From: Thermococcus barossii | Lineage (GTDB): Archaea; Methanobacteriota_B; Thermococci; Thermococcales; Thermococcaceae | Assembly (NCBI RefSeq): GCF_002214465.1 | Contig: NZ_CP015101.1 | Span: 689,013 to 753,012, forward strand | Length of the DNA: 64,000 bases | Direction: 5' to 3' | Part shown: positions 1 through 64,000 of the stretch, in pieces | Numbering within the stretch: position 1 is the stretch's first letter | Layout of the letters: every line of letters starts with the position of its first letter | The notes under the pieces: generated by a model | What the model saw: the letters and a program-made list of their open reading frames with translations, nothing else | What the model was told of the DNA's origin: nothing | Database searches by the model: none | Translations under genes and position numbers: made by a program

Positions 1-66
1 CTCGAACGGATTCACGGCCCAGGAAATGCTGAACCCTGGGCCATCGGACACAGTTTTGGTATTCAT
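1..66 (-). CDS. Start of an unidentified protein (partial, runs off left edge)
   Basis: An ATG on the minus strand (complement of 64-66) opens a frame that stays open to the window edge, giving 22 residues that begin MNTKTVSDGPGF. A good Shine-Dalgarno site (GGTGAT) lies just upstream of the ATG. A TATA-like TTTAAA at about 128-136 (minus strand) would start transcription near 105-110, at the edge of the palindrome at 87-104. The visible residues are too few to assign a family. It would be divergent from the zinc-ribbon operon to its right. Confidence 0.5.
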   Translation of the reverse strand, partial: MNTKTVSDGPGFSISWAVNPFE

Positions 67-86
67 CTCAATCACCCATTGTTGAA

Positions 87-104
87 TATCCAACATGTTG
101 GATA
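87..104. promoter_or_regulatory. 18-bp perfect palindrome, probable operator
   Basis: TATCCAACATGTTGGATA is its own reverse complement. Outside it, ATTGT (78-82) and ACAAT (107-111) form a looser second pair of arms. It sits between the minus-strand TATA-like box (about 128-136) and the start codon of the leftward gene, close to the expected transcription start, which is where archaeal repressors usually bind. No regulator of known specificity could be matched. The rest of 105-278 holds only promoter-like AT-rich sequence, including a plus-strand TATA-like box at about 238-246 for the next gene. Confidence 0.55.
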
Positions 105-278
105 CTACAATCAATAGGCACATTTGAGTTTTAAACCTTCGGTTCCAACTTCGAAACCTAAGTCGTTTTAAGAGTTACACATGGAGAGTTTCATCTCAAA
201 CACAGGGAAAAAGACTCTGAATTTCGAATGCGTCACTCTTAAATACTAAAAAGACGCCTAAGTATAAGAGTGGTGCCT

Positions 279-1292
279 ATGGAAGCCGGTTTTAGATGTG
301 AGCGCTGTGGAGCTCCCCTTGAGGTTTCTCCGGAAACCATCGTTGCGATATGCCCTTACTGTGGTTTTCCAAACCACATAAGTGGCAACCTGAAGACTGA
401 AAACATCCATATCGTCCCAACGATAGACAAAAACGCCATAGCCAAGGCCTTCTGGGATCGCGTTAACCGGGACTTCGACCTGAAGAGGATGAAGGAACAG
501 ATTGAGATAGTTGACATCGAAGGCCACTACGCCCCGTACTGGGTGGGCGATGTTCACGTTGAGGGTGATGTCGAGTACATGGTGCGAGAAGAGGAGTGCC
601 ACACCGATTCCGAAGGCGAAACCCACTGCCGTACCGTGGAGCGGTACTACCATGACTACGTTGATGAAACCCTCGGCCTAATAGGCCCCGCCAGGAGACA
701 GGTCAAGAGCTTTGGCGTTGACGACATCATCGTCCACTACTCCCGCCACAGGCCGAAGGGGAAGAAGCTCCTTGAGCTGGACGAGGAGGAGTGGGGCAGG
801 ATAAAGCTGGAGATACTCAACACCGAGATAGACGAAACCCAGGCCAAGATGATAATGAGGGAGGATGCCATAGACGTCATAAGGAACCGCTATTCGGCCA
901 AGGCGGACAGAATAGAGCGCTTCGACATAACCGCCGACGAACCGAGGAACGTCTCCCTGATTCTCCTCCCGATGTGGACGGTCTACTATAAACACGAGAA
1001 CTCGATATACCACGCCGTCTTCGCTGGCTGGGACGGAAAGGACGTCGCCGCCACCGAGCCCATGCCAATCTGGAGACGCGCCCAGTATCTGACGGGCGTA
1101 GTCCTCGGCGTCCTGATAGGTGCCGCTGGAGCAGCTTACGGCGGTGCCAACGGCTCAGCACTGGTTTCGGTGCTCTCACTGATAATCGGCGCCGGCGCGG
1201 GAGGCTACTTCGGCTCGCTGGTTCTGGAGGGACAGAGGACGGAGAGGAGCACGGGGTTCATGGGAAACTTCATGGGAGGACTTAAGAGGTGA
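279..1292 (+). CDS. Zinc-ribbon membrane protein, first gene of SPFH operon
   Basis: 337 aa of unknown function. An N-terminal zinc ribbon of the CxxC...CxxC type (CERC, CPYC) is followed by a mostly charged soluble region and a Gly/Ala-rich C-terminal hydrophobic stretch at about residues 265-315 that could span the membrane once or twice as a glycine zipper. The start is uncertain: ATG 279 is preferred, but an in-frame GTG at 270 lies about 27 bases from the TATA-like box at 238-246 and could be a leaderless start, as no Shine-Dalgarno is visible. The next gene, which has the same architecture, starts 5 bases after the stop. Probably a membrane-associated partner of the SPFH protein at 2698-3702; this is inference. 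Confidence 0.8.
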   Translation: MEAGFRCERCGAPLEVSPETIVAICPYCGFPNHISGNLKTENIHIVPTIDKNAIAKAFWDRVNRDFDLKRMKEQIEIVDIEGHYAPYWVGDVHVEGDVEYMVREEECHTDSEGETHCRTVERYYHDYVDETLGLIGPARRQVKSFGVDDIIVHYSRHRPKGKKLLELDEEEWGRIKLEILNTEIDETQAKMIMREDAIDVIRNRYSAKADRIERFDITADEPRNVSLILLPMWTVYYKHENSIYHAVFAGWDGKDVAATEPMPIWRRAQYLTGVVLGVLIGAAGAAYGGANGSALVSVLSLIIGAGAGGYFGSLVLEGQRTERSTGFMGNFMGGLKR

Positions 1293-1297
1293 TTCAG

Positions 1298-2191
1298 ATG
1301 GAGGTTCAGTGTCCAACCTGCTCGGCCAGGTTCAAGGTTCCCGACACGGTGAGCGTGGTAACGTGCCCCTACTGCGGAACCACCTTCCACCTGGAGACCG
1401 GGGAAGAGGCCGGCGAGCACTTCTTCTTCCCGCCGATGAGAAAAGACGCCGGTGGTGTTCTGCTCAAGTTCCTCTCAAGGCAGTACGGCGCCCCGGCCGA
1501 CATAACCGGGGCAAAGGTGACTAAAAAGGAACTCCACTGGGTGCCGGTTTACTTCTTCTACCTTCACGGGAAGAGCAGGCGGTGGTCAACGATAGAGGAA
1601 GTCCGCTTTGTGGGAATACCAGCTGGTTCGCCGTTCCAGGGGCTTCTCAAGGACTACCCCTTCCCCATCAGGGGCAAGCGCTTCTTCGACGAGGCAGTGG
1701 TCAGGAAGGGCAGGTACTATGAGCCGGAGATGTCGAGGGAAGAGGCGGAGGCTATGGCGAGGAAGCTCATGGAGAGTGCATTGCTGAGCGAGGCTTCGCA
1801 GGAGGACAAATCCCTGGGAGACTTTGAGATAGAGGTGAAGTACCAGGGACTCGTTCACTATCCCCTCTGGGAGGTTCACTACGAGTACGGCGGAGAAGGC
1901 TTTGCCGGCTACGTCGACGGCACCGACGGGAGGGTCGTTCAGGCAGAGTACCCGCTCATGAGCGGGGCGAGGAAGAAGGCCAGCCTCCTGGGGGCAGGTG
2001 TTCTCGGAGCGGGCCTGGTATTTGGCATAGCCGCGGCCGGCATTTACGGGAGTGCCTGGGGCCTCATCGGCGGACTGGTCTCAGCCGGCGCTGGAGCCTT
2101 TGGCATATTCCGGAAAGGAGCCGTAAAGAGGAGAAAGGTCAGCGAGGTTATGAGGCTCAACAAGGGCAACCTGTATTTCAAGCCTATGTGA
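1298..2191 (+). CDS. Zinc-ribbon membrane protein, second paralogue-like gene
   Basis: 297 aa of unknown function. It repeats the plan of the preceding gene: N-terminal zinc ribbon (CPTC near residue 6, CPYC near residue 24), a soluble middle with aromatic WxVxxxYxY patches, and a C-terminal Gly/Ala-rich membrane segment at about 230-270 followed by a basic tail. ATG 1298 is chosen because GAGGTGA lies 5 bases upstream; a GTG at 1289 overlaps the previous stop but has no good ribosome site. The spacing indicates one transcript with the flanking genes. The two proteins may form a heteromeric membrane complex. Confidence 0.8.
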   Translation: MEVQCPTCSARFKVPDTVSVVTCPYCGTTFHLETGEEAGEHFFFPPMRKDAGGVLLKFLSRQYGAPADITGAKVTKKELHWVPVYFFYLHGKSRRWSTIEEVRFVGIPAGSPFQGLLKDYPFPIRGKRFFDEAVVRKGRYYEPEMSREEAEAMARKLMESALLSEASQEDKSLGDFEIEVKYQGLVHYPLWEVHYEYGGEGFAGYVDGTDGRVVQAEYPLMSGARKKASLLGAGVLGAGLVFGIAAAGIYGSAWGLIGGLVSAGAGAFGIFRKGAVKRRKVSEVMRLNKGNLYFKPM

Positions 2192-2201
2192 GGTGTTGGT
2201 T

Positions 2202-2696
2202 ATGGGAAAGGAAACATCGATAGTTGAGAAGCTCGAACTCGTCATACCGGGCTTCCACGGTTACAAGAAGAAGGAGCTCATAAGGGAGGACGACAGGCTC
2301 GTCCGTGGAAAGGTGGCCGATACTCTTGCCCTGGCCAGGAGGGAGATGGAGCGGGCCCTACAGCGCTGCGCCATGGTAAGCTGTGCCCAGCTGGTGGCTA
2401 TAGACAACCTGAGAAAGAAGCTCATGGCCCTGGAGAGCAGGGTGAGGCACGCAGAGGCCGGTTATCGGGGCTACTTCGACAGGGTGAAGTTCAAGGAAGA
2501 GGAGCTTAAGAGACTAATCGAGTACGACGCCAAGATGATAGAGCTGGCCGAGGAGATACTGAACGAGGTTAAGGCCCTGAACGGCCAGATAGCAAATCCA
2601 CAGGCTCTGGGCATGGCCGTTCTGAACCTCGACGACAAGCTGATAAACTTCGAGGAAGTCCTTGGCAAGAGGATGAGCTTCGCGGCGGGTGAGTGA
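2202..2696 (+). CDS. Helical (coiled-coil) protein of SPFH operon
   Basis: 164 aa, no signal peptide or membrane segment. It is predicted almost entirely helical: charged heptad-like stretches run from about residue 35 to 145. An N-terminal patch, PGFHGYKKKELIREDDRLVR, looks like a conserved family signature, but I cannot name the family. ATG 2202 follows a GAGGTG site; a GTG at 2193 is less likely. The next gene begins one base after the stop. Its size and helical build recall PspA-like membrane-coating proteins, but no sequence similarity is claimed. Function unknown. Confidence 0.75.
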   Translation: MGKETSIVEKLELVIPGFHGYKKKELIREDDRLVRGKVADTLALARREMERALQRCAMVSCAQLVAIDNLRKKLMALESRVRHAEAGYRGYFDRVKFKEEELKRLIEYDAKMIELAEEILNEVKALNGQIANPQALGMAVLNLDDKLINFEEVLGKRMSFAAGE

Positions 2697-2697
2697 G

Positions 2698-3702
2698 ATG
2701 GTGCAGGTTATAGAGTGGGTAAACCCCGGTGAGGACGAGATAATCTGGCGCTACCCCAACGAGGTCATCAAGTGGGGTGCCCAGCTGATAGTCCACGAGT
2801 ACGAAGTGGCAGTCTTCATGCGCGACGGCAAGATCTACGACGTTCTCGGCCCCGGAAGGCACACGCTGACGACGCAGAATCTGCCCCTTCTCTACAAGCT
2901 CGTCGGCGGTTCAAACAGCCCCTTCAAGGCGACGGTAATTTTCGTCAGCATGAAGCAGTTCCAGGGGCGTTATGGAGGAGAAACGCAGACGAGGGAGCTC
3001 GCCCCGGTCAAGTACTATGGAGTATACTGGTTCAAGGTCGCTGACCCCGTTCTCTTCATCACCGAGGTCGTCGGCGGCCAGAGCCTCTACGACACTGCTG
3101 ACGTCACCAAGTTCATTCGCGCCTACTTCAACGAGGGCATGATGAAGCACCTCTCAGCTTACTCAATCGTCGATCTCTTCCAGAACCTCGACATGGTCAG
3201 CACGCAGGTCAAGGTCAAGCTCATGGAGGACTTCCGCAGGCTCGGCCTTGAACTGGTCGATGTGAAGATTGAAGGTGTGAACACGACCGACGAGTGGCGC
3301 CAGAGGCTCTTCTGGATAATGCAGACAGGAAACGCCCAGTATGTCATGCAGATGGACACGGCGAAGCAGGTCGCGGCGGAGCTTGGGAAGAGTGAGGGGG
3401 CCGCGATAGGCACGGGAATGGTGGTGATGCCCCAGCTCCTTCAGCAGCCGGCTCAACCAGCCCAGCCGGCACAGCCCTACGCCGGTGGGGGCGTTCCGCC
3501 TGCAGGATACCAGCAACCGGCACAGCCGGGAGCACCGGCTCAGCAAGCGGGCCAGGAGATATGCCCCTACTGCGGCAAGCAGATTCCAGCCGGAGCGCGC
3601 TTCTGCCCCTACTGCGGGCACGAGATCAAGCGCTGCCCCAACGGCCACATAGTCCCGGAGGGGGCGAAGTTCTGTCCCGTCTGCGGGGCGAAAATAGAGT
3701 GA
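2698..3702 (+). CDS. SPFH/band-7 domain protein with C-terminal double zinc ribbon
   Basis: 334 aa. Residues about 20-225 look like an SPFH (stomatin/prohibitin/flotillin) domain of the virion core protein/YdjI type, with the VLGPGRHTL signature followed by the beta-strand and helix pattern. A low-complexity Pro/Gln/Ala linker (about 240-283) leads to two zinc ribbons (CPYCG...CPYCG and CPNG...CPVCG, about 284-330). No N-terminal membrane helix is obvious, so membrane contact may be through the two membrane partners upstream. ATG 2698 has GGTGAG just upstream. Such proteins organise membrane microdomains in other organisms; here that is inference. A T-rich run at 3705-3717 probably ends the operon. 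Confidence 0.85.
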   Translation: MVQVIEWVNPGEDEIIWRYPNEVIKWGAQLIVHEYEVAVFMRDGKIYDVLGPGRHTLTTQNLPLLYKLVGGSNSPFKATVIFVSMKQFQGRYGGETQTRELAPVKYYGVYWFKVADPVLFITEVVGGQSLYDTADVTKFIRAYFNEGMMKHLSAYSIVDLFQNLDMVSTQVKVKLMEDFRRLGLELVDVKIEGVNTTDEWRQRLFWIMQTGNAQYVMQMDTAKQVAAELGKSEGAAIGTGMVVMPQLLQQPAQPAQPAQPYAGGGVPPAGYQQPAQPGAPAQQAGQEICPYCGKQIPAGARFCPYCGHEIKRCPNGHIVPEGAKFCPVCGAKIE

Positions 3703-3720
3703 GCTTTTTTCTTTACACTT
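3703..3720 (+). terminator. T-rich transcription terminator
   Basis: A run of six T followed by more T-rich sequence directly after the stop codon of the SPFH gene. Oligo-T tracts without a hairpin are the usual archaeal terminators. It lies between convergent genes. Confidence 0.5.
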
Positions 3721-3742
3721 TTTGAGAGCAACGTTCAGGGGC

Positions 3743-3961
3743 TCACTTCTCCAGCTCGCCCTTCAGCCTCAGGTACTCCTCCTTCGTGAGGGGAAAGTCC
3801 CTCGCCGCTTTGAGGAAAGAATTTACCAGCTTAACCTGCTGGCTGAAGACCTCATCGGGGTTCTCCTTGAGCCATTTAACGTAGAGCCTTATGAAGGCCA
3901 GCCTTTCCTCCATGTCGCGCTTAGAAGGAAACTTCGACGCCGAGCTTTTTTGCGTGTTCAT
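3743..3961 (-). CDS. Small hypothetical protein
   Basis: 72 aa, charged, probably all helical, with no Cys pairs, signal or membrane segment. ATG at 3961 is chosen because AGGTGA sits 7 bases upstream; a longer in-frame version beginning at 4006 would overlap the end of the aminopeptidase gene and run through its own TATA-like sequence. It follows the M42 peptidase by about 40 bases on the same strand and may be co-transcribed. No function can be assigned. Confidence 0.6.
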   Translation of the reverse strand: MNTQKSSASKFPSKRDMEERLAFIRLYVKWLKENPDEVFSQQVKLVNSFLKAARDFPLTKEEYLRLKGELEK

Positions 3962-4002
3962 TTGAAGTTCACCTGCCTCTTGTTTAAAAATTAGAAAGGG
4001 CC

Positions 4003-5022
4003 TCAAACCCCGAACTTCCCCTCAATGTAAGCCTTCATCAGCTCCTTCGTCGCGAGCAGGCCCTTGACGTGCGTCCTCTCCATGCCGTGGCTGGCGTGGA
4101 CGCCGGGCCCGATTAGGGCAACCCTGAAGTCCCAGCCGGCCCTCAGAGCCGCTGAACCGTCGGAGCCGTAGTAGGGGAAGACATCAACGACGTGCGGTAT
4201 GCTCCTCTCCTCGGCCACCTCGATGAGCTTCGTCGTCATCTCGTAGTCGTAGGGGCCGCTTGAATCTTTGGCTGCTATGGAAACGGCCGTCTCCTTTCCG
4301 GCCACCCCTTCGCCAACCACGCCCATGTCAACGACGAGGAGCTCCTCGGTGGTGGGTGGATAGCCAGCTGAACCGCCGTGCCCGACCTCCTCGTAGGGCG
4401 AGAAGAAGAACGCCACCTGGAGCTTTTCAAGGGCCTTGGCACCCAAATCGAGCATAAGGTCTATCATAACAGCCACGCTCGCCTTGTCGTCGAGGAAGTG
4501 GGCCTTGACGAAGCCATTTACGTACTCAAACTTCGGGTCAAAGGCTATGAAGTCGCCCGGTTTAATACCGAGCTTCTCTGTATCTTCCTTCTTCTCGACA
4601 AGCTCGTCTAGCCTTATGTACATGTTCTCCTCCTTGCGCTCCTTCTTTCCGGCTTCCCTGTTCACGTGGACGCTGGGGTTCTTGAGAAGGAGCGTTCCAC
4701 GGTACTTCTTCCCGGAGCGGGTGACTATCGTGCAGTACTCACCCTCGAAGGCTGGCAAAAGCAGTCCGCCGACGCGGGTGAAGCTTAGATGCCCGTCGGG
4801 CAGGATTCCCTTCACCATCGCGCCGAGGGTATCAACGTGGCCCGCCACGACGAGCTTCGGCTCTGGATGGTTGCCCGCTATCAGGGCGCCCTTGTTGGTG
4901 TAGTACGTTCTGATTCCTGCCTCGTTGAGCTTTCTCTCTATGTGAGCCAGGACTTCCTTCGTATAGCCCGTTGGGGAGGGTATCTCAAGGATCTCCCTCA
5001 GAATCTCGACCGCCCGTTCCAT
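4003..5022 (-). CDS. M42 family metal-dependent aminopeptidase (TET-like)
   Basis: 339 aa, usual length for archaeal M42/tetrahedral aminopeptidases, which release N-terminal residues from peptides in the cytosol. The metal-site motifs are present: AGHVDT near residue 60, the HFLDDK region near 175, YEEVGHGG near 215 with the catalytic Glu pair, VDMG near 237, and HASHGMER near the C-terminus. The peptidase is expected to bind two metals and form dodecamers, as known in Pyrococcus. The ATG follows GGTGGT, and a TATA-like box (TTTTTAAC) lies at about 5050-5058 on the minus strand. Confidence 0.9.
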   Translation of the reverse strand: MERAVEILREILEIPSPTGYTKEVLAHIERKLNEAGIRTYYTNKGALIAGNHPEPKLVVAGHVDTLGAMVKGILPDGHLSFTRVGGLLLPAFEGEYCTIVTRSGKKYRGTLLLKNPSVHVNREAGKKERKEENMYIRLDELVEKKEDTEKLGIKPGDFIAFDPKFEYVNGFVKAHFLDDKASVAVMIDLMLDLGAKALEKLQVAFFFSPYEEVGHGGSAGYPPTTEELLVVDMGVVGEGVAGKETAVSIAAKDSSGPYDYEMTTKLIEVAEERSIPHVVDVFPYYGSDGSAALRAGWDFRVALIGPGVHASHGMERTHVKGLLATKELMKAYIEGKFGV

Positions 5023-5069
5023 TTAGACCACCGTCTAAAAGAGGGAAAAGGACGTTAAAAAGGAAACGC

Positions 5070-7568
5070 TCAGTCGAGCCTTCCGTTGTTCGGGCCTATG
5101 AGGGCGTAGTAAGTATTACCAGCCCAGAGGTAGAAGTAGTTGTCGTACCGATTGATGTGGCAGTAGCAGTAGTCCTCACCGTAAACGGCATCGGCGGTGA
5201 AGGGCACCTCGAAAGCCTGGTCGAGGACAAGCTCCGGCTCGTCCCAGAAGATAGTAGCGTTGTATATCCTCAGCTCACCCGGCAGGGCAACGACCAGCTG
5301 GTAGTCATAGGTGTTGTACATCAGGGAGAATGCCTGGACGTTACCGTCAACGCCGACCCCTCCGTGGATGTCTATGTAGGGGACAAGCTCGTCGTTGTCA
5401 TCATACTTGGACCCGAGGTCGAGCCAGTAGAACTTCCCGTCGCGGAGAAGGGTTACGATGCCCTCGTGGTAGTTGTAGCTAATCTCGCCGGGCAGGTTTT
5501 CGGAGAGGGTGTAGAGGTGCCACTGGCCGTAGCCGTATCCCCCGCTGGTGTCGAGGTAGTAGAAACCGTCCCCGGCCCGTATTATCAGGCCGTCCCCGTA
5601 GGAGTCCCTGAACACGCCGGTAATTTTCCCGGGCAGTGTGAAAGTTCTCGGCTGGACGGGGTTCAGCCCTTCATCGTCCGCATAGTAGAGGTCATCGTCG
5701 GAGTATGTGAAGACGTACAGCTTATCACCCTTCCAGGCCACGTAGCTGTAGTCACCGCTCGCTATGTCGGTAACGCCGTCAGCGGCGATGTCCCAGGAGA
5801 CCCAGCTGGTGTAGTTCAGCACCCGCAGGCTGGCGTCTCCCTCTTCTTCATCTTCGATCTCGTAGTCGTAGGCCAGGTAGAGTTTTCCATCTGGGGACGC
5901 AAAGAAGACCTCATTCCCGTAAATGCCCATCGCAACGTCCTTAACCTTCGCCGGAAGAACGTAGGCCTCGCCGTAGTACGACCGGGTAACGTCTTCTCCA
6001 TCCATGTATTTGTTCTTTAAGCCCCCACCGTCAACGCGGTAGAGGACGTTACCGACCGCAAAGTATCCCCACGAGAGGTCAGAGAGCTCGTAGGTCGTCT
6101 TTCCGATGAACCATGGTTCAACGTTCCTGAAAGTTGGCTCTCCGTTGACCTCGACGGCCACACCCCTGAGCCCGCCAAAATCAACCGTCTTTACTGTGAA
6201 AGCACTGAAGAGGTCTCCACCCTGTGGAGCCTGGGTCTCGGTCTCCGTTGAGGTCTCGCCTCCAGTTTCGCTTTCCGTTTGTGTGCCTTCAGTGCTCTCC
6301 CCTTCCTCTCCAATCCAGAGGTAGTAGAAGGCCTTATCGGTGCCCCAGGAGGATACCTTTATCCCACCGTTCTCGTCGTCAATCGTTGCGACGAGCCAGG
6401 TAGGCTCCATCGGGAGTTCTGCAGAGAATGCCTTGTCGAGCTTTTCACCGCTCAGGGTGTAGAGGTCGAGTGACTTCCCTCCAATGCCGCTGATTTCAAG
6501 CTCCTCCGGATAATCTAGGTCGGGCATGTGGATGAAGACCCTTTCATAGCCCGGAAGTTCAAGGGTTTTGGAAGATGTTATCTTTCCATCCCTTACCCAC
6601 ACTATGTGCAATGTACTGCCATCGTAAACGGCTACCGCGTCCTTCTCGGAGAGCTGAGCGGACATCATGTCACCTTTCACCGGGTAGGTGTCGCCAACCT
6701 CGGGGCTGTCTCCCATCTTTATAACTGTCAGCCCCTCGTCGCTCAGCACGTATATCCCGTTCCATCCTATGATAACGTCTCTGATGTTCGAGAAGCTGAA
6801 CTCTTTGGGCTGTGGCTTTTCGTCGTTGCCTTCGATCAAGTTGTTGAGACTCTCCACGGTAAAGGCCAGGATGTAAACCTTCTCGTTGTTCCAGGCCACG
6901 TAGTAGACGTGCTCTTCAGAGTAATCCGCACCTGAGAAAAGCCTTTTGGCGTTCAGACTCCACGTTATGTCCTTCTCGATTTCAGTAAGGTACGTAACCT
7001 GAGGCTCATCCTCGCTCGGCCAGTACTCGTAATCGCTGGAGTATCTCAGAAGGTGCAGGGTTCCCCCGTCGTCCAGGGCCACTATTGTCCTGGGCAGACC
7101 GGAATAGCTTGCATCCCTCAGCTGGAAGGGTATCCTGAGAACTGGATATTCCACCCCTTCAATTTTCCCGCTCTCAAGGTAGTCCTCCCCGTACGTCGGA
7201 AGCTCGTACAGTGCGTAGAGGAGGCCATTTGAGTAAAACCATCCGTCCGTCTGGAACTGGGCTTTGAACGAGCCGCTGTCGCTTACCCAAGTTGCTCCCT
7301 GCACCCATATCTTCAGACCCCTTGCTCCGTTCGTGACCTCGTCGAAGTGCAGCATTGAGGCTATCTCCTCAAGCGTTTCCGGTGAGGACGTTCCTTCGTG
7401 TGAGGGCTCTTCCGATGTTGCCGTTCCTGTTTCTGCTGTATTTCCGGACTCTTCCGTCGGGCTTTCGCTCATTGTGGGACTTTGGGTTTTTTCCGAGGGA
7501 TTGGATCCTCCCATGCATCCGCTTATCAGCACAACCAGCACGAGCGCAAGTACGAGGAGTTTTTTCAT
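5070..7568 (-). CDS. Large secreted lipoprotein, beta-propeller-like
   Basis: 832 aa. An N-terminal signal peptide ends in a lipobox (LISGC, Cys near residue 18), followed by a Ser/Thr/Glu-rich linker (about 20-60). The body consists of repeating short beta-strand patterns (VYILAF, LYVFTY, KLYLAY) in two blocks separated by a second Thr/Glu/Ser-rich linker at about residues 410-435, which suggests two propeller-like domains. Gene order and the same lipobox and linker style as the protein at 11181-12350 suggest they are related. It is the last gene of a five-gene operon, 36 bases after the previous one. Ligand or partner unknown. Confidence 0.8.
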   Translation of the reverse strand: MKKLLVLALVLVVLISGCMGGSNPSEKTQSPTMSESPTEESGNTAETGTATSEEPSHEGTSSPETLEEIASMLHFDEVTNGARGLKIWVQGATWVSDSGSFKAQFQTDGWFYSNGLLYALYELPTYGEDYLESGKIEGVEYPVLRIPFQLRDASYSGLPRTIVALDDGGTLHLLRYSSDYEYWPSEDEPQVTYLTEIEKDITWSLNAKRLFSGADYSEEHVYYVAWNNEKVYILAFTVESLNNLIEGNDEKPQPKEFSFSNIRDVIIGWNGIYVLSDEGLTVIKMGDSPEVGDTYPVKGDMMSAQLSEKDAVAVYDGSTLHIVWVRDGKITSSKTLELPGYERVFIHMPDLDYPEELEISGIGGKSLDLYTLSGEKLDKAFSAELPMEPTWLVATIDDENGGIKVSSWGTDKAFYYLWIGEEGESTEGTQTESETGGETSTETETQAPQGGDLFSAFTVKTVDFGGLRGVAVEVNGEPTFRNVEPWFIGKTTYELSDLSWGYFAVGNVLYRVDGGGLKNKYMDGEDVTRSYYGEAYVLPAKVKDVAMGIYGNEVFFASPDGKLYLAYDYEIEDEEEGDASLRVLNYTSWVSWDIAADGVTDIASGDYSYVAWKGDKLYVFTYSDDDLYYADDEGLNPVQPRTFTLPGKITGVFRDSYGDGLIIRAGDGFYYLDTSGGYGYGQWHLYTLSENLPGEISYNYHEGIVTLLRDGKFYWLDLGSKYDDNDELVPYIDIHGGVGVDGNVQAFSLMYNTYDYQLVVALPGELRIYNATIFWDEPELVLDQAFEVPFTADAVYGEDYCYCHINRYDNYFYLWAGNTYYALIGPNNGRLD

Positions 7569-7604
7569 ATCAACACCCCCTCAAATGGTGAAAGAAAAGA
7601 AAGT

Positions 7605-10178
7605 TCAATCAAACTCGTAGCCATAACCCTGAACCGTGAAGGTGTAGGGCACGCAGTAGAACTCGCTGCAGGCCTTGACGGTAACGCGATACGTTGTTTC
7701 GTGCCTCCTTGCCTCAAGTTCCTTGGCGTCCGCGTACTCAACGGCCTTTTCGGTGACGTAGTCAAAGGTGGCATCGACGATCTTCTCCTTTACCCAGTCC
7801 AGGATTCCCTTCTTGAAGGCCTCTTTATCGAACCTCGCGGATTCAGGGGTCTCGATTCCCTCGGGCTTTTCCGTCTCCTCCTCCGGTATGAAGACCTCAA
7901 CGCCGCCTACTATCGTCTTCACTCCCTTAGCCGTCGCCACCATGCCATAGATTATCTTCGAGCCCAGACTCTTCGCCTCGACGGTCTTGGCCACCAGAAG
8001 GCCTATATCCTTGCCCGTTTTCAGCACCTCGACGCTGTCCTCGTACTTGGTGTATATTGTCCCCACGTCCGACTGGCTCGCAACGGTGTAGCGGTGGGGA
8101 ATTATCCGGGCGTAGAAGAACTTCAGCGGCCGGGTTGAGCCGAAGTCGATGACCCTCTTTGGTTCTCCGTTCACAAGCGCGCCCGGGACGATTATCGTGA
8201 CGTTCTTACAGTGGCGGCACTCGAAGTAGAGCTTTCCGACGTCGAGGGTGTTGAGCCAGGTGTAGTTCACGAGGCGGACCTCGGGCTTTGCGCGGTATTT
8301 CAGCTCGATGTTGAAGGAGTAGGTGAAACTCCTGTCGTCCTCGTAATCTATCTCGACCCGGAAGCTGAAGAAGTCGAAGCCCAGCCCGGTGAAGTTCCTC
8401 AGCTCCATGTGATAAGAGCCGTCCCCTTCATCCACAAGCCTCTTCTCGTCGTCTCCGTAGATGAAAATTGTCCTTACCCCAATCTCGCGCTCGGAGCCGT
8501 TGGCGTAGACGAGCACGCGCGGCGATGCCTTCACCGTGAACACGGCCTCATCGTCGTCAAGCACCAGGGTCGTGAAGGTGTCCGGTTCAACCCGTTTTTC
8601 GTTTACGTAGAACTCAACGCTCTTCTTCACGCGGACGCGTGGGACCTCCTCGATCTCCGGCTGAACCTCTTTATAGCTCGGCTTCTCCACGGCCGGCGGT
8701 GCCTCCGGGTGGCTTATCTTATCGGTCGGGTCGGTTCCTGCCCTGACCTCTTCAAAGTCAGTGAAGCCGTCCCCGTCTGTATCGGGATTGAGGGGATCAG
8801 TCCAGATGGAGACCTCGTCGAAGTCCTTCAGCCCGTCGCCGTCGGTATCGGGGTTCTTGGGGTCAGTTTTGAGCTCGATTTCTCTGCCATCGCTCAGCCC
8901 GTCCCCGTCGCAGTCCTCGAAGTAGGCGCAGGCGTCCTGCTCTATCACTCCATCATCGTCTATGTCCAGGTTGAGGGGAACTGCATCCTCGGAGTCGATT
9001 ATCCCATCCCCATCGGTATCGGGGTTTGTTGGGTCGAGGTGGATCGTCCTCGTGAGGGTGAAGTTCCCGGCTGTGATGTAGGTCACCTCAAAGGACTCCT
9101 CGGAATCGCTCAGACCGTCGCCGTCCGTGTCCGGGTTCAGCGGGGAAGTCGCTATCCCGTAGAACTCCCACTGGCCGTCCTTGGTCTGGACGATGTATTT
9201 TTCCACGGTTTCCCTGTCGTAGCCGTCCCACTCACACCTCCCGATGACGGTCTCGTAGGAAGAGCCCCCAGAGGGGCCATCGCCCACAAGCCCCTCAAGG
9301 TACCAGGAGTAGTAGTCCTTCCTGCCCGATTTCTCGTAGAACTCCTCGACCTTCATCTCCTCGGGCAGTTTGGCCGAAACGATGATGCTCGGCCTGAGCT
9401 CGTCGAGGTCGCTGATTCCGTCGCCGTCCGTGTCCGCGCTGAGGGGGTCCGTTCCATACGCCACCTCCCAGCTGTCCAAGAGGCCATCGCCGTCGGTATC
9501 GGGGTCGAGGACGTTCGTCCCAGCCTCAAGCTCCTCGGGGTCAGTTAAACCATCGCCGTCGCAGTCGGCATTGAGGAAGCAGAAATACCCCTTAAGCACG
9601 GCCCTGCCGGTGTATATCCCGCTGTTGGGACTGACGGTCGGGTGGTACTTACCGTCGTCCGGGTAGATCTCAAGCCCGTCGATTATCCCGTCGTTGTCCC
9701 AGTCGGGGTACAGGTAGTAGGGCCTGTCCCACTCGTGGTTGCCCTTCGCCAGCTCGAACTCGAAGTCGTCCCGTATCCCATCCCCGTCGGTGTCGGGACT
9801 CGTCGGGTCCAACGGTGGAACTGGTTGGTTGCTCCAGAAGCTTCCGTAGGCCTCATCCTCATCGTCAAGCCCGTCCCCGTCGGTATCTGGATTGTTGGGG
9901 TCTGTCCCAAATGCGATTTCATCACCATCGTTAAGTCCTTCCCAGTCGGAGTCTACCATGAGAGGGTCGCTCCCCAGCCTGACCTCAAGACCGTCCGAGA
10001 GCCCGTCTCCGTCCGTGTCGGGCAGGGCTGGGTTTGTCCCGAGTTTTAGCTCCTCCTGGTCGGTCAGACCGTCCCCGTCGCTGTCGAGTGGGGGATTAGC
10101 GTTTGCGGCGGAGTTTACCCGGACGAGGGGCAGGACCACGAGCAGGAGCACTAATAAGGTTAGCAGGGGCTTTTTCAT
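7605..10178 (-). CDS. Surface protein with about 15 thrombospondin type-3-like calcium repeats
   Basis: 857 aa with a signal peptide (MKKPLLTLLVLLLVV..., cleaved near VNSA). Residues about 30-500 carry some 15 DxDxDGxxD motifs (mostly DTDGDGLSD-like) of the thrombospondin type-3/calcium-binding type, one of them degenerate (DSDWEGLND). The C-terminal 350 residues are a beta-rich region without a recognised fold, with a CxxC pair near the middle and Cys near the end. ATG 10178 overlaps the upstream stop by 4 bases (ATGA), so translation is coupled; a start 18 bases further upstream is less likely. Calcium-stiffened stalk outside the cell is the likely role. Confidence 0.85.
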   Translation of the reverse strand: MKKPLLTLLVLLLVVLPLVRVNSAANANPPLDSDGDGLTDQEELKLGTNPALPDTDGDGLSDGLEVRLGSDPLMVDSDWEGLNDGDEIAFGTDPNNPDTDGDGLDDEDEAYGSFWSNQPVPPLDPTSPDTDGDGIRDDFEFELAKGNHEWDRPYYLYPDWDNDGIIDGLEIYPDDGKYHPTVSPNSGIYTGRAVLKGYFCFLNADCDGDGLTDPEELEAGTNVLDPDTDGDGLLDSWEVAYGTDPLSADTDGDGISDLDELRPSIIVSAKLPEEMKVEEFYEKSGRKDYYSWYLEGLVGDGPSGGSSYETVIGRCEWDGYDRETVEKYIVQTKDGQWEFYGIATSPLNPDTDGDGLSDSEESFEVTYITAGNFTLTRTIHLDPTNPDTDGDGIIDSEDAVPLNLDIDDDGVIEQDACAYFEDCDGDGLSDGREIELKTDPKNPDTDGDGLKDFDEVSIWTDPLNPDTDGDGFTDFEEVRAGTDPTDKISHPEAPPAVEKPSYKEVQPEIEEVPRVRVKKSVEFYVNEKRVEPDTFTTLVLDDDEAVFTVKASPRVLVYANGSEREIGVRTIFIYGDDEKRLVDEGDGSYHMELRNFTGLGFDFFSFRVEIDYEDDRSFTYSFNIELKYRAKPEVRLVNYTWLNTLDVGKLYFECRHCKNVTIIVPGALVNGEPKRVIDFGSTRPLKFFYARIIPHRYTVASQSDVGTIYTKYEDSVEVLKTGKDIGLLVAKTVEAKSLGSKIIYGMVATAKGVKTIVGGVEVFIPEEETEKPEGIETPESARFDKEAFKKGILDWVKEKIVDATFDYVTEKAVEYADAKELEARRHETTYRVTVKACSEFYCVPYTFTVQGYGYEFD

Positions 10179-10765
10179 CCCTCTCCCTCCGTCCAAACTA
10201 TCTTACACGACTCGCCGCTGAGGAAGGTCACGTACTGCCTCTGGAGCGACTTTTCTGTGCCGTCTTTGACGAGAACGGCCGAGTAGCCGTACCTGCAGGC
10301 CACCATGTTCACGCTGACGACGAGACAGGTGATGTTCTCCACTTTGAGCTCCTTGAAGTCAACAGCCCGGTAGAGAGCATTATGGAGCTCTACGAGGGAG
10401 TCAGCATCGACCACGTCGAGGTCAAAGAACTCCTTCACGTCTTTTTCCTCCTTAACGGCGCGGTAGTAGGAAGCTATGACTTCAGGGGCATCCTTAAGGC
10501 ACTCGAAGGTTTTCTCCGGGACGAAGGAGGCGTTCACAGCTATCGTGGTGTTGAGAATCTCGCCACTTATGACATCTTCCGCCCCGGATGGGGTGCTGGT
10601 AGGCTCCTCGGTCCCCGGGGAAACTGTACCACTTTCACTCTCTGGAGTTTCGGTTTCACCGGGGGTTTTGCTTGGATTGGTTCCCGTATCGGTTCCGCCG
10701 TTTCCAACGCATCCCGCCGTTGTTACTATTGCCACCAGCAGTAGAATTAGAAGAACCCTCTTCAC
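10175..10765 (-). CDS. Small lipoprotein of the surface-protein operon
   Basis: 196 aa. Signal peptide with lipobox TTAGC (Cys near residue 19), then a Thr/Pro/Glu-rich linker to about residue 65, and a 130-residue alpha/beta domain with three or four Cys residues (CLK, TCLV, ACRYG, CKIV). The start is a GTG that overlaps the stop of the preceding gene by 4 bases, and its own stop overlaps the next start by 4 bases, so three genes are translationally coupled. No family recognised. Confidence 0.75.
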   Translation of the reverse strand: MKRVLLILLLVAIVTTAGCVGNGGTDTGTNPSKTPGETETPESESGTVSPGTEEPTSTPSGAEDVISGEILNTTIAVNASFVPEKTFECLKDAPEVIASYYRAVKEEKDVKEFFDLDVVDADSLVELHNALYRAVDFKELKVENITCLVVSVNMVACRYGYSAVLVKDGTEKSLQRQYVTFLSGESCKIVWTEGEG

Positions 10766-11175
10766 AGTATTTCTCCCTCCTTGCTGACGAGCTTCTCGTA
10801 ATCCGCCATGGTGAAACGGATCTGGACCTTGTCATTCAGTCCGAAGCTCTTGGTTTTTGTTGTATCCTCCTCATAGCTGAACCAGCCCTCGTCTTCCTCC
10901 TCTTCCTCGTCGTACACAACGGGCTCCGAATACTCAACGAAGACCTTGTCAAGGTAGGACTTCCTGAAAAGCCCCACCTCAACCTTATCAATCCATACCC
11001 TGTTGATTGGATACCAGTAGGTCTCGTTTCCTATCTCAATGCCAATCTCCGGCCTGTAAAACTTTATTCTGTCCCACTTCTCCGCCAGCTCCTTTGCCCT
11101 CAGTTCGAACTTTTTGTGCCGCAGTTGCTTGGATACGTTCGAAGCGGCCTTCTTCAAAGAGCTAAAAAACCCCAT
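10762..11175 (-). CDS. Hypothetical intracellular protein in the lipoprotein operon
   Basis: 137 aa with no signal peptide, unlike its neighbours. It has a basic helical N-terminus (MGFFSSLKKAASNVSKQLR), a beta-rich middle and an acidic run (EEEEEDEG near residue 100). ATG 11175 is preferred because GGGGGTGA lies 5 bases upstream; an ATG at 11190 would overlap the upstream gene by 10 bases. The amphipathic N-terminus might bind the inner face of the membrane, but this is a guess. Function unknown. Confidence 0.7.
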   Translation of the reverse strand: MGFFSSLKKAASNVSKQLRHKKFELRAKELAEKWDRIKFYRPEIGIEIGNETYWYPINRVWIDKVEVGLFRKSYLDKVFVEYSEPVVYDEEEEEDEGWFSYEEDTTKTKSFGLNDKVQIRFTMADYEKLVSKEGEIL

Positions 11176-11180
11176 TCCGT

Positions 11181-12350
11181 TCACCCCCACATGAGCTCTT
11201 GGGTCCCCTCAAATCCCTCCAGGGGGCCCACCATGTAGGCGAATCCTCCGTCCCATGCAACCCCTATCTCCAGAACCCCGTTTTCCACCGTTGCCACCTT
11301 CACATCCTTCGCGGGTTCTGGGAGTTTTATTGTCCCGTGGAGCCTGTACTCGCCTTCTTCTCCGAGTTTGTAGAGGTAGAGCGTATCTCCGTAGAGGAGG
11401 GCGAGATAGAGACCGCTCACGGATGCCCCGTCAGGTTTGGTATCAACTTCGAGGAGGGCGCTGTGGGCAAACCCATCGGACTCCGGGTCGTAGAAGACAC
11501 CCATAATACCACCCTTCTCCTCCGAGTACACCACGATAGCGCCTGATTCATCGTTCTCGTTTGAGATTATGTCCCAGCTTTCATCTCCGAGTCCGGAGTC
11601 GTGGACGCCGAAGTCCTCGTCCACATAGTAGAGGCCGCAGGATGTCGCCATGTAGAAGCCGGAGGGCATATCATCCACGAGGGCATGGTGGAGGTAGAGA
11701 ATGGGGCAGTCGAAGGTATATGCCTCCTGAAGCGCTTCCCCCTCATTTGAAAACCTTGTCACTTCAATTCCATCCAGCGATGCGGTGACAACGATAATCT
11801 CCCCATCCTTCATTGTCAGAGCGTAAGATATTACCCCCTTCTTCTCCCTGTAACCCTTCGCCTCGGAGTTGTAGAGGCGCAGTACCCCGTTTTCCAGGCC
11901 AAGATAGCTCTTCTCGTTGAGTACCATGAAGTCAAAGAGGTCTCCAACGACCCTCATCGATCTGTGTTCCACCTGTCCATCTTCAATCGAGAAATAGTGC
12001 ACCTCGTCGTCCACCTGAAAAACCACACTGTTGGCCCAGACGTCAGACATCGTCGCCTCCCAGACTGGATTGACCTTTGCAAACTTTGCTGGCTCGTCAA
12101 TAAGGAGAACGTAAACATCCACGCCATCCTTGGATAGACGCCCCTCATTCAAGGAGTATCCGATATCGCCGCCGGAGGTTTCAAACTCAAAGTAGCTCCA
12201 GTCCTCCTGCTGGTTTCCTTCCACTGGGCTTTGAGTGTGCTCTGATTGCTGCTCCGATTTTTCGGGGCTGTTAGTGCTACCTGAACCGCCGATGCACCCG
12301 GCCATAAAAACTACAAGAATAAGAGCAATGGCAAGGAGGTACCTCCTCAA
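11181..12350 (-). CDS. Lipoprotein, beta-propeller-like, first gene of operon
   Basis: 389 aa. Signal peptide with lipobox FMAGC (Cys near 19) and a Ser/Gln/Glu-rich linker to about residue 50, then repeated beta-strand units (VYVLLI, GFYMATSC, LYLALLYG) typical of a single propeller. The start codon is TTG at 12350, with GGTGGT 4 bases upstream; no ATG is nearby. It opens the five-gene surface operon 12350-5070. The upstream region 12351-12511 is AT-rich, with a possible TATA-like stretch near 12424-12436 and a DtxR-like half-palindrome at 12410-12423. Confidence 0.75.
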   Translation of the reverse strand: MRRYLLAIALILVVFMAGCIGGSGSTNSPEKSEQQSEHTQSPVEGNQQEDWSYFEFETSGGDIGYSLNEGRLSKDGVDVYVLLIDEPAKFAKVNPVWEATMSDVWANSVVFQVDDEVHYFSIEDGQVEHRSMRVVGDLFDFMVLNEKSYLGLENGVLRLYNSEAKGYREKKGVISYALTMKDGEIIVVTASLDGIEVTRFSNEGEALQEAYTFDCPILYLHHALVDDMPSGFYMATSCGLYYVDEDFGVHDSGLGDESWDIISNENDESGAIVVYSEEKGGIMGVFYDPESDGFAHSALLEVDTKPDGASVSGLYLALLYGDTLYLYKLGEEGEYRLHGTIKLPEPAKDVKVATVENGVLEIGVAWDGGFAYMVGPLEGFEGTQELMWG

Positions 12351-12409
12351 CTTACCACCTCCGGGTACTTGAGCATCATCTCTGAACTTTTGTGCTTATT
12401 ACTCTTTCT

Positions 12410-12423
12410 TTAGGTCAGTCTAA
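12410..12423. promoter_or_regulatory. Weak DtxR-like palindrome upstream of lipoprotein operon
   Basis: TTAGGTCAGTCTAA pairs four of five outer bases on each arm and resembles the TTAGG...CCTAA palindrome found at the feo promoter in this window. It lies about 60 bases upstream of the TTG start at 12350. The match is imperfect and could be chance. Confidence 0.22.
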
Positions 12424-12511
12424 TTATGTTAAGTTCAAACTTGAAGCCAGAAAATGCCGAAGATTTTTCTGCATATCAATTTCAAATGTACAATCGAAAA
12501 GCTGCAGATGG

Positions 12512-13393
12512 TTATTTTAACAAGATGCTTAGAGTAACAAACAGTCCTATCACCATCAGGGTCAGCACGAAGGTGACGCTTATCGCCTCCTCGGCCTTGA
12601 GCCTGTACTGAGCCAAAATCGCGTTGGCCGCTATCGCCGGCGGCATCGACGCTTCAACGAGAACGGAGTAGAAAACGTCTGGCGCCGCCCATCGGAGGGT
12701 GAGAAAGACGAAGGTGAAGGGAACAGCTATTCTGAAAGCACCCACTTCAGCAAGCTTGCGCCAGTCGAAGCTCCTCAGCGTTATCCGTGAGCCGAAGTAT
12801 ATGATAAGCAGGGGGATGCTAAGCCATCCGATGGTTTTTATCGGGTCGAGAACAGAGGCCGGGAGGTGGATACCCCCGACGACCAGGGCCAGGGCGAGGA
12901 GATTCGCCACCGTCGGTGGGAACTTCAGGGCCTTCAGAAAGCTCTCCCTGACGCTCGCTCCGCCGCTGGAATAGTGGGCCGCTATGAAGGTGACGATCGG
13001 GATGACTATCATCGAGTTGGTTGTCGAGTAGAGTATCGCGGGCGTTATGTCGTCGAGGAATAAACTCGCTATCGGGAAGCCGAGGGCGGCCGTGTTGGGG
13101 TAAACCGAGAGAACCATGAGCGCGCCGGCCCATGGGTCACCCCGGAGAACGAATCTGCCGTAGAGGTAGGAGGTTGAAAGGCTTATCGCGATTATCAGGA
13201 AGACGTAGAGAAAGACCGTCTTTATGCTCAGGAGGTAAGCCAAATCCTTGCTCGCGACGTTTCCAAAGATGAACAGGGCGAGGAGAACGTCGTTCACCAG
13301 TATTCGGAGGTAGTCGAAGGGCTTCTCCGATTTAATCAGTTCCTTGAGGACGTAGCCGACCGCTATGAGGGCGAGCATCTCGGCGATGTTCAT
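12512..13393 (-). CDS. AEC-family (auxin efflux carrier-type) membrane transporter
   Basis: 293 aa with nine or ten hydrophobic segments in two halves, the layout of the AEC/bile-acid permease-like family that exports organic anions. Characteristic features are the GYVLKELI start, the YPNTAALGFPIASLFL stretch with its Asn and Pro near residue 105, and PPAIAANAI in the second half. The substrate cannot be told. The gene is divergent from the ArsR operon; a TATA-like TTTTAACG at about 13418-13426 (minus strand) puts transcription almost at the ATG, so the mRNA is probably leaderless. Confidence 0.85.
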   Translation of the reverse strand: MNIAEMLALIAVGYVLKELIKSEKPFDYLRILVNDVLLALFIFGNVASKDLAYLLSIKTVFLYVFLIIAISLSTSYLYGRFVLRGDPWAGALMVLSVYPNTAALGFPIASLFLDDITPAILYSTTNSMIVIPIVTFIAAHYSSGGASVRESFLKALKFPPTVANLLALALVVGGIHLPASVLDPIKTIGWLSIPLLIIYFGSRITLRSFDWRKLAEVGAFRIAVPFTFVFLTLRWAAPDVFYSVLVEASMPPAIAANAILAQYRLKAEEAISVTFVLTLMVIGLFVTLSILLK

Positions 13394-13472
13394 GGGTGAG
13401 ACTGGGGTTTAAGCGTTAAAACGTTTTTGGCATTCAAACCGATAAACTTTTATATACCCAGCGCGCTAGTTA

Positions 13473-13490
13473 AGTACAGAAAAGTGTACT
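13473..13490. promoter_or_regulatory. Inverted repeat at ArsR operon promoter
   Basis: AGTACA and TGTACT are perfect complements separated by 6 bases. A strong TATA box (TTTTATATA, about 13447-13456) lies 20-30 bases upstream, so the repeat covers the expected transcription start of the regulator gene at 13516. A further GTAC-containing half-site (CTGTAC) is at 13499-13504. This is the expected place for autorepression by the ArsR-type protein. Confidence 0.5.
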
Positions 13491-13515
13491 ACAAAAGTCT
13501 GTACCTGGTGGTACC

Positions 13516-13929
13516 ATGGAGAACGATCTGAAGGTTCAGCTCGAAGAGCTGAAGAAAAGGCTGGAGGTGCTGGAGGAAAGCATTGACCCCGTTGATGAGG
13601 TCATGCTCTCGATAAAGGCTCGCCTCAGGAGGAAGCTTGAAGGCGGAAGTTTGCCCGAGATAGACGAGGAGAAGGCCGCAAAGACCCTCAAAGCTTTGGC
13701 CAACCCCGACAGGATAAGGATACTCAAAATGCTCTCCGAAAGGCCGACGGGCTTCAAGGAGATAAAGGAAGCCCTCGGTGTGGAGAGTCCAACTGTTTCA
13801 CACCACCTGAAGCTCCTGGTGAAAACCCGTATGGTGAAGAAAGGCGAGAGGTATGAAATCTCGCCGGATGGACGTTTGTTTTTGCGTTTGCTCGAGATAA
13901 TAACTGCCCTTGAGGAGGTGGAAGAATGA
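13516..13929 (+). CDS. ArsR-family winged-helix transcriptional regulator
   Basis: 137 aa. An N-terminal coiled-coil (about residues 1-35) precedes a winged helix-turn-helix at about 55-120, with the typical ALANPDRIRILKML start and SPTVSHHLKLL recognition helix. There are no obvious metal-binding Cys motifs, so the signal is unlikely to be a classical arsenic-type metal. ATG 13516 is preceded by GGTGGT. The gene overlaps the next by 4 bases. It probably controls its own operon through the repeat at 13473-13490. Confidence 0.85.
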   Translation: MENDLKVQLEELKKRLEVLEESIDPVDEVMLSIKARLRRKLEGGSLPEIDEEKAAKTLKALANPDRIRILKMLSERPTGFKEIKEALGVESPTVSHHLKLLVKTRMVKKGERYEISPDGRLFLRLLEIITALEEVEE

Positions 13930-15227
13930 GTTTTAGCTGGAAATACTGGGCTGCCCCACACGAAGGCCCAAGGTTCAGGATAGCGGAGTATCTGAAGGCC
14001 CTCACGGCGATACTGCTCATCGTGTGGCTTTTCAAAGGGCCTTTGCGTCTGGAGGCCTATAACAACCAGCTGGTCTACGCGATAGTGGCGTTCATCTTTG
14101 CCTTCGAACTTCTCGCGGTGGGCAAGTGGTTCGGGGTAACGGTGAGCGGGGTAGTCTTTGCCCTCGCGAAAGGCTTCTTCTGGACGAGCGTCTTTCTGTT
14201 CTTCGGCCAGTGGCTCGGGATGAGCGAGGCCCTTCACAGCTACGCCGGCACTTCCTTTGCCTATGCGGTGGTTCTGGCAATAGCCGGTCTGCTTCTCTCT
14301 AAGTTCGACGAGAAAAGGCTCGATTTGAAGGTCGAGAGCAAGGCCTACGAGTTCGAAGGCGCCGATTTCGGCGAGGTGAAGCTCAGGGGAACCGGCAAGG
14401 CCTATCCCATGAAGTTCGGACGGAAGAGAATAGGCTGGGTGATAGATGGGAGTGTTGAGGTGGAAGCCGAGACGCCGCTCGGAAGGGTAACGAAGAGGCT
14501 CCTCAGCCCGGTCATCGTGTGGACCGAGGAAAAGATAGTCGGACGAAAAACAGCCGCTGATTCGGGTTTCGTTTCGAGGGTAAACGAGATGATAAACCCC
14601 GACCGGCTCTACCGGAAGGGCAGAAAGGACAGCGTGGTTGACCTGGGCTTCATCAAGGTCTACGAGGGGGAGGGCTTCGAGTACGTAAAGCTGCCCTTCA
14701 TCGAAGTGGTAGAGACGCCGGGCGGCGAAGAGGTCAGGATAGGCCCGATGAGGTTCCGCGAGGGCAACCCGGAGATGCCTCCCGGCGATATGCTGACCAT
14801 CAAGGAGCTCCGCAACGGCTTCCAGCTCACAAAAGTTGGTGACAGGCTCAGGATTCAGACCGACGAGTACTCCATCGAGGTGGACGGGGAAAGGGTCACT
14901 TACCGGAGCGGAAACGAGAGCCTCAGCCTCGGTGAGACCATCTCCCTGCGCTCGGGTGACGTTTCGGTCACCGTGGGCAGGGGGAGGGCAAAGATACGCA
15001 TCGAGGACGTCGTCATCTCTGCCAAGGAAGGAAAGGTCCGCATAAGGGCCGGCGGGAAGACGTACACCGTCGAGAACCCCGAGGCCTACCGTCTGGTGAT
15101 GGAGAAAGCCAAGGAGATAGTCGAGGAGCAGAGCGCGGAGCTGATAGAGGGACTCGGCATAGACAGAACCCTGCTAAACAGGCGCGTGAAGGAGCTCCTC
15201 GACGAACTGACTGCCTACCTGGGGTGA
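13926..15227 (+). CDS. Membrane protein with large beta-rich C-terminal domain
   Basis: 433 aa. Four hydrophobic segments in residues about 20-120 are followed by a 310-residue soluble part with many short beta-strands (repeats such as SIEVDGERVTYRSG and DVSVTVGRGRAKIR) and a helical C-terminal tail. The strand-turn pattern resembles a beta-helix or the DUF4097-type proteins, one of which is encoded two genes downstream. It starts inside the ArsR stop (ATGA overlap), so the two are translationally coupled. No family name can be given. Confidence 0.75.
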   Translation: MSFSWKYWAAPHEGPRFRIAEYLKALTAILLIVWLFKGPLRLEAYNNQLVYAIVAFIFAFELLAVGKWFGVTVSGVVFALAKGFFWTSVFLFFGQWLGMSEALHSYAGTSFAYAVVLAIAGLLLSKFDEKRLDLKVESKAYEFEGADFGEVKLRGTGKAYPMKFGRKRIGWVIDGSVEVEAETPLGRVTKRLLSPVIVWTEEKIVGRKTAADSGFVSRVNEMINPDRLYRKGRKDSVVDLGFIKVYEGEGFEYVKLPFIEVVETPGGEEVRIGPMRFREGNPEMPPGDMLTIKELRNGFQLTKVGDRLRIQTDEYSIEVDGERVTYRSGNESLSLGETISLRSGDVSVTVGRGRAKIRIEDVVISAKEGKVRIRAGGKTYTVENPEAYRLVMEKAKEIVEEQSAELIEGLGIDRTLLNRRVKELLDELTAYLG

Positions 15228-15232
15228 GCTAG

Positions 15233-15370
15233 ATGAAGACTGCAGTAATCCCAAAGGCCTCCAGCGCCATCACGATCCCTGGTGAAGGACAGGAAGGCTG
15301 CGAAAAGAAGACGGGGCACGAGAGGCCCCTTTTCGATTTTGAACTTCATCCTCTGGAGGGCTTGATATGA
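15233..15370 (+). CDS. Possible 45-aa micro-protein between coupled genes
   Basis: ATG 15233 follows GGGGTGAG at good spacing and starts 5 bases after the preceding stop; its TGA overlaps the next ATG by 4 bases (ATGA). The protein begins MKTAVIPKASSAITIPGEG and has one Cys. This perfect fit between two genes of the operon argues that it is translated, possibly to couple translation of the DUF4097 gene. There is no homologue I can name, so it could be only a leader. Confidence 0.4.
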   Translation: MKTAVIPKASSAITIPGEGQEGCEKKTGHERPLFDFELHPLEGLI

Positions 15371-16020
15371 TATTTGAAAACGTCCGGGAAGTCGAGATAA
15401 AGGCCACAAACGGCCGGATCGAGATTGAGGGCTGGGAAAACGACCACGTGGAAGTGAACTACGTTCCGCACGGTGAGGTTACGGTTAACGTTGAGCGGAA
15501 GGGGAGCAGGCTCATCATCAGGGAGGAGCCGAAGAGGAAGTTCCTGAACCTGCTCGGGGAAAAGGGCTGGGCCGAGATAGAGGTGAAGGTTCCGCGGAGG
15601 GTCCTTATAAATGCGAAGAACGTGAACGGCGAGCTCAAGGCCAGGGGCGTGCGCTTTGGGGAGGTAACAACGGTAAACGGCGAGATAACGCTGGAGGACT
15701 GCGAGGCCGAGAAGCTTGGCACGGTTAACGGGGAGATAAGGGCCGGTCTAACGGTTGCCGGCCCCCTCAAGGCCTCCACCGTGAACGGGGAAATCGAGCT
15801 TACCATCGAAGAGCTTGAGGGGGACGTCGAGGTAAGCTGCGTCAACGGAGACATCGTGCTTCGCCTGACCGAGTTCTGCGATGCGAGGATAGTGAGCAAG
15901 AGCGTAAACGGTAGTGTTGAGCTGGTCGACATAGACCCCGATGACCCGGTCATTGGGACGGGGGAGTTCAAGGTGAAGATAAGTACAGTGAACGGTGGGG
16001 TCAGGGTCGAACTTATTTAA
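15367..16020 (+). CDS. DUF4097-type beta-solenoid protein
   Basis: 217 aa built of repeated strands with the VNGEI/VNGDI motif (about eight copies, for example TVNGEIRAGL and CVNGDIVLRL), which is the signature of the DUF4097/putative adhesin family. Such repeats fold as a right-handed beta-solenoid. There is no signal peptide, so it should be cytoplasmic or loosely membrane-associated. It is translationally coupled to the upstream micro-ORF and lies just before two MFS genes, with a 60-base AT-rich gap that may hold an internal promoter (about 16030-16048). Confidence 0.85.
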   Translation: MIFENVREVEIKATNGRIEIEGWENDHVEVNYVPHGEVTVNVERKGSRLIIREEPKRKFLNLLGEKGWAEIEVKVPRRVLINAKNVNGELKARGVRFGEVTTVNGEITLEDCEAEKLGTVNGEIRAGLTVAGPLKASTVNGEIELTIEELEGDVEVSCVNGDIVLRLTEFCDARIVSKSVNGSVELVDIDPDDPVIGTGEFKVKISTVNGGVRVELI

Positions 16021-16080
16021 TCATTTGATTCTTTAATTGTTTAATTCGGTAACCTGGGGGAGCAATGGGGGTTAGTGGGT

Positions 16081-17328
16081 ATGTTCGCGAATTTCCGAAG
16101 GATGGGCCGGAACTTCTGGCTCTACACCGTGGGCAGGTGGATATCACAGGCGGGCTGGGTGATCCAGGACGTGGCGGTTCCTCTCTACGTCCTCGACCGG
16201 ACCGGCAGCGGGGCGATGATGAGCCTCTTCATAATGGCGGAGCTGATTCCGCGGCTGCTTATCAACCCGATAGCCGGAGTAATCGGTGACCGCTACGACA
16301 GAAAGAAGCTCATGTACGGCCTTGACATAGCTAGGGGAGTGCTTCTCTTCGCGGTTATCGCCTTCAACCTGCTCGGAATCTACCAGCTCCTAGCAGTCCA
16401 GATGGCGATGAGCGTTATGGGGGCGTTCTTCTCGGCGGGTATAGTCGGGATGTTCCCCGATCTGGTGGAAAAGGAGCATCTCGCTAGGGCCAACTCGATA
16501 CTCCAGAGCGGCGGCCAGATATTGAGGATACTCGGTCCGATTCTTGGAGGGTTAATCTACGCCTTCGGGGGCATCAAGCTGGCTATCCTCATCAACGCGG
16601 CCAGTTTCTTTGGCTCCGGCCTCTTCGAAATCCTGATCGAGTACCGCAGGGAAACGCGGGAGCTCTCAAGCATCCGCGAGGTCTGGGATGACATGCTCGA
16701 CGGTTTCCGCTTTATCAGGGCTTCAAAGGACCTCATGGTGCTCGTGAGCTTCGGGGTTCTCCTAAACACCCTCCTCAACCCGGTGTTCGCGGTGGTTCTT
16801 CCCTACCTCGCCAGAATTGAGCTCGGCCTCTCGGCAGTCCGCTTTGGCAGCGTCGAAACCGCCGCAACCCTCGGGGCTCTGGCCGGGAACATGCTCATTG
16901 CTCTGAAACTTGGTGAACGATCCGAGGACTTCCTTTTCAAAGCGCTCTTTGCCCAGCTCATCTGTTTAACGGGTCTGGCCTTTGTAACGCGCTCCGTTCT
17001 TGGGGAACTGGCTTATCCGGCCCTGCTGGGGATAATTGCCTTGACAGGACTCTTCAACACCCTGGTCAACATTCCCCTCTTCACGAAGCTCCAGAAGGCG
17101 GTTCCCAATGAGGTTCGTTCGCGATTTTTCACGGCGTTCGAGACGGTGATGATGGCGACGACACCGCTGGGAATGGCGCTGGTTGGGCCCCTCCTCGATG
17201 CCGCAGGAACCACCGTGATAATCCTTGCCCTCACCGTGCCGAGCGTCCTGATAACAGCGTATTATTACCTCCGCTTTAGGGAAACCGTCATAAACATCGG
17301 ATTAGAAAACGTGGAGGTGGTGCCGTGA
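16081..17328 (+). CDS. MFS transporter, first of two tandem paralogues
   Basis: 415 aa, 12 predicted membrane segments, of the enterobactin exporter/DHA-type major facilitator group. The family motif GDRYDRKKLMYG in the loop between helices 2 and 3 is present. ATG 16081 is chosen; GTG 16075 is also possible because GGGGG lies before either. The next gene, about half identical in its N-terminal third (NRNFWLFA vs GRNFWLYT, DVALPLYVLD vs DVAVPLYVLD), overlaps the stop. Substrate unknown; most likely drug or metabolite export. Confidence 0.85.
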   Translation: MFANFRRMGRNFWLYTVGRWISQAGWVIQDVAVPLYVLDRTGSGAMMSLFIMAELIPRLLINPIAGVIGDRYDRKKLMYGLDIARGVLLFAVIAFNLLGIYQLLAVQMAMSVMGAFFSAGIVGMFPDLVEKEHLARANSILQSGGQILRILGPILGGLIYAFGGIKLAILINAASFFGSGLFEILIEYRRETRELSSIREVWDDMLDGFRFIRASKDLMVLVSFGVLLNTLLNPVFAVVLPYLARIELGLSAVRFGSVETAATLGALAGNMLIALKLGERSEDFLFKALFAQLICLTGLAFVTRSVLGELAYPALLGIIALTGLFNTLVNIPLFTKLQKAVPNEVRSRFFTAFETVMMATTPLGMALVGPLLDAAGTTVIILALTVPSVLITAYYYLRFRETVINIGLENVEVVP

Positions 17329-18569
17329 GCCTCAACAGAAACTTCTGGCTCTTTGCGATCGGCAGGTTCATAAGCCAGCTCGGCTGGGCGGTACAGGACG
17401 TTGCACTGCCCCTTTATGTCCTTGACCAGACCCACAGCGGCTCGATGATGACCGCTTTCATACTCGCCGAGATGATACCCGTTCTGATAATCATGCCCTT
17501 TGCGGGGGTGGTGGGCGACCGCTACAACCGAAAGTGGCTTATGGTCGGCTTTGATTTGGCCAGGGGGTTTTTACTCTTTGGTGTTATCGCCTTCGACCTC
17601 CTGGGCATCTACCAGCTCCTGGCGGTTCAGGTCGGCATGGCGATCATGGGTGCCTTCTTCTCAGCCGGGACTGGCGCGATGTTCCCCGACCTTGTTCAAC
17701 CTGACGAGCTTGAGAAGGCCAACTCCACAGTCTCGTCGTTCACCATACTCGCCCGTCTCGTCGGCCCTGCCCTCGGAGGGTTTATTTACGCCGTCGGAGG
17801 GATTAAACTGGCGATCCTCATCAACGCGGTCAGCTTCTTTGGCTCCGGCCTGTTCGAGATGCTAATAAGGTACGAGTGGCGTACAAGGGAGCTGGAAGGT
17901 TTCTCCCAGGTTATTGAGGACTTAAAAGAGGGCATCGGCTTTCTTCGCTCCAACAGATACCTTTCGACTCTTATGTTCTTCGCCCTCTTTATGATAGCCC
18001 TCGGTCAGCCCTTTGGGGCCGTGATCATGCCGTACTCCTACAGAGAAGTACTGAAGTTTTCAAGCTACCAGTTTGGACTGCTTGAGAGCGCTTTCATGGG
18101 AGGTGCCCTCCTTGGAAACAGCCTGATAGCGATTAAATTCGGAAAAAAAGCAGGGAGGTACCTTTTCCACACCCTCCTCCTGGACGGGGTGATGATACTC
18201 GCCTTCACGTGGGCGATAAGTCCCCTCTCCAGCCTGGGGAGAAACGAGGCGTTCTTTTTCCTCGCGGGGATAAACATCCTATGGGGCAGCATAGAGGCCT
18301 TCATAGACGTGCCCATCAATTCGAAGATACAGCGCGCGATACCGAGCGAGCTCAGGGGTAGGGTTATGTCTGCGATGGCCGTTCTAATGCACCTCTCCAG
18401 CCCCCTCGGCCTGCTCGCTGTCGGGCCGCTCCTCGACAGATTCCCGGCCTGGGAGGTTACCATGGCCATCTGGGTGGGCATGGCGGTTGTCGTCGCCTAT
18501 TTCTGGGCCAGATACAGGGAGATTCTGCTTAAGGAAGAAAAGTTCGAGGAAAACGGGAGGCTTACTTAA
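17325..18569 (+). CDS. MFS transporter, second of two tandem paralogues
   Basis: 414 aa, 12 predicted membrane segments, with GDRYNRKWLMVG in loop 2-3. GTG 17325 overlaps the previous stop (GTGA), so the two are translationally coupled. Strong similarity to the preceding gene indicates tandem duplication. The pair may act as a heterodimer or as two exporters with different substrates. The 3' end overlaps by 8 bases the end of the convergent cobalamin adenosyltransferase gene. Confidence 0.85.
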   Translation: MSLNRNFWLFAIGRFISQLGWAVQDVALPLYVLDQTHSGSMMTAFILAEMIPVLIIMPFAGVVGDRYNRKWLMVGFDLARGFLLFGVIAFDLLGIYQLLAVQVGMAIMGAFFSAGTGAMFPDLVQPDELEKANSTVSSFTILARLVGPALGGFIYAVGGIKLAILINAVSFFGSGLFEMLIRYEWRTRELEGFSQVIEDLKEGIGFLRSNRYLSTLMFFALFMIALGQPFGAVIMPYSYREVLKFSSYQFGLLESAFMGGALLGNSLIAIKFGKKAGRYLFHTLLLDGVMILAFTWAISPLSSLGRNEAFFFLAGINILWGSIEAFIDVPINSKIQRAIPSELRGRVMSAMAVLMHLSSPLGLLAVGPLLDRFPAWEVTMAIWVGMAVVVAYFWARYREILLKEEKFEENGRLT

Positions 18570-19077
18570 CCTCCTTCAGTTTCCACTCCCTCTTTTCTAT
18601 TGCCCTCGCCATTACGAAGAGCAGGTCACTGAGCCTGTTTAGGTAGATGAGGACATTGTGGCCGAAGCCGTATTCAAGGACGAGCCTCGCGACGGCCCTC
18701 TCGGTTCTTCTGGCCACCGCCCGGCACACGTCAAGCTTCGCACTCGCCGGGGTCGAGCCCGGAAGAACGAAAGCCCTCAGTTGAATCTCTTCTTCATACT
18801 TATGAATAAGCTCCTCAAGCCACTTGACTTCCTCATCTCCGACCTTCGCGTACTTCCCCTTGCTGGCCAGCTCGGCCATCAGGTCGTAGAGCTGAACCTG
18901 TATTTTTTCGAGTACTTCAGCAATCTCTCCCGGCACGTGGTGCTTGGCTTCCCCCAGAAAGCTGTCAAGTTCGTCTATATTCCCGTTTGCCTCCATTATC
19001 GGCGAGTACTTTGCAACACGGCCCCCCGTGAAGAGGCCCGTTAATCCCTTATCCCCGGTTTTTGTAGTGATGGACAT
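18562..19077 (-). CDS. Cob(I)alamin adenosyltransferase, PduO type
   Basis: 171 aa. Converts cob(I)alamin and ATP to adenosylcobalamin in the cytosol. The signature TKTGDKGLTGLFTGGRV with the ATP-binding loop is at residues 5-21, ANGNIDELDSFLGEAK follows, and the C-terminal RRTERAV and YLNRLSDLLFVMAR helices are intact. The ATG at 19077 is chosen because it fits the family's N-terminus and follows GGTGGT; longer in-frame starts at 19089 and 19140 are not supported. Cobalamin salvage or synthesis is also suggested by the CobD-like gene at the right edge, about 44 kb away. Confidence 0.9.
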   Translation of the reverse strand: MSITTKTGDKGLTGLFTGGRVAKYSPIMEANGNIDELDSFLGEAKHHVPGEIAEVLEKIQVQLYDLMAELASKGKYAKVGDEEVKWLEELIHKYEEEIQLRAFVLPGSTPASAKLDVCRAVARRTERAVARLVLEYGFGHNVLIYLNRLSDLLFVMARAIEKREWKLKEVK

Positions 19078-19219
19078 TTTAACCACCATCTTATCTGGGG
19101 ATTGCAGGGTTTTTAGCCTTTGTGGAGCTTTAATGAACACTTTGGGTGATAACTGGGACGGGCAACTGGTGGAAAAACTTATTTATACATCAATGACCTT
19201 CTTTTTTGGGTGGTTCCTA

Positions 19220-21934
19220 ATGAGGAGATGGAGCATTGTTTTAATGGCCCTGTTAGTGTTAAGCCTAGTGCCAGCATGGACAATAAAACCTGTACAGGCG
19301 GCTACTTATGTTCCAATTCAGGAAATTCAAAGCAACACCACGAATGGAGATGCCTCTGCCTACGAGGGGATGGAAGTTGTGACAAGGGGTGTTGTTACTG
19401 CGGTGACCTCGGTGGGGTTCTTCATTCAGAACGGTACTGGCCCTTGGAGCGGGATATATGTGTATATTGGAAGGTCTCCCTCAGTTCAGAGGGGAGATTA
19501 CGTTCAAGTGACCGGTACTGTGAAAGAGTACTATGGGATGACTGAAATAAAGGCGTATCTGGATGATATTGAATTTCTAGGAACGGCTGATGTTCCAGAG
19601 CCCGTAGTTCTCCAGACCGGGGAGGTTCCCCAAGAGCAGTGGGAGAGCGTCCTCGTCAAGGTTGAAAACGTCGTGGTCACTAACCCGGATCTCGGCTATG
19701 GTGAGTGGGAAATTGATGACGGAAGCGGTCCTGTAAGGGTCGATGACCTTATTTACAGGTACACCCCCCAGGATGGCCAGTCCCTCGACTACGTTGTTGG
19801 TGTTGTTTACTATTCCTACGGGAACTTTAAGATAGAGCCGAGGAGTGAAGAGGACATTGGGATACCGCCGGAGGTTCCCGTCGTTTCAATCCAGGAGATA
19901 CAGAGCAACACAACCGACGGAGACGCTTCAGCTTACGAAGGTAAACTGGTGCTGACCAGGGGCGTTGTCACCTTTGTTGCCTCCAACGGCTTCGCAATTC
20001 AGAACGGAACTGGGCCGTGGAGCGGAATCTGGGTCTATACTGGAAGCGCTCCGGACGTTGAGGTCGGGGACTTAGTTGAGGTTCAGGCGGAGGTTGACGA
20101 ATATTACGGCTTTACTGAGCTTAATTACAGAAACACCGATGCTGACAAAAGGGATATAAGAATTCTCGGAAGTACGGAAGTTCCCTCCCCGGTTGTCCTC
20201 CCAACTGGCAACGTCTCCCAGGAGAAGTGGGAAGGTGTTCTCGTCGAAATCAGGGACGTTAAGGTCATCGACCCAGACCTGGGTTATGGAGAGTGGTTTG
20301 TGGACGATGGGAGCGGTCCTGTGAGGATAGACGACAAATTCTACGACTACAGCCCATCGCACTTCAGATACGTGTACATCAGAGGCATTGTTTGGTACTC
20401 CTACGGCAATTTTAAGATTGAACCGCGGTATGGAGACGATGTGGAGCCATACATTCCCCTTATTGGCGTGGCCTCCCTGAAATTCCAGGAGCCCATCATT
20501 AAGGGAATCCCGAAGAAGATCAGCATCGAGGTATACAACGATGGAACCCTGGAGGACAACATCACGGTGATACTGGTCGCTGGCTCCAATGAGATTGGCA
20601 GAGATTCCAAGATAATCTCTGCAGGGGGCACCGAAGTTTACGAGTTCGTATACTTGCCGGATGTCACGGGAGAGATACCTCTGAAAGTCCAGGTTTTTGA
20701 TGGGAGTGGAACACTTGTTGACGAGAAGCATTACACGGTCTTTGTGGCCCCGAACCCGTACACAATCTCCTACGGCCTCACACCATACTACGAGAGGCTC
20801 TACAGCAAAGAAATGACGAACATAACCTCACTCTACGAGAACCTCACCTGGGTGGTCGACGAGCTCCAGGCCTGCGGCGTTAACCTTGGAGACCTCGAGC
20901 CTAAGGTTCAGTGGATAAACGAGACTATGAGTGAGATAGAGAGGGAGTACTACCTCTACGACACCCTTAAGGGGCTTCTCGTCCAGCAGAATCCCTACCG
21001 GAGCGCGTACTACTATCCCGTTATGATGCACATCAGAAAGGCTGCCATGATGAGCAGGGACGTCCTCAAGGAGATTGAATTTGTGCTTCCTATACTCCAG
21101 AGCACTTACGAGCAGGTAAAGCCAATCTGCCACCCGCCGGCACCTGCACCAAGTAACGAGACCATGCCAGGCAACGAGACTCCCACCAACCAGACCAACG
21201 TCACCCAGCCGACTAACATCACTATCCACATAACCAAGGTTCTCATCGATGCCTCCCACGGACAGTATTACGTTGAACAGGTAGGAGTTAGCTATCTGAT
21301 CAACGAGATCAAGACGGAACTTGGATGGGAAGTTGAGCTCAACGAACTCCCGCTGACCTACGATATCCTCAAGAGCTATGACGTTCTGATACTCTTAAAC
21401 CCCAAGGATGATCTCACGGAAGCCGAGATCGCCGCCATTCAGCAATACGTTGAAAACGGCGGTGGTTTGTTCATAGCGGGTGAGTGGTACAAGTACCTCA
21501 ATGCCGAAAGCCTCAACGCGGTAGTCGAAAAATATGGAATTAAATTCAACCCCGACGAGCTCATGGACGAGGAGAAGAACAGCGGCAGGCCGTACTATCC
21601 GTTCATAGGTCTCTACAACAGGGAACACCCGGCGATGAAGTTCGTTCCAGAGGATTGGACAATGTACTACAACGGCGACACCCTCAAGATAAGCGGAAGT
21701 GCTGTCTGGCTCATCAGGGGCTACGAGACCTCGTACTCGGTGGACAGCGAAGGAAATACAGTTTACGAGAAGGGCTCCAAGCCAGTTGTGGCCGTCGCTC
21801 TTGAAGTCGGAACCGGAAGAATAGTAGCCTATGGTTCAAGCAAGGCCATCAGCGACAGCTACTACCAGAAGTACATCAAGAGCAACTGGCCGTTCATCAA
21901 GGGCGCCCTCCTCTGGCTTGCCCACCAGGAGTGA
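19220..21934 (+). CDS. Secreted multi-domain protein with tandem OB-fold-like repeats
   Basis: 904 aa. The start is ATG 19220 (GGTGGT upstream, TATA-like TTTATA at about 19182-19190), because the signal peptide MRRWSIVLMALLVLSL follows. Domains in order: signal peptide (1-33); two tandem OB-fold-like modules (about 35-210 and 220-405) that both begin IQEIQSNTT and share DLGYGEW and GDGSGPVR-like motifs; a CARDB-like beta domain (about 415-510); a helical region (about 513-633); an Asn/Thr/Pro linker (about 637-670); and a C-terminal DUF4350/GATase-like fold (about 672-900). OB modules of this type occur in extracellular nucleases such as YhcR, but no nuclease domain is seen here. Confidence 0.8.
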   Translation: MRRWSIVLMALLVLSLVPAWTIKPVQAATYVPIQEIQSNTTNGDASAYEGMEVVTRGVVTAVTSVGFFIQNGTGPWSGIYVYIGRSPSVQRGDYVQVTGTVKEYYGMTEIKAYLDDIEFLGTADVPEPVVLQTGEVPQEQWESVLVKVENVVVTNPDLGYGEWEIDDGSGPVRVDDLIYRYTPQDGQSLDYVVGVVYYSYGNFKIEPRSEEDIGIPPEVPVVSIQEIQSNTTDGDASAYEGKLVLTRGVVTFVASNGFAIQNGTGPWSGIWVYTGSAPDVEVGDLVEVQAEVDEYYGFTELNYRNTDADKRDIRILGSTEVPSPVVLPTGNVSQEKWEGVLVEIRDVKVIDPDLGYGEWFVDDGSGPVRIDDKFYDYSPSHFRYVYIRGIVWYSYGNFKIEPRYGDDVEPYIPLIGVASLKFQEPIIKGIPKKISIEVYNDGTLEDNITVILVAGSNEIGRDSKIISAGGTEVYEFVYLPDVTGEIPLKVQVFDGSGTLVDEKHYTVFVAPNPYTISYGLTPYYERLYSKEMTNITSLYENLTWVVDELQACGVNLGDLEPKVQWINETMSEIEREYYLYDTLKGLLVQQNPYRSAYYYPVMMHIRKAAMMSRDVLKEIEFVLPILQSTYEQVKPICHPPAPAPSNETMPGNETPTNQTNVTQPTNITIHITKVLIDASHGQYYVEQVGVSYLINEIKTELGWEVELNELPLTYDILKSYDVLILLNPKDDLTEAEIAAIQQYVENGGGLFIAGEWYKYLNAESLNAVVEKYGIKFNPDELMDEEKNSGRPYYPFIGLYNREHPAMKFVPEDWTMYYNGDTLKISGSAVWLIRGYETSYSVDSEGNTVYEKGSKPVVAVALEVGTGRIVAYGSSKAISDSYYQKYIKSNWPFIKGALLWLAHQE

Positions 21935-21966
21935 TCTCTTTCTTTTCTTCCTGCTCCTTTTAATTC
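21935..21966. terminator. T-rich intergenic terminator, both strands
   Basis: A pyrimidine-rich stretch (TCTCTTTCTTTTCTTCC...) between the convergent surface-protein and eIF2B-like genes contains several T runs that would end the plus-strand transcript. Confidence 0.4.
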
Positions 21967-22794
21967 TCAGATTTCCTTTGGTGGGACCAGTATTCCGAAC
22001 TCCGTTATTATGCCCCTCACGTAGCGCCAGGGCGTGATGTCGAAGAGGAAGTTTCTCACCCGATAGCCCTGCCGTGCATATGGCCTCTCGACTATCTCCA
22101 CTTCTTCCGAATTCAGCTCCGGATGGAGCTTGAAGCTCTCGGCGGCGGCGTAGAAGGGAATGCCATTTTCATGGCAGGCGAGGGCGAGGGGATATGTCCC
22201 GGCCTTGTTCACCACCGCTCCGTCGCGCGTAACGTTATCGGCGCCCACGAGCGCCAGTGTAGCCTGTCTGGTGAACAGACCAAGCTGAGCGTCGGTTATC
22301 ACCTCAAACTGGACTCCAAGCGCATCGAGCTCTCTTGCAAGGGCAATACCTTCAAAGTCGGGGGCGCTCTCTGTCAGTATGACCCTAAAGCGTTTGCCCT
22401 TCTTCTTAGCGGTCTTGAAAATTTCAAGAACGGCGGACGAGAAGGAGTGCGTGATTACAACTTCATTTTCGTCTATCAGCTCGCTTCCGATGTTGCCTAT
22501 CTCGCGCTTCGCCTCTTCGCCAAGGCGGATGAACTCCTCAGCCTTCGCTCTCACCAAGTCGGGGTTGCCCGTTACCGGTATGAACCTCGAGAGGTTGTAG
22601 AGTGAAGCCATCGTCCTGTTGACGGCTGGGATTTCCCTCTTCATGTCCCTCAGGGCTTCTTCAAGCTCGTCTCCCTCAAGGAGCTGTGAGAGAAGGGCGT
22701 AGGCCTCAGCTCCCCGCCTGGCCAGCCAGCTGGCACCCCTGATCCTTTCGGACCTCATCTCCTCAATGATTGATCGGACTTCGGGCGGAATCAT
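21967..22794 (-). CDS. eIF2B-related protein (alpha/beta/delta family)
   Basis: 275 aa of the eIF2B alpha/beta/delta superfamily, which also contains methylthioribose-1-phosphate and ribose-1,5-bisphosphate isomerases. Visible motifs are ALVGADNVTRDGAVVNKAGTYP (substrate-loop region) and HSFSS near residue 115. It is shorter than the ribose-1,5-bisphosphate isomerases, so a translation-factor-like or another sugar-phosphate role is possible. ATG 22794 follows GGTGTTG. The family assignment is firm, the function is not. Confidence 0.8.
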   Translation of the reverse strand: MIPPEVRSIIEEMRSERIRGASWLARRGAEAYALLSQLLEGDELEEALRDMKREIPAVNRTMASLYNLSRFIPVTGNPDLVRAKAEEFIRLGEEAKREIGNIGSELIDENEVVITHSFSSAVLEIFKTAKKKGKRFRVILTESAPDFEGIALARELDALGVQFEVITDAQLGLFTRQATLALVGADNVTRDGAVVNKAGTYPLALACHENGIPFYAAAESFKLHPELNSEEVEIVERPYARQGYRVRNFLFDITPWRYVRGIITEFGILVPPKEI

Positions 22795-22868
22795 TGGCAA
22801 CACCACTCCGCGGGTCTTTCTGCACTCCGGACTCGGTTAGTTGGCGTGTTTACCTTATCACACTTTCG

Positions 22869-23627
22869 CTACCAGCCCTCCTCGAATTTAATTCCCCTGG
22901 ACTCCATGAAGGCCTTCGCACGCTCTATCTCTCCCTCACTCTCGCCGAAGATTATTATCCCGATGTACTTCCCGAAACCCTTCGGCGATGAGTGTATCCT
23001 CACGCGAAACCTCTTGAGGGCCTCGATGAGCACCGGTGCAAGCTTGCTCTCGTCTGTTATCTCCGCAAGGAGCTTCCTCTGGATGAACTTCCCCTCACCG
23101 AGCCGGGGGAGGACTTCCCTCTCAAGCATTGCCTTCATCTCGCGCGGCATCCCTGGGAGGACGAAGATCTTAACGCCCTCATGCTCGATGTAAGCTCCAG
23201 GGGCGGCTCCCTCGGTGTTCTCCAGAGGTTCGGCACCCTCTGGCAGGTATGCCATCTTCTTCCTGGCCTCGTTTAACTCGGGGTCGTCTATGAGGCCCTT
23301 CTCATACAGCTCTCTGTAAAAGGCCTTGATTCTCTCAAGGCACTCCTCACAGAGGACGAAGTCCTTTCCCAGGGCCTTGGCAACGGCAAGCATGGTCACA
23401 TCGTCGTGGGTCGGCCCGAGCCCGCCCGAAATCACCAAAACTTCTGGCTTCCTCGCGAGGATTTCCCTCACAACGGCCTTTATCTCCTCAACGTCGTCTC
23501 CAACGGTTGTCTTCCTCCTCACCCAGTAGCCCCGCTCGGTCAGCTTCTGGGCGATAAAGGCCGAGTTGCTGTCCACGGTGTTCCCGGTAAGCAGTTCATC
23601 ACCTATCGTCAGTATCTCGGCGAACAT
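22869..23627 (-). CDS. CinA-like molybdopterin-binding domain protein
   Basis: 252 aa: the N-terminal competence/damage-inducible CinA domain (MoaB/Mog fold) with EILTIGDELLTGNTVDSNS at the start and SGGLGPTHDDVT near residue 75, which binds nucleotide-like ligands. The C-terminal nicotinamide-nucleotide amidohydrolase domain of bacterial CinA is absent, as is usual in archaea. In other organisms the N-terminal part hydrolyses ADP-ribose. ATG 23627 is preceded by GGTGGTGAGG. Confidence 0.85.
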   Translation of the reverse strand: MFAEILTIGDELLTGNTVDSNSAFIAQKLTERGYWVRRKTTVGDDVEEIKAVVREILARKPEVLVISGGLGPTHDDVTMLAVAKALGKDFVLCEECLERIKAFYRELYEKGLIDDPELNEARKKMAYLPEGAEPLENTEGAAPGAYIEHEGVKIFVLPGMPREMKAMLEREVLPRLGEGKFIQRKLLAEITDESKLAPVLIEALKRFRVRIHSSPKGFGKYIGIIIFGESEGEIERAKAFMESRGIKFEEGW

Positions 23628-23719
23628 CCTCACCACCGGAAGATTTTCGGCGAGGGAGCTTATAACCCCAGCGGAGGGGTTTTCCAGAAATCTGTCAAAA
23701 ATCCCGCTTCAGAGACCAC

Positions 23720-23738
23720 TTTTCACCACGAGTGAAAA
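23720..23738. promoter_or_regulatory. TGM-like palindrome upstream of gap
   Basis: TTTTCAC, five bases (CACGA), then GTGAAAA: a perfect 7-bp inverted repeat. The Thermococcales glycolytic motif recognised by TrmBL1/Tgr is TATCAC-N5-GTGATA; this site matches it except at one symmetric position. It lies just upstream of the TATA-like box (TTAAGTAT, about 23745-23752). In Thermococcus, sites upstream of the TATA box of gluconeogenic genes are known to mediate activation, which fits the gap gene. Confidence 0.6.
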
Positions 23739-23782
23739 CAAGGCTTAAGTATTTCACGACCATAAAATTTCCCGGTGGTAGC

Positions 23783-24787
23783 ATGAAGGTGAAGGTTGGA
23801 GTTAACGGGTACGGAACGATAGGAAAGCGCGTCGCCTATGCCGTAACCAGACAGGACGATATGAAGCTCATCGGAGTTACCAAGACAAAGCCAGACTTCG
23901 AGGCCTACCGCGCGATGGAGCTTGGAATCCCGGTTTACGCTGCCAGCGAGGAGTTCCTTCCGAGGTTCGAGAAGGCTGGCTTTGAAGTCGCGGGCACTTT
24001 GAGCGACCTCCTCAACGAGGTCGACGTCATAGTCGACGCAACCCCCGGCGGAATGGGTGCCAAGAACAAGGCGGTTTATGAAAAGGCCGGCGTTAAGGCC
24101 ATTTTCCAGGGCGGTGAAAAGGCGAGCGTCGCGGAGGTTTCCTTCGTGGCCCAGGCCAACTACGAGAAGGCCCTAGGCAAGGACTACGTCCGCGTTGTCT
24201 CCTGCAACACGACGGGCCTAACCAGAACCCTCAGCGCAATTCAGGACTACATTGACTACGTCTACGCGGTGATGATTCGCCGTGCCGCCGACCCGAACGA
24301 CGCCAAGCGCGGCCCGGTCAATGCCATAACGCCGAGCGTTACCGTTCCGTCCCACCACGGACCGGACGTCCAGACGGTGATCCCGATAAACATCGAGACC
24401 TCGGCTTTCGTCGTTCCGACGACGCTCATGCATGTACACAGCATAATGATCGAGCTGAAGAAGCCAGTGGAGGCAAAGGACGTCATAGACATTTTCGAGA
24501 ACACCACGCGCGTTCTGCTCTTCGAGAAGGAGAAGGGCTTTGACAGCACGGCCCAGCTCATAGAGTTCGCCCGCGACCTGCACAGGGAGTGGAACAACCT
24601 CTATGAGATTGCAGTCTGGAAGGAAAGCATAAGCGTCCGCGGAAACAGGCTCTTCTACATACAGGCTGTCCACCAGGAGAGCGACGTGGTTCCTGAGAAC
24701 ATAGACGCGATAAGGGCCATGTTCGAGCTGGCCGACAAGTGGGAGAGCATAAAGAAGACGAACGAGAGCCTAGGGATTTTGAAGTGA
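23783..24787 (+). CDS. gap: Glyceraldehyde-3-phosphate dehydrogenase, archaeal type
   Basis: 334 aa, the usual archaeal length. NAD(P)-dependent interconversion of glyceraldehyde-3-phosphate and 1,3-bisphosphoglycerate; in Thermococcales it serves gluconeogenesis. The Rossmann motif [13 protein letters not shown] is at residues 5-17, and the catalytic Cys in SCNTTGLTR is near residue 140. ATG 23783 is chosen because GGTGGTAGC precedes it and the family begins there; the open frame upstream to 23732 is not translated. The TGM-like site at 23720-23738 suggests TrmBL1 control. Confidence 0.95.
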
Positions 24788-25075
24788 CTAGACCTTCAAC
24801 TTTTTCTTAATTTCCTCCGCGTCAAGACTCACGAGCAAATCCTTCTCCCTCCCTGTTTCCCCGCGGAGTATCTTCACCTCCGCACCGAGGAGCTTCGAGA
24901 GGAACTTCACAAGTTCCTTGTTCGCCTTTCCCTCAACCGGTGGCGCCTTTATCTTCACCTTCAGCCTTCCGCGCCACTCATCCACGCCCTCGATCTCGTT
25001 CCTCTTCGCCTTCGGCTGGACGTACACGAGCAGAACCGTTCCGTCCCTGGTCTCCTTCACGAATTCGGCACCCAT
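24788..25075 (-). CDS. DUF167 (YggU-like) family protein
   Basis: 95 aa. Small alpha/beta protein of the DUF167/YggU family, identified by VQPKAKRNEIEG, LKVKIKAPPVEGKAN and LSKLLG. Widely conserved but of unknown function. It begins 2 bases after the DUF402 gene and ends at the end of gap, so it forms an operon with the former. There is no sign of unusual residues. Confidence 0.85.
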   Translation of the reverse strand: MGAEFVKETRDGTVLLVYVQPKAKRNEIEGVDEWRGRLKVKIKAPPVEGKANKELVKFLSKLLGAEVKILRGETGREKDLLVSLDAEEIKKKLKV

Positions 25076-25077
25076 CT

Positions 25078-25584
25078 TCAGTCCTCCAGACCGTACTCCC
25101 AGACTATTTTCGGCGGAAACTCGCCGCGTTTAAGCCTTTCGAGTATCTCCCTCGCGACGGAATAGGCGAAGTCTAAGGTACCTTTGTCAATTACGCCGTA
25201 GTTGAGGGCCATCTCAAGCTCGTCCTCGTCGAGGAGGAAAGCCTCGCCGTTCGGAAAGACGAAGATGTCAAGGAAGAGGTCCAGCATCTCTATCGTGTTT
25301 CCTTCGCGCTTCGTGTAGGCCAGAACGTCGATGTAGAGGCCTTTGAACTCACCGTTTTCGTCGTAGACTTTCAGGATGTCGTAGTTCTCCCCGATGAAAG
25401 CGAAGTAGACCATCACGTAGCCGTTCCGTATTACCTCAACGCCGTTCACTTTGAGGGGAGCGAGCATGCCCTCGAACTTCGCCTTGGCAACGATGATGTT
25501 GCCCAAGTCAGCTACTATCTCATCCTCCCTCTCCAGCAGGCGGTTTGGAAGGCGGCGGTAGAGGAGGTGAATTCCCCGGCCCAT
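25078..25584 (-). CDS. DUF402 domain protein
   Basis: 168 aa with the DUF402 (FAU-1-like) fold, with the KVYDENGEFKGLYIDV segment and the acidic VFPNGEAFLLDEDEL region near residues 110-125. Family members bind or cleave RNA or dephosphorylate nucleotides; a role in RNA metabolism is likely but not shown here. The start ATG lies about 30 bases from a TATA-like box shared with the divergent MNT gene, leaving only a very short leader. Confidence 0.8.
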   Translation of the reverse strand: MGRGIHLLYRRLPNRLLEREDEIVADLGNIIVAKAKFEGMLAPLKVNGVEVIRNGYVMVYFAFIGENYDILKVYDENGEFKGLYIDVLAYTKREGNTIEMLDLFLDIFVFPNGEAFLLDEDELEMALNYGVIDKGTLDFAYSVAREILERLKRGEFPPKIVWEYGLED

Positions 25585-25610
25585 TTCAACCGGAGATAAC
25601 TCCTGCTGAA

Positions 25611-25626
25611 CCTTTTTATACTTTCG
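25611..25626. promoter_or_regulatory. Shared (bidirectional) TATA-like box
   Basis: CTTTTTATAC lies 25-35 bases from the start codons of both divergent genes, DUF402 (minus, 25584) and MNT (plus, 25641). No other good TATA box is present in the 56-base gap, so both transcripts probably start from the same element and carry almost no leader. Confidence 0.45.
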
Positions 25627-25640
25627 TGTCGCACAAACGT

Positions 25641-25946
25641 ATGATGGCGCGGGTTACCCTCCTAGACATCGAGAACACCCTCCGGGCCCACAAGGAAGAA
25701 CTTAGGAAGCGCTTTGGGGTCAGTTCGATTGCCATCTTCGGCTCCTACGCCAGGGGAGAGCAGACCGAACTCAGCGACGTCGATATCCTCGTGGAGTTCG
25801 AGAGACCCATCGGGTGGGAGATAGTTGACTTGAAGGACTACTTGGAGTCCCTTCTCGGGGTTAAGGTGGACCTCGTTACCAAGAATGCAGCTATGAATAG
25901 AGAACGCTTCTGGGAGCACATAAAGGGGGACCTTGTCTATGTCTAA
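25641..25946 (+). CDS. MNT-type nucleotidyltransferase antitoxin
   Basis: 101 aa of the minimal nucleotidyltransferase family. The signature GSYARGEQTELSDVDILVEF (residues about 34-53) has the metal-binding Asp pair and the GSxARG loop. Such proteins neutralise HepT by AMPylating its Tyr, as shown in other systems. ATG 25641 is about 25 bases from the TATA-like box, so leaderless translation is likely; ATG 25644 is an alternative. The next gene overlaps its 3' end by 8 bases. Confidence 0.85.
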   Translation: MMARVTLLDIENTLRAHKEELRKRFGVSSIAIFGSYARGEQTELSDVDILVEFERPIGWEIVDLKDYLESLLGVKVDLVTKNAAMNRERFWEHIKGDLVYV

Positions 25947-26283
25947 GCGGGACCCCTGCCTGTTTTTGGACGACATACTTGAGGCGATTTTTAGAATTGA
26001 GGAGTACACCGAAGGTTATGAGTTCGAGGACTTCATAAGGGACAGGAAAACCGTTGATGCTGTTTTGAGGAATCTTGAAGTGATAGGTGAGGCCGCCAGG
26101 TATGTGCCGGAAGAAATAAAAGAGCAGCATGCGGATGTCCCCTGGAAGCGCATCATCGGGCTTAGAAACGTCGTCATTCATCACTACTTCGGTGTCGATT
26201 TGAATATCGTTTGGACGATAGTCCGCCTCCAGCTTCCAGACCTTAAGAAAAGTGTTGAAAAGATCGTGGAGGAACTGTGCTGA
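25939..26283 (+). CDS. HepT-type RNase toxin
   Basis: 114 aa of the HEPN/HepT family. The catalytic RxxxxHxY motif is present as RNVVIHHY near residue 78, so the toxin looks active. It overlaps the MNT antitoxin gene by 8 bases, in the usual order of these two-gene modules. ATG 25939 is chosen; a TTG at 25933 is possible. It ends 2 bases before the converging glycyl-tRNA synthetase gene. Confidence 0.85.
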   Translation: MSKRDPCLFLDDILEAIFRIEEYTEGYEFEDFIRDRKTVDAVLRNLEVIGEAARYVPEEIKEQHADVPWKRIIGLRNVVIHHYFGVDLNIVWTIVRLQLPDLKKSVEKIVEELC

Positions 26284-26285
26284 GC

Positions 26286-27998
26286 TCACTCTCCAAAAAT
26301 CAGCTCCCTGAGCTTCTCCGGCAGCTCTTCAATCTTCACCCTCGTCTGCTCCCTCGTGTCGCGGTCCCTTATCGTCACCGTGTTGTCCTCGGGCGTCTGG
26401 TTGTCGACGGTGACGCAGTAGGGGGTGCCTATCTCGTCGTAGCGCATGTACCTCCTTCCAACGGTGTCCTTTTCGTCGTAGACCGCTATGAAGCCGGCCT
26501 TCTGAAGGGTTCTGAAGACCTCGTAGGCTATGCTTTTGAGGGGCTCCTTGGCGACGAGCGGTAAAACTGCAACCTCGATCGGCGCCATGTCCTTCTTCAG
26601 CCTGAGGTACGTCCTGTCCTCCTCTATGACGAGGCTGTTCTCAAGGAGCAGGTAGAAGGGTCTGTCTATTCCAAAGCTCGGCTCAAGGACGTGGGGCACT
26701 ATCTTCTCGCCCGTTACCTTCTCCTCGACCTCTCTGATTATGAAGTCGTCCTTCTCCAGCTCGTAGCCCTCGATGGTTATCCTGCCGTCCCTCTCCAGCA
26801 CCTCCACCAAGTTCCTGAGCTTCTCCTCGTCCCAGCTCTGGATCAGCTCGTTTATCCTCTTGGCGTCCTTCTTCAGCTTCGGTCCGACGCGCTTCATGTT
26901 GAGGCTCACTTTGAGGCGCTTGACTATCTTGGGCTCATCGTAATGGATGAGGACGGTCAGGTCAGCCCCGCTCATCTTCATGTGCTTGCTGAGGTCGTAG
27001 TCACCGCGGTAGGCTATGCCGACGCACTCAATCCAGCCGAAGCGCTCGCTGTGTATCTCGACGTCCCAGGTGTCGCTCGAGTAGTGTGCCCTCTCCTCGG
27101 GCAGCTGCTGGCGGAACCGTATGGCCTTCTCGGGTATGCCGATGTCCAGGAGCGTCCTCTTGACCATGACCATGTAGTAGGCGAAGAAGGTGTTCATCAC
27201 GTAGCCCTTCTCAACGGCCTCCTCAGCGGTAAGCTCGACCATCCCGAGGTTCTTGAGCTGGTTTTCTATCGGGTAAAGGCGCAGAACCTCGTCCTTGACC
27301 TCGTCGAAGTGCGGATGAGCCGTTTCCTTCGGGTTGAAGAATATCTCTGCCTCCGCCTGCGTGAACTCCCTGAGGCGGAGCATGCCCTGTCTCGGCGAAA
27401 TCTCGTTGCGGTAGGCCTTGCCAATCTGGAACACACCGAAAGGTAACTTGTTCCTGGCGAAAGCGTTGAGGCGCCTGAAGTTAACGAAGATGCCCTGGGC
27501 GGTTTCGGGCCTCAGGTAGCCCTTCTGGTCGCCATAGGGACCAATCTTGGTCTCGAACATTAGATTGAAGTACCAGACGTCGCTCAGCTCGCCGCCGCAC
27601 TCCGGGCAGCGGATGTCGTGCTCGCGGATGAGGTTGGTAAGGTGCTCCGCGCTCATTCCCTCGGTGTCTATGCCGAGGGCCTCCTCGACGAGGTGGTCGG
27701 CCCTGAAGCGCGCGCCGCATTTCTTACACTCAACCAGCGGGTCAACGAACTTGTCAACGTGACCGCTCGCTATGAAGACCTTCTCAGGGGTTATGTCGGG
27801 AGTTTCCAGCTCGAAGAAGCCCTCCCTCTGGAAGGCTTCCCTTATTTTCTGCTCTATTTTCCTTTTTATCGTCGCTCCGAGAGGACCGTAATCGTAGAAA
27901 CCCCTCGCACCGCCGTAGATTTCAAAACTGCCCCAGGCAAAGCCTCTTCTCCTCATCAAATCCTGAAGAACCTCGTACTTGTCGGGCTTCTCTCCCAT
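26286..27998 (-). CDS. glyS: Glycyl-tRNA synthetase
   Basis: 570 aa, class II synthetase of the archaeal/eukaryotic alpha2 type; charges tRNA-Gly in the cytosol. Motif 1 (near the start, RRGFAWGSFEIYGGARGFYDYGPLG), motif 2 (FRNEISPRQGMLRLREFTQAE near residues 210-230) and motif 3 (SFGIDRPFYLLLE near 445) are present, along with a zinc-binding insertion (CKKC...CPEC, residues about 90-160). A C-terminal anticodon-binding domain follows. ATG 27998 is chosen because GGTGGTGAG precedes it. A TATA-like box is at about 28030-28040. Confidence 0.95.
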   Translation of the reverse strand: MGEKPDKYEVLQDLMRRRGFAWGSFEIYGGARGFYDYGPLGATIKRKIEQKIREAFQREGFFELETPDITPEKVFIASGHVDKFVDPLVECKKCGARFRADHLVEEALGIDTEGMSAEHLTNLIREHDIRCPECGGELSDVWYFNLMFETKIGPYGDQKGYLRPETAQGIFVNFRRLNAFARNKLPFGVFQIGKAYRNEISPRQGMLRLREFTQAEAEIFFNPKETAHPHFDEVKDEVLRLYPIENQLKNLGMVELTAEEAVEKGYVMNTFFAYYMVMVKRTLLDIGIPEKAIRFRQQLPEERAHYSSDTWDVEIHSERFGWIECVGIAYRGDYDLSKHMKMSGADLTVLIHYDEPKIVKRLKVSLNMKRVGPKLKKDAKRINELIQSWDEEKLRNLVEVLERDGRITIEGYELEKDDFIIREVEEKVTGEKIVPHVLEPSFGIDRPFYLLLENSLVIEEDRTYLRLKKDMAPIEVAVLPLVAKEPLKSIAYEVFRTLQKAGFIAVYDEKDTVGRRYMRYDEIGTPYCVTVDNQTPEDNTVTIRDRDTREQTRVKIEELPEKLRELIFGE

Positions 27999-28154
27999 CA
28001 CTCACCACCTGAAACTGGAGTAAGGCCATTTCATAAAAAGCTTTTGGGAGGAACGTTGTCCAACCGCCAAGTCCCGCGCCGAGGGGACGGAAAGAGTTAT
28101 AAACCGTTTCCCTCGTTATCGTTACGAGCTTTGATTATTTGGAGGTGCGTGAAA

Positions 28155-28385
28155 ATGGCGGAAAGACCACTTGATGTTATTCACAGGTCGCTTGACAAGG
28201 ACGTGCTCGTGCTCCTGAAGAGGGGTTCCGAGTTCAGGGGTAAGCTCATTGGTTACGACATCCACCTGAACGTCGTCCTCGCCGATGCTGCTCTCATTCA
28301 GGACGGCGAGGTCGTTAAGAAGTACGGTAAAATCGTCATCAGGGGAGACAACGTTCTGGCCATTTCCCCTGTCGAGATTGAGTGA
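28155..28385 (+). CDS. Lsm/Sm-like archaeal RNA-binding protein
   Basis: 76 aa. Sm1 motif LLKRGSEFRGKLIGYDIHLNVVL and Sm2 motif IVIRGDNVLAIS identify an archaeal LSm protein that forms heptameric rings on U-rich RNA. ATG 28155 is preceded by GGAGGTG; a TATA-like TTATAAA is at about 28095-28102. L37e follows 27 bases downstream, the usual archaeal arrangement of the two genes. Confidence 0.95.
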   Translation: MAERPLDVIHRSLDKDVLVLLKRGSEFRGKLIGYDIHLNVVLADAALIQDGEVVKKYGKIVIRGDNVLAISPVEIE

Positions 28386-28412
28386 AGCTTAGCGAGTTAG
28401 TGGGGTGATACC

Positions 28413-28601
28413 ATGGGAAGCGGGACTGCACCGAAGGGCAGGAGGAACCACACTCCAACTCACATTAAGTGCAGGCGCTGCGGAAGGCGCGCCTACAACG
28501 TCAAGAAGGGCTACTGCGCCGCTTGTGGCTTCGGCAGGAGCAGGCGCATGAGGAAGTACAGCTGGTCCCACAAGTGGAAGAAAAAGAGAAACCTCCTCTA
28601 A
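28413..28601 (+). CDS. 50S ribosomal protein L37e
   Basis: 62 aa, usual length, with a C2C2 zinc ribbon ([10 protein letters not shown] and CAACGFGRS) and a basic C-terminus rich in Arg/Lys/Trp. A component of the large ribosomal subunit. GGGGTGAT precedes the ATG. A T-rich stretch just after the stop (28604-28622) is a probable terminator for the Lsm-L37e transcript. Confidence 0.97.
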
Positions 28602-28622
28602 ACCCTTTTCTTTTCCTTTGAT
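28602..28622 (+). terminator. T-rich terminator after L37e
   Basis: CCCTTTTCTTTTCCTTTGATTT immediately follows the L37e stop; several T runs, no hairpin needed. Confidence 0.45.
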
Positions 28623-28691
28623 TTGAGCCTTCTCTGCACCGCAATCCTTATTAACTTCTACAGGCACTTCATCGTTTAGAGGGACGTCTTA

Positions 28692-30062
28692 ATGATACAC
28701 CTCAACGAAGACCAGCGAAGGCTCTGGAAGCTCGCCTGGCCGGCAATCATGGGCAACATATCCCAGACCCTTCTCAACCTAGTTGACATGATGATGGTCG
28801 GTCAGCTCGGTGCCCTGGCGGTGGCCGCAGTGGGCCTTGGGGGGCAGGTGAGCTGGTTCATGATGCCTATAATGGCCGCCGTGGCTACCGGAACCCTCGC
28901 GCTGGTGGCCAGGTTCGTTGGGGCCAAAGACGATGCCAACGCGACCCTTGCACTGGAACAGAGCCTCTACCTTGCTTTCCTCCTGGGAATTCCCGTCATG
29001 TTCTTCGGATGGTTCTTGGGCGATGACATCCTCCGGATAATGGGGGCCAAACCGGACGTGGTTGCCCTCGGCTACGAGTACATCAAAGTGGTCTTCGCCT
29101 TCTACCCGATACGGTTTGCCGGCTTCACGGCCTTTGCCGCTCTCAGGGGGGCGGGGGACACAAGAACGCCCATGAAGCTCGGCATCTTGATGAACGTCAT
29201 CAACGCGACCTTTGACTACCTCCTCATCTTTGGAAAACTGGGCTTCCCCGAGCTCGGCCCGGTCGGTGCCGCCTGGGCCTCGGGGCTGGGTATAACGGTC
29301 TCTTTTCTCATCGGCCTCTATCTCCTCTGGAGCGGCAAGCTCGTGCTCCGGTTTAAACCCAGCTGGTCGTTCCACCTAGACATGGCGAAGCGTATTCTGC
29401 GCATAGGCGTCCCCACGATGGTCGAGCGCGGTATATTCAGCTTCTACAACCTGCTGTACATGAGCATAGTCACCCGCTTCGGAACCCTTGCACTGGCGGC
29501 CCATCAGATAGGACTGCGCGTCGAGAGCATCGCGTACATGCCAGCGTTTGGCTTTAACGTCGCAACATCTGCCCTGGTTGGCCAGAGTCTCGGGGAGGGA
29601 AACCCTGAGAAGGCCGAGCGCACCGTTTATGAGGCCCTTAAGATGGTAGGTCTTTTCATGGGGTTCATGGCGGTTATCCTGATAGTCTTCCCGCGCTACC
29701 TCGTCATGCCGTTCATAAGCCCGAACGACCCCAACTACGGCGAGGTCCTCCGTCTGGCGAGCATATACCTGATAATCGTTGGAATAAGTGAGATACCCCT
29801 CGGCTGGCTCTTCGTCCTCGGAGGTGCGCTGAGGGGAGCTGGCGATACAAAGACCCCGATGTACATCACCGCCACCAGCAAGCTCCTCTTCCGCATAGTT
29901 CCCGCTTACCTGCTCGGCTTTGGCTTCACGATAGGCCCGATACACTTCGAGGGCCTCGGAGTAATAGCGGCGTGGATAGCGATGAGCCTCGAAACCTTCA
30001 CCACCGCGGCCCTCTTCTGGTGGGCGTTCAAGAGGGGCAGGTGGAAGTACGTGAAGGTGTGA
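28692..30062 (+). CDS. MATE-family multidrug/cation antiporter
   Basis: 456 aa, 12 hydrophobic segments in two similar halves, as in NorM-like MATE exporters. Typical signatures include LVDMMMVGQLG in helix 1, RGAGDTRTPM and RGAGDTKTPM in the two halves. It would export organic cations in exchange for Na+ or H+. Start is ATG 28692 with GAGGG upstream; the TATA-like box (CCTTATTAAC) is at about 28646-28655. No neighbour suggests the substrate. Confidence 0.92.
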   Translation: MIHLNEDQRRLWKLAWPAIMGNISQTLLNLVDMMMVGQLGALAVAAVGLGGQVSWFMMPIMAAVATGTLALVARFVGAKDDANATLALEQSLYLAFLLGIPVMFFGWFLGDDILRIMGAKPDVVALGYEYIKVVFAFYPIRFAGFTAFAALRGAGDTRTPMKLGILMNVINATFDYLLIFGKLGFPELGPVGAAWASGLGITVSFLIGLYLLWSGKLVLRFKPSWSFHLDMAKRILRIGVPTMVERGIFSFYNLLYMSIVTRFGTLALAAHQIGLRVESIAYMPAFGFNVATSALVGQSLGEGNPEKAERTVYEALKMVGLFMGFMAVILIVFPRYLVMPFISPNDPNYGEVLRLASIYLIIVGISEIPLGWLFVLGGALRGAGDTKTPMYITATSKLLFRIVPAYLLGFGFTIGPIHFEGLGVIAAWIAMSLETFTTAALFWWAFKRGRWKYVKV

Positions 30063-30109
30063 CGGTAACGTTGATATCTCCGTAATGCGTTCTTGTAAAC
30101 GGTGGTTGT

Positions 30110-30331
30110 GTGGCCGTGATAATCATTCGCGTCCCGGATGAGCTAAAGGAGAAGATGAAGAAGTACGACATCAACTGGAGCGAGGAGATACGGCGGTTCA
30201 TAGAGCAAAAGATTAGAGATGAAGAAAAGGCAAAATTGCTCGACGAAATTGACTCCTTCCTCAAAAGCGTTCCCACGCTTGAAAGAGGAAAGGCCACAAA
30301 GCTTGTGAGGGATTCCCGTGATAGTAATTGA
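30110..30331 (+). CDS. VapB-type antitoxin
   Basis: 73 aa. A short basic protein with an N-terminal beta-strand (IIIRVPDELKEKM) and helical C-terminus, as in archaeal VapB/CopG-like antitoxins. The start is GTG 30110 with GGTGGT directly upstream. The 3' end overlaps by 14 bases the GTG that would start the VapC toxin. The reading frame is intact, although the toxin is not. Confidence 0.7.
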   Translation: MAVIIIRVPDELKEKMKKYDINWSEEIRRFIEQKIRDEEKAKLLDEIDSFLKSVPTLERGKATKLVRDSRDSN

Positions 30332-30719
30332 CACCTGCCCTCATGAAGTATCTCCTGAAAGAAGAGGGGTGGGAGACGGTTTCGGAATTCCTTAGAAAGA
30401 GCGGAGATTTGGTCTCGCTGGAAATGGCGCTGATTGAGGGTGCTAATGCCGTGTGGAAAAGGTACAACCTGTACAAGGACATATCCATTGAAACTGCCCA
30501 GAAAATACTGGACTATCTCCATGCCACCAAGGGTATAATACTGTACGAAAATCCGCTTCAATATCTCCCTGAGGGGGAGAAAATAGCCTTGGAGCACAAA
30601 ATCACTGTTTATGACGCCCTCTACATAGCCCAGGCCCTCAAGTGCGGCAGGCTCGCCACCAGCGATGAAAAGCAGGGAAAACAGCGAAAAAGCTCGGCGT
30701 CGAGGTGTTCTATCTTTAA
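30318..30719 (+). pseudogene. VapC-type PIN-domain toxin, broken by two frameshifts
   Basis: A PIN-domain ribonuclease reading frame can be recovered only across two shifts. From GTG 30318 the frame reads MIVIDT and then goes out of phase at about 30336; expected VapC continues SALMKYLL, which needs two more bases. From ATG 30343 the frame then runs intact through LIEGANAVWKRY and YDALYIAQALKCGRLATSDEK, keeping the catalytic acidic residues, to about 30680. A second shift (one base short in the A run near 30678-30682) moves the ending, TAKKLGVEVFYL and stop at 30719, into another frame. Read in one frame it ends in unrelated residues. Sequencing error is possible, but the antitoxin is intact. 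Confidence 0.65.
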
Positions 30720-31810
30720 AGCGCCGAGACATTGAAGAGGGCCTCCATAAGCCGGCCGAAGAGGTAGCTCAGGAACGCCGCCCCGAGGCCGGTCGCCACC
30801 ATCTCCGCGACCTTCTTCCTGATGGAGATTCCCGAGAGAAGCGATATCAGCGTCGCCACCACCGCCAGTACGGAGCCGGCGAGGAGTATAGAGAACGGAA
30901 GCGCGGTTAGCGAGCTGGAGGCGAGGAAGTAGGGCGTAACCGGAAAGACCACGCCGAGAAGATAAGCAAGACCGGTGTAGATGGCCGCCCTTATCTCGTT
31001 CTCTTCCGCCTCGGGAAGGAGGAGCTGCATTATTGCCTCGCTGTTGTCTGCCAGTTCACCGGCGACCTCCCTCGCGACCTCCTCAGGCATTCCACCTTCG
31101 ACGAGCTTCTCCACCAGCTCTTCAGCGGCCCTCTCTGGGGAGACCCTGAAGAGAACCTCCATCCTATCGCGGATGGATTCCTTAATCTGCCTCTGGGAGC
31201 GGACTGAAACGAATGTTCCTATGGCCATCGAGAGCGCGCCGGCAACACCGACGATCAGGCCGCTTATTCCAACGAGCTGGGGGTTGTTCGGGTAAACCGC
31301 GGAGAGACCGGTGACGGCACCGAGTATCTCAACGAGACCGTCGTTCATGCCCAGAACCAGGTCGCGGGTGTTCTCGACGTGGAAGCGCTCCTTGCTCTCG
31401 TAGAAGAACTTCTCGTGCTCCAGCTCGTCGAGGATAACCTCTTTGATCTCCTCCATCTCTTCCTCGCTGAACCTGTCGGCGTAGGTGGTGAGATACTTGA
31501 AGTACTTCTGAATTGCACTGTTCTCGCCCATCTCAAGGAGAGAAGCTACCGAGCCGGGGCCGAGGAGCTTTCTCAGGAGCTTGACTGAGAAGATGGTCAG
31601 CCTCTTTACGGAAGGTTTTGGAACCTCACCGCCGTGTCGCTTTATGAAGTCGTGCCAGAACTTGGCGTGCTTTGATTCTATGTTCGAGAGCCTCAGAAAT
31701 TCCTTCCTTATCTCCTCGTCCTTCTCTATCTTCGCCAGCTGGGCGTAGAGAACCGAGTCAGCGTACTCATCCCTGTAAAAGTCCCTTGCGAGCCTTATCA
31801 TCTCGTCCAT
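30716..31810 (-). CDS. Ferritin-like/VIT family iron or manganese transporter
   Basis: 364 aa. N-terminal ferritin-like (rubrerythrin-type) domain, residues about 1-135, with the diiron ligand motifs NIESKHAKF (ExxH) and LDELEHEKFF (ExxH); C-terminal VIT1/CCC1 membrane domain (about 145-364) with five hydrophobic segments and the VLGMNDGLVEILGAV signature. Such proteins bind iron in the ferritin-like part and move it across the membrane. ATG 31810 is chosen because GGTGAGGG precedes it; an ATG at 31825 is less likely. Its stop overlaps the broken VapC gene, with which it converges. Confidence 0.9.
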   Translation of the reverse strand: MDEMIRLARDFYRDEYADSVLYAQLAKIEKDEEIRKEFLRLSNIESKHAKFWHDFIKRHGGEVPKPSVKRLTIFSVKLLRKLLGPGSVASLLEMGENSAIQKYFKYLTTYADRFSEEEMEEIKEVILDELEHEKFFYESKERFHVENTRDLVLGMNDGLVEILGAVTGLSAVYPNNPQLVGISGLIVGVAGALSMAIGTFVSVRSQRQIKESIRDRMEVLFRVSPERAAEELVEKLVEGGMPEEVAREVAGELADNSEAIMQLLLPEAEENEIRAAIYTGLAYLLGVVFPVTPYFLASSSLTALPFSILLAGSVLAVVATLISLLSGISIRKKVAEMVATGLGAAFLSYLFGRLMEALFNVSAL

Positions 31811-31858
31811 TCCCTCACCCCTCAATGGAGAACGGTGAAGTGGTTAAATGAATATCGG

Positions 31859-32995
31859 CTACTTCAGGGGCTTCATGGCCTCAAGCACAGCATCAAAGGG
31901 TGCGTCCGTTTTTATTGCAGTGGGGGAGAAGTGCGTCCTCGTCGCACGGTAGCCGATTTCACGGAGGGCCTCGATCACATCGGCGAGCTTCCCGACCTGA
32001 AGGCCGTTCCTCCTCGCGAGGGCGTGCGTGTCGTAGTGGAAGGGGAGGTCGAGTTCTTTGGCGAGGACTTCGAGAAACGGGAGGGTCTTTTTGTGGGCGA
32101 GGGCTTTTTTCTCCGCCAGCTTCAGCGTCTCCTCCACGAATCTCTGCTCCTTGAGGGGACCGAGCCAGAGGGGGCCGTGTGAGGGTAACCTCTCCGGGAG
32201 AAAACCCGTCTCGTACTCGAAGCGTCCGCTGGCTTCCTGCCTGAGGTAGCCAAGCATGGAAACGCTCCTGTCAGCCTTTTTCGCACCGCTCCTGAGCCTT
32301 AAAAACGCTCTGAAGTAGTGGTCGCGGTAATATGCGAGGAGAACCTCGACGCCGAGGTCGTACTTCGCCGCGTATCTGACGACCGTCCCTATGAGAATCC
32401 TCAGCCCGGCCTCATGGCAGAGCTCGCCCCTTATCGGCTCGGCGAGGTACTTCCTCCTGCAGGCCTGCCTGTAGGCGCCGCATAGGACGCCTGTGTCTGT
32501 AGCTGTTACTGCCAGAACCCCCCGCCTTTTCACGCTCCTCAAGGCTGTGTCGAGGAACTCAACCGGCGAACCGAAGGGGTCCAAGTCCAGAAAGTCGAAG
32601 TAGCGGAACTTCTCGGCCATCAGCCTGTTGGCATCGTCGTGGTTGGCCACCACCGTTTTCTCGCCGCGAAAGACGAACCTCCTCTCACCGAGCATCTCGC
32701 CCTCAACGCCGAGGTTCCTCCTGGCGTTTTCCAGAATCAGGCGGAATGCATCTTCGCTTATGTCGTTCAGCCAGACCTCCCCCGCTGGGGTCTCAAGGGC
32801 GTAACGAATGCCCCTTATCCCCGTCGCGGAGAGGGCGTCGAGAACCCTTCCGGGCTTGAGCACGCTAACAGCTAGGACACTTATGTCCCTGTTGAGCGCC
32901 ATCACGGGGTTGTAAAAGACCGGGGCGTCGTATATCCTCTCAGCCTTTGGGACAAGTATTCTCGCGGATCCCTCGCGAACTTCCATCAGTTCCAT
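31859..32995 (-). CDS. trm1: tRNA (guanine(26)-N2)-dimethyltransferase
   Basis: 378 aa. Rossmann-type SAM methyltransferase that makes N2,N2-dimethylguanosine at tRNA position 26 in archaea. Family motifs: [17 protein letters not shown] near residue 28, [14 protein letters not shown] (SAM loop) near 55, [16 protein letters not shown] near 137, and [11 protein letters not shown]. The C-terminal RNA-binding part is complete. GGTGAGA lies upstream of the ATG. It is followed by no same-strand neighbour closer than 50 bases. Confidence 0.95.
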
Positions 32996-33027
32996 TCTCT
33001 CACCGGAGAAAGAAAAGGTTGGAGGGT

Positions 33028-33294
33028 TTAAAGGATTTCGACGTAGTCCCCAAGGGCCTGTCCGGGCAGGCCAGGTTTGAAATAGGCCTTGACCTCGCCC
33101 CTGTTGCCATGAGTCCTGAGGATTTTGCCGTACATCTTCCTGCCGGTAGGGGTTCTCCAGACGACCCTCCTGCCTATGAGCCTTGAAGCCGCGTTCCTGT
33201 CGTCGATGCCGAGGGGCTTCAGAATCATGTGGTGGTTGTCTTGGTGCTCCTTGGTTCCGGCGTAGGCAAGGACGAGAGCCTTTCCCCTGGCCAT
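33028..33294 (-). CDS. 50S ribosomal protein L35Ae
   Basis: 88 aa, with [19 protein letters not shown] near the start and [28 protein letters not shown] in the middle, the hallmark of archaeal/eukaryotic L35Ae. ATG 33294 is preceded by GAGGTGAG; a longer frame start at 33309 is not favoured. Small-subunit or stress links are not evident from neighbours. Confidence 0.95.
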
Positions 33295-33335
33295 CGCCCT
33301 CACCTCCACCGAAGGGGGTTCGCGGGGTGGAATTT

Positions 33336-34004
33336 TTAAGTTTTATCCCCTCCGGCGAACGCCGAGAGTCCCTCGTCTATCTCCAGAATCTCTCTGAGAG
33401 ACTTGATTTTGAGGAAATTCTGTCTCTCGAACAGGAGCGCGACGTCGCTCTTGTATGGAGATGCTTTCTGGACGAGGAGGGTGTTTTCGTCGAGGATGTA
33501 GGTGAACCTGCTCGGACTGTCGTCCACCCAGACAAAGGGCTCATCCGGATAAAATTCCCTCAGGGTCTGGAACTTCTTGAGCATGTCCTTTGTGCCCCTG
33601 AATGTTATCACTTCATCGAACTCGTCGTACCAGTCCGTCTTCTTCATGAAGATTACCTTCCCGCCGGGATAAGTGTGCTCGCCGGAGAAGCTTATGACGC
33701 GCCGTCCCCGAGCCCTGAGCTCCCTAATAACTCTCCTCGCGTGGGGAAAGTCCTTGATGTATCTCGGCATGAGTTTGTAGTACTCGTGTATCGTGCCCTG
33801 GGCAACGAGCTCGTGGATGACGCCGAGATACTGGTATGTGAGCTTCCCCTTGATGAAGAGAAAGAGGGCCTTGTAGTAGTCATCGTAGAGGTCGCTCTCT
33901 ATCACAGCAGGGATGGTCTTTTCGATGGCTATTCGAAGGGCCTTTTCAACTGCCTCTGTGCTGTCCACGAGGGTTCCATCGAAATCAAAGAGGTACGTCA
34001 CCAT
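33336..34004 (-). CDS. HAD-superfamily hydrolase
   Basis: 222 aa. HAD phosphatase with motif [13 protein letters not shown] at the start, motif II ISFSGEH near residue 115, Lys and motif [12 protein letters not shown] near 165. The cap between motifs I and II is helical. Substrate unknown; phosphoglycolate-type phosphatases are related in size. ATG 34004 is chosen (GTG 34019 is an alternative in frame). A TATA-like TTATAAC near 34024-34031 (minus) suggests a very short leader. Confidence 0.85.
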
Positions 34005-34106
34005 GCCATTATGTATCACTGACGGGGTTATAACCTTTCCCGTCTCACGGAGATGCCCGAAAGGGTTTTATTGGTGGCAGGGTTAGGGGGAACTGGTGGT
34101 TGTCGG

Positions 34107-35153
34107 ATGAGGATTGAAAGGCTCAAAGGGTTCATAGCCGAGAAAGAGCTCGACGGTGTTGTAATCACATCAAAGCCGAATCTCTTTTACTTCACGGGAA
34201 GCTCGCCAGTCCTCGGGGGTTCGCTGCTTGTAACTCCTGACGACGTCATTTTCCTCGTCCCCGAGCTGGAATACGAGGAGGCGAAAGAAACCTCCCGCGT
34301 TCCCGTTGATAAATTCAAGAAGGGAAGCGAGCTGTACGAGAAGCTCAGGGAGTTCGGCCTCCGGCGTCTCGGAATAGAGGGTAAGACAAGCTATTCCGCG
34401 GTTCAGGCTTACCGGGAAAAGCTCGGAGTTGAAGACTTCGTTGTGATTGACGACGTCATCAGGGAACTCAGGATTGTGAAAACTCCCGAGGAAATCGAGG
34501 TTATAAAGGCGGCCTGCGAGATAGCCGATATGGCAATGATGGCCGCTCTGGAGGAGATCAGCGAGGGCAGACGCGAGAGGGAGATAGCGGCGAAGATGGA
34601 GTACGTCATGAAAATGAACGGTGCGGAAAAGCCGGCCTTCGACACGATAATAGCCAGCGGCTGGCGCTCCGCGCTGCCACACGGCATCGCCAGCGACAAG
34701 AGGATAGAGAAGGGTGACCTAGTGGTTATCGACGAGGGAGCGCTCTACAGGCACTACCACTCCGACATGACCAGAACCATCGTTGTCGGTTCTCCCAACG
34801 GGAAGCAGAGGGACATCTATGAGGCCGTCCTTGAGGCCCAGAAGAAGGGAGTTGAGACAGCCAGACCGGGAATGACTGCAAAGGAGCTGGACACCATCGT
34901 CAGAGACGTCATCAAGGAGTACGGTTACGGCGACTACTTCATCCACTCCACCGGGCACGGCGTCGGCCTGGAGATTCACGAGTGGCCGCGCGTGAGCCAG
35001 CTCGACGAGACCGAGCTCAAGCCGGGAATGGTGATAACGATCGAGCCGGGCATCTACATCCCCAAGCTTGGCGGTGTCAGGATAGAGGACACCATCCTCA
35101 TCACAGAAAACGGCGCAGTAAGGCTCACCAGGACCGAGAGGGAGCTGATTTAG
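34107..35153 (+). CDS. Xaa-Pro dipeptidase (prolidase), M24 family
   Basis: 348 aa, the same length as Pyrococcus prolidase. Cleaves Xaa-Pro dipeptides in the cytosol using two metal ions (Co/Mn/Zn). The five metal ligands are visible: VIDEGALYRHYHSDMTRT (two Asp), HGVGLEIHE (His), TIEPGIYI (Glu) and RIEDTILI (Glu). The creatinase-like N-terminal domain is present. ATG 34107 is preceded by GGTGGT at 34096-34101. It stands alone between the HAD gene and Pelota. Confidence 0.93.
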   Translation: MRIERLKGFIAEKELDGVVITSKPNLFYFTGSSPVLGGSLLVTPDDVIFLVPELEYEEAKETSRVPVDKFKKGSELYEKLREFGLRRLGIEGKTSYSAVQAYREKLGVEDFVVIDDVIRELRIVKTPEEIEVIKAACEIADMAMMAALEEISEGRREREIAAKMEYVMKMNGAEKPAFDTIIASGWRSALPHGIASDKRIEKGDLVVIDEGALYRHYHSDMTRTIVVGSPNGKQRDIYEAVLEAQKKGVETARPGMTAKELDTIVRDVIKEYGYGDYFIHSTGHGVGLEIHEWPRVSQLDETELKPGMVITIEPGIYIPKLGGVRIEDTILITENGAVRLTRTERELI

Positions 35154-35209
35154 GCCCCTCCTAACAACTTTTTAAAGGCCATCGCCTACTCTTCTCTGGG
35201 GGTGAGCGG

Positions 35210-36283
35210 GTGCAGATAATCCACCAGGACGTCAAGGAGGGCAAGGTGAAGCTCAAGGCCGAAACCCTCGACGACCTCTGGCACCTCTACCACATCATAA
35301 ACCCGGGCGATATCGTTTACGCCAAAACGCTCCGAAAACAGGCCCAGAGGAGCGATTCCCTGAGGGCCGAGAAGGTGGAGGTCATTCCCGTCTTCCTTGG
35401 GGTTAGGGCCGAGAAGATAAACTTTCACAAGTTTGCCAACCAGGTCCGCGTTACCGGGCCGATAGTCTACGCCAGCAGGGACGACGTTCCCATCGGCAAG
35501 TACCACACGATAGCGATTGAAGAAGGCACAGTCGTAACGATCCAGAAGCCCCGCTGGAAGGAGCACCACATCGAAAGGCTAAAGGAAGCCGTGGAGGCTT
35601 CTAAGAGAGCGCGCGTGATGATAGTCGTCATAGACGACGGCGAGGCCGACATGGCGATAATCCGCGAGTACGGCGTCGAGATACTCAAGGGGATACGCTA
35701 CAACCTCGGCGGGAAGCGCTACGCCACCAACCGCGAGAGCGAGGAGAAGAGGTTCTTCCACGACGTGGCGAAGAGCATGGAGGAGATAATCAGCCGGGAA
35801 GGCATAGAGCGGGCCATAGTTGCAGGCCCCGGCTTCGTCAAGGAGGACTTCTACAAGTTCCTGCGCGAGAACTACCCCGAACTGGCCAAGAGGGTGGTCA
35901 TCGAAGATACGAGCGTTACCGGAAGGACGGGCATCTACGAGGTCATAAGGCGAGGGACCGTCGATAAGGTCTACTACGAGAACAGGGTTGCGAAGGAGGT
36001 TCAGCTCGTCGAGAAGGTGCTGGAGAACATAGCGAGGAACAACGGTTTGGCTGCCTACGGTCTCAGGGAGGTGGAGGAGGCCGTCAATTACGGCGCGGTT
36101 GAGACGCTCCTGGTTCTCGACGAACTGCTCAAGGGCGAGAACAGGGAGAAGATCGAGGAGCTGATGGAGGCCGTCCGCTACTCCCGCGGCGAGGTGGTCG
36201 TGGTGAGCTCGGAGCACGAGGGTGGGGAGAAGCTAAAAGCGTTGGGCGGCCTGGCGGCGCTGCTGAGGTTCAGGGTGAAGTGA
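35210..36283 (+). CDS. pelA: Pelota (Dom34/aPelota), mRNA surveillance factor
   Basis: 357 aa. Archaeal Pelota, an eRF1-like protein that rescues stalled ribosomes with aEF1alpha/ABCE1. The N-terminal Sm-like domain (about 1-130) and the eRF1 domain 2 and 3 (about 135-355) are complete, with VIDDGEADMAIIREYGVE near 145 and AGPGFVKEDFYKFL near 205. The start is GTG 35210 with GGGGGTGAG upstream; a TATA-like TTTTTAAAG at about 35168-35176 lies at normal distance. Confidence 0.93.
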   Translation: MQIIHQDVKEGKVKLKAETLDDLWHLYHIINPGDIVYAKTLRKQAQRSDSLRAEKVEVIPVFLGVRAEKINFHKFANQVRVTGPIVYASRDDVPIGKYHTIAIEEGTVVTIQKPRWKEHHIERLKEAVEASKRARVMIVVIDDGEADMAIIREYGVEILKGIRYNLGGKRYATNRESEEKRFFHDVAKSMEEIISREGIERAIVAGPGFVKEDFYKFLRENYPELAKRVVIEDTSVTGRTGIYEVIRRGTVDKVYYENRVAKEVQLVEKVLENIARNNGLAAYGLREVEEAVNYGAVETLLVLDELLKGENREKIEELMEAVRYSRGEVVVVSSEHEGGEKLKALGGLAALLRFRVK

Positions 36284-37276
36284 TCAGCCGTACAGCTCCA
36301 CGTAGGGGTCGCCCTCAAAGACCGGAAACTCCTTCTCCTCTCCGTTTTCGATTAGGAGGCGTTCCTTATCCTCGGTGAACTCTCCAATCTCGAACGCCCC
36401 AATTTCATTTTTGTTTAATTCTGTAATTAAAGCATCAACCTCCCCGGGCGGTGTTATCGCTATCAGCGTTCCGGTGGAGGAGACGCTCCACGGCTCAAGG
36501 CCGTAGAAGTCGAGAACCCTCTTTACGAGGGGGTCGAGCTGGAGCTTCTCGGCGTAAACCCTGAAGCCCAGTCCGGAGTTATCCGCCACCTCATGGAGCG
36601 CCGTTAGACCCCCTTCGGTGGCGTCGTGCATGCCCCTGACGAAGGGTCTGGCCGTTAAGGCGTCGGGGACGACAGTTTCAGACCTAAAGTGCTCCCTGAG
36701 CCTTGCTATTTCCCTGGAGCTCAGGAACTTTCTCAGTTCATTTTCACGGAAATATGCGGCGGAAACAGCAAACTCAATGCCGACTTTGGCCGTGAGGACT
36801 ATCCTGTCGCCGGGCCTCGCGAGTGGAAGTTTCAACTCGTCCTTCCGCACCAGCCCCATAACGGTTGTTGTGCCAGTTGGCTCCTTGATCGACGGATAAG
36901 CCCCGGTGTGGCCTCCTATTATGGAACTCCCGTAGCGCCTGCACTCCGCGTTCAGCTCACGCATTACCTTTTCCAGAAAACCCTTCCCGCTCCCGGGAGG
37001 GAGGAGCAGATCAAGGACGAGCCACCTTGGCCTCGCCCCGAAGACGGCAACGTCGCTCGATGCGAAGTGGTAGGCGAAGAAGCCGAAGGTCTCCTCCGGA
37101 ACGCCGAGCGTTGGGTCCGTCGCGACGACGAGGTAGTGGCTTTCATCGTACTCGAGCACCGCCGAGTCGAACCCCTCCCTCGGGCCGTGAATCACCTTCG
37201 CATCCTCCACACCGAGGTTTGAGAAGACTACCTCCCTCAGCACGTCATTCCTCAGCTTTCCGGGCGGAAGCTTCAC
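36284..37276 (-). CDS. AIR synthase/HypE/SelD-superfamily protein
   Basis: 330 aa with the fold of AIR synthase, HypE and selenophosphate synthetase, which bind ATP and phosphorylate small molecules. Motifs include GFDSAVLEY near residue 45, GGHTGAYPS near 125 and GMHDATEGGLTALHEV near 230. It is closest to HypE-related proteins of unknown function; it lacks the CxxC C-terminal end of true HypE, so it is unlikely to make the hydrogenase CN ligand. GTG 37276 is chosen (GGAGGG upstream); a TTG at 37303 is also open. The gene overlaps the PP-loop ATPase upstream by 32 bases and is translationally coupled to it. Confidence 0.75.
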   Translation of the reverse strand: MKLPPGKLRNDVLREVVFSNLGVEDAKVIHGPREGFDSAVLEYDESHYLVVATDPTLGVPEETFGFFAYHFASSDVAVFGARPRWLVLDLLLPPGSGKGFLEKVMRELNAECRRYGSSIIGGHTGAYPSIKEPTGTTTVMGLVRKDELKLPLARPGDRIVLTAKVGIEFAVSAAYFRENELRKFLSSREIARLREHFRSETVVPDALTARPFVRGMHDATEGGLTALHEVADNSGLGFRVYAEKLQLDPLVKRVLDFYGLEPWSVSSTGTLIAITPPGEVDALITELNKNEIGAFEIGEFTEDKERLLIENGEEKEFPVFEGDPYVELYG

Positions 37277-38066
37277 CTTCCTTCCCTCCGAACCTTGGGA
37301 CAATCCTCTTTATCTCTCCGAGGGTTTCCTCATTGCAATCCCAGCACATCACCTCGAAGCTCGGAACCCTTACACTCACGCGAACCTTTTTTGCCCTGGC
37401 GATTTTGCTCACCTCGTAGTTCACCTTAAAGGCGAGATCCATGAGCTCCTCAGTTACAATCTCCTCGCGGTCGATGTACTGGAGCGGACAGCCCTCGCGC
37501 CACTGCCTCCTCCTCGCGTGTTCATACATGCGATAGGGCCTTATCCCAGCCTCCTCGGCGAGCTTTTCCACCTCCTCGGCGGTGTACCTTATCAGGGGCC
37601 TGAAGAAGGGAATCCCAATCCTCGGTATGTCGCAGAGCCTTATATCGCCTTTGCACTGGTCCAGCAGGGCCCCGATGATTTTATCGTTGGCGTTGTCGCC
37701 TTTAGCTAGGACCTCAAAGCCGTTGTTGAGGGCGAACCACTTGGCGTTCCAGAGCATCACCTTCTTGCAGTTGATGCACACCGGCCCCTTCCTCCCGGTT
37801 GCCTCGCGAATGAGGCCATCCGTTATGTCCACAAGGTAGTGCTTGACGCCGAGTTTTTTTGTAAAGCCCATCGCCCAGTTTAGGGTTTCCCTCCAGCTCC
37901 AGCGGTGAAAGAAGGTGAGCGCCGATACATCAAGTCCCGCCCTTTTCAGAAGGTAGAGGGCCAGGCTCGAGTCCTTTCCACCCGAAAAGAGGACAAGGAT
38001 TCGTTTTTTATCTACACCGGTGCGTTTCGAGAATTCCCTGACTTCCCTGACCGCTTCCGATATCAT
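37245..38066 (-). CDS. PP-loop ATP pyrophosphatase, tRNA-thiolation type
   Basis: 273 aa. N-type ATP pyrophosphatase with the PP-loop VLFSGGKDSSLAL near residue 25. Two Cys pairs suggest a metal or Fe-S site: CINCKK (about 110) and CWDC near the C-terminus (about 247). The family includes TtcA/TtuA/Ncs6-like tRNA sulphur-transferases, to which it is most likely related. A TATA-like TTTTTAAG at about 38085-38094 (minus) indicates that ATG 38066 is nearly leaderless; longer frames to 38144 are not favoured. Paired with the AIR-synthase-like gene. Confidence 0.75.
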   Translation of the reverse strand: MISEAVREVREFSKRTGVDKKRILVLFSGGKDSSLALYLLKRAGLDVSALTFFHRWSWRETLNWAMGFTKKLGVKHYLVDITDGLIREATGRKGPVCINCKKVMLWNAKWFALNNGFEVLAKGDNANDKIIGALLDQCKGDIRLCDIPRIGIPFFRPLIRYTAEEVEKLAEEAGIRPYRMYEHARRRQWREGCPLQYIDREEIVTEELMDLAFKVNYEVSKIARAKKVRVSVRVPSFEVMCWDCNEETLGEIKRIVPRFGGKEGEASARKAEE

Positions 38067-38103
38067 GGAGAAAAATAATGGGGGAGGCTTAAAAATATGA
38101 GCC

Positions 38104-38466
38104 TCAGGCGTTGACCTTACCGACCCACTTTTCTGCCAAGTCACCGAAGAACGGGAACTTGTAGCGCTCGCCCTGATAGGCTTTGACCATTCCCAGTATC
38201 CAGAATATCAGGCCCACAATCGAGAGCAGGCCCCCCAGGATGGCTCCTATCACCGGTATGAAGCCAAGCACAAAGCTGAGTATCGTCAGCCCCAGGAACG
38301 TTATCGTTGACTGCATGGCGTGGAAACGGACGAAGTCGCTCTCCTTTTCGAGCAACAGGAATATTATCCCAGTTAGCCATCCGAGCACATATGCCAGCAA
38401 ACCCTCAATGTTCTCATCCATACCCAACGAAGTCTTTTTGGGTTCCTCGGGTGGAATCTCTTCCAT
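38104..38466 (-). CDS. DUF4870 small membrane protein
   Basis: 120 aa with three hydrophobic segments (about residues 24-37, 55-76, 78-97). The pattern ENIEGLLAYVLGWLTGIIFLLLEKES with FVRFHAMQS is typical of the DUF4870/Tic20-like family. Function unknown. ATG 38466 follows GGAGGTG; a TATA-like TTTAAAG lies at about 38511-38520 on the minus strand. Its upstream region 38467-38689 also holds the feo promoter. Confidence 0.85.
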   Translation of the reverse strand: MEEIPPEEPKKTSLGMDENIEGLLAYVLGWLTGIIFLLLEKESDFVRFHAMQSTITFLGLTILSFVLGFIPVIGAILGGLLSIVGLIFWILGMVKAYQGERYKFPFFGDLAEKWVGKVNA

Positions 38467-38615
38467 AGTCAATGCACCTCCGAAATTCAATCAGTTGTAT
38501 TCTCCTCAATCCTTTAAATACCTTTCCAAAGTTTTAACACGAGTGCCCAACGTTGCCCCATCTTCTTTAACGCATCAGAACTCAATGATTTCTGATCTCG
38601 AACCCCTGAGTTTTG

Positions 38616-38629
38616 TTAGGCTCACCAAA
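38616..38629. promoter_or_regulatory. DtxR-type operator candidate 1, upstream of feo TATA box
   Basis: TTAGGCTCACCAAA resembles the TTAGG...CCTAA palindrome recognised by DtxR/IdeR/MntR-family iron or manganese repressors; the right arm has one mismatch (CCAAA). It ends immediately before the TATA-like TTTTTAAG (38632-38639) of the feo operon. Occupation of this site would block TBP/TFB. Confidence 0.5.
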
Positions 38630-38664
38630 GCTTTTTAAGGTCATCGAGAGATTGGAATATCGAA

Positions 38665-38678
38665 TTAGGAGAGCCTAA
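38665..38678. promoter_or_regulatory. DtxR-type operator candidate 2, at feo start site
   Basis: TTAGG-AGAG-CCTAA, a perfect 5-bp inverted repeat around 4 bases, the classical DtxR-family palindrome. It overlaps the expected transcription start about 25 bases downstream of the TATA box (38632-38639) and lies 11 bases before the feoA start. Together with the site at 38616-38629 it brackets the promoter. Confidence 0.6.
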
Positions 38679-38689
38679 CGGTGATGCTC

Positions 38690-38917
38690 ATGATTGTACC
38701 TTTAAACAGCATGAGGCCCGGCGAGAGAGGGGTTGTGGTTAACATCCTGGGAGGTCCCAATGCCCGTGGAAAGCTTGTCTCGATGGGACTTAGCCCTGGT
38801 GCCACCGTTCAGGTGCTTGAGTCCCATCCTATGGGCCCTATAATAATCTCCGTCGGCGGCGTGAGGTTCGCCATAGGGAGGGGAATGGCCAGCAAAGTCA
38901 TGGTAAGAAAGCTGTGA
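38690..38917 (+). CDS. feoA: FeoA, ferrous iron transport accessory protein
   Basis: 75 aa, SH3-like small protein that supports FeoB, with GERGVVVNILGG near the start and LVSMGLSPGATVQVLE in the middle, as expected for FeoA. ATG 38690 follows GGTGAT at proper spacing; a GTG at 38681 is also in frame. First gene of the feo operon, 10 bases before FeoB. Confidence 0.93.
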   Translation: MIVPLNSMRPGERGVVVNILGGPNARGKLVSMGLSPGATVQVLESHPMGPIIISVGGVRFAIGRGMASKVMVRKL

Positions 38918-38927
38918 GGTGCCCGCT

Positions 38928-40904
38928 ATGATGAAGGTAGTGGCCCTGGCAGGGAATCCCAACGTCGGGAAGACCACCATCTTCAACTCACTCACTGGAA
39001 TGCGCCAGCACGTCGGAAACTGGCCCGGAGTCACCGTCGAGAAGAAGGAGGGGATACTCGAATACAATGGCCAGAAGTTTCTCGTGGTTGACCTTCCGGG
39101 GATATACTCCCTGACGGCCCATTCCATTGACGAACTTGTTGCCAGAGACTTCCTTCTTAAGGGAAGTGCCGATGTCGTTGTGAACGTCGTCGACGCGACA
39201 GCCCTCATGAGGAACCTATTCCTTACGATGGAAATACTTGAGATGGGTCTGGGGAACGTTATCATAGCCCTCAACAAAATCGACCTCGCAGAAAAGCGCG
39301 GCATTGAGATAAACGTCAGGAAGATGGAGGAGCTATTGGGAGTCCCCGTCGTCCCCCTGAACGCCAAGGAAGGCCTTGGCCTGGAGGAGCTCAAGGACAA
39401 GATATACAGAATGGCAAACGGCGAGATAAAAACCAATCCCACAGTTCCCACCTACGACCCCGAGGTCGAGAGGGAGATCAGGCACATAACAGAAGTTCTG
39501 GAGCACACAAAGCTCGCTGGGGAGTACAACCTCCGCTGGCTGGCGGTGAAGCTTCTCCAGAGAGACGACGGAGTGATAAAGCTCGTTCTCAGGCATCTTG
39601 GAAAGGAGAAGCTCGACGAAATCATGGGACACATAGCCGAGGTGGAGGAGCGCTACAAGAGGGCGATGGATCTGATAATAGCCAGCCAGAAGTACGAGTT
39701 CATAGACGGCCTCATGCACCGCTTTGTGAGGTATTCCCACGAGCAGGGAGAGACCTTCAGCGACCAGCTGGACAGGTTTCTCACACACCCCGTTTACGGC
39801 CTACTTGCCCTCTTCGGCGTGTTTTACCTCCTGTTCAAGTTTGTCTTTGCTCTCGGATTGCCAATGCAGGGACTGCTGGATGAGGCGTTTTCCGCCTTTG
39901 GCGAGTGGCTGGCGCCCCACATTGCCAACGAAACGCTTCGCGGTCTCTTAGTTGACGGTATCATTGCCGGTGTCGGGTCTGTTCTGAGCTTTTTCCCGCT
40001 GGTTTTCCTGCTGTTCTTGGCCATGTCCATCCTGGAAGACGTGGGTTATATGGCCAGAGCCGCGGTCGTCATGGAGCGCATCATGAGGAAGTTCGGCCTT
40101 CCGGGCAAGAGCTTCATTCCACTGGTGCTTGCCTTCGGCTGCAACGTTCCTGCAGTCATGGCGACAAGAACCCTTGATGAGGAGAGGGACAGGTTGATAA
40201 CGATGCTGGTCAACCCCCTCATACCGTGCAGCGCCAGGCTGAGTGTCATAAGCTTTCTGGCGGGGGCTTTCTTTGTGGAGAACCAGGCCTTGGTCGCGGT
40301 GAGCATATACGCGACGGCCATAATGCTGGCGCTACTAATGGCGTGGCTCTTCAGCCGCTTTGTGGTTAGAGGAGAGGAGAGCCCCTTCATAATAGAGCTA
40401 CCTGAGTACCTCATACCCTCGTGGAAGACGGTGACGTTACACTCATGGGAGAGGAGTAAGGAGTTCGTTAAGAAGGCCGGAACCATAATCCTGCTGGGTT
40501 CAGTTGTCATCTGGTACCTCAGCAACTATCCGGTTCCAATAGGCTCCGGCCAGAGCTATTCCGAGAAGATAGGCATGTTTTTCGAACCGTACATGAAGCT
40601 CATGGGGCTCGACTGGAAGGCGGCCGTAAGTCTTCTCTTTGGAATCATCGCCAAGGAGAACGTCATATCAACCTACGGGATAATCTACGGCAGCGTTGAC
40701 GAGATAGTCAACTCAATGTCAGCTCTCCAGGCCTTTGTGCTGGCCCTCGTCACGACCCTATACGTTCCCTGCATTGCCACCATAGGCGCTATAAGAGCGG
40801 AGAGCAACTGGAAGTGGGCCGCTTTCACTGTCGTCTACATGATAGGCCTCGCGAGCATCGTGGGAATACTCGTCTGGAACATAGGAACGGCACTGGGGTA
40901 CTGA
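38928..40904 (+). CDS. feoB: FeoB, ferrous iron transporter
   Basis: 658 aa. N-terminal G-protein domain with GNPNVGKTT (G1), VDLPGIYSL (G3) and NKIDL (G4), a helical insertion (about 170-265), and a C-terminal membrane part (about 290-655) with 8 or more helices. It imports Fe2+. ATG 38928 is chosen (GAGGT upstream); ATG 38931 is equally plausible. It begins 10 bases after feoA. The 3' end is followed 9 bases later by a four-Cys winged-helix protein. Confidence 0.95.
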   Translation: MMKVVALAGNPNVGKTTIFNSLTGMRQHVGNWPGVTVEKKEGILEYNGQKFLVVDLPGIYSLTAHSIDELVARDFLLKGSADVVVNVVDATALMRNLFLTMEILEMGLGNVIIALNKIDLAEKRGIEINVRKMEELLGVPVVPLNAKEGLGLEELKDKIYRMANGEIKTNPTVPTYDPEVEREIRHITEVLEHTKLAGEYNLRWLAVKLLQRDDGVIKLVLRHLGKEKLDEIMGHIAEVEERYKRAMDLIIASQKYEFIDGLMHRFVRYSHEQGETFSDQLDRFLTHPVYGLLALFGVFYLLFKFVFALGLPMQGLLDEAFSAFGEWLAPHIANETLRGLLVDGIIAGVGSVLSFFPLVFLLFLAMSILEDVGYMARAAVVMERIMRKFGLPGKSFIPLVLAFGCNVPAVMATRTLDEERDRLITMLVNPLIPCSARLSVISFLAGAFFVENQALVAVSIYATAIMLALLMAWLFSRFVVRGEESPFIIELPEYLIPSWKTVTLHSWERSKEFVKKAGTIILLGSVVIWYLSNYPVPIGSGQSYSEKIGMFFEPYMKLMGLDWKAAVSLLFGIIAKENVISTYGIIYGSVDEIVNSMSALQAFVLALVTTLYVPCIATIGAIRAESNWKWAAFTVVYMIGLASIVGILVWNIGTALGY

Positions 40905-40913
40905 GGTGTGAGG

Positions 40914-41168
40914 ATGCTGGAGAGAATACTTGAGCTCATAAAGGAAGGGAAGAGCATTGAAGAGATAGCCCGGGAGCTTTCACTCCCCCGCGAGGAAGTA
41001 GAGGGTGCCCTCAGCGTTCTGGAGAGCATGGGATACGTCGAGAAGGTGGAGCTTGGCAGTACTCAGTGCGAAAGCTGTCCACTGAAAAGCGTCTGCCCTG
41101 GTTCGTGCTTCAGATTCAAGGGAAAGGTGTACACGGTGACCGAATTCAGGATTGATGCACACAAATGA
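40914..41168 (+). CDS. FeoC-like winged-helix protein with four Cys
   Basis: 84 aa. An N-terminal winged helix-turn-helix (IEEIARELSLPREEVEGAL, about 15-33) is followed by CESCPLKSVCPGSC (about 51-64), a cluster of four Cys that could bind [4Fe-4S], as in bacterial FeoC. Position at the end of the feo operon, 9 bases after feoB, supports that role: an iron or oxygen sensor that tunes FeoB. ATG 40914 is preceded by GAGGTG. The sequence is not closely related to the enteric FeoC, so the name is given only as a likeness. Confidence 0.75.
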   Translation: MLERILELIKEGKSIEEIARELSLPREEVEGALSVLESMGYVEKVELGSTQCESCPLKSVCPGSCFRFKGKVYTVTEFRIDAHK

Positions 41169-41255
41169 GCGCGTCCTCCTTCCGGTTCATCGTTGGGCAT
41201 ATTTAATGGCCGTAAAATATATAAGTTTCCCCCCTGAATGTTAAACGGTGATACC

Positions 41256-42497
41256 ATGAAAGCTGTTATTCTTGCTGGCGGTTTTGGTACCAGGTTAAGG
41301 CCGCTCTCATCGACCAGACCGAAGCCGATGGTTCCAGTTCTCGGAAAGCCCAACCTCCAGTACCTCCTGGAAAGCCTAGAGAAGATACCGGAAATTGACG
41401 AAGTGATACTCTCCGTTCACTACATGCGCGGTGAGATAAGGGAGTTCATTGAAGAGAAGATGAGCGACTATCCGAAGGGCATAAGGTTCGTCAACGACCC
41501 GATGCCCCTTGAAACCGGAGGCGCCCTTAAGAACGTTGAGGATTACGTGAGCGAGGATTTCTTGGTCATATACGGTGACGTCTTCACGAACTTCGACTTT
41601 GGCGAACTCATAGAGGCTCACAAGAGAAACGATGGGCTCATAACAGTCGCAGTTACCAAGGTTTACGATCCCGAGAAATACGGCGTCGTTGAGATGGACG
41701 AGGAGAACAGGGTGACCCATTTCGAAGAAAAGCCGAAAAGGCCTAAGACAAACCTCGTTGATGCGGGAATCTACATGGTCAACAAAAAGGTTCTGGAGGC
41801 CATACCCAAGGGCAAGGAGGTTTACTTCGAGAGAGAGGTTCTCCCGAGGTTCGTGAGCCAGGAGGCTGTGTACGCGCACAGGATACCCCGCGAGTACTAC
41901 TGGATTGACCTCGGAACGCCCGACGATCTGTTTTACGCACACCAACTCGCTATGGACGAGATAACCAAGCAGAACGGCTACTACACTATAGCCGAGGATG
42001 CCGAGGTTCCGGAGGACGTTGAGATACAGGGACCGGCGTACATAGACAAAGGCGCCAGGATAGGGCACGGGGTCAAGATAAAGGCCTACACTTACATCGG
42101 ACCGAACAGCATAGTCGAGGACAAGGCTTACTTCAAGCGCGCTATTCTCATAGGCAACGACATAGTCAAGGAGCGTTCCGAGATAAAGGACAGCATCCTC
42201 GGCGAGGGTGTCGTCGTCGGAAAGAACGTTATCCTCAAGGAAAACGCCGTCGTTGGCGACTACGCGAGGATATACGACAACCTCGTCATCTACGGCGCCA
42301 AGATACTGCCCTGGAAGAAGGTCGAGGAGTACGAGGCATACATCAAGATAAAGCTCGACCCGACCAAGGTGAGGCCCGGCGTTACCCCGGAGCGCTGTCC
42401 GCTCGGCCTGCCCGAGTGCATCTACACAAAGTTTAAGGCAATAGCGGGAGAAAAGCCGCCCTGCGACGAGTGCATAGAGAACCAGTGGCTCTTCTGA
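41256..42497 (+). CDS. NDP-sugar pyrophosphorylase with left-handed beta-helix and Cys tail
   Basis: 413 aa. N-terminal sugar-nucleotide transferase domain (AGGFGTRLRPLSSTRPKPM at residues 8-26, with DVF...FDF metal site near 108) and a C-terminal left-handed beta-helix (about 245-360). It resembles archaeal bifunctional glucose-1-phosphate or mannose-1-phosphate transferases that feed sugar nucleotides for glycosylation. The C-terminus carries CPLGLPEC and CDEC, four Cys that could bind a metal. ATG 41256 is preceded by GGTGAT; TATA-like AAATATATAAG is at about 41214-41225. Confidence 0.85.
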   Translation: MKAVILAGGFGTRLRPLSSTRPKPMVPVLGKPNLQYLLESLEKIPEIDEVILSVHYMRGEIREFIEEKMSDYPKGIRFVNDPMPLETGGALKNVEDYVSEDFLVIYGDVFTNFDFGELIEAHKRNDGLITVAVTKVYDPEKYGVVEMDEENRVTHFEEKPKRPKTNLVDAGIYMVNKKVLEAIPKGKEVYFEREVLPRFVSQEAVYAHRIPREYYWIDLGTPDDLFYAHQLAMDEITKQNGYYTIAEDAEVPEDVEIQGPAYIDKGARIGHGVKIKAYTYIGPNSIVEDKAYFKRAILIGNDIVKERSEIKDSILGEGVVVGKNVILKENAVVGDYARIYDNLVIYGAKILPWKKVEEYEAYIKIKLDPTKVRPGVTPERCPLGLPECIYTKFKAIAGEKPPCDECIENQWLF

Positions 42498-42539
42498 TTT
42501 CCCTTCTCATTTATATCTCTACCTTCTTTTTCACGGGAT

Positions 42540-43343
42540 TCAGTACCGGATCCGCGGGTTATATTCGAGAAGCATGAGACCGTTTTTGAATATCCTTATC
42601 GTGCCGCTCTCCGAGAGGGTTATCGCTATCGCTCTCGTGAGCCGGGTTATACCCGCTGCCGCTATGTGCCGGCTCCCCAGGCCAGGTGGAAGCATCAGGT
42701 CTATCACCTTTGGCTCGACTTCAAGGTACCTCCCGGCGGCGGCTATTCTACCGTCGTCCCTCACTATGAACGCACCATCCAGCTGGGCGAACTCTTTTAT
42801 TATCTCCTTGCTGTTCCTGTCGAGGACGTTCACCCTGTGCCCCTTGAAGGGATTGGGTATGAGCTGATGGGAATGCCTGAGAACCCGTCTCGTGTCGCCT
42901 ATGACAAAGATCGTTCCAACGGGAACGCCCTCCCTGCCCTCAATGCTCAGCTCTATCGTTATCTCAAGGAGCCTCTGGAGAACGTTCTGATTCTGGGCAA
43001 AGAAACCCCTCATCGCAGAGATGCTCTTTTTAACCGTTTTGATCCCGATAAGTTCCCGGGTGACGTAAACAAAGGAGTCGCCCTCCCTGAGTATGTCGTG
43101 CTCAAGGAGAAAAGCCGAGATGAGGTTGAGAACGTTGTTAATATCGAGGTTCTGCGGGATTGAGACCCTCTTTACCCTGTCGCTCTCCACATCGAAGGAA
43201 GAACCAACTATCACAACGGTGACGTTCACATCTGGAACCCTCTCAGGTTCTATGTCCTCCAGAATAACAAGGGCCTTTCCATTCAGGGCCTCCACAACAT
43301 CCACCGCGCTCCTTATAAGAACCTCAGGAACTTCCTTACCCAT
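42540..43343 (-). CDS. dacZ: Diadenylate cyclase (DacZ/DisA_N type)
   Basis: 267 aa. Makes c-di-AMP from two ATP. The C-terminal half contains the DAC-domain motifs: DGAFIVRDDGRIAAAGRYL (DGA motif) near residue 192 and GLGSRHIAAAGITR (RHx motif) near 222. The N-terminal half (about 1-125) is a separate alpha/beta domain (pyruvate kinase-like in known DacZ). DacZ is known in Haloferax and Methanocaldococcus. ATG 43343 is chosen (GGTGAG upstream); upstream in-frame residues to 43466 overlap the promoter. TATA-like TTTTTATAC is at about 43377-43386. Confidence 0.88.
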   Translation of the reverse strand: MGKEVPEVLIRSAVDVVEALNGKALVILEDIEPERVPDVNVTVVIVGSSFDVESDRVKRVSIPQNLDINNVLNLISAFLLEHDILREGDSFVYVTRELIGIKTVKKSISAMRGFFAQNQNVLQRLLEITIELSIEGREGVPVGTIFVIGDTRRVLRHSHQLIPNPFKGHRVNVLDRNSKEIIKEFAQLDGAFIVRDDGRIAAAGRYLEVEPKVIDLMLPPGLGSRHIAAAGITRLTRAIAITLSESGTIRIFKNGLMLLEYNPRIRY

Positions 43344-43443
43344 ACTCACCAACCAATGATAAAATAACTCCGGGAGGTATAAAAACCTACCGTCCCTAGA
43401 AAACGTTAAAACATAACCCGACGAAGCCTTTTTGGTGTGGGAG

Positions 43444-43977
43444 ATGAGGATAGTCGTCGCAATCACGGGTGCGAGTGGTTCAATATACGGCCTGCGGCTG
43501 GTTGAGGTTCTGAAACAGCTGGGTCACGATGTCATCACCGTGGCATCAAGAACGGGTCTCGCGGTTATGAGGCACGAAACCGGCGTTGAGTTCAAGCCGG
43601 ACTACATGGAGGATGACCTTTTCGCCCCCATAGCCTCGGGCTCAAATCCCTTCGACGCCATGGTCATAGCCCCCTGCTCCATGAAGACTCTTTCAGCGAT
43701 AGCCAACGGGTACGCCGACAACCTGATAGCCAGAACGGCTGATGTGGCCCTTAAAGAGCGCAGAAAACTCATTCTGCTCGTCAGGGAGACTCCTCTGAAC
43801 TTGATACATCTCCAAAACATGGTACGGGTTACACAAGCTGGGGGGATAATTATGCCAGCTTCCCCAGGATTTTACACAAAGCCCAAAACTTTGGACGATA
43901 TGGTAAACTTTATAATTGGAAAAATCTTAGACCTTCTTGGGATTGAGAACGAGATATACCCTCGATGGAGGAGTTAA
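43444..43977 (+). CDS. ubiX: UbiX-like flavin prenyltransferase
   Basis: 177 aa. Produces prenylated FMN, the cofactor of UbiD-type decarboxylases. Motifs [20 protein letters not shown] at the start, [20 protein letters not shown] near 78 and [11 protein letters not shown] near 138 are complete. ATG 43444 is chosen, GTG-rich leader GGTGTGGGAG before it. The Lrp gene begins 1 base after the stop, so the two form an operon with the CYTH protein. No UbiD gene is in the window. Confidence 0.9.
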
Positions 43978-43978
43978 C

Positions 43979-44461
43979 ATGGTCCAGCTCGATGACCTTG
44001 ATAGGGCTATCCTCCGCATCCTGAAGGAGGATGCGAGGTTAACGATATCAGAAATCGCCGACAGGCTTAACAGGCCTGAATCCACCATTCATTTCAGAAT
44101 AAAAAAGCTCCAAGAGAGAAACATAATTGACAAGTACACCATCGTCCTTGGCGAGAACCTCCAACCCAAGAGCCTCGCGATAGTTTACATCCAGGCCGAG
44201 ACCCCAATAATCGAGGATTTCCTTGAGAGGTACATCCGCCACATCATGAAAACGCTTTCCCTGCTCCCCAACGTTCTTGCCGTTGCCAGGAGCGGAAAGG
44301 ATGGGGTTGTCGCACTCATAGGAGAAGATACCCCAGAGAAACTCAACCGCTTCGTTGACGAGACCATCCGGGTTCTCCCAACCCTTAAAAGGGTCGAGGT
44401 CTTCACCCTGGACGAATTCAGCAAGGGTGACGGCCTGGTGGGCTTCCTAGTGGGGGTTTGA
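43979..44461 (+). CDS. Lrp/AsnC-family transcriptional regulator
   Basis: 160 aa. N-terminal helix-turn-helix (LTISEIADRLNRPESTIHFRIKKL, residues about 21-44, given here in outline) with the usual LDDLDRAILRIL start, then a C-terminal region about 60-155 that is only partly like the RAM effector domain. It begins 1 base after UbiX and ends directly at the start of the CYTH gene. The ATG follows GGAGGAG. Ligand unknown. Confidence 0.85.
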   Translation: MVQLDDLDRAILRILKEDARLTISEIADRLNRPESTIHFRIKKLQERNIIDKYTIVLGENLQPKSLAIVYIQAETPIIEDFLERYIRHIMKTLSLLPNVLAVARSGKDGVVALIGEDTPEKLNRFVDETIRVLPTLKRVEVFTLDEFSKGDGLVGFLVGV

Positions 44462-44977
44462 ATGGAGGTAGAGGTTAAGTTCCGCGTTGACTTCAACTCC
44501 ACCAAAAGGGCGATAGAATCCATCGGAGCGGCGTTCGTCAGGGAGGAGATACAGGAGGACGTTTACCTTTCCATCCCCCTTCCCGAGCTCCTGAGGGTAA
44601 GGAGGATAGGCAATCTAAACCGTTCTTTTCTGACCTACAAGCGCATAGCCGACCCGGGCAGGAACGAGGAGTTCGACGAGCTTGAGGTCGAAGTGAGCAG
44701 CTTTGAAACGACCCTTGAGATACTGAAGCGCCTCGGCTTTAAGGAAGACGTCGTGGTCAAAAAGCGGCGCCTCGTCTACCGTCTTGGCGACGTTACCTTC
44801 GAGCTGAGCGAGGTCGAGGGTCTTGGGGCCTTTCTCGATATAGAGGTCATCTCCGATGACGTCGAGGAAGCGAAACACAAAATCTGGGAGACCGCCCGAA
44901 GGCTCGGACTGAGCAAGGAGGACGTCGAGCCGAGGCTCTACCAGGAACTCATCCGCGAGAAAATGGGAAGAAGGTAA
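44462..44977 (+). CDS. CYTH-domain protein (CyaB/ThTPase-like)
   Basis: 171 aa. The N-terminal EVEVKFRV is the ExExK signature of CYTH proteins, which bind triphosphates; RVRRIGN, TYKR, and LDIEV later provide the basic and acidic residues of the tunnel. Class IV adenylate cyclases and thiamine triphosphatases belong here, and the true archaeal activity is not known. The ATG directly follows the Lrp stop. Next gene converges 2 bases away. Confidence 0.88.
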   Translation: MEVEVKFRVDFNSTKRAIESIGAAFVREEIQEDVYLSIPLPELLRVRRIGNLNRSFLTYKRIADPGRNEEFDELEVEVSSFETTLEILKRLGFKEDVVVKKRRLVYRLGDVTFELSEVEGLGAFLDIEVISDDVEEAKHKIWETARRLGLSKEDVEPRLYQELIREKMGRR

Positions 44978-44979
44978 GG

Positions 44980-46173
44980 TCAGCGGGCGGTGGCAACTAT
45001 CTTGATGATGTCGTTGAACTCCAGCTCGTAGTCCTCCCCAACGCGCCTGTGGGTTCTGGCGTTGACCGCGTAAAGGAACGTCTTCCCGAGGTCGGTGTGC
45101 ACCTTGTAGGCCAGGTCACGCGGCGTTGAGCCTTTCGGCAGCAAATGGACGTGTGGCAGGACGTTGCCGAACCCGTCGGTGAGCTTGTGCTCGTCCTCGA
45201 CCGGGTAAACAGGAACGAGGTTAAGCAGTTCAAAAACTGCCCTGTTTATGACCTCCTGCACGCCGGTGGAGCCGAAGCGGTCGAGAACCTTCTCCTTTAT
45301 CAGCTGGAGGGCCTTCTCCTGCTTGGGGCTCATTGGCCTGAGGATTTTGAAGTCGCTCGAACCGGGGACGTAGTCTATGAAGCCGGCCTTTGCAGCTCTC
45401 CTCAGCGTGAGCTCCGCCGCGGCGCTGGTCGGCACGACTATGTACCCCCTGCTCCTGCCCTTCCTTATCAGGCGCTCTATCTGGGCATCGGCGGCCGCGT
45501 CGGCCTTGTTGGCGGCTATGATTATCGGCTTGTTTATCTTCCTCAGCTCCCGGACGAAGGCCAGCAGATCCTCGTCGCTCCACTTGGTCGGGTCGTTGTT
45601 GAGGCCAAGCTTGTGGATGGCCTCGAAGGCGTCCTCCTCCGTAACTCCAATTCCCGTCAGCTGGTCGGCAATGGCTTGGGCGAGCTTGAGGTGCTGGAGC
45701 TTTATCCTCTTCGCGAACTTCTCCCAGTTCTTCCTGAGGATGCCGTATATCCAGTAGTCTATCTCCCTCTCAAGGAACTCTATGTCCTCGACCGGGTCGT
45801 GATGCTCCGTGGGCTGGCCCTCGGCGTCGGTCTTGCCGGTGGCGTCAACGACGTGAATTAGGGCAGAAGCCATCCTCAGGTCGTCGAGGAACTTGTTGCC
45901 CAAGCCACGGCCCTCGTGCGCCCCCGGAACGAGACCGGCCACGTCTATCATCTTTATCGGAATGAGCGCGAGGCCATCCTTGTACTCGTAGTTCTGGGGG
46001 TTCGGATTACAGCCGAGCTCCCTGCAGGGGTGCTCCGCTATTGCGTACGTTACACCAACGTTCGCATCGATGGTAGTGAAGGGATAATTGGCTATCTGAA
46101 CGTCAACGAGAGTAGCCGCTGAGAAAAAGGTCGACTTTCCAACGTTTGGCTTTCCAACGACACCTATCTCCAT
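44980..46173 (-). CDS. Obg-related GTPase, YchF type
   Basis: 397 aa. G-domain with [15 protein letters not shown] (G1), [20 protein letters not shown] (G3) and NKADAAAD (G4), a helical insertion, and a C-terminal TGS domain (about 315-395). YchF-type proteins bind ribosomes and prefer ATP. ATG 46173 is chosen because GGTGGTGAG precedes it; a longer frame to 46290 would overlap the divergent promoter region. TATA-like CTTAAAAC is at about 46205 (minus). Confidence 0.92.
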
Positions 46174-46278
46174 GCTCACCACCGGGCTAAATTGGGTGGA
46201 GGGTTTTAAGGGGTTTCGGCGAGGTGAAGTTCCAGAAAAATATTTATTCATCCGATCGTACAAGCCCGGGGTGATCTG

Positions 46279-48303
46279 ATGCGGAAGCATCTGGTGGTTT
46301 TGATCTTTATCCTTCTAACTGTCTTCCCCGGCTGGGCCCTCGGTTTCGAGTTTGTGAGGGATGTTATGAGGGAAGCATACATCCCCGATTTTGTTGAGAT
46401 TGATGGTACCATTTACGCCATCGGGATCTCGTCCAACGGAAGTTGCGATGGCTACGTGAGCCTGCTCGTATTCTCCAAGAACGGAACCCTCCGGGAGTGG
46501 TTCTACATTCCGGACATATATGTAAGGGCCGACACGTGGCGGTGGGCTGGCGTTTCAAATTGGGGTAGAGAGTTGCTGCTAATCGGGCCCGGATGCGATC
46601 CCGACTGGGAGAACTACTCTTACTCCTGGCATGTCTTCGTGAGTGGGGATGAGTACCGGGGCCTTGCTCACGCGGGCTTGCTGGGAAGGCCAGTGGATCT
46701 CAACGGGACTGTCTATACAATCCTTTACCACCGTTTACTGGGTTCCTCGATAGCGATTCCGGGTAAGACCCTTCCCGAGGAAATACTTGCTTTCCCGAAT
46801 GTGACCTTAACGTCGCTCTCAACGGATGGAAGGTACCTCTACGCCTCTGGCCATTACTGGAACGGAACGGTCACGTGGTTCAAGGTGGCCCCAAGCGGGG
46901 CCTTGGTTTCGGCGGTCATGGTACCTGATGTTAGTGGTAACGCCTCGGTCGCGACTGTCTACGCCGGCGAACCACTTCTCCTTCTGGCGCTCAACAATGG
47001 TACGTACGTTGCAATGCCGGAAAGCGGTGGAGCCATCTTTATTCCCGGTGTCGAGCTCGTGGACGGTGAGGCTGTTGGAAATCGAACCGTTCTCGTAGGA
47101 TTCAAGGGGAGCTCCGGTATCGTGGTTTACCTTGAGGGGGATAAGGCCGTTGTTTATCAAACGGAGAAGCCAGCCCTGCTGAGAATCTCTCGCAACCTCG
47201 TGAGTGGTGGTTCCGGTGGCCGTTTCTACCTTGGAACTCTCGATGATACCTTGGAAGGCTCCAGGAGGTGGGAAATCGATGTCATCAACGTCTCTTTGAA
47301 CCTCCCGCGGTTCAAGCCCAGAAGGGCCAGTCACCTGGGCAATATAGGCGGGGAGATCAGCGGAAGGCTAAAACCGGCCGTCGGAACCGTGATTGTTATA
47401 GGCGATACACCAGAGCCAGAGATCTACATCAACGGGGAGTTCGTCGGAGTTGGTTCAGTTCGCTTGGAGCTCCCGGCCGGGGCATACAACCTGACGATAG
47501 TTGACCGCAAGTGGCCGGCGTTTTGGTATAATGGCACCCTCATAGTATACCCCGGACAGGTGAGGGGTGTTCCAATTCGTCTCCATCTCCACGGCGCGTG
47601 GCTCAGAGTCGTGGGAACCCCCGAGAACGCATACGTGTATGTTGACTCACAGCTCGTCGGGAGGATGGGCGTTAAGGTACCACTCGGGATAGGCACCCAT
47701 GAAGTTTGGGTCACGGGGAGAGGATATGAAGACTTCAGAACCAACATCACCATAGAGCAGTCAAAGAACATAGTTCTGAACGTCACCCTCAGGAAACTCG
47801 GAGTGCTCGAATTAACGTCGAACGTTCCCGGGACAATGGTTTATATAAACGGGACCCTCTACGGCATACTCTACAGTACCGGGATGCGACTCGAACTTCC
47901 ACCTGGGAACTACACCATCTTCGCCACGAAACTTGGGTACTCAAACTATACGGATAGGATTGAACTCCCCCCTGGAGAGACTGTGTCGAGAAGGATAGTT
48001 ATTGAACCCTCCTACGGATTCATAAACGTCACAACGGATCCTCCGGGGGCTGAGATAGTCCTCGATGGTGAGGTAAAGGGGAAGAGTCCCGCACTCCTGA
48101 AGGTGGCAGTTGGTTCTCACAGGCTCACACTATCAAAGGAGGGCTACGAGTCGGTTGAATACAACGTCACCGTCTGGGCAGGGAAAACCAAAACCGTGAG
48201 CGTTGAACTCAGAAAAGGGAGGAGGGTCATGTCCATTCTCGCGGTCGCCGTGCTCGCGGCCGTTGGGATAATCCTTTGGCAGGTGAGGAACCGAAAGGCA
48301 TAA
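46279..48303 (+). CDS. Secreted membrane-anchored protein with PEGA repeats
   Basis: 674 aa. Signal peptide (MRKHLVVLIFILLTV..., about 1-22), a beta-propeller-like region with LYASGHYWNGT-type repeats (about 25-370), four PEGA domains (about 370-645; PEIYINGEFVGVG, YVYVDSQLVGRMG, MVYINGTLYGILY, AEIVLDGEVKGKSP), and one C-terminal transmembrane helix (about 652-668) with a short basic tail. Anchored in the membrane with the repeats outside. PEGA proteins are common archaeal surface proteins; the ligand is not known. ATG 46279 follows GGGGTGAT; a TATA-like box is at about 46240-46250. Confidence 0.85.
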   Translation: MRKHLVVLIFILLTVFPGWALGFEFVRDVMREAYIPDFVEIDGTIYAIGISSNGSCDGYVSLLVFSKNGTLREWFYIPDIYVRADTWRWAGVSNWGRELLLIGPGCDPDWENYSYSWHVFVSGDEYRGLAHAGLLGRPVDLNGTVYTILYHRLLGSSIAIPGKTLPEEILAFPNVTLTSLSTDGRYLYASGHYWNGTVTWFKVAPSGALVSAVMVPDVSGNASVATVYAGEPLLLLALNNGTYVAMPESGGAIFIPGVELVDGEAVGNRTVLVGFKGSSGIVVYLEGDKAVVYQTEKPALLRISRNLVSGGSGGRFYLGTLDDTLEGSRRWEIDVINVSLNLPRFKPRRASHLGNIGGEISGRLKPAVGTVIVIGDTPEPEIYINGEFVGVGSVRLELPAGAYNLTIVDRKWPAFWYNGTLIVYPGQVRGVPIRLHLHGAWLRVVGTPENAYVYVDSQLVGRMGVKVPLGIGTHEVWVTGRGYEDFRTNITIEQSKNIVLNVTLRKLGVLELTSNVPGTMVYINGTLYGILYSTGMRLELPPGNYTIFATKLGYSNYTDRIELPPGETVSRRIVIEPSYGFINVTTDPPGAEIVLDGEVKGKSPALLKVAVGSHRLTLSKEGYESVEYNVTVWAGKTKTVSVELRKGRRVMSILAVAVLAAVGIILWQVRNRKA

Positions 48304-48337
48304 ACGCTTTTCTCTCAATTAATCTTTGGTGAGGGCT

Positions 48338-49162
48338 TTGAAGGTTTACGTCCTTGTTGAGGACTATTCTGGCTACGAAAGCCCCTATCTTGCACAGCAC
48401 GGGGTGAGTTTTCTTGTGGAAAAGGGCGGAAAGAGAATCCTCTTCGACACCGGTCAGAGCGCCGGGCCGATACTCCACAACATGGGCCTTCTCGGGATCG
48501 AACCGTCGAGCATCGACTACGTCTTCCTCTCCCACTGCCACTACGACCACACGGGCGGGCTTCTGGAAATGCTGAGGGCCATCGGGAAAAGGATTCTCCT
48601 GATAGCGCACCCTGACATCTTCAGGAGGCACTTCGTCACGAAACCCCACCTCAGGGACGTCGGGATTCCCTTCAGGAGGGAGGAAGTCGAGGAACTGGCA
48701 GAGCTATACCTCACAGCGAGGCCCCTTGAGATAGTAGGGGGTGTTTACTCCACCGGAGAAATCCGGAACCGGGAGGAGTTCGAGCGGGAGCACATTGGAG
48801 TATACACGCTGAGGGACGGCCAGGTGATGGAGGATAACATCATGGACGACATGAGCCTCGTTGCCAAAACGCCCGAGGGGCTGGTAATCGTGAGCGGCTG
48901 CAGTCACGCCGGAATAGTGAGCATCGTGAAGCACGCGGTGAGGCTCACGGGGGAAAAGCGAGTGCGGGCCGTTGTGGGCGGCTTCCACCTCATAGGGGCC
49001 AGCGACGAGAGGATAGAGAGAACGGTGGCGGAGTTCAAGGAACTCGGCGTTGAGGAGGTCTACACCGGCCACTGCACCGGACTGAAGGCCGAGGCGGCCT
49101 TTCTGAAGGCCTACGGCGAGCGCTTCCACAAGCTCCACTCAGGGATGGTCATCGAGCTCTGA
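48338..49162 (+). CDS. Metallo-beta-lactamase-fold hydrolase, pterin-synthase-like
   Basis: 274 aa. MBL-fold protein with the zinc motif LSHCHYDHTGG near residue 69, VSGCSHAG, GGFHL and TGHCTG towards the end. The arrangement resembles archaeal 7,8-dihydropterin-6-yl-methyl-4-(ribofuranosyl)aminobenzene 5'-phosphate synthases (MJ0301-like), which are poorly tested. The start is TTG 48338, since GGTGAG lies just before it and the protein then begins with the usual LKVYVLVED (Met for Leu); a TTG and GTG at 48326-48331 are less likely. CorA follows. Confidence 0.8.
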   Translation: MKVYVLVEDYSGYESPYLAQHGVSFLVEKGGKRILFDTGQSAGPILHNMGLLGIEPSSIDYVFLSHCHYDHTGGLLEMLRAIGKRILLIAHPDIFRRHFVTKPHLRDVGIPFRREEVEELAELYLTARPLEIVGGVYSTGEIRNREEFEREHIGVYTLRDGQVMEDNIMDDMSLVAKTPEGLVIVSGCSHAGIVSIVKHAVRLTGEKRVRAVVGGFHLIGASDERIERTVAEFKELGVEEVYTGHCTGLKAEAAFLKAYGERFHKLHSGMVIEL

Positions 49163-49171
49163 GGTGATTGA

Positions 49172-50149
49172 ATGGGGGAGGAAGAGAAGCCCAAGATAAC
49201 GGTCATTGCGTACTCGAAGGACAAGTTCCTCAGCAGAAAGGTCCCGAGCATGAGAAACGTTCTCGAAATCGAGGGCTACGACGTCGTCTGGGCAAACGTG
49301 GACACCCTTGAGGCCGTTCCGGAGATAATGGAAGTCCTGGGCATACACGACCGGCCGATGAAGGTTCTTCGGAGGGCGAGCACCCACGCGAGGGTCTTTG
49401 TCTTTCCAGACTACCTGTTCCTCATTCTGCACCAGGTCTACGAGATAGACAACGGGCTGAAGAGGGAGAGGATGGGCCTCCTGCTCAAGGGCAACCTCGT
49501 GGTGACGGTTCAGGAGATACCGGGGGACGTCTTCGACCCCATCAGGGAAAGCATCCGTGAGGGTGAGGGGCTCTTCAGGGAGCGCGGTGCCGACTATCTG
49601 CTCTTTGCCCTCCTCGAAGCGATAGTTGAGAACTACGTTCCGATAATAGAGAAGATAAGCTCCAAGATGGAGTCACTGGAGGCGCGGATACTGTCGAAAG
49701 GCGGGGAGGGAGTTCTCCACAGGATACACGGCCTCAGAAGGGAGATACTGTTCATGCGCCGCACGATATTTCCCCTGCTGGAGGCCTTCCGGAAGCTTGA
49801 GCTGGAGGGAGGGAGATTCTTCACCGAGGAAACACAGGGTTACATCGGGGAGCTTCACGACCACGTCCTTGAGGTGCTGGAGATACTCGAGGGCCAGAGG
49901 GAGCTCGCCAACAGCCTCGTGGAGCTGTACTACTCGACCATCTCGATGAAGACCAACGACATAATCCGTATTCTGACTGTCGTCTCCACGATATTCATCC
50001 CCCTGACCTTCATAACCGGCCTCTACGGGATGAACTTCCGGTACATGCCGGAACTCTACTGGCGGTACGGCTACCCATTCGTGCTCCTGCTGATGCTGAC
50101 CATAGCCGTTGGAATGCTCCTCTACTTCAGAAAGAAGGGGTGGATTTAG
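49172..50149 (+). CDS. CorA-like divalent cation transporter
   Basis: 325 aa. N-terminal cytosolic domain (about 1-260) with long helices, then two membrane segments near residues 263-285 and 300-320, with the GMN signature YGMNF near residue 287. The family carries Mg2+, Co2+ or Ni2+. ATG 49172 follows GAGGTGAT, 9 bases after the MBL gene. It converges with the racemase gene, their stops overlapping by 4 bases. Confidence 0.88.
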
Positions 50150-50844
50150 AGGTCATCGAGGCCAAGTGCGAGCTTTACCGCCCTTTCAGCTATGACATCC
50201 ATTGGATCAATGAGCGGGACTTTGAGGTCTTCAGGCTTCAGAGCAACGCTGACCTCCGTACAGCCGGCTATTATCCCATCAACCCTGCGTTCAAGCCTTC
50301 TGGCCACGTCCAGGAGAAGTTTCCTCCCCAGCTCCAGGTTCCCGGCCTTGACACCGTCGTATATCGCCCTCATAACGAGCCCCTGGTCCTTCCTGCCCGG
50401 AACGGCAATCTCCACGCCACGGGCCATAAGTGCCCTGTGGTAGACGAGCCCCTTTATCGTGCCATCCGTCGCGAGGAGACCGACCTTCCTGAGGCCCATC
50501 CTCCTAACCGCTTCCGCCGTTTCTTCAACCATGCTTACGAGGGGGATGTTTATCGCCCCCTGAATCGTCTCGGCGAAGAAATGGGCGGTGTTGCAGGGCA
50601 TTATGATGAAGTCCGCGCCCCAGCTTTCGAGCTTTCGCGCGCTGTCTATGAGCTCGGATCTCGGGTCCTCCCCCTTCCCCAGTATGAAGGCCGTCCTGTC
50701 CGGTATCTTCGGGTTGTTGTAGATGATTATCCTCGGGTGCTCCTGGTCGCACTTTACGGGGGTCTTCTCGACTATCCGCCTGAAGAGCTCGGCCGTTGCC
50801 AGCGGCCCCATACCCCCTAGGATTCCGATGACCTTCTCGGCCAT
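50146..50844 (-). CDS. Aspartate/glutamate racemase family protein
   Basis: 232 aa. Asp/Glu racemase-type fold, with the two catalytic Cys in MPCNTAH (about 81) and AGCTEV (about 193) and [11 protein letters not shown] at the N-terminus. Probably an aspartate racemase, as known from Pyrococcus and Thermococcus. ATG 50844 is chosen (GGAG upstream); in-frame residues to 50862 are not favoured. Downstream of the cupin gene by 2 bases, so co-transcribed. Confidence 0.88.
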
Positions 50845-50846
50845 CG

Positions 50847-51191
50847 TTACTCCTCCAGCCACACCGAGTCGTCGCCGCGGTAGTTCAGCTTCACCACGAA
50901 GAGCCTGAAGGGTTCATCGCTCTCGTTGATAACCCAGTGGACGGTTTTTGGCTTTACCAAGAAGATATCGCCGGGCTTTGCAGGGTATTCCGTTTCACCT
51001 ATCCCCAGCTTGGCCTCGCCGCTTATGATGTAGAACAGCTCGTACTGGTGGAGGTGGTAGTGCCTCCTAACCGTCTGCCCCGGCTTGACTTCAACTATCT
51101 GGGCGTAGCTTCCCTCGGGCAGTTCTCCTTCAAAGAGCGGGAGCTTCATGTAGGTCCCGCGGTCTATGAGGTTCTTGATTTCGGCCTTCAT
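50847..51191 (-). CDS. Cupin-domain protein
   Basis: 114 aa. Double-stranded beta-helix with the metal motif [18 protein letters not shown] (His, His, Glu) near residues 43-60 and [17 protein letters not shown] with the second-motif His near 83. The cupin fold alone does not tell the reaction; small single-domain cupins often bind sugars or metals. Its placement next to a racemase suggests a role in amino-acid metabolism, but this is weak. Confidence 0.85.
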
Positions 51192-51230
51192 GTGCAAAAA
51201 TTCGCGAGGAGAACTAAAAAGATTGCCGGT

Positions 51231-51455
51231 TTATGCCCGGCTCTCTTCACCGTGCAAACGGGCAAAGGACAGAGTCATCACAAGGTCGATGACCACCAGG
51301 GTCGCAAGAACGACGATGGCCGTTCCCGCCTTCCCATAAAGGGCCACAACTAAGGACGCAGCCAGGTAGCCGGAGAGTCTTTTGAAAAATGAAGTAAGGG
51401 AAGCGGAATAGTTCCTTTTGTACGCTTCTAAGAGCCAGACGTTATTGGCCCGCAT
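51231..51455 (-). CDS. Small membrane protein, third of cluster
   Basis: 74 aa with two hydrophobic segments (about 28-43 and 45-62) and no recognised domain. ATG 51455 follows AGGAGG. It overlaps the end of the previous membrane-protein gene by 14 bases, so translation is probably coupled. Function unknown. Confidence 0.6.
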   Translation of the reverse strand: MRANNVWLLEAYKRNYSASLTSFFKRLSGYLAASLVVALYGKAGTAIVVLATLVVIDLVMTLSFARLHGEESRA

Positions 51456-51792
51456 TTATGGCCTCCTCCTCTCTGTTCTTACCCTTCCGGCCTAAGGCAA
51501 TGTAAGCCACAGCCAGTATCACGCTCCCAAAAGCTTTCAAGCCTGCGGCCCTTAGCGTTTCCTGGGTAACTGTTCCCATCAAGAACTCCCGCGCAAGGAA
51601 GGCCAGTGCCCATAGAATCGGCACAAACACGAGTCCCAGATTCCCAAACCTCACTATCAGCCAGTAGCCGGCCAAGATGGGTAATGCAACTGTCACCAGA
51701 GCAACGGGCGTGGGGGTCCCATCCGCTATCACCAACACTGTAATGAGCAGAGAGATGAAAAGGAGGACGTACAGTTTTTTATTTCCCATCAT
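51442..51792 (-). CDS. Small four-helix membrane protein, second of cluster
   Basis: 116 aa with three or four hydrophobic segments (about 5-22, 25-45, 48-65, 85-101). No domain recognised. The gene is preceded by a promoter nearly identical to that of the upstream small membrane-protein gene (51861-51887 versus 52385-52411). ATG 51792 is chosen because GGAGGGG lies 6-7 bases upstream; ATGs at 51789 and 51807 are alternatives. Region 51793-51990 otherwise holds only this promoter and AT-rich sequence. Confidence 0.65.
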   Translation of the reverse strand: MMGNKKLYVLLFISLLITVLVIADGTPTPVALVTVALPILAGYWLIVRFGNLGLVFVPILWALAFLAREFLMGTVTQETLRAAGLKAFGSVILAVAYIALGRKGKNREEEAINAGQ

Positions 51793-51860
51793 CGGTCTCC
51801 CCTCCATACCTATGTTCGGATGATCAGAGTGTGCTCTCACAGGTTTTTCGTATTAGATTG

Positions 51861-51887
51861 TTTTCACCCATTGTATATAACACTTTT
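51861..51887 (-). promoter_or_regulatory. Promoter with conserved flanks, small membrane protein gene
   Basis: On the minus strand AAAGTGTTATAT, three bases, ATGGGTGAAAA. The TTATAT core is a TATA box and the ATGGGTGAAAA lies between it and the expected start site. A second copy occurs at 52385-52411 with 23 of 26 positions equal, the three differences being together in the middle. Transcription would start near 51850. Confidence 0.55.
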
Positions 51888-51990
51888 GCCCAAAAAGAAT
51901 GCCTATATTCTTGATGTGGCAAGTATTTCACGGATACTCAAAAAAGTATGGCATAAAAATCCACCTGGAAAGTCCAATATGCAAAAAAAT

Positions 51991-52338
51991 TTAAAGATTG
52001 TGCCTCCTGGCCTGAAACCCATAGAACGCCCTGACCGAGGCTTCCAGCACAAGATAAAGCATTAATCCACCAAATAACGGCTTCAGCGATTCCGTCAGGC
52101 CCCATCCCTGGATGGCTGTGATCGAAACAAAGCCAGCTATGGTTATTGTCACCACAGTGAGAATTCTCCGAAGTTCCGAGCGGGCTTTTCCGGTGAAAAA
52201 CAACATGGAGACTATCATCGCGGCCAACACTGCCTCACTGACTGCCCATCTCAGAAGCGAAGAAGAGCCATCCCACAGGATAATGGAAAAGAGCAGGAAG
52301 CTTAAAATTGCCAGCCAGTGATGATGGCCAATCTTCAT
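51991..52338 (-). CDS. Small four-helix membrane protein, first of cluster
   Basis: 115 aa with three or four hydrophobic segments (about 8-22, 28-47, 58-76, 82-98) and a His-rich N-terminus (MKIGHHHW). No family recognised. The ATG at 52338 follows GGAGGGAG. It is preceded by the promoter motif at 52385-52411, shared with the next gene, so the two are likely to respond to the same regulator. Confidence 0.7.
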   Translation of the reverse strand: MKIGHHHWLAILSFLLFSIILWDGSSSLLRWAVSEAVLAAMIVSMLFFTGKARSELRRILTVVTITIAGFVSITAIQGWGLTESLKPLFGGLMLYLVLEASVRAFYGFQARRHNL

Positions 52339-52384
52339 GCTGCTCCCTCCGGAATCCTTTCTTCCGATTTATCACATTGAGTCA

Positions 52385-52411
52385 TTTTCACCCATCACAT
52401 ATAACACTTTC
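52385..52411 (-). promoter_or_regulatory. Promoter with conserved flanks, second copy
   Basis: Minus-strand AAAGTGTTATAT, three bases, ATGGGTGAAAA, matching the copy at 51861-51887. It lies 47 bases upstream of the ATG at 52338. The rest of 52412-52564 holds the tldD promoter (TTTTATAT at about 52512-52520). Confidence 0.55.
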
Positions 52412-52564
52412 GTTAGGAACAAATGTCCACAATATGGGTTGTTTTTCTCTCCGCTGGGTAGCTAAGTAATAATTCCAGCATGTTTCGACCTCCATCGAAA
52501 CACTCAAAATACTTTTATATCCGGATGCAGAGACACGAGTGAACAAATGAAACCGGTGGTGACC

Positions 52565-53932
52565 ATGGAGGCACTCGAAAGGGCCCTTGAGTGGGCTGAG
52601 GAAAGCCTGAAGGCCGAGTACATAGAGCTCCGCTACGAGGATTTGAAGAAGACCACCCTTGGCCTTAAGGACGGCGTTTTCACCAGCTTTACAGGGAAGC
52701 TCCACAGGGGGGTCGCCATCAGAGTTCTGGCGGATGGAGCGTGGGGCTTCGCCTCGACCAGCGAGCTGGACAACCTTGAGAAGAAAATTGAAGAGGCCTA
52801 CAAGCTCGCTAGGGCTGCTGCTCAAACGAAGAGGGAGAAAATCCAGCTGGCCGAGATTGAGCCAGCTCAAGACTTCGTGAAGAGCAGGATGAAGGTCAAA
52901 CCGAGGGAAGTGGACATCGAGGAGAAAGTTGCCCATCTGAGGGAGCTGGAAAAGCTCCTCAAGGAAGACAGCGCCGTCAAGAGCGTTCAGATACGCTACG
53001 AGGACGGCGGTGGGCAAAAAATCCTCCTCACTAACGAGGGAACGCGCATAGAGTGGGACTATAACTACCTCTACCAGGGAACCTACGTCACCGGAAAGGC
53101 AGAGGGTAAGCTCGCTATGGCGAGGGACAGCATTGGAGCGGTGGACTACGGCTGGGAGCTCATGAGCGAGATAGAGCCGAACGAGAAGGTCACCGAGAGG
53201 CTCCTCAGGAAGATGCACAGCCAGCTGAAAGGAGTGGCCCCGAAGCGCGGTGAGTGGCCGATTGTTGCTGGGCCAATCGTCGTTGGAATCATCGCCCACG
53301 AAGCTTTGGGACACCTCGCGGAGGCGGACTTAACGATAAACTCGCCCTTCAAGGACCTCATCGGCAAGCAGATTGCTCCTGAATATGTCACGATGAGCGA
53401 GCGCTACGTTGAGGGCGGCTTTGGAAACGACAGATACGACGACGAGGGAGTTCCTGTTAAGGACATACACATCATCGAGAACGGAATTCTCAAGGAGATA
53501 ATGCTCAACCGCGAGTACGCCCACAAGTGGGGCATGGAACCCAACGGCCACGCGAGGGCCGAGAGCTACCGCTACCCGCCGATAATCAGGATGCGCAACA
53601 CCGTCTTCGAGCCCGGTGATTACTCCTTCGAGGAGCTCATCGAGGACATCAAGTTCGGCTACTACGTGGTTGACTTCCGCGGCGGCCAGGCCCAGCTCAA
53701 CAGCGCCTTCCAGGTCGGAATCCAGGAGGGCTACGTCATCAGGAACGGTGAAATTGCCGAGCCGATAAGGGACACCTCCATTACAGGCGTTGCCATCGAA
53801 GCACTCAAGAAGATTTCAGCCGTCGGCAGGGACTTCGGCCTTGAGGTCGGCTTCTGCGGCAAGGGACAGACGGCCTTTGTAAGCTCGGGCGGACCGCACA
53901 TGCGCTTCGACGGGGGAATACTAATCGGGTGA
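52565..53932 (+). CDS. tldD: TldD, metalloprotease subunit
   Basis: 455 aa. Zinc protease subunit with HEALGHLAEADL (HExxxH) near residue 244, the active-site motif of TldD. With TldE it forms a protease that in other organisms processes modified peptides and toxins. The ATG at 52565 is chosen for GGTGGTGA upstream; ATG 52547 lies close to the likely transcription start and is in frame, adding six residues. TldE follows 10 bases downstream. Confidence 0.92.
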   Translation: MEALERALEWAEESLKAEYIELRYEDLKKTTLGLKDGVFTSFTGKLHRGVAIRVLADGAWGFASTSELDNLEKKIEEAYKLARAAAQTKREKIQLAEIEPAQDFVKSRMKVKPREVDIEEKVAHLRELEKLLKEDSAVKSVQIRYEDGGGQKILLTNEGTRIEWDYNYLYQGTYVTGKAEGKLAMARDSIGAVDYGWELMSEIEPNEKVTERLLRKMHSQLKGVAPKRGEWPIVAGPIVVGIIAHEALGHLAEADLTINSPFKDLIGKQIAPEYVTMSERYVEGGFGNDRYDDEGVPVKDIHIIENGILKEIMLNREYAHKWGMEPNGHARAESYRYPPIIRMRNTVFEPGDYSFEELIEDIKFGYYVVDFRGGQAQLNSAFQVGIQEGYVIRNGEIAEPIRDTSITGVAIEALKKISAVGRDFGLEVGFCGKGQTAFVSSGGPHMRFDGGILIG

Positions 53933-53942
53933 GGTGGTGGAG

Positions 53943-55268
53943 ATGGAGAACCTCATACGCTACGCCGAGAAGTTTTTCGACGAGGTTGAGATCGCCCTTT
54001 ACCGCTCAAGGGATGTCAGCGCGAACGTCGAGCTGAACGAGATTTCGATGGCCTCAACCAGGAGCGGTGCGGTAACGATAATCCGCGGAATCAAGGACAG
54101 GCGTCTCGGCCTGGCCATAGTGGACAGCGACGAGGAGAGCAGGGTTAAAGAGGCAATCGAGCAGGCCGCGAAGATGGCGAAGCTCAACAGCCCCGATGAG
54201 AAGTGGGTTTCCCTGCCGGAGCCTGGGAAGTACAGGGAGAGGCCAAAGCCCAACTACGAGCTGAAGGAGGCCTCGCCGGATAAGCTGGTGGAGATGCTCG
54301 GTAAAGCAATAAAGCTCGCCCGCGAGAAGGACGGGCACGTCGTCGTTGCGGGCGGAGAAGGGGGCGTTGGCTGGGAGGAGAGGCACATCATCAATTCCCA
54401 CGGGATTGACGTCTTCCAGGAGGGCGGTGCCGCGTTCTTCTTCGTCGAGCTCGTCGGAAGGAAGGGCGACGTTGTAACGCCCGGAATCTTCGACTTCGAC
54501 GCGAGGAGGGATTTAAACCTCGACGTCGAGGGTGTCGTCGAGAGGGCCGTCAGAAAGGTTGGCTGGGCCTACAACGTCAAGGCGAGCAAGAACGAGGAAG
54601 TGCCGGTTATCCTCGGCCCCTGGGCGATTGCCGGGCTATTCAGCTACGCCCTCCTGCCGGCCTTCAGCGGTGAGAGGCTCGTTAAGGAGACCACTCCCCT
54701 AGCTGGAAAGGTCGGGGAGAGGATAGCGAGCGACGTCATAACGCTCTACGACGACCCGTTCCACGAGCTGGCCATCGAGCAGACCATAGCGGACGGCGAG
54801 GGCGTGCCGACGAGGAAGAACATCCTCATCGAGGGCGGAACCTTCAAGGGGTTCGTCTGGGACAACTACTGGGCGAAGGTTTACGGAACCGAGAGCACCG
54901 GGAACGGGAAGCGCGACCTGAGGAGCGGCGGGATAAACATAGGCTTCCACAACGTCGTCATAGAGAGGGGCAGGCGCTCGCTGGAGGACATGATAGCCGA
55001 AATCGAGCGCGGTTACTTCGTGGACGGCTTCCAGGGTGCCCATTCAAGCAACCCCGACAACGGAAACTTTGCAGTTACCGCAAATCCAGCATTCCTCATC
55101 GAGGACGGCGAAGTAGTTGGCTCAAGCGTGTTCCTCATCGCTGGAAACGTCTACGAGCTTCTCAAGCAGGCAAGTGAAGTCTCAAGGGAGCAGACGGTCA
55201 TGCCCTTCATGAACACGATGATAACGCCCTTCATAAAGTTCGAGAACGTGAAGATAGCGGGGAAGTGA
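53943..55268 (+). CDS. tldE: TldE/PmbA, partner subunit of TldD
   Basis: 441 aa. Related to TldD but without the HExxxH motif (at that position LFSYALLPAF), as known for TldE/PmbA. NSHGIDVFQEGGAAFF near residue 146 and the GSTGNGKRD-like segment (about 318-326) fit the family. ATG 53943 is preceded by GAGGTGGTGG. It shares a transcript with tldD. A T-rich stretch after the stop (55271-55287) is a terminator. Confidence 0.92.
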   Translation: MENLIRYAEKFFDEVEIALYRSRDVSANVELNEISMASTRSGAVTIIRGIKDRRLGLAIVDSDEESRVKEAIEQAAKMAKLNSPDEKWVSLPEPGKYRERPKPNYELKEASPDKLVEMLGKAIKLAREKDGHVVVAGGEGGVGWEERHIINSHGIDVFQEGGAAFFFVELVGRKGDVVTPGIFDFDARRDLNLDVEGVVERAVRKVGWAYNVKASKNEEVPVILGPWAIAGLFSYALLPAFSGERLVKETTPLAGKVGERIASDVITLYDDPFHELAIEQTIADGEGVPTRKNILIEGGTFKGFVWDNYWAKVYGTESTGNGKRDLRSGGINIGFHNVVIERGRRSLEDMIAEIERGYFVDGFQGAHSSNPDNGNFAVTANPAFLIEDGEVVGSSVFLIAGNVYELLKQASEVSREQTVMPFMNTMITPFIKFENVKIAGK

Positions 55269-55290
55269 CCTCTTTTTCTAACTTTTTGGG
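55269..55290 (+). terminator. T-rich terminator after tldE
   Basis: CCTCTTTTTCTAACTTTTTGGG follows the stop directly and has two five-T runs. Confidence 0.5.
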
Positions 55291-55342
55291 TGTTCTATCC
55301 GGGAAACAACCCAATTTTAAAGGCTGTTCTCTCCATGAAACA

Positions 55343-56338
55343 TCACTTCAAAACCCTGAAGTCAATCGCTATGTTGAACTGCCTGGGCGCGTAGGGACGG
55401 ACCTTTCTTTCCTCCAGAAACTCGACGGTGAAGCCGAGCTCCCTCGCAACAGCTTTAATCTTCGCTTCATGCTCCGAGTATAGGTCCTCCTCCGGCCCAA
55501 ATCCGTAGTAGTGGATTACCCCACCGTCTTTAACGCTCAGCATCGCCTCCCTCAGAAAGCGGTCGGCGAACTTGGGCAGGTTCATTATAACCCTGTCCGC
55601 CTTGACTCTACCCGCCACCTTCCTCACATCGCCGAAGATCGGAACGACGTTTCGGGCTTTATTCAGCCGTACATTCTCCTCAAGGTACTTTATCGCCCAG
55701 GGGTTCAAATCAACGGCGAAGACGAGCTTCGCCTTTCTTGCAAGGAGTATCGCGTACGGCCCGACTCCGGCGAACATGTCAAAGACAACCTCTCCGGGGC
55801 GCATCTTTTCAAAAATCCTCATCCTCTCGGTGGCCAAACGGGGAGAGAAGTAGACTTTAGCCACGTCGAGCTTGAGCCTTATTCTGTTCTCGCGGTGGAG
55901 TGTCTCGGTTCTTCTCTCGCCGGCAAGATGAATCAGCCCCCTCACACGGTATTCCCCTTCAACTTTGCTCCCCTTAGCGAAGACGGCCTTTATGTGCCTG
56001 TGAACTTTGAGAATAGCCTCGCCGATTGCATTTCCGTAATCCATCAGCTCCTCAGGGAGCTCGATTATCGCGATGTCGCCTATTATGTCAAAGGAACTCG
56101 GGAGAAAGGGTTTAACCTCCTCGGGAACCTCAACGACCTCACGGTAGCTGTGGGGTCTTCTCTCAAGCTTTTTGAAGTCGGCTTCGACGAGCTTGAAGTC
56201 CTCCACTGGCTCCGTGATGGGGAAGAGTATGAACTCCCCTTCTCGCTTGACGGCGTATCCTTTAGCCAGAACGCCGAGTTCTATGAGCCTTCTCCTAACC
56301 TTTTCCGCTTCCCGCTTGTGGACTTTTACCCCCAGCAT
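55343..56338 (-). CDS. tRNA (guanine(37)-N1)-methyltransferase, Trm5 type
   Basis: 331 aa. SAM methyltransferase that methylates G37 of tRNA in archaea. Motifs: VVFDMFAGVGPYAILLAR (SAM loop) near residue 195, VDLNPWAIKYLEENV and VIMNLPKFADRFLREA (NPPY-like NLP) near 255. The N-terminal D1-like domain (about 1-60) is present. A TATA-like TTTTTAATC at about 56361-56370 (minus) suggests that ATG 56338 is leaderless; no Shine-Dalgarno is seen. It is divergent from tRNA-Glu. Confidence 0.92.
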   Translation of the reverse strand: MLGVKVHKREAEKVRRRLIELGVLAKGYAVKREGEFILFPITEPVEDFKLVEADFKKLERRPHSYREVVEVPEEVKPFLPSSFDIIGDIAIIELPEELMDYGNAIGEAILKVHRHIKAVFAKGSKVEGEYRVRGLIHLAGERRTETLHRENRIRLKLDVAKVYFSPRLATERMRIFEKMRPGEVVFDMFAGVGPYAILLARKAKLVFAVDLNPWAIKYLEENVRLNKARNVVPIFGDVRKVAGRVKADRVIMNLPKFADRFLREAMLSVKDGGVIHYYGFGPEEDLYSEHEAKIKAVARELGFTVEFLEERKVRPYAPRQFNIAIDFRVLK

Positions 56339-56386
56339 CGGGGAAGAATCGGGAGGAGGATTAAAAAGAATTGCCCCGACGAAAGA

Positions 56387-56395
56387 TTTTTAAAC
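56387..56395 (+). promoter_or_regulatory. TATA box of tRNA-Glu
   Basis: TTTTTAAAC centred about 27 bases before the 5' end of the tRNA, the normal archaeal distance. Confidence 0.7.
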
Positions 56396-56417
56396 GCTCG
56401 CCCTTCCCTAATATCGA

Positions 56418-56495
56418 GCCCCGGTGGTGTAGCCCGGTCAAACATGCGGGCCTTTCGAGCCCGCGCCCCGGGTTCAAATCCCGGCCGGGGCACCA
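56418..56495 (+). tRNA. tRNA-Glu (anticodon UUC), CCA encoded
   Basis: 75 nt plus encoded CCA. Acceptor stem GCCCCGG pairs with CCGGGGC, discriminator A; the anticodon stem CGGGC/GCCCG encloses loop CTTTCGA with anticodon TTC (Glu); T arm CCGGG-TTCAAAT-CCCGG is regular. The D arm is short. A TATA box lies upstream and a T-rich tract (56501-56516) downstream. The AT-rich DMT/GT-C-like gene pair begins 27 bases after the CCA on the opposite strand. Confidence 0.97.
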
Positions 56496-56500
56496 GAATT

Positions 56501-56516
56501 ATATTTTGTTTGTTTT
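56501..56516 (+). terminator. T-rich terminator after tRNA-Glu
   Basis: ATATTTTGTTTGTTTT a few bases after the CCA, typical of archaeal tRNA terminators. Confidence 0.55.
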
Positions 56517-56521
56517 CATAA

Positions 56522-56890
56522 TCATCTGTTAATACCAATTAATATACTACCCAAAACAACTAACACCACGCCAATCCATCTAGTGGTTCTTACAGGTTCA
56601 TTGAGCAACATAAACGCCAGTATCGTGGTTACGACATAGGCCAGGCTGAGTAAGGGATACATGAAACTCACATCCAACATTGAAAGCCCTAGCAGCCAAA
56701 GCATGGAGGATACTGCATACATCATTAAGCCTGCGAGAATGTATTTGTTTGTGAATATCATTATCATGGTCTTGAAAGAGAGCAATTCCTCAAGGGGGCC
56801 TATTGAGTTCATACCCATCTTAAACAAAACCTGGGTAGTTCCACCTAGGAGGATACAAGTAGCAAGGATAGTATAAGGCAAGAGCCTCAT
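56522..56890 (-). CDS. Small DMT/SMR-type membrane protein
   Basis: 122 aa with four hydrophobic segments, the layout of SMR/EamA half-transporters. The C-terminal part (FMLLNEPVRTTRWIGVVLVVLGSILIGI) has the EPxxxxxxxGxxLVxxG pattern. Such proteins flip or export small molecules and often accompany lipid-linked sugar metabolism. It overlaps the GT-C-like gene upstream by 4 bases (ATGA). ATG 56890 follows GGGAGGTG. The gene is AT-rich compared with neighbours. Confidence 0.75.
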   Translation of the reverse strand: MRLLPYTILATCILLGGTTQVLFKMGMNSIGPLEELLSFKTMIMIFTNKYILAGLMMYAVSSMLWLLGLSMLDVSFMYPLLSLAYVVTTILAFMLLNEPVRTTRWIGVVLVVLGSILIGINR

Positions 56891-58383
56891 TCTTTCACCT
56901 CCCATATCGTAACATTCTCAATCTGATATACGGGTACAGCGATACACTCAATATCTGTCACGTTCCAGTGCTCATAAACAAATGGCTCGGTTATTATAAC
57001 CTCGACGTCATATCTGGCAACGATCTCCTTTTTCCTATTGCAAGAACTTGTAAAGAGTTGTTCCAAGTCTTCTCGTCTTTTTTGGTTGTCAATAAAGGTG
57101 TTTCCATGCCCATATAACGTGGCAACTATTGGACGTCCAGTCAGTGCATTTAACACCATTCCCACTTCCTCACTAGTAGCAACAACATCATCCCGCTCTG
57201 TATTGTTCCATATCCAAGAACTCACCTCAAGAAAGTGTTCCTCAGGATAATAAAGGGAAAAGTCATATTCGGAAATCCATACAAATTGATCATTATCTAC
57301 AGAATCCCAGAAAATCACCGCTCCAGCTAGGGGTACTAAAAGGAGCATTGTAACAGTTAGAAGGGTTGACGCTCTTTTAGTTGATAGCTCAACGCCAGAA
57401 GCTCCATATGCACTCAACAGGGTGTATATGTACCTGAGCATTCCCACAAAACGCTTGGACCATATGTATACTCCAAAGGGTTGCAGTAATTCTGGAAAAA
57501 GTCTGGCGATTGCAATGATTCCCACCAATAAAAAAAGTGCCCCCGATAAAGGGTCTCTTTCCCGATTCCATCGGAGAAACGACAAAACCAAAAAAGGAAC
57601 AAGGTACACAGGAGGAAGTAGACTTTTCAGTTTATTTACAAGTGTATCGGTCTCCCAAGGATTGTAAATACTCTCTATTTGTGGCAGTCTTCCCGAATGA
57701 ACCGCAGCATTGATAACAAACGGAGAGAATATAAGAAATGCCAAAATGGGCACTAAGATGTTCTTTTTTTCTTTCTGAACAATCGCGAACAGGATTGGAA
57801 GTCCCACAAGGGGCAGGGTGAAGGCATAATGCGTCCAAAATGCTAGGCCCAGTAAAAACCCAGACGGTACATACATACGCTTTAACACAAAATAAATAGA
57901 GAGAACACCCAATAATGGTGCCAACTCTTTGGGGTTGGGGTATATATGCGAGCCTAACAACATCAAGGATAGTGAGGCTGCATATACTCCTGCTTTGGCC
58001 CCCCACAGGCCTCTGGCCACATAAAACAGTACAAGGATCATTGTTATGGCAAGAAACGCTTGGAAAGCTATCATTATGGTTTCAATTGACATTCCCGTTG
58101 CCTTTGCTGCACTTGCTACCACAGTATGATACAAAAATGGGTACCAGTTTGGATATATGTTGTATGTTTGGTCCAAAAAGGGGTTCCTGCCCAAATAGAT
58201 ACCCCTAGCTATAGCTGCATGAACCAACGTGTCACCACCAATTATGTATCCGGGAGGCGTTTTCCTAGTTAAAAAGTATGGAAACGTTATGATGCCTGCG
58301 ATTATTATCAGGTAGCCTAAAAACAAATATACATAGGGATTATTACATTGTAGCTTAAACGTCCCTATTCTTCTCATGACCAT
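56887..58383 (-). CDS. GT-C-like multi-pass membrane protein, AT-rich
   Basis: 498 aa with about ten membrane segments in residues 1-350 and a soluble C-terminal domain (about 370-498). Layout and the early GGDTLVHAAIARG segment resemble membrane glycosyltransferases of the GT-C fold, but no specific family is recognised. With the SMR-like protein it may modify surface glycans or lipids. A longer start from GTG is not available; ATG 58383 or ATG 58377 are both possible. The codon usage is clearly more AT-rich than surrounding genes, suggesting transfer. Confidence 0.7.
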   Translation of the reverse strand: MVMRRIGTFKLQCNNPYVYLFLGYLIIIAGIITFPYFLTRKTPPGYIIGGDTLVHAAIARGIYLGRNPFLDQTYNIYPNWYPFLYHTVVASAAKATGMSIETIMIAFQAFLAITMILVLFYVARGLWGAKAGVYAASLSLMLLGSHIYPNPKELAPLLGVLSIYFVLKRMYVPSGFLLGLAFWTHYAFTLPLVGLPILFAIVQKEKKNILVPILAFLIFSPFVINAAVHSGRLPQIESIYNPWETDTLVNKLKSLLPPVYLVPFLVLSFLRWNRERDPLSGALFLLVGIIAIARLFPELLQPFGVYIWSKRFVGMLRYIYTLLSAYGASGVELSTKRASTLLTVTMLLLVPLAGAVIFWDSVDNDQFVWISEYDFSLYYPEEHFLEVSSWIWNNTERDDVVATSEEVGMVLNALTGRPIVATLYGHGNTFIDNQKRREDLEQLFTSSCNRKKEIVARYDVEVIITEPFVYEHWNVTDIECIAVPVYQIENVTIWEVKE

Positions 58384-58499
58384 TGTGAAATATGTCTAAT
58401 ACGTGGAATTTAAAAGATTATGGGCTTCTAAAGAAGACAAAAGAAGCCCAGAGAATATCTCACGAAAACCTTTTAACCCCTCTCCCAACCCCCACACCG

Positions 58500-59618
58500 A
58501 TGGCCATGAAGACGCTCGCCGACGTTCTCAGGGAGGCATTGAAAGAGAAGGGAATCGAAAGCATAGGCGTCCTCTCAAAGCGCTTCAGGAAGTCGAGGAA
58601 CAAGCTCCAGGACATCGCAGTGGAGATAATCAACGGAAAGGGAGCCATCTTCCGGGTTCCGGAGAAGACCGCCGTTGCGTGGGACCTGAACGGCAACCGC
58701 GTCGAGGGCTCCCACTACGCCTACGCTCCCCTCTGCATGGTGGACAAGTTCGAGATGGTTCTATCTCCCGAGGAACTCCGCTCAAAATTGCCCGAGTGGC
58801 CATACTTCATCATTGACCTCTACCACTGGGACAGGCACACCCAGGAGGAGAAGGGCAAGATATGCCTCCAGGTAAGCCAGAGCTACGGCCTGCTGAGGGA
58901 CTACTTCACGGGGAGAGAGCTGGCCGTCACCTGGGCCAACGATGAGTTTAAATCAATGTTTCACGGCCCCCTTGAGAGAATAACAACCTATACCGGCCCA
59001 ACATCGGAGTTTTTGAGAGAGAACGGCATAGACGAGGTCGTCCTCCTCGATCCCTGGGCCGAGAAGGTTCTGAGTGAGGAGGACTTCAGCGTTAAGGCAT
59101 TCATAATCGGGGGAATCGTTGATACAGGTGGAAACAAAAAGAAAACTACCCCTAAAATCGGAGAGGAGCTTGAAGGGGCAGGGATAAAGGTCCGCAGGAG
59201 GAAGATAGTCCTAAGGGGCGACGTCATAGGCGTCCCCGACAGGATAAACCGCATTCTCGGCATAATCCTCAAGATGATGGTGGAAGGAAAGTCCATGGAC
59301 GAGGCAGTTTACGAGTTCCAGGAGCCCCTCCATGCCCGCTGGCGCCTGAGGAAAGAACTTCCGAAGAGAGCCACCCGCTACATGGTGGACGGAAGGGTTT
59401 ACAGGGTCGTTGAGAAGGAGCTCTTCGACGAGTACTCACGCTGGCTCAAGATACGCTGGGAGGACTTCGTGAAGGTTCTAAGGGAGCTAGACCTGATAGC
59501 CCTTGAGAGGAAGAGGATACGCCACCTCAACAAGATATCCAACGCGAGGATAATAAACGGAAAACTTTACCGCATGATCCTGCTCAAGAAAGCGGCGATG
59601 CTGTGCTATAACTGTTAA
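58500..59618 (+). CDS. tRNA (A9/G9-N1)-methyltransferase, Trm10 type
   Basis: 372 aa. Close in length and sequence pattern to the archaeal Trm10 homologue of Thermococcus (TK0422-like), which methylates N1 of purine 9 in tRNA with SAM. Visible are KFRKSRNKLQ-type basic N-terminal region, FIIDLYHWDRHTQEEKGK near residue 102 and IIGGIVDTGGNKKKTTPKIG near 205, the SPOUT-like knot region. ATG 58500 or 58506 lies about 25 bases from the TATA-like TTTTAACC at about 58470-58477, so translation is leaderless. Confidence 0.85.
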   Translation: MAMKTLADVLREALKEKGIESIGVLSKRFRKSRNKLQDIAVEIINGKGAIFRVPEKTAVAWDLNGNRVEGSHYAYAPLCMVDKFEMVLSPEELRSKLPEWPYFIIDLYHWDRHTQEEKGKICLQVSQSYGLLRDYFTGRELAVTWANDEFKSMFHGPLERITTYTGPTSEFLRENGIDEVVLLDPWAEKVLSEEDFSVKAFIIGGIVDTGGNKKKTTPKIGEELEGAGIKVRRRKIVLRGDVIGVPDRINRILGIILKMMVEGKSMDEAVYEFQEPLHARWRLRKELPKRATRYMVDGRVYRVVEKELFDEYSRWLKIRWEDFVKVLRELDLIALERKRIRHLNKISNARIINGKLYRMILLKKAAMLCYNC

Positions 59619-59665
59619 ATCTCCTTTTCAATTCCATCTGCGGACAATAGGGGAAAAGAAAAGGC

Positions 59666-62332
59666 TCAGAAGAACACCACAACCGCGTCCCCAACGACGG
59701 CCGTCTCTACCTCCTCACCCTCGCTGAAGACGGCCTTCCTGAGCACTACGTCGTCCTTGCCCAGCTCGACATTCTGCCTATCAACCTCAAACTCGACCTT
59801 TCCAGTCTCTTTGAGTGCCTTGGCAACCTCCTCCGCGTTCTCCTTGAGGTAGGCGGTTATCTTCGGCACGAGCTTGCCATATTTGGGTCCGACGATTCTG
59901 AAGTTGGGCTTTATCTCGACGATGCGCTCCTCCAGCTCTGGCTCACCCTTGATTATCTCCAGCCTCTCGATGTTCATCGTTCCCGCGATGTCCCTCTCGA
60001 TGGCCTTCAGCATGTCGTAGCTGTCGGTGGCGTAGATGGCCACGTGCTTGAGCTTGGCGTTCAAAGCCAGGCCGTGGGAGTTCTTGTAGCGCCTCATGGC
60101 ACCGACTATCTCGCGGGCAAGTTCTCCAAGCCTTTCCGCCTCCTCATCGATCCTGGCCTCGTCGTACTTCGGCCACTCAAGGAGGTGAACGCTCTTCGCT
60201 CCGATGCGTTCTTTGAAGAGGTTCTGGTAGAGCTCCTCGGTTATGTGCGGAGCAAATGGAGCGAGCAGGAGCATGATGTTGTAGAGCAACTCGTAGAGGG
60301 CAGCCTTAGCTTTCAGCTTGCTCTCCTCGTCGTCGCCGTAGAGGCGGTACTTGATCATCTCGATGTAGTCGTCGGCGACCTCGTGCCAGACGAAGGTCAT
60401 GAGCTCCCTCGTGAGCAGGTTGAAGCGGTAGCGCTCCATCTCCCCGGTGGCGAACTTTATGAGCCTGTGGAGCCTGCTGAGGATCCAGCGGTCGAGGGGC
60501 TCGAGCTCCTCCGGAGCGCTGGCTGGGTCGAAGTCAGCGAGGTGCCTCTCGGCGAAGCGGTAGATGTTCCAGACCTTCTGGAGGAAGCGGTAGTTGTAGT
60601 CCACCGTCTCCCACTTGAAGGGGTGGTCTTCTCCCGGGGGAGCGAGTGCAGTCCAGAGCCTTAGCGCATCGGCGCCGTACTTCGGTATAACCTCGTCGGG
60701 AGCGACGACGTTGCCGTAGCTCTTGCTCATCTTCCTGCCGTCCGGGCCGGCAACCATTCCGTTGATGAGGACGTCGTCCCAGGGCTTCTTTCCTGTTAGC
60801 ACGTACGTCCTGAATATCGTGTAGAAGGCCCACGTCCTTATGATGTCCGTTCCCTGCGGCCTGAGCGCGGTCGGGAAGTTGTGCTCGAACCAGCGCTTTG
60901 CCTCTTCATCGCCCTTGATTGCATCGTGCCACCTGCTTATGATGAGCGGGGTTATGCTGGAATCAACCCAGCAGTCGAGGACGTCGGTAACGGGCTTGGG
61001 CTCGCTTCCGTCGGAGCACTTCCTCGGGGGTTTGTCGAAGCGCGGGTCAACTGGCAGGTCCTCCTCGTTTGGCAGGATAACCTCACCGCTGTCGCAGACC
61101 CAGAAGGGAATCGGCGTTCCGAAAACGCGCTGCCTGCTTATGACCCAGTCCCAGTCCATGCTCTCGGCCCAGTCCTTCAACCGGAGGAACATGTCGCTCG
61201 GGTACCAGTTTATCTCCTCCGCCACCTTGACTATCTCGTCCGTGAAGTCCTTGACCTTGATGAACCACTGGGTCTTGGGGAGCAGTTCAATCGGAGCCAT
61301 ACAGCTGCTCCTCTCGGTGTGCCTCAGCACGCGGTGCCTTATCTTCTCCTTCCTGTAGAGCAGGCCCATCTTCTCAAGGTCTTCGGCTATTTTCTCCCTG
61401 GCCTCCTCGGTCTTCAGCCCCTTGTATGGCCCTGCCCTCTCGTTCATCGTTCCATCCTCGTTGATGGCTATGATGACCGGCAGGTTGTAGCGCTTCTGCC
61501 AGACGACGTCCTGCTCGTCGCCGTAGGTACAGTTGTAGACCGCACCGGTTCCGAAGCTCGGGTCAACGTCTTCATCTGCTATAACCGGCACCTCACGCTC
61601 GAATATCGGGAGCTTCACCTTCTTGCCGACGACGTCCTTGTAGCGCTCGTCGTCCGGGTGCACGAAGACGGCAACACAGGCAGGCATCAGCTCGGGCCTC
61701 GTGGTTGCTATCGGCACGTGGCCGGAGCCGTCAGCGAGGGGGAGCTTGATGTAGTAGAGGAAGCCCTCCTCTTCCACGTAGCCAACCTCAGCCTTGGCCA
61801 GACTCGTCCTGCAGCGCGGGCACCAGTAGACGGGGTGCTTGTCGCGGTAGAGCATTCCCTTCTTGTAGAACTCAAGGAGGGACTTCTGCACGGCCGCTTT
61901 ATACCAGTCGTCCATCGTGTGGTACTCAAGGTCCCAGTCGGCGGAGTAGCCAATCCTTATGAACTGGTTGCGCATCGCCTCGATGGCCTGCCAGGTCCAC
62001 TCGACGCACTTCTGGAGGAACTTCTCGGGCTGGTCTTTGCTTATTCCGAACTCCTTCTCCACCTTGAGCTCCGTCGGAAGCCCATGGTTGTCGAAGCCCT
62101 GCGGGAAGAGCACGTTGTAGCCGGTCATTCTCTTGTAGCGCGCTATGATGTCAATCCAGGTGTGGCTGAGCACATGACCAAGGTGGAGCGTTCCGCTCGT
62201 GAAGGGGGGAGGCGTGTCTATCGCGTAGCTTGGCCTCTTCTCGTCGAGCTCGTACTTGTAAATCTTCTCCTCCAGCCAGAACTTCTGCCATTTCGGCTCA
62301 ATCTCGTTCGGGTCGTAGGTCTTGGGAAGCAT
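59666..62332 (-). CDS. valS: Valyl-tRNA synthetase
   Basis: 888 aa, class I synthetase with TLHLGHVLSH (HIGH motif, near residue 48) and GRKMSKSYGN (KMSKS, near 530). The editing domain (CP1, about 180-340) with its GTGAVYNCTYGDEQD segment is present, as is the C-terminal anticodon-binding domain. No C-terminal coiled-coil of the bacterial type. ATG 62332 follows GGTGATA. TATA-like ATTTTTAAG at about 62384-62393 (minus) gives a short leader. Confidence 0.95.
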   Translation of the reverse strand: MLPKTYDPNEIEPKWQKFWLEEKIYKYELDEKRPSYAIDTPPPFTSGTLHLGHVLSHTWIDIIARYKRMTGYNVLFPQGFDNHGLPTELKVEKEFGISKDQPEKFLQKCVEWTWQAIEAMRNQFIRIGYSADWDLEYHTMDDWYKAAVQKSLLEFYKKGMLYRDKHPVYWCPRCRTSLAKAEVGYVEEEGFLYYIKLPLADGSGHVPIATTRPELMPACVAVFVHPDDERYKDVVGKKVKLPIFEREVPVIADEDVDPSFGTGAVYNCTYGDEQDVVWQKRYNLPVIIAINEDGTMNERAGPYKGLKTEEAREKIAEDLEKMGLLYRKEKIRHRVLRHTERSSCMAPIELLPKTQWFIKVKDFTDEIVKVAEEINWYPSDMFLRLKDWAESMDWDWVISRQRVFGTPIPFWVCDSGEVILPNEEDLPVDPRFDKPPRKCSDGSEPKPVTDVLDCWVDSSITPLIISRWHDAIKGDEEAKRWFEHNFPTALRPQGTDIIRTWAFYTIFRTYVLTGKKPWDDVLINGMVAGPDGRKMSKSYGNVVAPDEVIPKYGADALRLWTALAPPGEDHPFKWETVDYNYRFLQKVWNIYRFAERHLADFDPASAPEELEPLDRWILSRLHRLIKFATGEMERYRFNLLTRELMTFVWHEVADDYIEMIKYRLYGDDEESKLKAKAALYELLYNIMLLLAPFAPHITEELYQNLFKERIGAKSVHLLEWPKYDEARIDEEAERLGELAREIVGAMRRYKNSHGLALNAKLKHVAIYATDSYDMLKAIERDIAGTMNIERLEIIKGEPELEERIVEIKPNFRIVGPKYGKLVPKITAYLKENAEEVAKALKETGKVEFEVDRQNVELGKDDVVLRKAVFSEGEEVETAVVGDAVVVFF

Positions 62333-62402
62333 GGGTATCACCCTTTTGGATTTTTGAAGATGGGTTACCCTCAGAAGGGCGGCTTAAAAATCTTAGCAAC
62401 GC

Positions 62403-62492
62403 CGGTGGTGCCGGAGTAGAGGCTAACCAAGAAGCGCGGAAGGCTTTACTAAAGGTCGAAATCAGCGTTACGGTGGACGATAGGCACCACCG
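62403..62492 (-). ncRNA. Candidate small structured RNA upstream of valS
   Basis: Minus-strand sequence begins CGGTGGTGCC and ends with its exact complement GGCACCACCG (10-bp closing stem, 70 nt enclosed). A TATA-like TTTTTAAAC at about 62514-62523 lies 25 bases before the first arm, and a T run at about 62388-62392 follows the last arm, which fits a transcription unit of about 90-105 nt between the methyltransferase and valS. No start codon with ribosome site is inside. It could also form part of the valS upstream region; the T run overlaps the valS TATA-like box. No known RNA family matched. Confidence 0.35.
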
Positions 62493-62530
62493 AGGTATAG
62501 AAATGAGCCCGAGGTTTAAAAAGTTTGGGG

Positions 62531-63277
62531 TTACTTCACAGCCACCAGCCAGTACCTTCTGTCGTTTGGCCTAAGCTCATGGAGGTCTCCGTAGATTTTG
62601 ACCTTCCTGAAGTGCCCCTCAGCTAAAAGCCTCAGCTCTCTCGGTGTGTAGATGTTCAGTTCATCGTCCACCATGAAGGCCCTAACGCTCCCGTCGGGCG
62701 TCATTATCTGCACGAGTCTCTTGAAGTGGAGCTTCTGGAAGGCAGGCTCGACCTCGCGCCAGTCGGTTATGATTAACCGCTCATCGCCCTTCCGCTCGTC
62801 CCACACTATTGGCTCATTCCCTCCGACGATGTTCCACCCGGGTGTGTCCGCAATGAAAACGCCCCCAGGTTTCAGCGCCCGTTTTACAGAATTAAATAAT
62901 TGTTGAATTGCAGAATCGTCGAAATACATAATGCTGGAGAAAAACATCGTCACGGCGTCGAACTCCTCCTCGAAGTCTATCTCAAGCGCATTTCCATGAA
63001 TGAACTCGACGCTAAGCCCTTCCCTTTCGGCCTTTCTTCTCGCAACGGCAAGCATCTCCTCATGGAGGTCGAGGCCGACCACCTCGTAACCGCGCCCCGC
63101 CAGTTCGAGCGTTGGGATTCCGGTTCCACATGCTAGGTCAAGGATTCGCCGCACTTCCCTTTCCGCATCCTCCCTAAAGAGTTCCTCCACGAAGTCTATC
63201 TCCTTCCCAACGCGCTCGGCCCTTCTCCGGTAGATCGCGTCGTAGTACTCGGCAAGGACCGTGTAGAGCTCATACAT
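62531..63277 (-). CDS. SAM-dependent methyltransferase
   Basis: 248 aa. Class I (Rossmann) methyltransferase with the SAM motif ILDLACGTGIPTLELAGRG near residue 45 and VVGLDLHEEML next, then DAVTMFFSSIMYF and GGVFIADTPG. Resembles small-molecule or ubiquinone/menaquinone-type methyltransferases; the substrate is unknown. ATG 63277 follows GGTGGTACC. An in-frame start at 63343 would overlap the aminotransferase gene. Between its stop and valS lies the candidate RNA at 62403-62492. Confidence 0.85.
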   Translation of the reverse strand: MYELYTVLAEYYDAIYRRRAERVGKEIDFVEELFREDAEREVRRILDLACGTGIPTLELAGRGYEVVGLDLHEEMLAVARRKAEREGLSVEFIHGNALEIDFEEEFDAVTMFFSSIMYFDDSAIQQLFNSVKRALKPGGVFIADTPGWNIVGGNEPIVWDERKGDERLIITDWREVEPAFQKLHFKRLVQIMTPDGSVRAFMVDDELNIYTPRELRLLAEGHFRKVKIYGDLHELRPNDRRYWLVAVK

Positions 63278-63308
63278 GGTACCACCAGAAGTGAATGTCC
63301 CTTCAGAT

Positions 63309-64000
63309 TTAAAACCCTTCTCCCAGCTCCCGAAAGGCTTCAATCAGCCTCCCGTTCTCCTCCGGCCTTCTGACGGAGAAGCGGACGAACTCCGGCAGGC
63401 TAAAGCTCTCACAGCTCCTCACAAGGATTCCGTACCTCTTGAGAGCCTCGGCGAATTCTTTCGCGTCTCCAACGCGCTTGATGAAGAAGTTAGCGTCACT
63501 TTTAACCCTGAGCCCCTTCTCCAGCCTCTCCTTTTCCCGCCAGATCAGGGGCATCGTCTTCCGCAAATGCTCGAAGCTGTCCCTGAGCAGGAACTCAAGG
63601 AAAGCAACTCCGGTTGAGCCTATGCTCCACGGCATTCTAACGCTCCTGAAGGCATTGCTGAAGCCGAGAACGTAACCAACCCTTATCCCGGGCAGACCGT
63701 AGCTCTTGGTGAAGGTTCTGAGCTTTACGATGTTCTCCCTTTCGGGGCTGTCGGCATCTTTGACAAAGTCTATAAAGGCCTCGTCAAGGATTAGGAGGGC
63801 TTTTCTGTCCTCCACTGCATCGAGGAGGGGTTTCAGCTCTTTAACGCGGTAGAATCTCCCGTCCGGGTTGTTCGGATTGCAGAAAAACACCACGGAGTCC
63901 CTCTCGACCAGCTCCGCAAGCTTATCCGGCCCGTTCGGGCCCTTAACAACCTCCGCCCCAAAGATTCTGGCAACGCGCTCGTACTCGCCGTAGGTGTGGC
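63309..64000 (-). CDS. Class I/II PLP aminotransferase, CobD/HisC type (partial)
   Basis: The frame runs from the stop at 63309 to the window edge, so the N-terminal part is missing. PLP-binding motifs: FCNPNNPDG (binding Asn) near the edge, LILDEAFIDF (Asp) and TFTKSYGLPGIRVGY with the Schiff-base Lys. The visible start HTYGEYERVARIFGAEVV is like the threonine-phosphate decarboxylase (CobD) branch, which makes aminopropanol phosphate for cobalamin, but histidinol-phosphate aminotransferase cannot be ruled out. Cobalamin metabolism is also represented by the adenosyltransferase at 18562-19077. No methionine is needed as the start is off the window. Confidence 0.8.
   Translation of the reverse strand, partial: HTYGEYERVARIFGAEVVKGPNGPDKLAELVERDSVVFFCNPNNPDGRFYRVKELKPLLDAVEDRKALLILDEAFIDFVKDADSPERENIVKLRTFTKSYGLPGIRVGYVLGFSNAFRSVRMPWSIGSTGVAFLEFLLRDSFEHLRKTMPLIWREKERLEKGLRVKSDANFFIKRVGDAKEFAEALKRYGILVRSCESFSLPEFVRFSVRRPEENGRLIEAFRELGEGF

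Follow-up and report, generated by a model that had tools for sequence, protein, structure and literature searches.

Which regulators act on the feo promoter of Thermococcus barossii, and through which sequences? We analysed a window of 64,000 nucleotides (positions 689013-753012 of a 1.92-Mb single-contig genome) that holds a feo operon with both feoA and feoB, followed by a third small gene. A preliminary description of this DNA had placed two candidate operators of the DtxR type on either side of the feo core promoter and had expected them to give strong repression by iron. Both sequences are found where they had been placed, and their arrangement is conserved. We consider it highly likely that the feo promoter is controlled through these two operators by the DtxR-family metalloregulator of the genome, whose metal-bound form would shut feoAB off. 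In addition, there is a conserved box further upstream, which suggests that this promoter is also a target of a second factor. The features discussed below are collected in Table 1.

Table 1. Features of the feo locus (window positions) and two related promoter repeats (genome positions).
Feature	Position	Strand	Basis or remark
Upstream box, weaker copy 2, TCAGAACT	38575..38582	+	Sequence; 22 bp 5' of main copy
Upstream box, main copy CTCGAACC, consensus TTCRAACY	38597..38604	+	Conservation
Site 1, predicted DtxR-type operator TTAGGCTCACCAAA, overlaps BRE	38616..38629	+	Sequence; relaxed pattern in family loci
BRE ACCAAA, within site 1	38624..38629	+	Predicted from place before TATA box
TATA box CTTTTTAAG	38631..38639	+	Sequence; conserved block
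Predicted transcription start, approximate, near 38661	38660..38662	+	From T. kodakarensis median distances
Site 2, predicted perfect DtxR-type operator TTAGGAGAGCCTAA	38665..38678	+	Sequence; family conservation
Probable ribosome binding site GGTGA	38680..38684	+	Sequence; columns largely conserved
feoA	38690..38917	+	Pfam FeoA E 6.8e-22; ATG at 38690
feoB	38919..40904	+	Pfam FeoB_N E 5.8e-65; TIGR00437 above cut-off
Operon gene 3, small winged-helix protein, four Cys, FeoC-like	40908..41168	+	Pfam FeoC 22.4 bits, cut-off 21
22-bp direct repeat of GGTTCGAA-like boxes	892078-892104		Brackets TATA box of peroxiredoxin gene
22-bp direct repeat of GGTTCGAA-like boxes	901929-901955	other strand	Brackets TATA box of ferritin gene

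Median distances from the transcription start in T. kodakarensis are 23 bp for the TATA box and 33 bp for the BRE, as given in a passage of PMC4247193. If this rule holds here, site 1 extends from about -45 to -32, the BRE included, and site 2 occupies about +5 to +18. Site 1 ends one base 5' of the TATA box. That it ends just before this box had already been described; the position stands and can be refined, in that the last bases of the site, ACCAAA, occupy the place expected of the BRE. Site 2 had been taken to cover the expected start, and here the place is confirmed while the predicted start itself falls just 5' of the site. Both locations are such that a bound protein could block the core promoter, site 1 overlapping the putative BRE and site 2 lying 3' of the predicted start. 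We infer binding by DtxR, and with it the identity of the metal and the block to TFB and polymerase: on site 1 the protein would cover the BRE and keep TFB from binding, and on site 2 it would cover the first transcribed bases and block RNA polymerase. Metal-bound DtxR on both sites would switch feoAB off, and metal-free DtxR would leave. This model rests on the sites themselves, their conservation, the regulator gene, the site upstream of that gene, and other sites in the genome that are partly iron-related.

The consensus of DtxR-type operators is the inverted repeat TTAGG-N4-CCTAA, which site 2 matches perfectly and site 1 with one mismatch, both being conserved. In the 64-kb window, the perfect motif is found once, where 100 shuffles gave 0.01 on average, with 3 matches at up to one mismatch (1.65 expected) and 15 at up to two (22.6 expected). 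On these figures, site 1 by itself does not exceed chance in the window, and it is conservation over 91 feoA loci that places both sites beyond chance. The whole genome holds 9 perfect motifs versus 4 for a reversed control pattern, and 43 versus 52 at up to one mismatch; it is enriched for the perfect motif, without enrichment at one mismatch. When 61 genomes of the genus are pooled, there are 637 perfect motifs versus 137 matches to the control, and the motif exceeds the control in 59 of these genomes.

Conservation was assessed in 94 family genomes, of which 91 had a FeoA match and 3 had none; the best-matching locus per genome was taken, second feoA copies of some genomes lying outside this set of 91. 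Site 2 is perfect in 90 loci and has one mismatch (TTAGA) in the remaining one, L044. Its ten arm positions are almost invariant, and its four spacer positions occur in 27 combinations. Site 1 is present in 82 of the 91 loci, that is, in every locus of five genera, and a relaxed-pattern search found it in none of the nine loci of the sixth genus, g3, which is probably Pyrococcus. The patterns used, TTAG[GA]-N3-A[CA][CAT]AAA for site 1 and TTAG[GA]-N4-CCTAA for site 2, were both written after the rows had been seen, and as such matched all loci of the five dual-site genera without a failure. Compared with TTAGG-N4-CCTAA, 64 loci carry a site 1 with one mismatch and 18 one with two, the other 9 loci being those without it; the site is weaker in genus g4, with two mismatches in 11 of 12 loci. 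The right half of site 1 reads ACCAAA in 79 loci, ACAAAA in 2 and ACTAAA in 1, and the consensus half CCTAA (as ACCTAA) occurs in none of the 82; we infer that the BRE fixes the last bases of the site. The unusual detail of this promoter is that an operator merges with the BRE, an arrangement preserved in five of the six genera examined. The start of site 1 lies 47-52 bp 5' of that of site 2. Strict helical phasing was set aside as this range amounts to half a helical turn, and because the spacing varies to this extent the two sites probably act independently.

Some loci depart from the common gene arrangement. One genome (G002) has its feoA match in two pieces with an internal TGA, and the promoter sites are kept. 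In G003, G010, G011, G024, G026, G029, G034 and others there is a second feo locus, where two feoA-like matches stand in tandem, and G003 has perfect DtxR-type sites close to this second locus.

The preliminary description presupposed a DtxR-family protein, and the genome indeed encodes one protein with the DtxR metal-binding domain (PF02742), at genome positions 93832-94275. It has 148 amino acids and two domains, both of the DtxR/MntR family and above their cut-offs, an N-terminal one for DNA binding (PF01325, 63 bits) and one for metal binding and dimerisation (PF02742, 68 bits), and relatives occur in 86 of the 94 family genomes. The third, C-terminal SH3-like domain of DtxR/IdeR was not among its Pfam matches, which besides the two domains comprise just overlapping MarR-type matches. 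The closest PDB and NCBIfam matches of the regulator are MntR, and the MntR and DtxR models of NCBIfam that were listed all fall below their cut-offs. Residues E12, E15, H81, C104, E107 and H108 align with D8, E11, H77, E99, E102 and H103 of MntR, which we take to be so numbered and to act as metal ligands in that protein; Cys104, at the position of MntR Glu99, presumably corresponds to Cys102 of DtxR. Directly 5' of the start of the regulator gene, at 93812-93825, lies the one-mismatch site TTTGGCCAACCTAA, through which the gene is perhaps autoregulated.

Of the remaining eight perfect sites, five are found at genes for a ZIP transporter, a NUBPL-type iron-transfer ATPase, a Nitro_FeMo-Co protein (its divergent neighbour encoding a Fer4/ParA protein), a peroxiredoxin of the AhpC/TSA family, and a radical SAM protein; several of these are iron or Fe-S genes. 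The others, 5' of a UbiA prenyltransferase gene, 5' of an AP endonuclease-like gene, and 76 bp 3' of a DUF134 gene, are not clearly at iron genes. Many one-mismatch sites of the genome lie inside genes. The case for DtxR is weakened to the extent that the other perfect sites are not all at iron genes and the one-mismatch set is not enriched. Among the one-mismatch sites, TTAGGAAAACCGAA, followed by a TATA-like stretch, lies between the ferritin gene and a divergent gene for a 204-aa protein; it may be operator-like and again fused to a BRE. Two more lie 5' of two genes whose products, as we take it, resemble Nitro_FeMo-Co proteins. Within the window, positions 12410-12441, between two ORFs, hold the one-mismatch site TTAGGTCAGTCTAA and then TTCAAACT 10 bases 3', and at 13433-13460 TTCAAACC stands shortly 5' of the TATA-like TTTATATA.

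Could site 2 be the sole DtxR operator, with the TTAG...ACCAAA of site 1 being a BRE joined to the site of another factor? In no locus is site 1 a perfect palindrome; it is degenerate in g4 and lacking in g3, beside a site 2 that is perfect in 90 of 91 loci, and one-mismatch sites of its kind are expected by chance in the window. However, every locus of the five genera (82 of 82) keeps TTAG, which a BRE does not need, at the correct spacing from the right arm, and in 47 of the 82 TTTTG directly precedes the site, extending it toward the DtxR consensus, which is 19 bp long. We regard a single operator as unlikely. It is hardly credible that site 2 serves instead as a hairpin of the 5' leader RNA that hides the ribosome binding site. 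UUAGG-N4-CCUAA is able to pair and lies directly 5' of GGUGA, but a five-pair stem would in our judgement be unstable at the temperatures of a hyperthermophile, 90 of 91 loci share the same arms with no covariation, the one variant (L044) breaks a pair, and site 1, being 5' of the TATA box, is not transcribed from the feo promoter. Because the arms are almost invariant and the spacer takes 27 forms, site 2 is better read as a protein-binding palindrome.

The remaining alternative concerns the metal, in that the regulator would sense manganese in the manner of MntR rather than iron. Its best PDB and NCBIfam matches speak for this, yet Cys104 replaces the Glu99 of MntR, presumably as Cys102 does in DtxR, none of the listed MntR and DtxR models reaches its cut-off, and several of the predicted targets are Fe and Fe-S genes. 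A passage in PMC12827226 calls the homologue TK0107 manganese-dependent; taking both sides into account we judge manganese sensing improbable. Sites 1 and 2 are retained as what they very probably are, to judge by sequence and conservation: DtxR operators, exerting control of a known kind.

Repression of feo by iron, in the sense of the preliminary description, is less certain, because PMC12827226 reports that both feo operons of T. kodakarensis, Tk0714-0716 and the second one, were up when 72 h had passed since 1 mM FeSO4 was added. According to the same paper, peroxiredoxin Tk0537 is also up at that time, and the DtxR homologue TK0107 may regulate iron acquisition. The joint rise of feo and Tk0537 is not predicted by DtxR repression alone. 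PF0851, a P. furiosus protein of the DtxR family, is autoregulated according to PMC6316755, and its 32 predicted target genes are enriched for riboflavin and RNA polymerase genes. In favour of the DtxR model of feo we count the possible role of TK0107 and the autoregulation of PF0851; the target prediction counts against it.

New here is a TTCRAACY box at a fixed distance from site 1, an element that the preliminary description does not contain. It starts at offset -19 (77 loci) or -18 (5 loci) from site 1, and, scored as the best of five neighbouring offsets, matches at 7 or more of 8 positions in all 82 dual-site loci and at 8 of 8 in 67. Among six control offsets, full matches occurred only at -60, in 7 loci, where third copies fall, and at none of the other five; scores of 7/8 occurred 0 to 12 times. 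Columns of the box carry up to 2.0 bits of information, those at 60 to 40 bp upstream at most about 0.6 bits. In 55 of 81 loci (1 of the 82 being left out) the main box is preceded, at 21-22 bp, by another RAACY copy, and a copy at 42-45 bp was scored 13 times. In genus g3, where site 1 is absent, a similar box is present: patterns adapted to its nine rows place it 17-19 bases 5' of a BRE-like hexamer in 9 of 9 loci, the corresponding gap in dual-site loci being mostly 19.

Known sources or binders of the box were considered and rejected. The T-arm of a tRNA could supply GGTTCGA, and no tRNA was found in the window other than the one at 56418-56495. The motifs of SurR and CopR do not match TTCRAACY. 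A sigma-70 promoter scan was set aside as not applicable to archaea. In its own genome the box is not enriched when searched with tolerance: TTCRAACY next to TTAGR at up to 2 mismatches gave 183 matches versus 206 for the control, and the tandem RAACY-N14-TTCRAACY at up to 1 mismatch gave 43 versus 56. GAACC with BRE/TATA at similar spacing gave 10 versus 1, the genes being mixed. Literature searches found nothing on TTCGAACC in archaea, and for GGTTCGAA in Thermococcus returned RNA papers only, with nothing on a regulator.

The strict pattern RAACC-N15-TNGAACC has 6 matches in the genome versus 1 for the control; by our reading of the ORFs, four lie in or at genes and two are intergenic, in the promoters of the peroxiredoxin and ferritin genes. 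The peroxiredoxin contains DFTPVCTTE, a motif that PMC7465337 ascribes to a Sulfolobus 1-Cys Prx6 protein. We read 27 of 30 peroxiredoxin loci and scored 26, L207 having no recognised start. The RAACC pair is exactly 22 bp apart in all 26, the own genome included, and TTCGAACC is exact in 23 of the 27. For ferritin, 15 of 80 loci were read (L217-L231), and in 7 of these 15 relatives two GGTTY-like boxes are separated by exactly 22 bp, GGTTCGATAGATAAACTTATAAGGTTCGAA being an example. One further locus (L221, ferritin 80% identical) has a degenerate form of the repeat, and the seven without it encode ferritins that are 56-61% identical; the ferritin of L227, positive for the repeat, is only 59% identical. 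The ferritin repeat is also overlapped by a frame of 246 codons, which has the same strand as ferritin and runs antisense to the divergent gene; we take this frame to be spurious. The same box with the same spacing at three promoters is hard to explain without a shared factor. This argument is weakened because looser patterns are not enriched genome-wide, and because the peroxiredoxin and ferritin matches were sought with the feo pattern, a choice made partly after the fact.

We put forward, with belief and doubt about evenly balanced, that feo is a two-regulator composite in which DtxR would be joined by an undescribed factor of the Thermococcaceae that binds 22-bp repeats of GGTTCGAA, activating feo and repressing the genes for the 1-Cys-type peroxiredoxin and ferritin, with the FeoC-like gene as candidate for its source. 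From its place 5' of the BRE at feo the factor would activate; where its boxes bracket the TATA box, at the peroxiredoxin and ferritin genes, it would repress. These opposite effects are proposed by analogy with CopR and TrmBL1. This direction of control is tentative, because the joint rise of feo and peroxiredoxin under iron load, if the same peroxiredoxin is meant, is at odds with a single state having opposite effects on the two. The candidate box binder, the FeoC-like product of the third feo gene, has relatives in 90 of 94 genomes. The window protein has CxxCPL-x3-CxGxC, as do all 12 relatives, out of the 90, that were aligned, the reading frame having been picked by requiring C..C. The protein matches PF09012 at 22.4 bits (cut-off 21, E 0.00014) and TrmB at 25.3 bits (cut-off 25.6), and no FeoC model of NCBIfam matched it. 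If the proposal is true, one factor would link iron uptake, iron storage and peroxide defence, in an archaeal iron and peroxide regulon open to test, and, assuming that the peroxiredoxin is Tk0537, it might help explain the joint rise of feo and Tk0537 under iron load in T. kodakarensis. The upstream box matters more than the DtxR part, which confirms a known kind of control.

The two-site feo arrangement was not found in the literature searched on archaeal DtxR and feo promoters; a 2015 study by Leyn and Rodionov, said to be a comparative treatment of archaeal DtxR regulons, lies outside this comparison. DtxR of Pyrococcus furiosus reportedly represses feoAB and binds its promoter (work of Zhu et al. 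in 2013), a pairing of DtxR-family repressor and feoAB promoter like the one proposed here. Unlike the dual-site feo here, all nine loci of g3, probably Pyrococcus, have one perfect site and no upstream site. MDR1 of Archaeoglobus fulgidus, a DtxR homologue, is likewise a repressor that works through several operators at a promoter for metal transport; it is said to block polymerase recruitment, and its operators to lie 3' of the TATA box (Bell et al., in 1999), whereas here one operator overlaps the BRE. Operators of corynebacterial DtxR and mycobacterial IdeR have the consensus TTAGGTTAGCCTAACCTAA and share the TTAGG-N4-CCTAA core with the feo sites, but the promoter here is of the archaeal TATA/BRE type and the regulator has 148 amino acids and no third domain. 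For the upstream box, the archaeal regulator TrmBL1 offers a precedent, as it activates from 5' of the BRE and represses at the TATA box. The P. furiosus DtxR work of 2013 is cited in passages of PMC12827226 and PMC8516115. According to PMC7830388, the motif of CopR, an Lrp-type regulator of P. furiosus, sits directly 5' of the BRE in promoters induced by copper. The paper describes CopR as an activator when TBP/TFB are in place and as a repressor of copR, and it names iron transporters, ferritin and antioxidant enzymes as part of the copper response. The CopR motif TTNNCAWWWTGNNAA is unlike TTCRAACY, and its position 5' of the BRE is like that of the box at feo.
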